Part shown: positions 1 to 34,837 of the stretch, one piece after another | Position numbering within the stretch: position 1 is the first letter of the stretch | How the letters are laid out: every line of letters starts with the position of its first letter | Assembly (NCBI GenBank): GCA_016200465.1 | Contig: JACQER010000026.1 | Coordinates: 1-34,837 of the forward strand | Reading direction: 5' to 3' | DNA: 34,837 bases | Origin: Gammaproteobacteria bacterium | GTDB lineage: Bacteria > Pseudomonadota > Gammaproteobacteria > Acidiferrobacterales > Sulfurifustaceae | Notes under the pieces: generated by a model | Told to the model about the DNA's origin: nothing | The model's input: only the letters and a program-made list of their open reading frames with translations | Databases searched by the model: none | Program-made: the position numbers and the translations under genes

Positions 1-2
1 AA

Positions 3-1100
3 CTGTGGCGCGAGCACGGCTATCGGGAAATCCGCACGCCGCAACTCGTCGACCGCTCGCTGTGGGAGAAGTCGGGCCACTGGGAGAAATTCCACAGCGA
101 CATGTTCATTACCGAGTCGGAAAAGCGGCTCTATGCCGTCAAGCCGATGAACTGTCCGTGTCACATCCAGATTTACAACCAGGGACTCAAAAGTTACCGC
201 GATCTGCCGCTGCGGCTGGCGGAATTCGGCTCCTGCCACCGCAACGAACAGTCGGGCGCGTTGCACGGATTGCTGCGGCTGCGTAACTTCGTGCAGGACG
301 ATGCGCATATTTTCTGCACCGAAAATCAGATCCAGCCGGAAGTGTCGGCCTTCATTGACCTGCTGCACCGGGTCTATGCCGACTTCGGCTTCCAGCACAT
401 CATCTACAAGCTGTCCACGCGTCCGCCCAACCGGATTGGCTCGGACGAAATCTGGGACAAGGCCGAACATGCCCTGGAGCAGGCGCTCAATGCCAAAGGG
501 CTCCAGTGGGACTTGCAGCCGGGGGAGGGGGCGTTTTACGGGCCCAAGATCGAGTTCTCCCTGAAAGACAGCCTGGGACGCATCTGGCAGTGCGGCACCA
601 TCCAGGTGGATTTCTCCATGCCCGGCCGGCTGGGAGCGACCTATATCGCCGAGGACGGCAGCAAGCAGGTTCCGGTCATGCTGCACCGGGCCATTTTGGG
701 CTCGTTGGAGCGGTTTATCGGCATCCTGATCGAGGAACATGCCGGCGCGCTGCCGACCTGGCTGGCGCCAGTCCAGGCCGTCGTCCTGACCATTACCGAC
801 GATCAAGAGCAGGCCGCCGGCCAGATCGAGAAAACCCTGCGCCATCAGGGCTGGCGGGTCGAATCCGACTTGAGAAACGAGAAAATAGGCTTTAAAATTC
901 GGGAACATACCTTGCAGCGCATCCCCTACATGCTGGTGATCGGCAAGAAGGAAGCGCAGGAAGGTACCCTAGCCGTGCGCACGCGCAAGGGTGAGGATCT
1001 GGGCGCCATGACGCCGGAGGCGTTTCACGCCATGCTCACCCGGGAGACCGCGAGCCGCGGCGTTACTATTTTGGAGGAACAGAAACATCGCGACGGATAA
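3..1100 (+). CDS. thrS: Threonine--tRNA ligase, C-terminal part (5' end outside window)
   Basis: Cytoplasmic class II synthetase that charges tRNA-Thr. The reading frame is open from the first bases of the window, so only the catalytic core and anticodon-binding domain (about 365 residues) are seen; the TGS and editing domains lie upstream. Visible: the NCPCH zinc-ligand segment near base 150, motif 2 ([11 protein letters not shown], near 225-255), the QDDAHIF segment near 295, and motif 3 ([11 protein letters not shown], near 682-715). The C-terminal anticodon-binding domain follows ([22 protein letters not shown]). Sequence and order match proteobacterial ThrS throughout. The 3' end overlaps the infC start by 14 bases, so translation of the two is probably coupled. 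Identification is secure; the true start is not in the window. Confidence 0.98.
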
Positions 1101-1683
1101 AGAAGTTCGTGTCAACGGGCGCATCAACGCCCCGAAAATCAGGTTGATCGGCAGTGATGGCCAGCAGGTTGGCATAGTTTCCGTGAATGATGCGTTGCGC
1201 CGCGCCGAGGAAGCTGGCCTCGATCTCGTCGAAATTTCACCCAACGCGGTGCCGCCGGTTTGCCGGATCATGGATTTCGGCAAGTATCAGTACGAGGAAA
1301 GCAAGCGCAAGCACGCGGCGAAGCGCAAGCAAAAGCAGATTCAGGTGAAGGAAGTCAAATTCCGACCCGGCACCGACATCGGCGATTACCAGACCAAGCT
1401 GCGCAATCTGGTCCGCTTTCTGGAAGAGGGTAACAAGGCCAAGATCACGCTGCGTTTCCGGGGACGCGAACTGGCGCATCAGGAGCTCGGCATCGAGATG
1501 CTGAAGCGTCTGGAAGGCGATCTCAAGGATTACGGCGTGGTGGAACAGCACCCGCGCATGGAAGGCAAACAGATGGTGATGGTGTTCAACCCCAAACCGG
1601 GCGCCGGCAAGACCGTCAAGAGCGAGAAGCCCGCGCCGAAGGCGGAACCGAAGGCTGAACCCAAAACCAAGACGGCCACCTAG
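1087..1683 (+). CDS. infC: Translation initiation factor IF-3, AUC start codon
   Basis: IF-3 binds the 30S subunit, prevents premature 50S joining and proofreads initiator tRNA and start codon. The 198-residue product has the N domain ([27 protein letters not shown]), the lysine-rich linker and the C domain ([26 protein letters not shown]). I chose the ATC at 1087 because a strong GGAGG (1073-1077) sits nine bases before it, and because starting at the first ATG (1150) would delete the conserved N-terminal residues encoded at 1105-1143. AUU/AUC/AUA starts are the known hallmark of infC and are the basis of its autorepression by IF-3. The start overlaps thrS by 14 bases. A Lys/Pro/Ala/Glu-rich tail of about 25 residues extends past the usual C terminus. 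Confidence 0.95.
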
Positions 1684-1760
1684 CCGTAGAAGTTTTTATT
1701 AAATCGCGACCGAACGGGCCACGCATGTGCCCGCAGGCGCTTAACCGAAGGAGTACAAAC

Positions 1761-1958
1761 ATGCCCAAGCTGAAAACCAACCGCGCTGCCGCCAAGCGCT
1801 TCAAAAAGACGGCGAGCGGCGGATTCAAGCGCTCGCATTCGCATCTGCGACACATCCTCACCAAGAAAAGCGCCAAGCGCAAACGTCATCTGCGCGGCAC
1901 CATCATGGTGCACGGCACTGACACCGGCCGCCTGCGGCAATTACTGCCGCACAGCTGA
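1761..1958 (+). CDS. rpmI: 50S ribosomal protein L35
   Basis: Small basic protein of the large ribosomal subunit, 65 residues, which is the normal length. It begins [15 protein letters not shown] and carries the conserved [17 protein letters not shown] segment. The ATG at 1761 follows an AAGGAG (1748-1753) at good spacing, so the in-frame GTG/ATG further upstream is not used. The 77-base gap after infC is where L20-mediated feedback acts in Escherichia coli, but I could not derive the pseudoknot here by eye. rplT follows after 13 bases. Confidence 0.97.
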
Positions 1959-1971
1959 GGAGGAATAGCCC

Positions 1972-2331
1972 ATGCCAAGAGTCAAACGTGGAGTCACCGC
2001 CGGCGCGCGCCACAAGAAGGTGCTGTCGCAGGCCAAGGGTTATTACAACGCACGCCGCAAGGTCTATCGCGTCGCCAAGCAGGCGGTCGCCAAGTCCGGA
2101 CAGTATGCGTACCGCGACCGTCGCGTCCGCAAGCGCGAATTCCGCGCGCTGTGGATCGCGCGCATCAACGCCGCGGCGCGTGAATGCGGTCTCTCCTACA
2201 GCCGATTTATGAACGGACTGAAAAAGGCCACGATCGATATCGACCGCAAGGTTCTGGCCGATATCGCGGTGTACGATAAAAAGTCCTTTTCCGTTCTGGC
2301 AGACAAAGCCAAGGCAGCCCTGGCCGCCTGA
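1972..2331 (+). CDS. rplT: 50S ribosomal protein L20
   Basis: Large-subunit assembly protein, 119 residues, full length. Starts [18 protein letters not shown] and contains the typical [17 protein letters not shown] and [13 protein letters not shown] segments. A strong GAGGAGG overlapping the rpmI stop supports the ATG at 1972. In Escherichia coli L20 represses its own operon. A strong intrinsic terminator lies 45 bases downstream, so the ribosomal part of the operon ends or is attenuated here. Confidence 0.98.
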
Positions 2332-2375
2332 GCCGGCGAGGTGGCGCGAGCCGCCTCACGAAGCAATTGTCACCG

Positions 2376-2408
2376 AAAGGGAAAGGTCTACCGACCTTTC
2401 CCTTTTTT
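2376..2408 (+). terminator. Rho-independent terminator between rplT and pheS
   Basis: Perfect 10-bp stem GGGAAAGGTC (2379-2388) / GACCTTTCCC (2393-2402), loop TACC, extended by AAA/TTT to 13 bp, followed directly by six T (2403-2408). It ends 25 bases before the pheS start. In Escherichia coli this gap holds the pheM leader and the pheST attenuator; no Phe-rich leader peptide is visible here, so it may be a plain, partly read-through terminator. Confidence 0.9.
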
Positions 2409-2420
2409 ATTTGCAGCTGA

Positions 2421-3473
<1,053 letters not shown>

Positions 3474-3475
3474 CC

Positions 3476-5854
3476 ATGAAGATCAGCGAAAAATGGCTGC
3501 GTGAATGGATAGCGCCGAAGCTCGATGCCCGGGCGCTGGCGGATCGTCTGACCATGGCCGGGCTGGAAGTCGGCGCCATCGAACCGGTCGCGCCGAATCT
3601 GGAGCACGTCGTGGTCGGCGAGATCGTTTCCATCGCGCCGCATCCCTCGGCCGACAAGCTCAGGCTCTGCCGCGTGAACGTCGGCAAAAACAAAATCCTC
3701 GACATCGTATGCGGCGCCGCCAACGCCGCCGCCGGCATGAAAGCGCCCGTGGCGTTGGAAGGCGCGGTCATGCCGAATGGAATGAAAATCAAAAAAACGG
3801 AAATCCGCGGGGCGGCTTCATCCGGCATGCTTTGCTCGGCGAGCGAGCTGGGTATCGCGGAATCTTCGGAGGGTTTACTGTCCCTCGATCGCGATGCCAG
3901 GCCGGGTATGTCCATTACCGATTATCTCGGACTCGACGACACCACGCTGGAGATCGATCTCACGCCCAATCGCGGCGATTGTCTGAGCGTCGCCGGCCTT
4001 GCCAGGGAAGTGGCGGCACTGACCGGCGCCAGGATCAAGCCACCGGTCGTCAAGCGCGTCAGCGCCAAGGCGCGCCGCAAAGTTTCCATCAAGCTCGATG
4101 CGGGGCAGGATTGCCCGCGCTATGTCGGCCGGGTCATTAGCGATATCGATCCCGCCGCGATCACGCCGTTGTGGATGAAGGAAAAACTCCGCCGCAGCGG
4201 CCTGCGCAGCATCCATCCGGTTGTCGATGTCACCAATTACGTCATGCTCGAGCTCGGCCAACACATGCATGCGTTCGATCTCGACAAACTGCAGGGCGCG
4301 ATTCATGTGCGACATGCCGTCGAAAACGAATCGCTTGAACTGCTCGATGGCAAGCGGATCAATCCGGAGCCGGGCAGTCTGCTGATCGCCGATGACCGCC
4401 AGCCTCTGGCGCTGGCCGGGATCATGGGTGGCCTTTCGTCCGCCGTCAGCGATACCACGCACCATCTGTTTCTCGAGAGCGCCTGGTTCCGGCCGGAGAC
4501 GATTTCAGTTCGCGCGCGGTCGCACGGATTGCAGACCGATTCGTCGCAACGTTTTGAACGCGGCGTCGATCCTGAATTGCCGGCACGCGCCATGGAACGG
4601 GCGACCGCGTTACTGCTGGCCATCGTCGGCGGCAAACCGGGACCTATTACCGAACAAACCGTGCGGCGTCATCTGCCGCGCGTAACCCCCGTGCTGTTGA
4701 GGGCCGATCGTATCCAGCGCCTGCTGGGCATGGCGATACCGCCCAGGATCGTCGAAAACATTCTTGCGCGTCTCGGCATGAAGTTGAAAAAATCCGGCAA
4801 GAACTGGACCGTCATTCCGCCGTCCTGGCGTTTCGACATCAGCCGCGAGGTGGATCTGATCGAGGAGATCGCGCGGGTTCATGGGTATGACAAGTTCCCG
4901 TCACGCCAGCCGCGCATGGCCATGGCCGCGCGCCCGGTGCCGGAATCCGATGTCGATGAACCGCGTCTGCGCGCGGCGCTGGTGGATCGCGACTACCAGG
5001 AAGTCATTACCTACAGTTTTGTCGATCCCAAAATCCAGGCCATGCTCGATCCCGGCGTCACGCCGTTGCCGCTGGCCAACCCGATCAGCGCCGACATGGC
5101 GGTTATGCGCACCTCGCTCTGGCCCGGGCTGCTCCAGGCCATTCTCTACAACCAGAACCGCCAGCAGACGCGATTGCGGTTGTTTGAACTCGGGCGTCGT
5201 TTCCTGGCCCGGGATGACGACCTGACTCAGGAGTACGTGCTGGGTGGAGCGGTTTCGGGCGACGCCACGCCCGAGCAATGGGGCGCGCCCCGGCGCGCAG
5301 CCGATTTCCATGACGTTAAGTCCGATATCGAGGCCTTGCTGGCGCTGGCGGGCATGGATGAGGAGGCGCAATTCCGACCCGTCCGGCACGCGGCGCTGCA
5401 TCCCGGACAGGCAGCGGAAATCCTGTACCAGGGCCAGCAGCTGGGTCTGGTGGGTCTGCTGCATCCGGCGCTTCAGGCCGGGCTCGGACTGTCCCAACCG
5501 GCGGTTTTGTTCGAGCTCCGACTGTCAATCCTGCAGCAGCAGAAGCTCCCTGTCTTCCGGGATTTTTCAAGATTTCCTGCGATCCGGCGGGATATTGCTA
5601 TCATTGTGAATGAAACCACACCGGCTCAGGCTGTGCTGGAATCGGTTCGGAACGCGGCCGGAGAGTTGCTCGTAAACCTTGAGCTATTTGACGAATATCG
5701 CGGGAAAGGTGTTGATTCCGGAAGAAAAAGTTTGGCTTTGGGCTTGACCTTGCAGCACTCTTCGCGCACTCTTAATGAGACGGATGTGGAGCAGGTGATG
5801 GCGGAGGTTATGTCCACCCTGGAATCCAAGCTGGGAGCGGTACCACGTCAATAA
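3476..5854 (+). CDS. pheT: Phenylalanine--tRNA ligase beta subunit
   Basis: Partner of PheS that provides tRNA recognition and editing; 792 residues, as in other gammaproteobacteria. It begins MKISEKWLREWI. The EMAP-type tRNA-binding domain spans about residues 40-150 (HPSADKLRLCRVNVG; GMLCSASELG), followed by the B3/B4 editing domain (IHPVVDVTNYVMLELGQHMHAFD), B5 and the catalytic-like module (RFDISREVDLIEEIARVHGYD). The C-terminal FDX-ACB anticodon-binding domain begins near FRDFSRFPAIRRDIA. The frame stays open upstream of 3476 inside pheS, but the ATG two bases after the pheS stop matches the family start. Confidence 0.97.
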   Translation: MKISEKWLREWIAPKLDARALADRLTMAGLEVGAIEPVAPNLEHVVVGEIVSIAPHPSADKLRLCRVNVGKNKILDIVCGAANAAAGMKAPVALEGAVMPNGMKIKKTEIRGAASSGMLCSASELGIAESSEGLLSLDRDARPGMSITDYLGLDDTTLEIDLTPNRGDCLSVAGLAREVAALTGARIKPPVVKRVSAKARRKVSIKLDAGQDCPRYVGRVISDIDPAAITPLWMKEKLRRSGLRSIHPVVDVTNYVMLELGQHMHAFDLDKLQGAIHVRHAVENESLELLDGKRINPEPGSLLIADDRQPLALAGIMGGLSSAVSDTTHHLFLESAWFRPETISVRARSHGLQTDSSQRFERGVDPELPARAMERATALLLAIVGGKPGPITEQTVRRHLPRVTPVLLRADRIQRLLGMAIPPRIVENILARLGMKLKKSGKNWTVIPPSWRFDISREVDLIEEIARVHGYDKFPSRQPRMAMAARPVPESDVDEPRLRAALVDRDYQEVITYSFVDPKIQAMLDPGVTPLPLANPISADMAVMRTSLWPGLLQAILYNQNRQQTRLRLFELGRRFLARDDDLTQEYVLGGAVSGDATPEQWGAPRRAADFHDVKSDIEALLALAGMDEEAQFRPVRHAALHPGQAAEILYQGQQLGLVGLLHPALQAGLGLSQPAVLFELRLSILQQQKLPVFRDFSRFPAIRRDIAIIVNETTPAQAVLESVRNAAGELLVNLELFDEYRGKGVDSGRKSLALGLTLQHSSRTLNETDVEQVMAEVMSTLESKLGAVPRQ

Positions 5855-5887
5855 GTACTTGGAGAATAAAGAAGAAGGTATAGACAT

Positions 5888-6220
5888 ATGGCGTTGACCA
5901 AAGCAGATCTTGCGGAAAACCTGTTCAATGAGCTGGGTCTTAACAAACGGGAAGCAAAGGAATTTGTCGAGTTTTTCTTCGAAAAAATCCGCACCGCCCT
6001 GGCCGAAGGCGAGCAGGTAAAGCTTTCCGGCTTCGGCAACTTCTCCCTGCGTCAGAAAAATCCCCGCCCGGGACGTAACCCCAAGACCGGCGAGGAGATT
6101 CCCATTACTGCGCGTCGCGTCGTTACCTTCCGCGCCAGCCACAAGCTCAAGGAGCGAGTCGAGCAAAACGCTCAAGCCAATCGCGAAAAGTTCAAAGCGC
6201 AGGCTGAACTAAATGCTTGA
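5888..6220 (+). CDS. ihfA: Integration host factor alpha subunit
   Basis: DNA-bending nucleoid protein that pairs with IHF beta and helps sigma-54 promoters, recombination and replication. 110 residues, starting [18 protein letters not shown]. Diagnostic IHF-alpha features are [13 protein letters not shown] and the beta-arm [13 protein letters not shown], whose proline intercalates DNA. A purine-rich GAAGAAGG precedes the ATG. The gene is 33 bases after pheT, the usual place in gammaproteobacteria. The C-terminal tail (after ERVEQN) is slightly longer than in Escherichia coli. Its stop overlaps the next gene by eight bases. Confidence 0.97.
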
Positions 6221-6572
6221 CCCCGGCGAGAACCACGAACTTCCCACGATACCCGGAAAGCGCTACTTCACCATCGGTGAAGTGAGTGAGCTGTGTGCCG
6301 TCAAGCCGCATGTGCTGCTGTATTGGGAGCAGGAATTCCCCCAACTCAAGCCGGTCAAACGCCGCGGCAACCGGCGTTACTATCAGCGTCATGACGTGAT
6401 TCTCATCCGCCAGATCCGCAGTCTGCTGTACGTCGAAGGTTTCACCATCAGCGGCGCGCGCAACAAGCTCGAACTGGACAATCCCGAACCCCTGGACATC
6501 AATCGTCAACAGGCCATCAAGACGCTCATCAACGAGCTGGAAGATGTTCTGGGCATGCTCAAGAAGCTCTAA
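6213..6572 (+). CDS. MerR-family transcriptional regulator (ihfA-linked)
   Basis: 119-residue DNA-binding protein with a single MerR winged-helix domain: [26 protein letters not shown], then [20 protein letters not shown] short helical tail follows ([14 protein letters not shown]), probably the dimerisation coil. There is no cysteine metal-binding loop or effector domain, so it is not a metal or drug sensor of the classical type. It overlaps ihfA by eight bases, and a regulator of this type after ihfA is common in gammaproteobacteria. Its target is unknown. Confidence 0.9.
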
Positions 6573-6579
6573 ATTATTC

Positions 6580-6607
6580 TTGTCTCGCGCCGATTCTCCG
6601 GTATGAT
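6580..6607 (+). promoter_or_regulatory. Candidate sigma-70 promoter for tRNA-Pro
   Basis: TTGTCT (6580-6585), 16-base spacer, TATGAT (6602-6607). The predicted start lies about 45 bases before the tRNA. Position and quality suit a stable-RNA promoter, but there is no independent evidence. Confidence 0.55.
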
Positions 6608-6660
6608 GGCGGCCGCATATCGGCTGTACATCAGCGGTTTTTTACCACGCAATAAGCAAA

Positions 6661-6738
<78 letters not shown>

Positions 6739-6795
6739 TCTAATGGCCCGTACATGCCATCCTTGGCGCGACTCACGTGGCTTCGATCAATCCCG

Positions 6796-6817
6796 GCCCG
6801 TGCATCCATGCACGGGC
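6796..6817. repeat. Perfect 10-bp inverted repeat downstream of tRNA-Pro
   Basis: GCCCGTGCAT (6796-6805) and ATGCACGGGC (6808-6817) separated by CC. It would form a stable hairpin. No T tract follows, so it is not a typical terminator, though it could protect or process the tRNA 3' trailer. Confidence 0.75.
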
Positions 6818-6827
6818 GTTCAGCGGC

Positions 6828-6852
6828 GCCGATGTACGTTAAGTACATCGGC
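6828..6852. repeat. Perfect 10-bp inverted repeat, second hairpin
   Basis: GCCGATGTAC (6828-6837), loop GTTAA, GTACATCGGC (6843-6852). It lies between the two copies of the tRNA 3' end. No T tract follows. The pairing is perfect, so chance formation is unlikely. Confidence 0.8.
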
Positions 6853-6970
6853 GAAAACCCCGCTTCACCCTCTCGCCCCGACCAATTTAATTACCTTCAA
6901 GTATTACCTTCCTCTCTGTTGAACGTTCCAGCCCCTGAACCCGTTGTTCGTGCTGGGGAAATGGCCACGC

Positions 6971-6986
6971 TGGCGCGGTTCTTGCC
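6971..6986 (+). promoter_or_regulatory. Candidate sigma-54 promoter of the GGDEF gene
   Basis: TGGCGCGGTTCTTGCC: GG and GC are exactly ten bases apart, as required, and 10 of 12 informative consensus positions match. The predicted start is near 6997, about 25 bases before the gene. A second inverted repeat follows at 6992-7013. Confidence 0.6.
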
Positions 6987-6991
6987 TGTAT

Positions 6992-7013
6992 TTTTGATCA
7001 AGGACGATCAAAA
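6992..7013. repeat. Perfect 8-bp inverted repeat at the predicted transcription start
   Basis: TTTTGATC (6992-6999), spacer AAGGAC, GATCAAAA (7006-7013). It spans the predicted +1 of the sigma-54 promoter and ends nine bases before the gene. It could be an operator or a 5' hairpin covering the ribosome site. Confidence 0.6.
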
Positions 7014-7021
7014 CGCAGGGT

Positions 7022-8746
7022 GTGGCCCAGAACCGTATACCGGACAACGTGACGAACGCAGAAATTCAACGAAGGGAAATGGCGAGCAACGCCCAGGCGG
7101 TGCGCATCATCGCGACCGGTTTTGCCGCGCTGATCGTGCTGATGATTGCACTGGTAATTTTCGGCCTGGTGCGGCTGAACGAGGTGTACAAAACGGTCAA
7201 CGAGATCGTCACCGTCGAACACGTGGCCATCAAATCGCTGTATATCATGCAGGGCGCATCGCGTGAGCGCGCCATGCTGGTTCACAAAATTGCCCAGACG
7301 GAAGACCCGTTCGACCGGGAAGAACTGATACAGCGCTTCTACGATCAGGCGTCCGTGTTCGTCCAGGCGCGGCAGGATATGCAAGCCCTGCGTCGGTCGG
7401 AGGAAGAAAAATCGCTTCTCGAAAAGTTGTACGCTGGGACCAGTACGACGGCGCCACTTCTGCAACAGGTCGTCAATCTGGTGCAAAACGGTCAACTTGC
7501 CGAGGCGAGACGCCTCCTGTCGGAGAAGGCATTGCCGGCGCAGACGCGCGTGATCCAATCTGTGACACAGATGCTCGAATATGAGCTGAGCAAATCCACA
7601 AAAATGGCCGATACCGCGCGACAAAAACAGCAGCAGGGCGGTTGGTTCATGATCGCCAGCGGCGCCGGGGTCATTGTGCTGAGCGGCCTGATTGCGCTGT
7701 TTGTCATACGTCGTCTTTCGGATCTGGTGCAAAATCTCGTGCATACCTCGGGCGATCTTCGAATCGCACTAAGGGATCTGCAGTTCGAAAAGCAGGCGCT
7801 CGATGAGCACAGCATCGTAAGTATCACCGACGCGGACGGAAACATCACCTACGTCAACCAGAAGTTCATCGACGCCAGCGGCTATACGCGAGAAGAATTA
7901 CTGGGTCAGAATCATCGCCTTCTCAAGTCCGACCACCATCCACCGTCATTCTTCGAAGACCTGTGGGAGACGATATCGTCCGGTCATGTGTGGCACGGGC
8001 AGATCTGCAATCGGGCCAGGAACGGCACACGCTATTGGGTGGAAACCACCATCGTGCCGTTTCTGGACGACGCCGGCCTGCCATACCAGTATGTCTCGAT
8101 CCGGACGGAAATTACCCCAATGAAGGAAGCCGAGCGGATGCTCCAGCAAAGCAAGGAACAGCTCGAGACCATGGTGCAGGAGCGCACCAACGAACTGGCC
8201 AGGACCAATAGTGAATTGCAATCCGAGATCGATCGGCGCAAGCAGCTGGAGGAAAATTTACGCAGTCTGGCGATCACGGACACCCTCACCGGGATTCATA
8301 ACCGGCGGAAATTCGACGAGGCCCTGGGTTCGGAAATGAGCCGCGCGGGGCGTTATGACACGCCGCTTTCCTTGGTCATGTTCGACATCGACCATTTCAA
8401 GCAGATCAACGACACGCGCGGCCATCTGGTCGGCGACAGGATTCTTGCAGCGTTGGCCGCCTTTGTCGCCGAAATGATCCGCTCCCACGACGTATTCGCG
8501 CGCTACGGCGGGGAGGAGTTCGTGATCCTGGCGCCCAACACCGACATGAACGGATGTCGCAAACTGGCGGAAAAACTGCGTGCCGCGATCGAACGGCATG
8601 CCTTTACAGGCATCCAACACGTCACGTGCAGTTTCGGGCTGGCCGATCACAAGCGCGGCGACACGGCCGCCGGTTTCCTGCGCCGGGCTGACGTGGCGCT
8701 TTACCGCGCGAAAAAGAACGGGCGCAACCGGGTGGAGGAAGAGTAA
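7022..8746 (+). CDS. Membrane diguanylate cyclase, 4HB-PAS-GGDEF
   Basis: Predicted to make the second messenger c-di-GMP. Domains over 574 residues: TM1 about 28-50, a periplasmic all-helical region (51-206, resembling the four-helix-bundle sensor of chemoreceptors), TM2 about 208-229, PAS about 255-370 ([32 protein letters not shown]), a coiled coil 368-415 and GGDEF 416-574. The active site is GGEEF at 496-500, an active variant. An inhibitory RxxD I-site (RSHD, 487-490) lies exactly five residues before it, so product inhibition is expected. The start is uncertain: GTG 7022 has a poor ribosome site, and ATG 7079 is an alternative that keeps TM1. A sigma-54-like promoter precedes it. It is separate from the surE-rpoS genes downstream. 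Confidence 0.92.
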
Positions 8747-8778
8747 CCGGCGACGGATCGGCCCGCGCCAGAACGGGA

Positions 8779-8807
8779 TTGGATTCCCTGCGCGATTTCT
8801 GTATCTT
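8779..8807 (+). promoter_or_regulatory. Candidate sigma-70 promoter for surE
   Basis: TTGGAT (8779-8784), 17-base spacer, TATCTT (8802-8807). The predicted start would fall about four bases before the surE ATG, giving an almost leaderless message, in keeping with the lack of a ribosome-binding site there. Sequence match is moderate. Confidence 0.35.
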
Positions 8808-8817
8808 CCCGCGCGGT

Positions 8818-9564
8818 ATGCGCATATTGCTCAGCAACGACGACGGTTATCTCGCTCCCGGGCTCGCCTGCCTCGCCCGGGCGCTGGCGCCGCTGGCGGA
8901 AATCGACGTGGTGGCGCCGGAGCGCGATCGCAGCGGCGCCAGCAACTCGCTCACGCTGACACAGCCGCTGCGCGTTCATAAGGGCGAAAACGGTTTCTAC
9001 TACGTGGACGGCACGCCGACCGATTGCGTGCACCTGGCCATTACCGGCCTGCTCGAAATGGAGCCGGACATCGTCATTGCCGGGATCAATCGCGGCGCCA
9101 ATCTCGGCGACGACGTGATCTATTCCGGCACCGTGGCGGCGGCGATGGAAGGGCGCTTCCTCGGCCTGCCGGCCATCGCCGTGTCGCTGGCGGGTAAAGC
9201 CGGGGTGAATTTTGAAACCGCGGCGCAGGTGGTGCTGCGGCTGCTCGAAAAACTTCAGCGCGATCCCTTGCCGGCGGATACCATATTGAACGTCAACGTG
9301 CCGGACGTTCCGTTCGACCAGCTTGTGGGCTTCGAGGCCACGCGACTGGGCCACCGTCACAAGGCCGAACCCGTGGTTCGCGCCGCCGACCCACACGGCA
9401 ACCCGGTTTACTGGGTAGGGGCGCCGGGGCCCGAAGCGGACGCGGGGCAGGGAACGGACTTTTATGCGATCCGTCATCGCGCCGTGTCCATAACCCCTTT
9501 GCATGTCGATCTGACCCGTTATACTGCGCTGGATCAGGTTTCAGCCTGGCTCAGGAAAATCTAG
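8818..9564 (+). CDS. surE: 5'/3'-nucleotidase SurE
   Basis: Metal-dependent phosphatase acting on nucleoside monophosphates, important in stationary-phase survival. 248 residues, close to the usual 250. It opens [16 protein letters not shown], whose adjacent Asp pair binds the metal; the conserved [13 protein letters not shown] and [19 protein letters not shown] segments follow. The ATG at 8818 gives the family N terminus; an in-frame TTG at 8779 would add 13 unrelated residues. First gene of the conserved surE-pcm-nlpD-rpoS cluster. Confidence 0.96.
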
Positions 9565-9595
9565 GAAATTCGCGTACCGAACCAACCCGGCGAGA

Positions 9596-10249
9596 ATGGA
9601 CGTCCACGGCATCGGCATGACCTCGCGGCGCACCCGCGAACGACTCATCCAGCGACTGCGCGAGGAGGGCATCCGCGATGAGCGCGTCCTCGAGGCGATG
9701 CGCAACGTGCCGCGCCACCTGTTCGTCGACGAAGCGCTCGCCACCCGCGCCTACGAGGACACGGCCCTGCCCATCGGTCACGGGCAGACCATTTCCCAGC
9801 CGTATATCGTGGCGCTCATGACCCAGACGCTGCTGGCCGGCGCGCGTCTGAAAAAAGTGCTCGAGGTCGGCACCGGGTCCGGCTACCAGACGGCCGTACT
9901 CTCCCAACTCGTAGACAGCGTTTATTCCGTGGAGCGCCTCGAACCGCTGATGAAACTGGCGCGCAAGCGCCTGCGCGAAATCGGTTGCCGCAACGTCCAG
10001 ATCAAGCTCTCCGACGGCAGCTGGGGCTGGAAGGATCACGCCCCTTATGACGGGATCATCGTCACCGCCGCGCCCGCGGAAGTACCGTCGGCGCTGATCG
10101 AGCAACTGGCGCCCGGCGGCCGCCTGGTCATTCCGGTCGGCGGCCCGACGATGCAGGAGTTGCTGCTGGTGCAGAATACCGACAAGGGACTCTCCCAGGA
10201 GCGTCTTGAGCTCGTCAATTTCGTCCCGTTGGTGAGAGATTCCGTCTGA
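9596..10249 (+). CDS. pcm: Protein-L-isoaspartate O-methyltransferase
   Basis: SAM-dependent enzyme that starts repair of isoaspartyl damage in aged proteins. 217 residues. The substrate-binding segment [15 protein letters not shown] and the SAM motif [15 protein letters not shown] are intact, followed by post-motifs ([24 protein letters not shown]). ATG 9596 is used; ATG 9617 is also possible and would be closer to the Escherichia coli start. It lies 31 bases after surE and 29 before nlpD, in the stationary-phase cluster. Confidence 0.95.
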
Positions 10250-10278
10250 GAACGGCGCCTGCTTCCAGCACCGGGCTA

Positions 10279-11058
10279 ATGACGTCCCTGAGAGGGGCAG
10301 TGGCTGTCATGCTGATGCTGCTCGCGTCTTGCGGGTTTCCGCTGGCGCCGGTGAGCGAGCAGGGAGTTCCGCTGCGACAGCCGGAGTCCGGTTACCGGGC
10401 GGTGCGCGCGGGCGACACGCTTTACAGCATCGCCTGGGAATCGGGGCGCGATTACCGTGATCTCGCCCGATGGAACGGTATTTCCCCGCCGTATGTGATC
10501 AAGCCCGGACAAAATCTGCGTCTGTACCCGCCGTCGGGGTTGGAGCACGCGACCCGTCCGGCTCAGAAGCCGCCGTCACCTTCGCCCGGCCGGCACGTGG
10601 CTGCCGAAAAGACGTCGAACGAGAAAAAATCCGCGATCGAGAAACCGTCAGCGACAGCCAGGCCGCCAGCGCCCACTGTTGTCGCCAAATCGCTCGACTG
10701 GATCTGGCCCACGGACGGTTCGTTGCTGGAGCGTTACTCGGCCAACGGTCCGAACAAAGGCATCGACATCGCCGGCCGAAAGGGCCAGCCGATTCTCGCC
10801 GCCGCGCCGGGGCAAGTCGTGTATCAGGGAGGTGGACTTCGCGGTTACGGACAGCTTATCATCATCAAACACAACGCTGATTTTCTGAGCGCTTACGCCC
10901 ACTGCGACAAGATTTACGTCAAGGAAGGGAATGTGATAAAACGGGGACAGAAAATCGCCGACATGGGCAGTAGTGGCACCGACAGGGCCAAGCTGCATTT
11001 CGAGGTTCGATACCGCGGTGCTCCGGTGGACCCGCAAGACTATCTTCCCAGAAAGTAA
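10279..11058 (+). CDS. nlpD: NlpD-type LysM/M23 lipoprotein, amidase activator
   Basis: Outer-membrane lipoprotein expected to activate a cell-wall amidase (AmiC in Escherichia coli) during division. 259 residues: signal peptide with lipobox LASC (Cys18), LysM about 39-84 ([26 protein letters not shown]), a low-complexity Pro/Lys/Ala linker about 90-135, and a C-terminal M23 (LytM) domain from 140. The catalytic site is degenerate: the first metal His is replaced (NKGIDIAG, 159-166) and the HxH motif reads KLH (238-240). It is therefore a non-enzymatic activator, as for the family. Its coding region probably carries the rpoS promoter, as in Escherichia coli. Confidence 0.94.
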
Positions 11059-11060
11059 CT

Positions 11061-12128
11061 ATGCCACCACGCAAGCCGTCACGCGCACCGGTCAAAAAGG
11101 GCAAAGCCAAAGCGAAAGTCAAAGCGGACACGGTCAAGGTGTCGCCCGAGGCCGAGGAGGCCGAGGACGAGGCTCTCGCGCCGGCCGAGGAAGCCGAGGA
11201 AGAAGAGGCCGCCGAAGAGGAAGCCGCGCCCAAGCCGGCGGCCGCCGAGGAAGAAGAGCCCGAAACCAGCGGACGCGAATCAGGCGACGTGTATTATTCA
11301 CACGCGGACGCCACTCGCATTTATCTTAAAGAGATAGGGTTCTCGCCGCTCCTGTCCGCCGAGGAGGAAGTCTTTTTCGCGCGCAAGGCGCAGAAAGGCG
11401 ACGGCAAGGCGCGCAAGCGCATGATCGAAAGCAACCTGCGCCTGGTGGTCAAGATCGCGCGCCGTTACATGAACCGCGGTCTTTCGCTGCTCGATCTCAT
11501 CGAGGAAGGCAATCTCGGCCTCATCCGCGCGGTGGAGAAATTCGATCCCGAGCGTGGATTTCGTTTTTCCACCTATGCCACCTGGTGGATACGGCAAACC
11601 ATCGAACGCGGCATCATGAACCAGACGCGCACCATCCGGTTGCCGGTGCACGTGCTCAAGGAAATCAACATCTACCAGCGCGCCGCGCGTTACCTGGCGC
11701 AGAAACTGGACCATGAACCGTCGCCGGAAGAGGTTGCCAACCTGCTCGACAAGCCGGTCGAGGACGTCAAGGGCATGCTCGGGCTCAACGAGCGCGTCGC
11801 TTCCGTGGATGCGCCGCTGGATGACGATCCCGACCGTTCGCTGCTCGATGCCATCGCCGACGAGCGCACGCCGGATCCGGAAAAAGTCTTGCAGCGCGAC
11901 GACCTGCAACAGCTGATCCAGCAGTGGCTGGACGAGCTCAACGACAAGCAGCGCGAGGTCGTCGAACGCCGCTTCGGTCTGAACCACCGCGAGATCTCCA
12001 CGCTCGAGGAAGTTGGCGCGGACATCGGCGTGACGCGCGAGCGGGTGCGCCAGATCCAGGTCGAGGCGCTGAAGCGCCTGCGTGTGATCCTGGAAAAAGC
12101 CGGTTACTCAGTCGACTCCCTGTTTTAG
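11061..12128 (+). CDS. rpoS: RNA polymerase sigma factor RpoS
   Basis: Stationary-phase and general-stress sigma factor, 355 residues. Region 1.2 begins [16 protein letters not shown]; region 2 includes RRMYNRG-like [33 protein letters not shown]-type sequence with [16 protein letters not shown] (2.3/2.4). Region 3 has [10 protein letters not shown], which keeps the lysine used for RssB recognition in Escherichia coli, and region 4 has [17 protein letters not shown]. The N terminus is unusual: residues 1-22 are Lys/Ala/Pro-rich and about 29-70 are Glu/Ala-rich, roughly 30 residues longer than in enterics. It begins two bases after nlpD. Its last 21 bases overlap the converging gene. Confidence 0.95.
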
Positions 12129-12503
12129 TTCCTCGATCATGAGCAGGGCGGCGGCCACCCGCCGGCCGTCGCTCATCAGAAAATTGTAGGTGCGGCACGC
12201 CGCGCCGGTGTCCATCACCTCCAGCCCGATGCCTGCTTCGACCAGGGAGCGGGTCAGCGCCGGCGCGGGAAACCGCAGGCGCGCGCCCGTGCCCAGAATC
12301 ACCACTTCCGGTTTCAGCGCGACGATCGTCTCGAAATGAGCCGCCCGCAGGTCGGCGAAGCCGGCCGGCGGCCACGCGGCGACCGCCTGTCCCGGCGTCA
12401 CGATCAGGCTGGTCGTATAGACCTCCTCGTTGATGGTGACGCGACCCGGCGCATAGGCGCGGACCAGGTTCTGACCGGCTCCGGATTCAAGATGAATTTT
12501 CAT
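12108..12503 (-). CDS. Mth938-like domain protein (NDUFAF3 family)
   Basis: 131-residue cytoplasmic protein of the Mth938/DUF498 family, related to the mitochondrial complex I assembly factor NDUFAF3; the bacterial function is not established. Typical signs: [15 protein letters not shown] near the N terminus, the central [17 protein letters not shown] and [22 protein letters not shown], and an alanine-rich C-terminal helix. Full length for the family. It converges on rpoS with a 21-bp 3' overlap and is divergent from the aminotransferase gene. Start ATG at 12503; no good ribosome site is seen. Confidence 0.85.
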
Positions 12504-12546
12504 GGTTGCGGGTGTCGTGCTTGTTCCATCGATGTCGTGAAACCCC

Positions 12547-12552
12547 TATAAT
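12547..12552 (+). promoter_or_regulatory. Candidate -10 element for alaC-hom
   Basis: Perfect TATAAT 60 bases before the alaC start in the divergent gap. No good -35 is found at 16-18 spacing (TTCCAT at 17), so activator help may be needed. Confidence 0.45.
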
Positions 12553-12611
12553 GCACGCGTATTCAAGGTCTTGGCGGCAATACACTTAACTATACCAGTC
12601 CGGCTCAGAGC

Positions 12612-13829
12612 ATGTCACAAAACGACGACTTCCCGCGCATAAAACGGCTGCCGCCCTACGTCTTCAACATCGTCAACGAGCTCAAGGCGCAGGCGCGCCG
12701 TCGTGGCGAAGACATCATCGATTTCGGCATGGGCAATCCCGATGGGGCCACGCCGAAGCACATCGTCGACAAGCTGGTCGAGGCCGCGCAGCGCGATGAT
12801 ACGCACCGTTACTCGGTTTCGCGCGGTATCCCGCGCCTGCGGCGCGCGATATGCCAGTGGTACAAACGCCGCTACGACGTGGATCTCGACATGGACAGTG
12901 AGGCGATCGTCACCATCGGCTCGAAGGAAGGGTTGTCGCACCTGGCGCTCGCCACCGTCGACAAGGGCGACTCGGTGCTGGTGCCGAATCCGAGTTATCC
13001 GATTCACGCCTACGGTTTCGTGATCGCCGGCGCCGACATCCGGCACGTGCCGCTGGTGCCGGGCGGTGATTTTTTCGCCGAGCTCGAGAAAGCCATCAAG
13101 AACGCCTGGCCCAAGCCCAAGTTTCTGGTGCTGAATTTTCCCGCCAACCCCACGACACAGTGTGTCGATCTCGGCTTTTTCGAGAAGGTCGTCGCGGTCG
13201 CGCGCGAGCACGGCATCTGGGTGATACACGACCTGGCGTACGCCGACATCGTCTTCGACGGCTACAAGGCGCCGTCGATTCTGCAAGTGCCGGGCGCGAA
13301 AGACATCGCGGTCGAATTCTTCACGCTTTCGAAGAGCTACAACATGCCCGGCTGGCGCATCGGTTTCATGTGCGGCAACCCCAAGCTCGTGGCGGCGTTG
13401 TCGCGTCTCAAGTCGTATTTCGATTACGGCATGTTCACGCCGATCCAGGTGGCGGCCATTCTCGCGCTCGAAGGACCGCAAGATTGCCTGGAAGAAATCC
13501 GCATGACCTACCAGAAACGACGCGACGTGCTGTGCAACAGCCTGTTCGCCGCCGGCTGGCTCGTGGAAAAACCCAAGGCCACCATGTTCGTCTGGGCGCA
13601 CATTCCCGAACCGTACCGCGCCATGGGTTCGCTCGAATTCTCCAAGAAACTTCTCACCGACGCCAAGGTGGCGGTTTCGCCCGGCATCGGCTTCGGCGAA
13701 TACGGCGATGAATACGTGCGCTTCTCGCTCATCGAAAACGAGCACCGCACGCGTCAGGCGGTGCGCTCGATTCGCGAGATGTTCCGCCGCGACAAGACGA
13801 TTCCGGAAAAGAAAGAGCAGGCCATATGA
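12612..13829 (+). CDS. alaC: AlaC-type PLP aminotransferase
   Basis: Class I/II aminotransferase, 405 residues, most like the alanine-forming AlaC (glutamate-pyruvate) group. Features: [11 protein letters not shown] near 38-48, NFPANPTTQ (175-183) with the PLP-contacting Asn, D207 and Y210, Schiff-base Lys241 in [14 protein letters not shown], and substrate-carboxylate Arg near [12 protein letters not shown]. Placed before hom with a 4-base ATGA overlap, as is common, so it may also serve aspartate-family metabolism. The exact substrate is inferred from family resemblance only. Confidence 0.88.
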
Positions 13830-15148
13830 AGCCCGTCAAAATCGGCCTTCTCGGCCTCGGCACCGTCGGCTGCGGCACCATCAGCGTGCTGGCGCGCAAC
13901 GGACAGGAAATCGCGCGTCGTGCCGGACGCGAAATCAGCATTGTCCAGGCTTCGGCGCGCGATCTGAAGAAAAAGCGGCCGTGTTCGGTCGACGGCATCC
14001 AGCTGGTGCAAGACCCGCATGAAGTGGTGCGCAATCCCGAAATCGAAGTGGTGGTGGAACTGATCGGCGGTTACGAGCCGGCGCGCACGCTGGTGCTGGA
14101 AGCCATCGCCCAGGGCAAGCACGTGGTCACCGCCAACAAGGCCCTGATCGCCGTGCATGGCAACGAAATCTTCGCCCAGGCGCAGAAAAAGGGCGTGATG
14201 GTGGCATTCGAGGCCGCCGTGGCCGGCGGCATCCCCATCATCAAGTCGGTGCGCGAAGGCCTTACGGGAAACCGCATCGAATGGATCGCCGGCATCATCA
14301 ACGGCACCAGCAATTTCATTCTCACCGAGATGCGCGACAAGGGCGCGGATTTCGCCGACGTGCTCAAGGAGGCGCAGCGCCTCGGCTATGCCGAGGCCGA
14401 CCCGACCTTCGACGTGGAAGGCATCGACGCGGCGCACAAGCTGACGATCCTCGCCGCCATTGCTTTCGGCATTCCGCTCAAATTCAAGCAGGCCTATACC
14501 GAGGGCATCACCCGGATCACGCGCATGGACGTACAATACGCGGAAAAGCTGGGCTATCGTCTCAAGCTGCTCGGCATCGCGCGCCGCACCAACGGTGGCG
14601 TCGAACTGCGCGTGCACCCGACGCTGATTCCCGAACGCCGGCTCATCGCCAACGTGGACGGGGCGATGAACGCGGTGCTGGTCAAGGGCGACGCCGTGGG
14701 GCCGACGCTGTTCTATGGCGCCGGCGCCGGCGCCGAGCCGACCGCCTCGGCCGTGGTCGCCGATCTCGTGGACGTTGTTCGCACGCTCACGGTGGATCCG
14801 AACAACCGCGTCCCGCACCTGGCGTTCCAGCCGGACGCGCTCGTGGACCTGCCGATTCTCCCGATCGAGGACGTCGAAACCTCGTATTACCTGCGTCTGC
14901 ACGCGCTCGACAAGCCCGGCGTACTGGCGGAGGTCACGCGCATTCTCGCCGATCTCAACATCAGCATCGAGTCGATTCTCCAGAAGGAGCCGCGTCCGAA
15001 CGAGAAGACCGTGCCGGTCATCATCCTGACGCAACGGGTGCGGGAGAAGAACATGAATGAAGCCATCGCCCGGATCGAGAAGCTTTCCTCGATCGAGGGT
15101 AAGGTCGCGCGCATCCGTCTCGAGCACCTCAACCCGGATTGGAAATGA
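13826..15148 (+). CDS. hom: Homoserine dehydrogenase with ACT domain
   Basis: NAD(P)H-dependent reduction of aspartate semialdehyde to homoserine, the branch point to threonine and methionine. 440 residues: Rossmann motif [12 protein letters not shown] (7-18), [10 protein letters not shown] and [11 protein letters not shown], the catalytic segment [11 protein letters not shown] and [20 protein letters not shown], and a C-terminal ACT domain from about 354 ([21 protein letters not shown]) that usually confers threonine feedback inhibition. Overlaps the preceding aminotransferase by four bases. It is the monofunctional form, with no aspartokinase domain. Confidence 0.96.
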
Positions 15149-15155
15149 AAAATAG

Positions 15156-15225
15156 ACAGGATTAACAGGATTAGAACAGGATTAACAAGATTAAAACCAA
15201 AAAAACTTTTTTGAACTAATCCTGT
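15156..15225. repeat. (ACAGGATTA)n repeat cluster between hom and thrC
   Basis: Direct copies of ACAGGATTA at 15156-15164, 15165-15173 and 15176-15184, a variant ACAAGATTA at 15185-15193, and one inverted copy CTAATCCTGT at 15216-15225 that pairs perfectly with 15165-15174. Low-GC against the surrounding coding DNA. The inverted copy allows a hairpin with a 41-base loop containing runs of A and T. Confidence 0.8.
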
Positions 15226-15252
15226 GAAATTGATTTTTTAGGAATTGGATTC

Positions 15253-16335
15253 ATGAACCTTGGAACGCGTTACACCGGCCTCATCGACAAATACCGCGAC
15301 CGCCTGCCGGTTTCGGACGATACCCGCATCATCAGCCTCGGCGAGGGCGCCACGCCGCTGATACGCCTCAACAACATTCCGCGTGAGCTCGGCAGGCAGG
15401 TGGACATTTACGTGAAGTTCGAGGGTCTGAATCCGACCGGCTCGTTCAAGGACCGCGGCATGACCATGGCCGTCACCAAGGCGGTGGAAGAGGGCAGTCG
15501 CGCGATCATCTGCGCCTCCACCGGCAACACCTCGGCCGCGGCTGCGGCCTACGCCGCGCGCGCCGGCATCACCTGCTTCGTGGTCATTCCGGAAGGCAAG
15601 ATCGCGCTGGGCAAACTGGCGCAGGCGATGATCCACGGTGCGGTGGTGATCCAGATCCAGGGCAACTTCGACGCCGGCATGGCACTCGTGAAGGAGGTCG
15701 CCAACGAAGCGCCGGTTACAATCGTAAACTCGATCAACCCATACCGCCTGCAGGGACAGAAGACGGCGGCGTTCGAGATCATCGAGGAACTGGGCAGCGC
15801 GCCGGATTACCACTGTCTTCCGGTCGGCAACGCCGGCAACATCACCGCGCACTGGATGGGTTACTGCGAATACGCCGATCACGGCATCTGCAACAACCGT
15901 CCGGTCATGGTGGGCTACCAGGCAGCCGGCGCCGCGCCGTTCATTCTCGGCAAAATGGTGGACAATCCCGAGACGGTTGCGACTGCGATCCGCATCGGTC
16001 ATCCGCAATCCTGGGACAAGGCCTGGCAGGTGCAGAAAGAATCCAAGGGCTGGTTTGAAAAATTCAACGACGAAGACATCCTCGCGGCGCAAAAGCTGCT
16101 GGCGCAGAAGGAAGGCGTTTTCTGCGAGCCGGCTTCGGCCATATCGCTCGCCGGCGCCTTGCACGACATCAAGCGCGGCAAGATTCCCGAAGGCAGCCGC
16201 ATCGTCTGTACCCTGACGGGTCACGGACTCAAGGACCCGGACACGGCCATCAAGCAAAGCAGCGGACCGATGCTCAAAGTGAAGGCCGAATTGGAATCAG
16301 TCAAGCAGGCGATCCTGAACAACCTGTCCGGTTAG
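15253..16335 (+). CDS. thrC: Threonine synthase
   Basis: PLP enzyme converting O-phosphohomoserine to threonine. 360 residues, the short class as in Bacillus rather than the 428-residue Escherichia coli type. PLP Lys66 is in PTGSFKDRGM, followed by CASTGNTSAAAAAYAAR, the phosphate-cup Gly-rich PVGNAGNITAHWMGY and EPASAISLAGAL. Start ATG 15253 has TAGGAA 12 bases upstream. The 104-base gap from hom contains a repeat cluster, so hom-thrC may still be one transcript. Confidence 0.95.
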   Translation: MNLGTRYTGLIDKYRDRLPVSDDTRIISLGEGATPLIRLNNIPRELGRQVDIYVKFEGLNPTGSFKDRGMTMAVTKAVEEGSRAIICASTGNTSAAAAAYAARAGITCFVVIPEGKIALGKLAQAMIHGAVVIQIQGNFDAGMALVKEVANEAPVTIVNSINPYRLQGQKTAAFEIIEELGSAPDYHCLPVGNAGNITAHWMGYCEYADHGICNNRPVMVGYQAAGAAPFILGKMVDNPETVATAIRIGHPQSWDKAWQVQKESKGWFEKFNDEDILAAQKLLAQKEGVFCEPASAISLAGALHDIKRGKIPEGSRIVCTLTGHGLKDPDTAIKQSSGPMLKVKAELESVKQAILNNLSG

Positions 16336-16535
16336 CTGCCGCTCTCTGTAACCCCCTGCCGTATAGTTGGAGTCGCCGACCCTGAAAACGGGTTCCCGGC
16401 TTTGTCCCCAAGCCTGCACCCCATTCCATGGCGGGCTTTTGATTTTCCCGGAAAGTGGCCATTTCCCGCCGATTATTGGACCTCAACCGTGAAAGTCTCC
16501 TGAAATCAAGCGCTCCGGCGGCATATCCCGGGCGC
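16336..16535. other. Intergenic region upstream of the chemotaxis promoter
   Basis: Two hundred bases without a credible gene. A weak imperfect hairpin lies at 16375-16400 (GCCGACCC...GGGT...CGGC followed by TTTG), possibly ending thrC transcription. The rest is the space where a sigma-54 activator would bind, but no activator site can be named by eye. Confidence 0.5.
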
Positions 16536-16551
16536 TGGCACAGCTATTGCT
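16536..16551 (+). promoter_or_regulatory. Sigma-54 (RpoN) promoter of the chemotaxis operon
   Basis: TGGCACAGCTATTGCT matches the sigma-54 consensus TGGCACRNNNNTTGCW at all 12 informative positions, with GG and GC ten bases apart. Start expected near 16562, about 70 bases before the first gene. It implies activation by an enhancer-binding protein, such as a FleR/FlrC-type flagellar regulator, not seen in this window. Confidence 0.88.
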
Positions 16552-16633
16552 ATAACTATTAGGAGGATATTCACGGGACCCCGGTGAGGGGAGCGGCAAA
16601 TACGGGGCAGACGATGATCTTAAAGGAAACATC

Positions 16634-16954
16634 GTGACAGGAAACAACATGGACCCGGTTCACATCGAGCACACCGCCGACACCACGCACGTGGCGCTGG
16701 AAGCGGCGCTGGGTATTGCCGACGCCCGTATTCTGCATGAAAAACTGGGCGCGGTGCTGGCCAGTGCCACGCCGGTGGTGCTGGACGGCAGCCGGGTGGA
16801 ACGTCTGGATGCGGCCGCCATGCAGGTACTGGCCGGTTTTTTCCGTACCGCCCGCGATCGCGGTCTGGCTGTCAGCTGGCAAAGCCTGCCGCCTGGCATC
16901 CAGCAGGCCGCGCACCTGCTCGGCCTTGAATTCATTCTTGAGATGAAATCATGA
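16634..16954 (+). CDS. STAS-domain protein heading the chemotaxis operon
   Basis: 106-residue cytoplasmic protein made of one STAS (anti-sigma-factor-antagonist-like) domain. The core strand-loop-helix reads [23 protein letters not shown], where the usual phospho-Ser/Thr position in the D-x-S loop is replaced by hydrophobic and alanine residues; it also resembles MlaB-type STAS. GTG start at 16634 is supported by AAAGGA six bases before it. The stop overlaps the next receptor gene by ATGA, so the two are translationally coupled and probably work together. The partner and role in chemotaxis are not established. Confidence 0.82.
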
Positions 16955-18330
16955 ACGGACCGATTTCATTCAGCCCGAACATTCTGGCCCGCACCCAATC
17001 CTGGCCGCGGTGGTGGTTGTGGGCCGCCGTCGGCATGACGGTTTCGCTGATGTGGATGATTCCCTTTACGCCCTGGTGGGCGGTACTCGGCAGCAGCCTG
17101 TGCGCCGTGCTCACGCTCACGGTTCTGGCGTTCTATGCCCGCAAGCAGGAGGAAGCCAAGCCGCTCGAAGGCGAGGAAGTCCTCGAGGGCCACGACGCCA
17201 AGCAGGTTCTGGAACAGGTGGACGCGCTCATGTCGCCGTCCAAGGACATCGAACAGATACCGCAGGTGGACGAAGTCCTGCAGAACATGGCGGCGGACAA
17301 TCAGCGCCGCCGCCTCGAGGACCTGATGCGCCGCTGGGTGGACGTGGCGCAGCGTTACAGCGAAGCCGCGCTGGTGCTGCGCAAGGAAATCTATACCGTC
17401 ATCAAGCAGACCGAACAGGCCGCCAACACCATCGCCAGCAGCTTCGAGGCGGTGATCAACAAGGCCACCATCCAGGCGCGCCAGGCGATGGAGCTTCTCG
17501 AGGGCACGCAGGGCGCCACCAGCGACGGCGCGCCGCAATCGCTGAAAGATTTCATCCAGGTGTCGGACGAGCGACTCAACAAGATGGCCGACGAAGTCGT
17601 GCGCGTCGCCGATCTTTCGGTGAACATGGTGCGCGAACTTGACGGCGTGCAGAACCGGACCCAGGCCATCGACGGGTTCCTGCTCGACGTGGAGAAACTC
17701 GCCGATCAGACCAGTCTGCTGGCGCTGAACGCCGACATCGAAGCGGCGCGCGTCGGCGAACACGGCCGCGGGTTCTCGGTCGTGGCCTCGGAAGTACGGC
17801 GCCTGAGCAAGCGTTCGCACGAGTTCAGCGATCGCATCCGCGTGCACCTCAAGGAAGTGAGAACCGGCCTGAGCAAGACCTACGGCGACATGCGCATGTT
17901 GTCGGCGGCCGACATGGAACACGCTCTCCAGATCAAGGAGGACGTCGTCTCGCTCACGCGCTCGCTGGAAGACAAGAATCGCGAAGTCGCCGAGACCGTC
18001 AGCTGCATCAACGAAATCAGCAAGGAAATCGCGCAAGACGTGCGCAACGTCGTCGTCTCGCTGCAATTCCACGACATCACCAGCCAGAAGCTGAGCGGCA
18101 TGCTGGAACCGATGGACGACCTGCGCCGTTCGCTGTACCACCTGATGCAGGAAACGATCGGTCTCGACAAGAGCCTGCTCAAGAACCTGCCGAACAACGA
18201 ACGCTGGCTGTCGCGGATGCGCGACGACCGCGTGCCGGAAACCGGAGTCAAACCGATGAAAAACACCGTACAGGAACATCCCGCCGTTCATCAGGGCACG
18301 GACAACGGGCCCGCGGTGGAACTGTTCTGA
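16951..18330 (+). CDS. Sensor-less two-TM methyl-accepting chemotaxis protein
   Basis: 459-residue chemoreceptor-like protein. Two N-terminal membrane helices (about 22-38 and 43-64) are joined by a few residues, so there is no periplasmic ligand domain and no clear HAMP. A long cytoplasmic helical region follows. The signalling tip at about 250-280 reads [24 protein letters not shown], a variant of the usual [18 protein letters not shown]. Input must come from inside the cell or the membrane, perhaps through the coupled STAS protein. A flexible tail ends in AVELF, resembling CheR/CheB docking pentapeptides but lacking Trp. cheY follows after 12 bases. Confidence 0.88.
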
Positions 18331-18342
18331 AGGAGGGCCGCC

Positions 18343-18705
18343 ATGGCAACCATACTCACCGTCGACGATACCGCCTCCATGCGCCAGATGATCAGCTTCA
18401 CGCTGCACAGCGTGGGCCATGAGGTCATCCAGGCATCGGACGGGAAGGAAGCACTCAGAATGCTCGAAGGGAAGAAGGTCGACCTCGTCATTGCTGACGT
18501 CAACATGCCGAACATGGACGGCATCACGCTGGTGAAATCGCTGCGCGCGCTGGCCGACTACAAGTTCACGCCCATCCTCATGTTGACCACGGAATCGCAG
18601 GAAGCCAAGCGGAGCCAAGGGAAAGTCGCCGGTGCCACCGGCTGGATCGTCAAACCCTTCAATCCCGAGCAACTGCTGACGGTGGTGAAAAAGGTTCTGG
18701 GATAG
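18343..18705 (+). CDS. cheY: Chemotaxis response regulator CheY
   Basis: Single receiver domain, 120 residues, no output domain. Acid pocket Asp8/Asp9, phospho-acceptor Asp52 (IADVNMPNMDG), Thr82 (LTTES) and Lys104 (WIVKPF) are all present, so it should be phosphorylated by the adjacent CheA and bind the flagellar switch or another target. AGGAGG lies eight bases before the ATG. Five bases separate it from cheA. Confidence 0.95.
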   Translation: MATILTVDDTASMRQMISFTLHSVGHEVIQASDGKEALRMLEGKKVDLVIADVNMPNMDGITLVKSLRALADYKFTPILMLTTESQEAKRSQGKVAGATGWIVKPFNPEQLLTVVKKVLG

Positions 18706-18710
18706 CACCC

Positions 18711-20759
18711 ATGGCCATCGATATGCGCCAGTTTCACCAGACCTTCTTCGAGGAAAGCCTCGAAGGACTGGCCGGCATGGAAACCGAGCTGCTGCGCCTG
18801 GAGCAGGCGGCGGACGGCGACGGCCACGAAACTCTGGCCGCCGACCCCGAGATTCTCAACACCATTTTCCGCGCCGCCCATTCGATCAAGGGCGGCAGCA
18901 GTACTTTCGGATTCACCGAAGTTGCCGCCTTCGCGCATGTGCTCGAATCGCGCCTGGATTCTCTGCGTGACGGACGTTCCCAGCCGGATCGGCGCGTGGT
19001 GGGCCTGTTGCTGCTGTCGGTGGATTGCCTGCGCAGCCTGATCATCGCTGCCCGGACCGGAAAAGAGACCAACCTGAATGCCATTGAGGCCGTGCGTCTG
19101 CAACTCGAGCGGCTCGAAAGCGATGCTCCGGTCGCGACGGCGAAGGAAAAAAAACAATCATCGTCGGAGGCGACGAAAACGACACGCTGGAACGTCCGGT
19201 TTCATCCGCAGGCGCGGATGTTTCACACCGGCAACGACCCGCTGCGCATCCTGCGCGAGCTGGGCGATCTGGGAGAACTGAAGGTGACGGCGGACACGAC
19301 GGGACTGCCGTCCTGGGAACATATGAATCCGGAGGACTGCTATCTTTCCTGGAACATCGAGCTCACCGGCAATACCACGCGCGAAGCGATCGCCGAAGTA
19401 TTCAACTGGGTCATGGACGACTGCCGGCTGGACATCAGCCAGCAACCCGCCGCCGGCACCGTTTTGTCCTCGCGCACCATCGCGGAAGCGGTGGCGAGCA
19501 TGGATACCAACGCCGGCACTCTGCGAGTCAACGTGCCGAAGGTGGATGCACTGATCAATACGGTCGGCGAACTGGTGATCACCCAGACCATGCTGAGCCA
19601 GCTGGCGTCCAATTTCTCTTTCGACAACATTTCCAGGCTTTTCGCCGGCATCGAACAATTGGAGCGCAACACTCGTGAGCTGCAGGAAAGCGTCATGCGC
19701 ATCCGCATGCTGCCGCTGAGCTTTGCCTTCAACCGCCTGCCGCGACTGGTGCACGACATGAGTCAGAAGCTCGACAAGAAAGTCGAGCTTGTCATCAGCG
19801 GTGAACAGACGGAAATCGACAAGACCGTGATCGACCGTCTGATCGATCCGTTGCTGCACCTGGTGCGCAACAGCCTCGATCATGGCATCGAGCCGCCGGC
19901 CGTGCGCAGCGCCGCCGGAAAGCCCCTGACCGGCACCATCGAACTCAAGGCGTACCAGAAGAGCGGCAATGTCATCATTGAAATCCGCGACGACGGCCGC
20001 GGCCTGCATCATGACCGCATATTCGCCAAGGCCGTGGAGCGCGGCCTGATTCCGGCGGACGCGAAGCTCACGTCGGACGAGATCGCCGAGCTGATTTTCC
20101 TCCCCGGATTTTCCACGGCCGAGGTCGTCAGCGATATTTCCGGACGCGGGGTCGGCATGGACGTGGTGCGCAACAACATCCACAGCTTGGGCGGCAACGT
20201 GGAAATCACCTCCCGCGCCGGGCAGGGAACCTGTTTCATCGTGCGTCTGCCGCTCACGCTGGCGATTCTCGACGGCCTCAGCGTTCAGGTCGGCACCCAC
20301 ACTTATATTCTGCCGCTCGTGAGCATCATCGAATCGGTCCGTATCCGGCCCGAGCAGGTCAGTCGACCCGCGGGCGGCGGCGAACTGTTTGGACTGCGCA
20401 AGGAATATCTGCCGCTGCTTCGGCTCTGTGACCTGTTCGGTGTCGCGCCACGTTCGGCCGATCTTACCCAGGGCCTGCTGGTGATCGTCGAAACCGACGG
20501 CAAGAAGGCCGGATTGTACGTGGACGATCTGCTGGGACAGCAGCAGGTGGTGATCAAGAGCCTCGAAACCCACTACCGCAAGGTGGACGGCATTTCCGCC
20601 GCCACCATACTCGGCGACGGCACCGTCGCCATGATTCTGGATGTCGCCGGTTTGATCCGCATGGCGCACGCCGGCGCCACGCGGCCGGCCGAGACGCCGT
20701 CCGGCCGCATGCCGGGCGTCACCACGCACACCGGTGTTAACGCACCTGTCATCAACTGA
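18711..20759 (+). CDS. cheA: Chemotaxis histidine kinase CheA
   Basis: Autophosphorylating kinase of the receptor array, 682 residues. P1 HPt domain with His57 in RAAHSIKGGSSTFG; a middle domain about 158-245 (starting WNVRFHPQARMF) that takes the P2 position; P3 dimerisation helices near 265-340 (LINTVGELVITQTML); P4 ATPase with N box HLVRNSLDHGIEPP, G1 DDGRGL and G2 GRGVGMDVV; and P5 CheW-like from about 520. A Pro/Thr-rich tail follows. All catalytic motifs are intact. Start ATG 18711 overlaps no other gene. Confidence 0.96.
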   Translation: MAIDMRQFHQTFFEESLEGLAGMETELLRLEQAADGDGHETLAADPEILNTIFRAAHSIKGGSSTFGFTEVAAFAHVLESRLDSLRDGRSQPDRRVVGLLLLSVDCLRSLIIAARTGKETNLNAIEAVRLQLERLESDAPVATAKEKKQSSSEATKTTRWNVRFHPQARMFHTGNDPLRILRELGDLGELKVTADTTGLPSWEHMNPEDCYLSWNIELTGNTTREAIAEVFNWVMDDCRLDISQQPAAGTVLSSRTIAEAVASMDTNAGTLRVNVPKVDALINTVGELVITQTMLSQLASNFSFDNISRLFAGIEQLERNTRELQESVMRIRMLPLSFAFNRLPRLVHDMSQKLDKKVELVISGEQTEIDKTVIDRLIDPLLHLVRNSLDHGIEPPAVRSAAGKPLTGTIELKAYQKSGNVIIEIRDDGRGLHHDRIFAKAVERGLIPADAKLTSDEIAELIFLPGFSTAEVVSDISGRGVGMDVVRNNIHSLGGNVEITSRAGQGTCFIVRLPLTLAILDGLSVQVGTHTYILPLVSIIESVRIRPEQVSRPAGGGELFGLRKEYLPLLRLCDLFGVAPRSADLTQGLLVIVETDGKKAGLYVDDLLGQQQVVIKSLETHYRKVDGISAATILGDGTVAMILDVAGLIRMAHAGATRPAETPSGRMPGVTTHTGVNAPVIN

Positions 20760-20768
20760 GGAACGGAC

Positions 20769-21272
20769 ATGGAACCAGCGCGCGTTTTACAGGATAAGTC
20801 CTTGCAGGCGAACGAGGAGCAATTTCTGACCTTCCGTCTGGACGGGCAGGAGTACGGCATCGCCATCCTCAAGGTGCAGGAGATCAAGGGCTGGGACCGG
20901 ATGACGCCGATACCGAACAGCCCGCCGTACGTGAAGGGCGTGTTGAACCTGCGCGGCGTGATCGTCCCCGTATTCGACCTGCGCCTGCGCTTCGGTCTGC
21001 CGGAGACGGCGCGCGACGCATTCACCGTGATCATCGTCGTCAACATCGGCGGACGCCTGGCCGGCATCGTGGTGGACGCGGTCAGCGACGTCATTAACGT
21101 CGGTGCCGAGCAGCAATGCGCCGCGCCCGAATACGAAGGCCAGCAGAACCGCGAGTTCATCAAGGGGCTCGCGCAGGTGGACGGCAAGCTGCTCATCCTG
21201 CTGGACATCGACCGGATGGTGAATCCGGAGGCACTGGACAAGACCGAGGCCGCTGTCGCGGCTTCCCTGTAA
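20769..21272 (+). CDS. cheW: Chemotaxis coupling protein CheW
   Basis: 167-residue adaptor that links CheA to receptors. One CheW/SH3-like domain: FLTFRLDGQEYGIAILKVQEI, PIPNSPPYVKGVLNLRGVIVPVFDLR, and GIVVDAVSDVINV. The RGVIVP segment is the typical receptor/CheA contact. GAGGAA upstream of the ATG, nine bases after cheA. No fused receiver domain. Confidence 0.95.
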   Translation: MEPARVLQDKSLQANEEQFLTFRLDGQEYGIAILKVQEIKGWDRMTPIPNSPPYVKGVLNLRGVIVPVFDLRLRFGLPETARDAFTVIIVVNIGGRLAGIVVDAVSDVINVGAEQQCAAPEYEGQQNREFIKGLAQVDGKLLILLDIDRMVNPEALDKTEAAVAASL

Positions 21273-21304
21273 TTCAGCGACACATCGCAAAATAGGAGTC
21301 AGTC

Positions 21305-22714
21305 ATGGAAATGTACTATGCAAAAGGCCTCAACCTGCGGGTCAAGATGATCGCCGCCGCGCTGCTCATGACTCTCATGGTCATCATCGGTGGCGTGGTG
21401 GGTCTGCGCAGCCTCGCTCAGGTCATAACCCCACTCGAGGAAATGCAGGCGAATGCCAAGGAAAGTCCGGCGCTGGTCAAAACCATTGGGCCGCAATACG
21501 AAAAGGCGCAGGCGGTCTACCAGAAATACCGGCTGATCACCATCGGCGGCTGCGCAGTGGCCCTGATCATGTCGATTGGAATTGCGATTTATTTCATACG
21601 CACCGTTTCCGATCCGCTGAACCGTCTGGTCGGTTCGATCCAGCGCGTCGCGGGGGGCGATCTGACCGTATCCCTGTTCACTGACCGGCGTGACGAGGTT
21701 GGCCAGGCCATCGGCGCGCTCAACGTGCTGGTGGACGAGTTCCATGAAAGCATGCTGCAAGTGTCGCGCGCCGCCGAATCCGTGGCGAGCGGCTCCCAGG
21801 AACTGAGCTCGGCCGCGGAGCAGTTGTCTTCCTCGGCGCAGGAGCAGGCCAGTTCGCTCGAGGAAACCGCCGCCTCGATGGAGGAAATGACCAGCACCGT
21901 GAAACAGAATGCCGATAACGCGCTGCGCGCCGACAAGGTCGCGCTCGAGGCGCGCGAAGCGGCCAACGAAGGCGTGGTCATGTCATCGTCGGTGCGACGT
22001 TCCATGGAGGCGATCAACGCCAGCAGCACCAAGATCGCCGACATTATCAGCGTCATCGACGAGATCGCCTTCCAGACCAACCTGCTGGCGCTCAATGCCG
22101 CGGTCGAGGCGGCGCGCGCCGGCGAGCAGGGACGCGGGTTCGCCGTGGTCGCCGCCGAGGTGCGCAACCTCGCCCAGCGCAGCGCTTCCGCCGCCAAGGA
22201 AATCAAGACGCTGATCCAGGACAGCGTGGACAAGGTCCAGGACGGCACGCAACTCGTCACTTCTTCCAGCAAGACGCTGGAGGGCATCGTCGAAAGCGTC
22301 AAGAACACGGCCGAGATCATCGCCGAGATCAGCGCGTCCAGCCAGGAACAGGCCTCCGGCATCGAGCAGGTCAACCGCGCCATCATGCAGATGGACGGTG
22401 TCACCCAGTCCAACGCCGCCCAGGTCGAGGAGCTTTCCGGCACCAGTCAGTCACTGGCCGCGCAGGCGGAACAGATGATGGACCTTGTGTCGCACTTCAC
22501 GCTCAAAACCGAGGCGGTGAAACAGTTCTCGTCCAGTGTCGGCGTGGGCGAAAAAATGAAGGCCGCTTCCGACCAGAAACCGAACGAAGCCGCGGCGGCG
22601 TCGGAACCGGGCTCGTCCGGGAAACCGTCCAAGGCCCAGAACGTGCAGTACTTCAAGCCGCGGGTGGTGGCGCAGAAAGCCGGTTCCGCCGGAGGCGACT
22701 GGACGGAATTCTAG
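21305..22714 (+). CDS. Methyl-accepting chemotaxis protein with DWTEF tail
   Basis: 469-residue receptor. TM1 about 14-34, a very short periplasmic segment (about 35-76, mostly helical), TM2 about 77-98, HAMP about 99-150, then a long coiled-coil signalling domain with the canonical tip [28 protein letters not shown] near 255-282. The methylation helices are Glu/Gln/Ser-rich. After a flexible linker (about 410-464) it ends GDWTEF, matching the xWxxF pentapeptide (NWETF in Escherichia coli) that tethers CheR and CheB. The small sensor part suggests it senses membrane or energy state, or acts as scaffold. A 32-base gap follows cheW. Confidence 0.94.
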
Positions 22715-22797
22715 GCTGACACCGGTTTTCAATAATCCGGGGCGATTCGGTTGATCCAACCGCGCCCCCATAACACCATCAGCGGCGCAGGGTGACC

Positions 22798-23694
22798 ATG
22801 GTTATCAGCCACACCGCCCCTCAAAAAATCAGATCCGTGCTGGACGACAGCCGGCTGACGATTACGGACACGGAGTTCCGTCAGTTGCGCGAGTTCATCC
22901 ACGCGCACAGCGGTATCGCGCTTTCCGATCACAAGCGCGCCCTCGTGTGCTCGCGCCTGGCCAGGCGTCTGCGTCATCACAACCTGCAGCATTATTCCGA
23001 CTATTACCGGATCCTGACGGAGGACGACCCGGAAGGTCTCGAACTCGTGGCGATGATCAACGCCATCACCACCAACAAGACCGATTTTTTCCGCGAACCG
23101 CATCATTTCCGGTTTCTGGCGGAAGAGGTGTTCCCCGCGTACCGGAACAACCCGAACCGCGACCGGCCGCTGCGCCTGTGGAGCGCCGCCGCCTCGACCG
23201 GCGAAGAAGCCTATTCGCTGGCCATGACCGCGCTGGAAGTGATGCCATCCTTCAACGAACGGGACATCCGTATCCTCGCCACCGATATCGACACCGACGT
23301 GCTGTCGCGCGCGGAGGCGGGCATATACACACGCGAGCAGGCCGGACAGATTCCGGAAACGCTGCTGCACCGCTATTTCCTGAAAGGGCGGGGCGAACAC
23401 GAAGACCAGGTATTGGCCAAGCCGATCCTGCAATCCCTGATCAGTTTCCGCCGGCTCAACCTGCAGGAAGAACCGTGGCCGATGCAGGGTCCGTTCGACG
23501 TGATCCTGTGCCGCAACGTTCTCATTTATTTCGATAAGCCGACGCAACTGAAACTGTTCCAGCGCATGGCCGGCATGCTGAAAAAAGACGGGTACCTGAT
23601 GCTCGGGCATTCCGAGGCCATGTACGGACTGGTCGACCTGTTCCGGCCGGTCGGTCACAGCATCTACCAGCGTCGCGGGAAGAGCGTCTCATGA
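22798..23694 (+). CDS. cheR: Chemotaxis protein methyltransferase CheR
   Basis: SAM-dependent methylation of receptor glutamates. 298 residues: N-terminal helical domain (FRQLREFIHAHSGIALSDHKRALV), catalytic domain with RLWSAAASTGEEAYSLAM, ATDIDTDVLSRAEAGIY and CRNVLIYFD. The beta-subdomain loop reads KGRGEHED, close to the GxG-type loop of pentapeptide-binding CheR but with Asp where the last Gly sits. ATG 22798 is chosen since AGGG lies five bases before it; GTG 22792 is an alternative. cheD overlaps by four bases. Confidence 0.94.
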   Translation: MVISHTAPQKIRSVLDDSRLTITDTEFRQLREFIHAHSGIALSDHKRALVCSRLARRLRHHNLQHYSDYYRILTEDDPEGLELVAMINAITTNKTDFFREPHHFRFLAEEVFPAYRNNPNRDRPLRLWSAAASTGEEAYSLAMTALEVMPSFNERDIRILATDIDTDVLSRAEAGIYTREQAGQIPETLLHRYFLKGRGEHEDQVLAKPILQSLISFRRLNLQEEPWPMQGPFDVILCRNVLIYFDKPTQLKLFQRMAGMLKKDGYLMLGHSEAMYGLVDLFRPVGHSIYQRRGKSVS

Positions 23695-24296
23695 AGCCGG
23701 CCAGTCCCAAGCCGGTGAATGGCAGTCGTCTCCCGGCGGGTTTCGCGCAGGATCTGGTGCGGCAGACGATCAACATCGGCGGCCTGCGCGCCAGCCGCGA
23801 TCCGTTGTTACTGGACACCGTGCTCGGTTCCTGCATCGCGGCGTGTTTGTACGATCCGGTGTTCGGCATCGGCGGCATGAATCATTTCATGCTGCCCGAG
23901 GGCGCCGATCCGGGAAACCCGACCAGCGCCCGTTACGGCGTGAACGCCATGGAACTGCTGATCAGCGAGCTGATGAAGCTCGGCGCCGACCGGCGACGGT
24001 TCCAGGCCAAGGTGTTCGGCGGCGGGCACGTGCTCAAGATCCGCGAAAGTCTCGACGGCGTGCCGCAGCGCAACATCGATTTCGTGCGGCAGTTTCTGGA
24101 AACGGAACAGATCCCCGTGGTTAAAGAGGACGTGGGCGGTTATCAACCGCGGCGCGTCCTGTTCCATACGCACACGGGCAAGGTATATCTCAAGTACCTC
24201 GGCAACAACGAGGCCGCGCGCACCGCCGAGGAAGAAATGGTGTACCTGATCAGCCTGAAGAAACAGAAGCTGGACGGCGACGTCACGCTCTTCTGA
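23691..24296 (+). CDS. cheD: Chemoreceptor glutamine deamidase CheD
   Basis: Deamidates receptor glutamines to methylatable glutamates and, in some species, binds CheY-type phosphatases. 201 residues. Catalytic Cys48 in LGSCIAACLYD and His65 in GGMNHFMLP are present, as are ARYGVNAMELLI and KVFGGGHVL. Translationally coupled to cheR through ATGA. The C terminus reads GDVTLF, echoing the AVELF and DWTEF ends of the two receptors in this operon. Confidence 0.94.
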   Translation: MKPASPKPVNGSRLPAGFAQDLVRQTINIGGLRASRDPLLLDTVLGSCIAACLYDPVFGIGGMNHFMLPEGADPGNPTSARYGVNAMELLISELMKLGADRRRFQAKVFGGGHVLKIRESLDGVPQRNIDFVRQFLETEQIPVVKEDVGGYQPRRVLFHTHTGKVYLKYLGNNEAARTAEEEMVYLISLKKQKLDGDVTLF

Positions 24297-24321
24297 CGGT
24301 GCAAGTCATCATGGATATTAA

Positions 24322-25434
24322 ATGGTTCACGTCATGAAACAAGAAAAGGGAATAAAGGCGCTCATCATCGACGATTCGGCGGTCATGCGTCAGATGCTCA
24401 CGATGATCCTGCACGAAGACCCGGATATCCGCGTGGTCGGTACCGCCGCCAATCCTCTCATCGCACGCGAGAAGATCAAGGCGCTCAAGCCCGACGTGCT
24501 GACGCTGGACGTGGAAATGCCCGGTATGGACGGCATCACGTTTCTCGAAAAGCTGATGCGTCTGTATCCGCTGCCGGTGGTCATGGTGTCGTCGCACACG
24601 GAAAAAGGCGCGGCCGCCACGTTGCGCGCGCTCGACCTCGGCGCGGTCGACTTTGTCGCCAAGCCCCAGGGCAACCTCCGCGAAGGCATGACGCACGAGC
24701 TGATGGACGAAATCCGCACCAAGGTTCGGGCCGCCGCCAGCGCACGTGTGCGCGCCATAGCGTCCGGGCCGCGCCCGCCCGCGCCCCGGCCCCAGCCATT
24801 GCCAATGAACCTGACATCGACCCGTGACGGAATAGTCGTCATCGGTGCTTCCGCCGGTGGTACCCAGGCCATCGCCGAAATTCTACCCAAGCTTCCGCGC
24901 TCGACCCCGGGCATCGCCATCGTGCAACACATGCCGCCGAAATTCACGGCATCGTTCGCGGAACGCCTCGACGAACAATGTGAGCTGGAGGTTCGGGAAG
25001 CCAAAAGCGGCGACCGGCTCAAGCCCGGCGTGGCGCTGATCGCCCCGGGCGGTTACCACATGGCAATCATGAAAGCCGGCGGAGGATACGCGGTGCGGGT
25101 TTACGAAGACGAGCCGGTCAACCGTCATCGTCCGTCGGTCGACGTGCTTTTTCATTCAGCGGCCGAGGTGGCTCGATCCGAGGCGCTGGGCATCATTCTC
25201 ACGGGCATGGGCAGCGACGGCGCGCGCGGTCTGCGCGCGATGAAAATGACGGGCGCCCAGACCATCGCCCAGGATGAAAAGAGTTGCGTGGTCTTCGGCA
25301 TGCCGGAACAGGCAATCCGCCACGGCGGCGTGTGCGAAGTCGCGCCGCTCGATCGCATCGCCGAGCGCATCATTGCGTGGGCAAATTCGGAGGAACGGCC
25401 TGAAAACGGCAATTCGTTCAAAAATAGTCTATAA
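24322..25434 (+). CDS. cheB: Chemotaxis protein-glutamate methylesterase CheB
   Basis: Removes receptor methyl groups when phosphorylated by CheA. 370 residues: receiver domain with Asp17/Asp18 and phospho-acceptor Asp63 (LDVEMPGMDG), Lys114 (VAKP), a Pro-rich linker about 148-165, and the esterase domain with the catalytic triad Ser177 (GASAGG), His203 (VQHMP) and Asp299 (GMGSDG). ATG 24322 is used; ATG 24334 is also in frame. Last gene of the che operon; a weak hairpin (AAACG-TCTG-CGTTT, 25442-25455) lies just after it. Confidence 0.95.
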   Translation: MVHVMKQEKGIKALIIDDSAVMRQMLTMILHEDPDIRVVGTAANPLIAREKIKALKPDVLTLDVEMPGMDGITFLEKLMRLYPLPVVMVSSHTEKGAAATLRALDLGAVDFVAKPQGNLREGMTHELMDEIRTKVRAAASARVRAIASGPRPPAPRPQPLPMNLTSTRDGIVVIGASAGGTQAIAEILPKLPRSTPGIAIVQHMPPKFTASFAERLDEQCELEVREAKSGDRLKPGVALIAPGGYHMAIMKAGGGYAVRVYEDEPVNRHRPSVDVLFHSAAEVARSEALGIILTGMGSDGARGLRAMKMTGAQTIAQDEKSCVVFGMPEQAIRHGGVCEVAPLDRIAERIIAWANSEERPENGNSFKNSL

Positions 25435-25557
25435 GTTTAAGAAACGTCTGCGTTTTATTCCGTAATCCGTGAATGTGTCCGGTGCACCATGATTAACAGT
25501 CTGTTGGAAACATGAGTACCTGACAACAGCCAACACCCTTTACGCAAACGACATGGA

Positions 25558-28362
25558 ATGACAGTTATGGCAGAAAGGACGCGCAACGGATTTTTCAGGG
25601 TGTCATGGCTTCTGCCGTCTATTCCGGAGCTCGCGGGTTTATTTCACAGAATCCCGAGCATTGCTTTGATGGTGTTTGTGCTGGCAGCAGTCGACACCAG
25701 CCAGGCGCTGGCAGGCGAGCGTTTGCGGATTGTGGCGGCGCAAACAGCCGCCGACACGGGCCTGATCAGTTCCCTCGCCGAAGGCTTCCGCGTCAATCAT
25801 CCCGATGTCGCCATCGATGTCCAGAAGGTGGGCGCGCTTTCAACGCTCGACCTTGGGCGCCGCGGCGCGGCCGATCTGATCATCACCCATTATCCGGAAG
25901 GCGAAAAGCTGTTTGTAGAGGATGGTTACGGCCTGCTGCGGACCAGCATCATGTACAACGAGTTTGCCATCCTGGGGCCGTCGAATGACCCGTTGAAGCT
26001 CGCCCGGGAAAAAGATCTGGTCACGGTGCTGCGACGTCTGGCGCATGAACAAGTATCTTTTCTTGTTCCAGGAAAACGTTCAGGAACCTTGAATAAACTC
26101 GATGAGCTGTGGCTCATGGCCGGTATCGAGCCCAACTGGGTCGGCTATGAAATCAGCAACGCCAGTTCGGTGGCCACCCTGAGGGATGCCGCGCTTTTCG
26201 GAAACTATACCTTCACGGACATTGCCACCTATCTCGTCAACCGCGAAATGGTGGCCGAGGAAATTATTCCTCTGTACCGCGACAACATACTTCTGCGCAA
26301 TTATTATTCCGCCATCGTCATCAACAAAGAACGTATCCCCCAGGCCAACCAGAAACTCGCCGAGGAATTCCTCGAATATCTGGTTTCGGACGAAGCCCAG
26401 GACCGCATCCGCCGCTTTGGCGAGGACAGATTCGAAACGGCTTTGTTTATCCCGGCCGCGGGCCTTGATGAAGGGTTGAGGGCGCGCCGCGACCGCGTTG
26501 AGCTCGGGCGCAAGAACCATGAGCTGAAGCTGTTGCTGGGGTTAGTGCTGGTGTTTGTGACGCTATTCATATTCGCCAACATGTTGCTGGTGCGCATGCG
26601 CAAGATCGACAAGATCCGGCGCCGCAGCGAAGAGCGCTTCGAGTTGGCGGTTGCCGGCACCAACGACGGTATCTGGGACTGGGATGTGCTGGCGAACATG
26701 GCTTATTTTTCGCCGCGCCTGAAAACAATGTTAAAACTCGATCAACCGGATAATTTCTTTGCCAATCCCCGGCATGTCCTCGCCGAGCTGGCCAATCCCG
26801 CCGATCAGGCTTCCCTGCTGGGTAAGATCGAGCTTTATTTGCAAGAGGAAAATAGCGGAGCGGACGACTTGTTTCAGACTGAATTCCGCCTGTCCTCGGG
26901 CGCCGATGCTCGCTGGCTTCTGATGCGTGGCAAGGCGATTCGCAGTCCGACAGGCGAGGCGGTGCGCATTTCCGGGTCGGTTACGGATATCACGGACCGC
27001 AAGACACAGGAAGCGTTGATCGAGCACCAGGCCCTGCACGATGCGCTGACCGACCTCCCGAATCGCGCGCTGCTCCGCGATTGCCTGCAGCATGCCATCC
27101 GGCATGCCACGCGACAGAAAACCTGTCTCGCGCTGCTAATGATGGATCTCAATCGATTCAAGGATATTAACGATACTCTTGGCCATCAGGTGGGGGACAA
27201 AGTGCTGCAACAAGTGGCGGCGCGGCTTCAGCGTATTCTTCGCCCCTCGGACACGGTGGCACGCCTGGGCGGAGATGAATTTGCCGTATTGCTTCCCGTC
27301 ACGGACGCCGCCTATGCGAATCATGCCGCCCAGAAAATCATTCTGGCGATGAAAAAGGTTTTTGAAGTCGGCGGACACAGTCTCTACGTCGGCGGAAGTC
27401 TCGGGATTGCCATATTTCCGGAGCACGGCCAGGATGTCGAGACTCTGATTCAGCATGCGGACGTCGCCATGTATCTGGCCAAGCGTTCAAGCAGTGGCTG
27501 TGCCTTTTATGACCAGAGTCAGGACCGTCACAGTGTTACGCGCCTGGCGCTGGAGAAAGACCTGCACGATGCGATTGATAACAATGCTCTCGATTTGTAT
27601 TACCAGCCTCAAATAAACCTGCACACCAATAAGGTTTCAGGCGTGGAGGCGTTGCTGCGCTGGAAGCATCCGCAACGCGGCATGATCCCGCCTGACGAGA
27701 TGATCCCTATCGCAGAGCAGACCGGCCTGATCAAGCCGTTGACCATGTGGGTCCTGAATAATGCCTTGCATCAGTGTGATGTCTGGCGACGCAAGGGATT
27801 TGATTTGAGCGTGGCCGTGAACCTTTCCGTCTGGAATCTTCAGGACCCCATGCTGACGGATGAAATCAGGGCGATTTTTTCCACCTGGAACATCCCGCCC
27901 TCCTGTCTGGAGCTGGAGATTACGGAAAGCGCCATGATGGCCAATCCGGAACTCGCGCTCGAGGTGCTGACCAGTCTCCACGCGATGGGCGTGCGTCTGG
28001 CGGTGGATGATTTCGGCACCGGTTTTTCCTCCCTGGCCTATCTGAGAAAGCTGCCGGTCGATTCACTGAAGATCGACAAATCGTTTGTGATCGGCATGGC
28101 GAAAGAGGATAACGATGCCACCATTGTGCGTTCGACCGTCGAACTGGCCCATAACCTCGGGCTGAGCGTCGTGGCGGAGGGCGTGGAAAATGAACAGGTC
28201 CTGGGATTGCTGGCCAAGCACGGCTGCGATACGGCTCAGGGCTATTTCCTCGGGCGCCCCATGCCCTTATCTGAAATAACGCAGTACCTGGAAGCCCATC
28301 GAGCTGATTTTTCCAATAAAAAACAGAAGTTTGATAATTATTTCAAACCAGGATCCGCGTAA
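25558..28362 (+). CDS. TupA-like periplasmic sensor fused to PAS-GGDEF-EAL
   Basis: 934-residue bifunctional c-di-GMP enzyme. Order: signal/anchor about 33-52 (cut expected after ALA); a periplasmic-binding domain about 54-310 resembling TupA tungstate-binding proteins (ALSTLDLGRRGAADLIITH, EKLFVEDGYG, IMYNEFAILGPSNDP); TM about 324-346; PAS about 358-482; GGDEF about 490-655; EAL about 660-915. Cyclase site GGDEF 571-575 with I-site RPSD 562-565 exactly five residues before. Phosphodiesterase motifs intact: EALLR 697-701, NLS 755-757, ELEITES 785-791, DDFGTG 817-822, EGVE 874-877. ATG 25567 is an alternative start with a better-placed GGA. The usual TupA TTTS ligand loop is altered (AQTAADTG), so the ligand may differ. 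It follows cheB by 123 bases. Confidence 0.9.
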   Translation: MTVMAERTRNGFFRVSWLLPSIPELAGLFHRIPSIALMVFVLAAVDTSQALAGERLRIVAAQTAADTGLISSLAEGFRVNHPDVAIDVQKVGALSTLDLGRRGAADLIITHYPEGEKLFVEDGYGLLRTSIMYNEFAILGPSNDPLKLAREKDLVTVLRRLAHEQVSFLVPGKRSGTLNKLDELWLMAGIEPNWVGYEISNASSVATLRDAALFGNYTFTDIATYLVNREMVAEEIIPLYRDNILLRNYYSAIVINKERIPQANQKLAEEFLEYLVSDEAQDRIRRFGEDRFETALFIPAAGLDEGLRARRDRVELGRKNHELKLLLGLVLVFVTLFIFANMLLVRMRKIDKIRRRSEERFELAVAGTNDGIWDWDVLANMAYFSPRLKTMLKLDQPDNFFANPRHVLAELANPADQASLLGKIELYLQEENSGADDLFQTEFRLSSGADARWLLMRGKAIRSPTGEAVRISGSVTDITDRKTQEALIEHQALHDALTDLPNRALLRDCLQHAIRHATRQKTCLALLMMDLNRFKDINDTLGHQVGDKVLQQVAARLQRILRPSDTVARLGGDEFAVLLPVTDAAYANHAAQKIILAMKKVFEVGGHSLYVGGSLGIAIFPEHGQDVETLIQHADVAMYLAKRSSSGCAFYDQSQDRHSVTRLALEKDLHDAIDNNALDLYYQPQINLHTNKVSGVEALLRWKHPQRGMIPPDEMIPIAEQTGLIKPLTMWVLNNALHQCDVWRRKGFDLSVAVNLSVWNLQDPMLTDEIRAIFSTWNIPPSCLELEITESAMMANPELALEVLTSLHAMGVRLAVDDFGTGFSSLAYLRKLPVDSLKIDKSFVIGMAKEDNDATIVRSTVELAHNLGLSVVAEGVENEQVLGLLAKHGCDTAQGYFLGRPMPLSEITQYLEAHRADFSNKKQKFDNYFKPGSA

Positions 28363-28767
28363 TTCCGAAGTTTGCAAGGGTTTCTCACCCTTAATCCCCG
28401 CAATCACGTACAAGCTTCCGGAGTTGTTCCATCGCTCAACTCCGCGTCCTGCATTGCAGTCCCTGTCATAAATTCGTAACATGATTTGTGCGGTCATGGC
28501 ACTAACTTCCTGTAACAAATGAAATTCATGCCAATGGATGGCCGGATGACGATTACCCGGCGCGCCATGCCTGAATCACCTATGGGGAGAGCAATCCGGA
28601 GTCATTGGGTGCCAACGCAGGGGCGTGCTGGCCAAGGGGACTACACGTTTTTTTGCCTGATCTTCCGTCGCCAGCGGGTGTATGTGACGTACGCAAACGC
28701 CAACGCCAAAAAAAACCAGGGGGCCTTGTTTTCAGGCGCAGGGTAATCGCACCAAAGGAGCAAAGTG
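28363..28767. other. Long intergenic region before selD, two hairpins, no credible gene
   Basis: Hairpins: AAGGGT/ACCCTT just after the stop (28376-28392) and CGGAGTTG (28419-28426) / CAACTCCG (28437-28444). A third imperfect one, AAAACCAGG-GGG-CCTTGTTTT (28712-28732), is flanked by an A run on the left, so on the minus strand it looks like a weak terminator. A 75-codon open frame (28519-28746) lacks any family signature and a ribosome site. The dense Trp/Arg-rich open frames on both strands at 28560-28760 suggest structured non-coding or repeat DNA. Confidence 0.5.
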
Positions 28768-29868
28768 ATGGATGCACTGAGACTTACATCGTTTTCCCGT
28801 TCGGGTGGCTGCGGATGCAAGATCGATCCCACGGCGCTGCACCAGATCCTTGAAAAAGTCCCGAAACAATGGGGCCAGTCAGACTTGATTGTCGGCATTG
28901 AAAACAGCGACGACGCCGCCGTCATGCGGATAAACGATCAAGAATCGCTCGTATTCAGCAACGATTTTTCCACGCCCATCGTCGACGATCCATATACCTA
29001 CGGCCGCATCGCAGCGGCCAATGCGCTGAGCGACATTTATGCCATGGGCGCCAGTCCTCTTATTGCCAACGCCATTGTCGGTTTTCCGGTCGACAAACTG
29101 CCCATGGACGCGATGCAGGAAATCATGCGTGGCGCGGTCGAGGTATGCCAGGATGCCGGTATACCGCTGGCCGGCGGGCACAGCATCGAGAACCCGCAGC
29201 CGATCTTCGGACTCGCCGTGATCGGCATGGCGCGTACGCACATGGTGAAGACCAACGTCGGCGCCCGGATCGGCGACGTGCTCTTGCTCACCAAGCCGCT
29301 GGGAATCGGCATTCTCGCCAGCGCGGTCAAGACCGGCGTGATCCGTCCCCGGGCATATGAAAAATTCATCCATTACATTACCCAGCTCAACAAGCCCGGC
29401 TCGTGGCTGGGAAAACAACCGGAAGTGCATGCTCTCACCGACGTGACGGGGTTCGGTCTCGGCGGTCATTTGTTCGAAATGGCCAAGGGTGGACGGGTGT
29501 GCATGGAAATAGACACCACCGCCGTGCCGGTCATCGAAGAAGCCTGGTCGCTGGTGGAAGAGGGCGTCGTGCCCAGCGGCGCCTACCGCAACATGCACAG
29601 CTATGGCGATTCCTTGCGATTCGACGACGAATGGAACATCGATCATCAGCTCGTTTTCACCGACCCGCAAACGAATGGCGGTCTTCTGATGTCCGTGGCG
29701 CCCGAGAAAGCCGGCCTGTTTCTGGACACGCTCAAGGAGTTCGGCTTTGAGCAGACAGCCGCGATTGGTCGCGTGCGGGCCCTTAAAGGGACGGAAGCAC
29801 CTGTGGTATTCAAGCGCTTGCACCAGGCGAAGCTGGCCGGCATGTCATTTGAAAACGCAGAGTCGTAG
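28768..29868 (+). CDS. selD: Selenide, water dikinase (selenophosphate synthase)
   Basis: Makes selenophosphate from selenide and ATP for selenocysteine and 2-selenouridine synthesis. 366 residues. The catalytic Cys15 and Lys18 lie in SGGCGCKID, equivalent to Cys17 and Lys20 of the Escherichia coli enzyme; Cys, not selenocysteine, is encoded. Further motifs: GIENSDDAAV, SNDFSTPIVDDPYTYGRIAAANALSD-type metal/ATP site, LAGGHSIENPQPIFG and DVTGFGLGGHL. ATG 28768 follows AAAGGAG by seven bases, and is preferred over GTG 28765. No selA, selB or ybbB is in the window. Confidence 0.96.
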   Translation: MDALRLTSFSRSGGCGCKIDPTALHQILEKVPKQWGQSDLIVGIENSDDAAVMRINDQESLVFSNDFSTPIVDDPYTYGRIAAANALSDIYAMGASPLIANAIVGFPVDKLPMDAMQEIMRGAVEVCQDAGIPLAGGHSIENPQPIFGLAVIGMARTHMVKTNVGARIGDVLLLTKPLGIGILASAVKTGVIRPRAYEKFIHYITQLNKPGSWLGKQPEVHALTDVTGFGLGGHLFEMAKGGRVCMEIDTTAVPVIEEAWSLVEEGVVPSGAYRNMHSYGDSLRFDDEWNIDHQLVFTDPQTNGGLLMSVAPEKAGLFLDTLKEFGFEQTAAIGRVRALKGTEAPVVFKRLHQAKLAGMSFENAES

Positions 29869-29893
29869 ATAATCGGGGACGGCGAGCGACGCC

Positions 29894-30679
29894 ATGGACG
29901 CAGGAATGTTTCCGACATTGCTTTCGCTCGGGCTGGTGGGCGGTTTCGTGTCGGGTCTTCTTGGGATCGGCGGCGGCATCATCATGGTGCCGCTGCTGTT
30001 GTATGTGCCCTCCGCTTTGGGTGTCGGGTCGCTGACCATGAAAACCGTGGCGGGCATTACCTCCGTGCAGAGCTTCTTCGGCGCGCTCTCGGGCGCCATC
30101 GGCCACAGGCGCTACAACCGCATCAGCACACCCCTTGCCTATGCCGTGGGTGGCAGTACCGCAGCCGGCTCCCTGGCCGGCTCGATCGCTTCGGCCTATC
30201 TGTCCTCGGAAACCCTGCTGATGGTCTTCGCGGCCATGGCGATCGTTGCCGCCATCATGATGATGATCCCCAAGCATGAGACAGGGCAGGAACCTGATGT
30301 GGAGGAGCTTGAATTCAACAAGCCGCTGGCTATCGCGGTGGGGCTGTTCCTCGGCACGCTTTCGGGCATTATCGGACAGGGAGGGGCGTTTCTTTTCGTT
30401 CCGGCGATGCTTTATGTTCTCAAAATTCCCACACGCATCACGATAGGAACGACGCTCGCCATCGGTATCGCCTCATCGGCGGCGGTACTGATCGGTCGTC
30501 TCGGAACCAACCAGATACCTTACCTGATGTCGGCGGTCCTGGTGGCCGGGGTTCTGATCGGCGCGCAGCTGGGCAGCGTCATGAGCCAGAGAACGCCGCG
30601 CCGGCTGTTGCGCGGGATGCTGTCCGTGCTGATCGCGGTGACCGCCATCAAGATATGGTACGAGCTTTTGCTGGCCTGA
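29894..30679 (+). CDS. TauE/SafE (TSUP) family membrane permease
   Basis: 261-residue inner-membrane protein with about eight hydrophobic helices arranged as two similar halves. Signature repeats: GLLGIGGGIIMVPLLLY near 22-38 and GIIGQGGAFLFVPAMLY near 158-175. The family moves sulfur-containing anions (sulfite, sulfoacetate, taurine, thiosulfate) or organic acids. It starts 25 bases after selD, so is probably cotranscribed with it; a role in sulfur or selenium oxyanion traffic is only an inference. Confidence 0.88.
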   Translation: MDAGMFPTLLSLGLVGGFVSGLLGIGGGIIMVPLLLYVPSALGVGSLTMKTVAGITSVQSFFGALSGAIGHRRYNRISTPLAYAVGGSTAAGSLAGSIASAYLSSETLLMVFAAMAIVAAIMMMIPKHETGQEPDVEELEFNKPLAIAVGLFLGTLSGIIGQGGAFLFVPAMLYVLKIPTRITIGTTLAIGIASSAAVLIGRLGTNQIPYLMSAVLVAGVLIGAQLGSVMSQRTPRRLLRGMLSVLIAVTAIKIWYELLLA

Positions 30680-30772
30680 GCCTTCAGCCGCGCCGGCCGA
30701 TGGAATAAAACGACATGGCAATAAGTCACGGTAAATAATAAATGAAATATTTTTCCACAGGAGATTGCAACA

Positions 30773-31276
30773 ATGCGGAAGTGTCTATGGCCTTGCATCA
30801 TCATGGCGGCTTTGGCATCAGCCGTTTCTCATATCAGCCGCGCGGATCCTCCCGAAGGCTATTCTTTTTTACCGTTTGACGAAGCACTAAAGACGGCCAA
30901 GCAGCAGAACAAAAAAATCTTCGTCTATTACGGTCGGTACGGCTGCGGCTACTGCGACAAAACCAACAAGGAATCCTTCAGCGATCCGGCGCTGCGCAAG
31001 CTGTACACGGAGCACTATGTCCTGGCTTACGTGGACGCCGAAAGCGGAAAGCGCCTGACGCTCCCGAGCGGTGAACACATCACCGAAATGGAACTGGGCG
31101 CCAGGCTCAAGGCGGTGGTGACACCGGTCTTCATCTACACCAATGCCGACGGACAGCCTATCTTCAGGACTCCCGGTTTTCAGACCGTCAAGGATTTCAG
31201 CAAATACGATCAGTATATATACGGCGACCATTACAAAAATCAGACCCTGGCGCAATTCCTCGCGCAAAACCCATGA
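30773..31276 (+). CDS. Periplasmic thioredoxin-like protein (CGYC)
   Basis: 167 residues with a signal peptide (about 1-24, cut near SRA-DPP) and a thioredoxin fold of the SoxW/thioredoxin_2 type. Redox motif CGYC at 58-61, with Gly in place of the usual preceding Trp; cis-proline in VVTPVFIYTNADGQ. Possible role: thiol-disulfide exchange in the periplasm, for example cofactor or sulfur-protein maturation. AGGAGA lies before the ATG. AT-rich leader 30680-30772 likely carries its own promoter. Its stop overlaps the next gene's ATG (ATGATG). Confidence 0.87.
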   Translation: MRKCLWPCIIMAALASAVSHISRADPPEGYSFLPFDEALKTAKQQNKKIFVYYGRYGCGYCDKTNKESFSDPALRKLYTEHYVLAYVDAESGKRLTLPSGEHITEMELGARLKAVVTPVFIYTNADGQPIFRTPGFQTVKDFSKYDQYIYGDHYKNQTLAQFLAQNP

Positions 31277-32520
31277 TGTGCCGATCGCTGCTGGCATTGC
31301 CGTTGCTCGTCAGCATGCCGGCATTGGCGGATACCTGGAGTTTCGATAACCGGATCGCGGTCTCGAAAAACATCGAGGCCGGTGTGTTTCAGCATCTGGA
31401 TTCCTCCGGCCGGAAAAATATCGCCGTATCCGGCAACACCCTGGCGGTCGCATGGGAAGACAACCGCAGTGGTGCGCCTCAGACCTATGTCGCCTTGAAG
31501 AAGCTGGAGGCGGACGAATTCTCCACGGAACAGCGGATCAGCACCGGCAAGTCGGCCTTTGCTCCGGCGATCCTCGCGCTCGGCAAGGGCCGGTTTCTGG
31601 CCGGCTGGGAGCAGGATGGCGCAGTCTGGCTGCGTACGGTTTCGGCGACGGGACTCGGTTCGGTTCGACAGATAAGTCGGGCGGAAGCCGGCCAGATCGC
31701 ATTGGCCACCACCGATGGTCGCCGCATCATCGCCGTGTGGAATCAACGCACCGGGCGCTTCAGCCAGATCGTCGCCACCATGATAAAAATCGGCGTCAAG
31801 GGAGAGACGATCTCTGCCCGCGCGCCAACGCCGGTGGACCCGGATTCACCCGTGGCCGATCAATCCCTTCCTGCTGTCGTCCTGACGAAGCAGGGTGCCA
31901 CGGTCGTCTGGGAAGATCGACGCCGGGGACATACCGCCTTGCTCTACAGCCACGCCGTCGCCGACATGAAATTCAGTCCGCCGCGCCCGCTGAACGAAAT
32001 ATTGCAGAAATCCGAGCAATACGGTCGTGGCAGCGGTGTCACGCGGGCGGCGCTTTCCGTGTTTGGCGACGACCAGATCGTCGCCACCTGGATGGACAAG
32101 CGCGGCTATCAAACAGGTTACGACATATATGCCGCCTTCAGCCGCGACAACGGCGCAAGTTTCGGCGCCAATGAACTGGTGCAGGATGCTTTTGCCGATC
32201 AATACGCGCAGTGGCATCCGGCCGTGACCGGCAACGGCTCCGGTCAGATGGTCATTGCCTGGGATGACGACCGGGACGGCACGTCGGATATATGGTTGTC
32301 ATGGAAAATCCGGGGCGGCTGGAGCACGAACCTTGCGCCTCCGCCGGCGGCCGACAGCCGGCAACAGACCAATCCCGCCATTGCCCTGGACACGCAGGGC
32401 AATCTTCATTTGGTCTGGTTGGAACAGGAGGCGGAGAACAGCCCGGGACGGGTAATGTATGCCGTGGGCCGCTACCTGCGCGGTCCACAGCCGTCCGGCG
32501 CTTCAACGCCGGAGAAATAG
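31273..32520 (+). CDS. Exported beta-propeller-like protein (BNR/sialidase-type repeats)
   Basis: 415 residues; signal peptide 1-20 ending SMPALA-DT. The rest is made of recurring strand units such as LAVAWEDNRSG, RFLAGWEQDGA, ATVVWEDRRRG, QIVATWMDKRG, MVIAWDDDRDG and LHLVWLEQEAE, spaced about 45-60 residues. The VAWEDxRxG pattern with Asp-box-like turns (FSRDNGASFGAN) is typical of six-bladed sialidase/BNR propellers. No catalytic sialidase Arg/Glu/Tyr set could be assigned, so it is more likely a binding protein. ATG 31273 or 31276 may be used. Translationally coupled to the thioredoxin-like gene, which may act on it or its substrate. Confidence 0.78.
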   Translation: MMCRSLLALPLLVSMPALADTWSFDNRIAVSKNIEAGVFQHLDSSGRKNIAVSGNTLAVAWEDNRSGAPQTYVALKKLEADEFSTEQRISTGKSAFAPAILALGKGRFLAGWEQDGAVWLRTVSATGLGSVRQISRAEAGQIALATTDGRRIIAVWNQRTGRFSQIVATMIKIGVKGETISARAPTPVDPDSPVADQSLPAVVLTKQGATVVWEDRRRGHTALLYSHAVADMKFSPPRPLNEILQKSEQYGRGSGVTRAALSVFGDDQIVATWMDKRGYQTGYDIYAAFSRDNGASFGANELVQDAFADQYAQWHPAVTGNGSGQMVIAWDDDRDGTSDIWLSWKIRGGWSTNLAPPPAADSRQQTNPAIALDTQGNLHLVWLEQEAENSPGRVMYAVGRYLRGPQPSGASTPEK

Positions 32521-32541
32521 GAGAGAAAACGGAAGCCGCCG

Positions 32542-34503
32542 CTATTCCGTCAGCGGCCGGTGGATGCGCTCCAGGAGCGTCTCGGTGGTCTTCATCTGCG
32601 CTTCGAGGTCCTTCCGGATCTCTTCCTGTTCGGCGATGCGTTCGCCCAGACTGTCCATGTTCTCGTGAATCTTCTTCAGCGCCTCGAAGCTGCGGTCGAT
32701 CATCGTCTTGTGCTGCTGAATCTGGGCGAACACCGGCGACACCGCGGCCTGGAACCAGTTCTTGGAGGCGGTGTTGCACTCGTTGAAGATATGATGCGCC
32801 TGGCTGACCAGGGTGATGAAGAATTTTTTGATGACGAAATGCTGCTCCGTCATCATGGTCATGGGGCTGTCACGGAACGCGTCGGCCTTTTCCTCGAGTT
32901 TCTTGAACTCCATGACGAAGGGCAGCAGCGACAGCCGTGGCGGAATGATCTTGGCTAGACCGTATTCGGTGTGCAGCCGCGCATAAATGGCCTCGACCAC
33001 CTTGCGGATCTCGTCCGCCTCCTTGTTGACCTTTTCCATGCGCTCGCGGGTGCCCGCGAAGAAGGTCGCCATGCCGGTCTTGAGGCCGCGCGTGGTCCAG
33101 GTATCGTTCATGTCCACGCGCGTCCTGGCGATCAGTTCGTCGAGGCTCTTCATGCTCAGGTGACCGAGCAGTATCTGGGCCTGGCGTGACAGCGCCGCGC
33201 GCGTCAGCTGGAATCCCTCCAGCTCCCTGTCGTACTTCAGCTTCTCCTGGCGCATGCGCGCGACCATCTTGTGAATCGCATCCTGGTTCTTGCCGCTCAG
33301 GGATTTGAGATCGGTTAACTGTTGATTGACCCCGGCCAGCTTGGATTCGAGCAGCGCGCGGCTGCTTTCGACGCGGCCGCTGATTTCATGCACGATGCGG
33401 TTGCGGATCAGCATGTGCCGCGACGGGATCATGTCCTCGGAAAGCTTGTGCTCGAGCGCGGGCAGCCCGCTCTTGTCCGTCAACGCCTGGTCACCCTTGA
33501 TCTTGGCGAGCAGTCCTTTCTGCGCCGACACCGGGAAAACGGATTTCCGGTCCACGTGCAGCACGCGCGCGGTTTCCTCGATCTGCCGGGCGATGCTCTT
33601 GGCCACCGCCGCCTCGTCGTGCAGTTCGTCCCAGAGAATGTCGATCTTGTTGAGCGCCACCAGATGCGGATTGCCCTTCACCGAGCTCACGTGGTTGGTC
33701 CACACGTCGAGGTCGGTCTTGGTGACGCCGGCGTCGGCCGCGAGCACGAACAGGATCGCCTGCGCGTTGGCCAGCGTGTTCAATGTCAGTTCGGGTTCCA
33801 CGCCCAGCGCGTTCAGGCCCGGCGTGTCCAGCACCACCAGTCCCTGCTTGAGCAGCGGATGGGGGAAGTTCACGATCGCATGCCGCCACACCGGCACTTC
33901 GATCATTTCATTCGCTGCCGGCTTTCCGCCCTGCGCGCGCACATCGTACAGGCCCAACTCCTGCGCCTCGCGCACGTTGACCTTCTTGGTCTTGGTGATT
34001 TCGGACAGCGCCTCGCGCACTTCCTCGGCCGAGCTCAGCTTCAGGATGTGCTGAGTGGTCCAGTGCACCGGCGTGCGCTTGTATTCGGAAATCGTCAGCG
34101 CGGTCTTGCGCGTCTCGATCGGCAGCAATTTGACGCAGGGGCCGTCCTTCTCGTCCCAGCGCAATTCGGTCGGGCACATGGTGGTGCGTCCGGCGGAGGA
34201 GGGCAGCAGACGCTGCTTGTAATCGGAAAAGAAAATCGCGTTCAGCAGCTCGGTCTTGCCGCGCGAGAATTCCGCCACCAGCGCCACGGTCAGCTTGTCG
34301 GACTGGAGCGTTTCGATGAGTTCGTACACGCGCAGGTCCTGTTCGCCGTCACTCAGCCCCTGTTGTTCGACCCAGGTCTGGTAATCGGCGATGGCCTGCG
34401 CCAGATCGTCGCGCCAGCGTTTGAAATGCTCGAGTTGCCGGGAGAAACTGTTGACGATGGCTTTGGCCTGGCGCGACTGCACGAAATCCTCGATCGCAAC
34501 CAC
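32542..34503 (-). CDS. Bacterial dynamin-like GTPase
   Basis: 653-residue cytoplasmic or peripheral-membrane GTPase of the dynamin superfamily, which remodels membranes. G1 loop AEFSRGKT (77-84; Ala replaces the first Gly of GxxxxGKS/T), G2 candidate RTTMCPTEL (106-114), G3 DTPG (226-229), G4 NKID (285-288). A long helical region follows (about 370-650) with heptad-like stretches. Length and order suit the family. The start codon is GTG (34503) with a weak ribosome site; a sigma-54-like promoter lies 46 bases upstream. It converges on the propeller gene with only 21 bases between; a small hairpin (32538-32557) spans that end. Confidence 0.87.
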   Translation of the reverse strand: MVAIEDFVQSRQAKAIVNSFSRQLEHFKRWRDDLAQAIADYQTWVEQQGLSDGEQDLRVYELIETLQSDKLTVALVAEFSRGKTELLNAIFFSDYKQRLLPSSAGRTTMCPTELRWDEKDGPCVKLLPIETRKTALTISEYKRTPVHWTTQHILKLSSAEEVREALSEITKTKKVNVREAQELGLYDVRAQGGKPAANEMIEVPVWRHAIVNFPHPLLKQGLVVLDTPGLNALGVEPELTLNTLANAQAILFVLAADAGVTKTDLDVWTNHVSSVKGNPHLVALNKIDILWDELHDEAAVAKSIARQIEETARVLHVDRKSVFPVSAQKGLLAKIKGDQALTDKSGLPALEHKLSEDMIPSRHMLIRNRIVHEISGRVESSRALLESKLAGVNQQLTDLKSLSGKNQDAIHKMVARMRQEKLKYDRELEGFQLTRAALSRQAQILLGHLSMKSLDELIARTRVDMNDTWTTRGLKTGMATFFAGTRERMEKVNKEADEIRKVVEAIYARLHTEYGLAKIIPPRLSLLPFVMEFKKLEEKADAFRDSPMTMMTEQHFVIKKFFITLVSQAHHIFNECNTASKNWFQAAVSPVFAQIQQHKTMIDRSFEALKKIHENMDSLGERIAEQEEIRKDLEAQMKTTETLLERIHRPLTE

Positions 34504-34546
34504 GTTGCTGGTCTCGGATCGTTAAATAAAGGATTTAGTCGATAAT

Positions 34547-34602
34547 GGTGCAAAAGTCAGGCCAAGGCCGGGAAATCCCCGGAAAAACCGGACTTTTACA
34601 CC
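34547..34602. repeat. Imperfect 12-bp inverted repeat in divergent promoter region
   Basis: GGTGCAAAAGTC (34547-34558) and GACTTTTACACC (34591-34602), 11 of 12 paired, with an inner CCGGG-AAAT-CCCCGG element. The left arm overlaps the predicted sigma-54 -12 element of the GTPase gene. It could be an operator or a leader hairpin. Confidence 0.6.
34549..34564 (-). promoter_or_regulatory. Candidate sigma-54 promoter of the dynamin-like gene
   Basis: Minus strand TGGCCTGACTTTTGCA: GG-N10-GC spacing is exact and 10 of 12 informative positions match, including the TTGCA box. Predicted start near 34538, giving a leader of about 35 bases to the GTG. Confidence 0.5.
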
Positions 34603-34764
34603 CCATTTTTCCGGCGCTCAGCGCGGCCGGGGCCTTCAGGTCAGCGCCGTGGTGCAACCGGTTCCCCCTGGATGTTCAGCCCCCTAATTTTCGTTTTCAA
34701 CAGCGGTAATGCCTTAAAATCGCATCCAGGGCACGACATCTCATAAACGGTCTAAAAACGATAC

Positions 34765-34837
34765 ATGACTCGACCCGGCGACAATTCCGCCCATGGAACG
34801 CATCTGACGATCTATCTCCCGGGATTGTTCGGCGCCC
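34765..34837 (+). CDS. Unidentified gene, 5' end only (runs off window)
   Basis: Open from ATG 34765 to the window edge, 24 codons. It reads GTHLTIYLPGLFGA after a short polar start. The hydrophobic LPGLFG strand resembles the N terminus of a conserved proteobacterial family related to phosphoglycerate mutase/alkaline-phosphatase-like proteins, but this is too short to judge. It is divergent from the GTPase gene; TTAAAAT near 34714-34720 could serve as its -10 element. No ribosome site is clear. Confidence 0.45.
   Translation, partial: MTRPGDNSAHGTHLTIYLPGLFGA

Follow-up and report, generated by a model that had tools for sequence, protein, structure and literature searches.

What does a domain resembling the tungstate-binding protein TupA sense when it is fused to a cyclase and a phosphodiesterase of c-di-GMP, a biofilm signal? 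The question is raised by one gene in a stretch of 34,837 nucleotides from a gammaproteobacterium of the Sulfurifustaceae (assembly GCA_016200465.1, contig JACQER010000026.1), which as a whole we call the window. A sequence-only reading had proposed that the protein makes c-di-GMP respond directly to tungstate, molybdate or another oxyanion. We examined the family of its sensor domain, the residues of the ligand cleft, the homologues and their outputs, and the genomes that carry them.

Domain organization of the fusion protein

The protein comprises the following parts (window coordinates):

25558..28362, + strand: whole gene, sensor-TM-PAS-GGDEF-EAL, 934 aa, one open frame
25630..25713, + strand: N-terminal hydrophobic segment, about residues 25-52, likely a signal peptide or membrane anchor (hydropathy only)
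25723..26475, + strand: TupA-like periplasmic binding domain, residues 56-306 (profile and PDB sequence matches)
26530..26592, + strand: transmembrane helix, about residues 325-345 (hydrophobicity)
26608..27012, + strand: PAS region, about residues 351-485 (alignment with PAS_3 matches in homologues L025 and L028)
27031..27492, + strand: GGDEF domain, residues 492-645, with I-site RPSD at 562-565 and GGDEF at 571-575 (Pfam and motifs)
27556..28260, + strand: EAL domain, residues 667-901, with the full set of catalytic motifs (Pfam and motifs)

Domain matches run in the order PBP_like_2, SBP_bac_11, GGDEF and EAL, with a hydrophobic helix between sensor and enzyme. Pfam scores reach 171 bits for GGDEF and 260 bits for EAL, and the motifs RPSD (the I-site), GGDEF, EAL, VNLS, EITES, DDFGTG, LKID, AEGVE and AQGY are all found, so that the single helix followed by a cyclase and a phosphodiesterase with intact motifs, as first read from the sequence, is borne out. 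Judged by these motifs, both enzymatic domains look active. The PAS domain assigned to the fusion by the same reading holds in part; two homologues have a PAS_3 match in the region aligned with it, whereas the window protein itself gives no Pfam match to PAS. The N-terminal hydrophobic segment is weaker in hydrophobicity than the helix at 325-345, and the sensor would be periplasmic.

The sensor is related to TupA

The NCBIfam TupA model (NF041772) matches residues 44-299 of the protein with 114.7 bits (E 4.8e-33), which is below the curated cut-off of 400 bits; stand-alone classical TupAs of related genomes, at 224 and 217 bits, also fall under this cut-off. Pfam PBP_like_2 matches residues 59-279 with 66.5 bits. 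Searched against PDB, the sensor finds TupA structures at roughly 1e-25 to 1e-34 (3muq 1.6e-34, 3lr1 1.4e-29, 5my5 3.1e-27, 3kn3 8e-25), and a profile built from nine homologues ranks these structures identically (8e-52, 2e-42, 5e-41 and 2e-37). Phosphate-binding proteins in the same PDB search reach only about 1e-3, as against about 1e-25 or below for TupA, and the folds of phosphate or amino-acid binders are thus no better match. An AlphaFold2 model of the sensor, built with an alignment of three sequences, had a mean pLDDT of 52.5, too poor for pocket work, and a fold search with it placed TupA structures on top with a TM-score of only about 0.3, a weak result. Homologues that might deepen the folding alignment were sought among viral contigs and none was found.

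At the level of sequence, the sensor is confirmed as a genuine TupA-type binding domain, derived from or sister to TupA, much where the sequence-only reading had placed it (about residues 54-310). It resembles TupA of the TupABC system (NF041772; PDB 3lr1, 5my5, 3muq) in sequence across the full domain and retains the equivalents of H59, T124 and D170. Yet by two ligand-binding features, TTTS and R118, and by its partner, it is not a TupA. TupA partners a transporter, whereas the sensor is fused to a transmembrane helix and a signalling enzyme, and inspection of the neighbourhood revealed no permease or ABC ATPase gene adjoining the window gene that could play the part of TupBC.

A consistently altered ligand cleft

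In the cleft of Desulfovibrio alaskensis TupA, a TTTS motif in lobe A faces R118, T124 and D170, with H59 shown alongside (PMC5517513). Mutation has shown R118 to be the arginine that sets oxyanion binding; R118E abolishes binding, and in R118Q molybdate binding is lost while tungstate is still bound at 90 nM (PMC5517513). We aligned 12 fused-clade sensors (that of the window and 11 homologues) with stand-alone TupAs, and the alignment places the cleft residues as follows:

25735..25746, + strand: A60-A61-Q62-T63, aligned with TupA TTTS; only the final hydroxyl is retained
25888..25890, + strand: H111, equivalent of TupA cleft His59, H in 12 of 12
26068..26070, + strand: P171, where TupA has Arg118; Pro in nine, Ala in two and Gln in one of the 12
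26080..26088, + strand: S175-G176-T177, equivalent of the TupA SGT loop; T at the Thr124 position in 12 of 12
26218..26220, + strand: D221, equivalent of TupA Asp170, D in 11 of 12
26278..26298, + strand: R241 and R247, arginines specific to the fused clade

The serine position of TTTS is T or S in 11 of the 12 fused-clade sensors and a gap in the twelfth, and the other three positions are altered, whereas stand-alone TupAs retain, a few exceptions aside, both SRGD and a TTTS-type motif. An altered ligand loop had been noticed before, and the change is real; its counterpart, however, is AAQT (residues 60-63) rather than an AQTAADTG block, with threonine in place of the serine. The more important change, from R118 to Pro171, had gone unnoticed. 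With R118 lost from all 12 sensors and three of the four TTTS positions changed, the earlier hint of a different ligand gains strength.

Two near-invariant arginines are new with respect to TupA. R241 is present in 12 of 12 fused-clade sensors, where TupA has E, Q or S, and R247 in 11 of 12, where TupA mostly has F, Y or H. By our own count R247 corresponds to F198 in the Desulfovibrio protein, beside the crossover between the lobes at 200-201 (lobe B ends at 200 and lobe A starts at 201; PMC5517513). R247 may therefore lie close to the ligand, and could be a stand-in for the lost R118.

Nonsynonymous differences in the sensor amount to 0.14-0.15 per site, against 0.62-0.79 for synonymous ones, which are partly saturated; the sensor is under purifying selection. 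The EAL domain is close to it, with 0.12-0.14 nonsynonymous differences per site. Both the N-terminal segment and the transmembrane linker are looser than the sensor, the N-terminal segment being the fastest-changing part of the protein.

Distribution, origin and outputs of the sensor

Related gammaproteobacterial genomes yielded the 11 further homologues, most of them joined to PAS-GGDEF-EAL. Close homologues (50-79% domain identity) are encoded by seven genomes among the 60 nearest relatives, not counting the window's own, with two copies in G009; other relatives have stand-alone TupA only, at about 28-32% identity. Order-wide, the sensor occurs in eight of 57 genomes, the window's own counted, and fused sensors beyond the order are few. 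When 369 genomes of the class were scored, values far above those of stand-alone TupA were confined to G011, G149, G187 and the genome of the window. A GTDB genome scan returned two records, one identical to a relative already found, a phylum sample added nothing except a borderline stand-alone protein, and the best matches in plasmid records, with about 30-35% identity, carry the annotation of ordinary solute-binding proteins.

A maximum-likelihood tree built from 50 domains separates the fused clade (12 domains) from 38 stand-alone TupAs with a support of 100/100, and 200 of 200 bootstrap trees agree. Given this single clade apart from the stand-alone proteins, the sensor most simply had one origin and was then joined to different outputs. 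One homologue, L027, is a sensor-PAS-GGDEF protein that ends at 659 aa, with no downstream EAL in any frame; L023 is sensor-TM-GGDEF; and L067:8033-9790, in a complete genome of 3.1 Mb, joins a TupA-like sensor through a transmembrane helix to HisKA-HATPase, a histidine kinase. The branches of L067 and L023 are long and their exact positions inside the fused clade are unsure. The homologue in L030 is truncated by a contig end and that in L029 includes undetermined residues. Attachment to several outputs (PAS-GGDEF-EAL, PAS-GGDEF, GGDEF and HisKA-HATPase) is as would be expected of a sensory module.

Which of the two enzymatic activities is the output? The homologues L028:10399-13191 and L029:6793-9402 have degenerate GGDEF motifs (GGDSF and GGDTY) and no I-site but keep their EAL motifs, which points to the phosphodiesterase as the more conserved output of the family.

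Four other long TupA frames (L068, L069, L071 and L072) were considered as sensor fusions and rejected after a closer look. In L069 and L071 an upstream frame runs on into a classical TupA. In L068 and L072 the TupA is joined to a permease-like segment: L068:5689-7224 encodes a classical TupA that continues into a membrane segment resembling a permease and seems to be a natural fusion of TupA with TupB, and the protein of L072:4221-5759 is 66% identical to it along its length.

Genomic setting

The gene begins about 120 bp downstream of a che operon (cheY-A-W, MCP, cheR-D-B) that ends at 25434, so that the position right after this operon, as first described, is correct; the neighbourhood, however, is a genus-level feature. 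Three genomes of the genus share the order che operon, sensor gene, selD, TauE, thioredoxin-like, 415 aa protein and dynamin-like, and outside the genus no neighbour gene is conserved around the homologues examined, which adjoin genes for a prolyl oligopeptidase, a methionine-synthase-like protein, an M48 peptidase, a ribonucleotide reductase or a flavocytochrome c/SQR-like pair. A functional tie to chemotaxis or selenium was rejected, the che and selD-TauE-thioredoxin neighbours being conserved in the three genus genomes only. Neither promoter-like nor terminator-like sites were found downstream of the gene or in the gap that separates it from cheB. The genes that follow in the window (28765-32517), kept across the three genus genomes, encode SelD, a TauE-type exporter, a thioredoxin-like protein and the 415 aa protein, which has no Pfam match. 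At L030:1276-2907, next to the sensor homologue, lie genes for a small cytochrome c and for a flavoprotein akin to flavocytochrome c/sulfide-quinone reductase.

No tungsten or molybdenum genes adjoin any homologue examined. Stand-alone TupA is present in two of ten carrier genomes (G011 and G034), and ModA above the cut-off in none of the ten, with one weak partial match in G039. Several carrier genomes are incomplete and missing transporters there may be gaps, but G006, G149 and G187 are 99-100% complete and have neither TupA nor ModA. The window genome itself has three matches to molybdopterin-family enzymes, and its organism therefore probably uses molybdenum.

What does the receptor sense?

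We consider it probable that the protein is a one-component c-di-GMP receptor whose TupA-like flytrap has been re-tuned to another small, probably anionic ligand. Homology to TupA far exceeds that to every other solved family; the cleft His, the SGT Thr and the Asp are retained while R118 is lost throughout and R241 and R247 are specific to the clade; and the carriers mostly lack a classical TupA, none having ModA above the cut-off. These lines support the reading, together with the single well-supported clade, the reuse of the sensor with other outputs, the purifying selection on it and the EAL motifs retained where GGDEF is degenerate. In such a membrane-anchored receptor, the two-lobed periplasmic domain would close on a small ligand, probably an anion other than the tungstate or molybdate of classical TupA, and closure would be passed through the single transmembrane helix and the PAS linker to the GGDEF-EAL pair, where the change would most likely fall on phosphodiesterase activity. 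The periplasmic location, the class of ligand and the direction of the response are inferred.

Could the protein be a true tungstate or molybdate sensor after all, setting c-di-GMP turnover directly, with the oxyanion held by the SGT loop, T63, H111 and D221, and R247 replacing R118? TupA is the closest family, H59, T124 and D170 have equivalents in the sensor, a hydroxyl persists at the serine position of TTTS, and the molybdopterin-family matches of the window genome are compatible with such a role. Tungstate could be bound even without R118, because the R118Q mutant of TupA still binds it with 90 nM affinity (PMC5517513). However, every fused-clade sensor lacks R118 and has three of the four TTTS positions changed, whereas stand-alone TupAs of the same class keep both, and neither the carriers' transporters nor the genes beside the homologues speak for these metals. 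We thus regard such a sensor as unlikely, and the direct control of c-di-GMP by tungstate or molybdate proposed from the sequence is not supported. Somewhat more improbable still is a domain that no longer binds a ligand and serves in docking or dimerisation, reporting a partner protein or the state of the membrane. In keeping with this explanation, the TupA ligand motif is largely lost and no ligand is known; yet the cleft keeps its His, Thr and Asp with hardly an exception, the arginines particular to the clade are almost as constant, and pure docking would not require a cleft. That the fusion is an artefact of assembly or annotation can practically be dismissed: the window genome is fragmented (228 contigs), but the gene is one open frame, the same fusion with 73-74% protein identity and identical gene order is found in two other genomes, and it recurs in further genera, independent homologues that refute this explanation.

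The re-tuned flytrap has a more far-reaching version, which we put forward tentatively. The sensors may form a sensory family, derived from or sister to TupA, in which the anion-holding arginine has moved from lobe B to the hinge, which responds to an oxyanion or small anion for which no c-di-GMP receptor has been described, and which has been exchanged between a histidine kinase and enzymes of c-di-GMP turnover.

Relation to known receptors

Histidine kinases with periplasmic-binding-protein sensors exist, of the BvgS/EvgS type. Like L067 they fuse a flytrap to a kinase; they differ in PBP family, and L067 has a single TupA-like domain. A 2022 review describes sensors of the PBP clan as widespread among c-di-GMP proteins, with only the SBP_bac_3 type studied by then, in the L-arginine receptor RmcA (PMC8846402). 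RmcA of Pseudomonas aeruginosa combines an SBP_bac_3 flytrap with PAS, GGDEF and EAL, and judged by its domain matches the window protein shares the layout of a PBP-clan domain, a transmembrane helix and cytoplasmic GGDEF/EAL; its sensor, however, comes from another PBP family, PBP_like_2/TupA. The kind of receptor is thus already known, whereas the literature searched contains no description of a TupA-GGDEF or TupA-kinase fusion. With its consistently re-tuned pocket, the TupA-like type is a compact receptor open to testing, from which one could set out to find an inorganic or small-anion signal that governs decisions on biofilm and motility in bacteria that are mostly uncultured. The window encodes a second c-di-GMP protein at 7022-8743, in which a 4HB_MCP sensor is followed by PAS and GGDEF.
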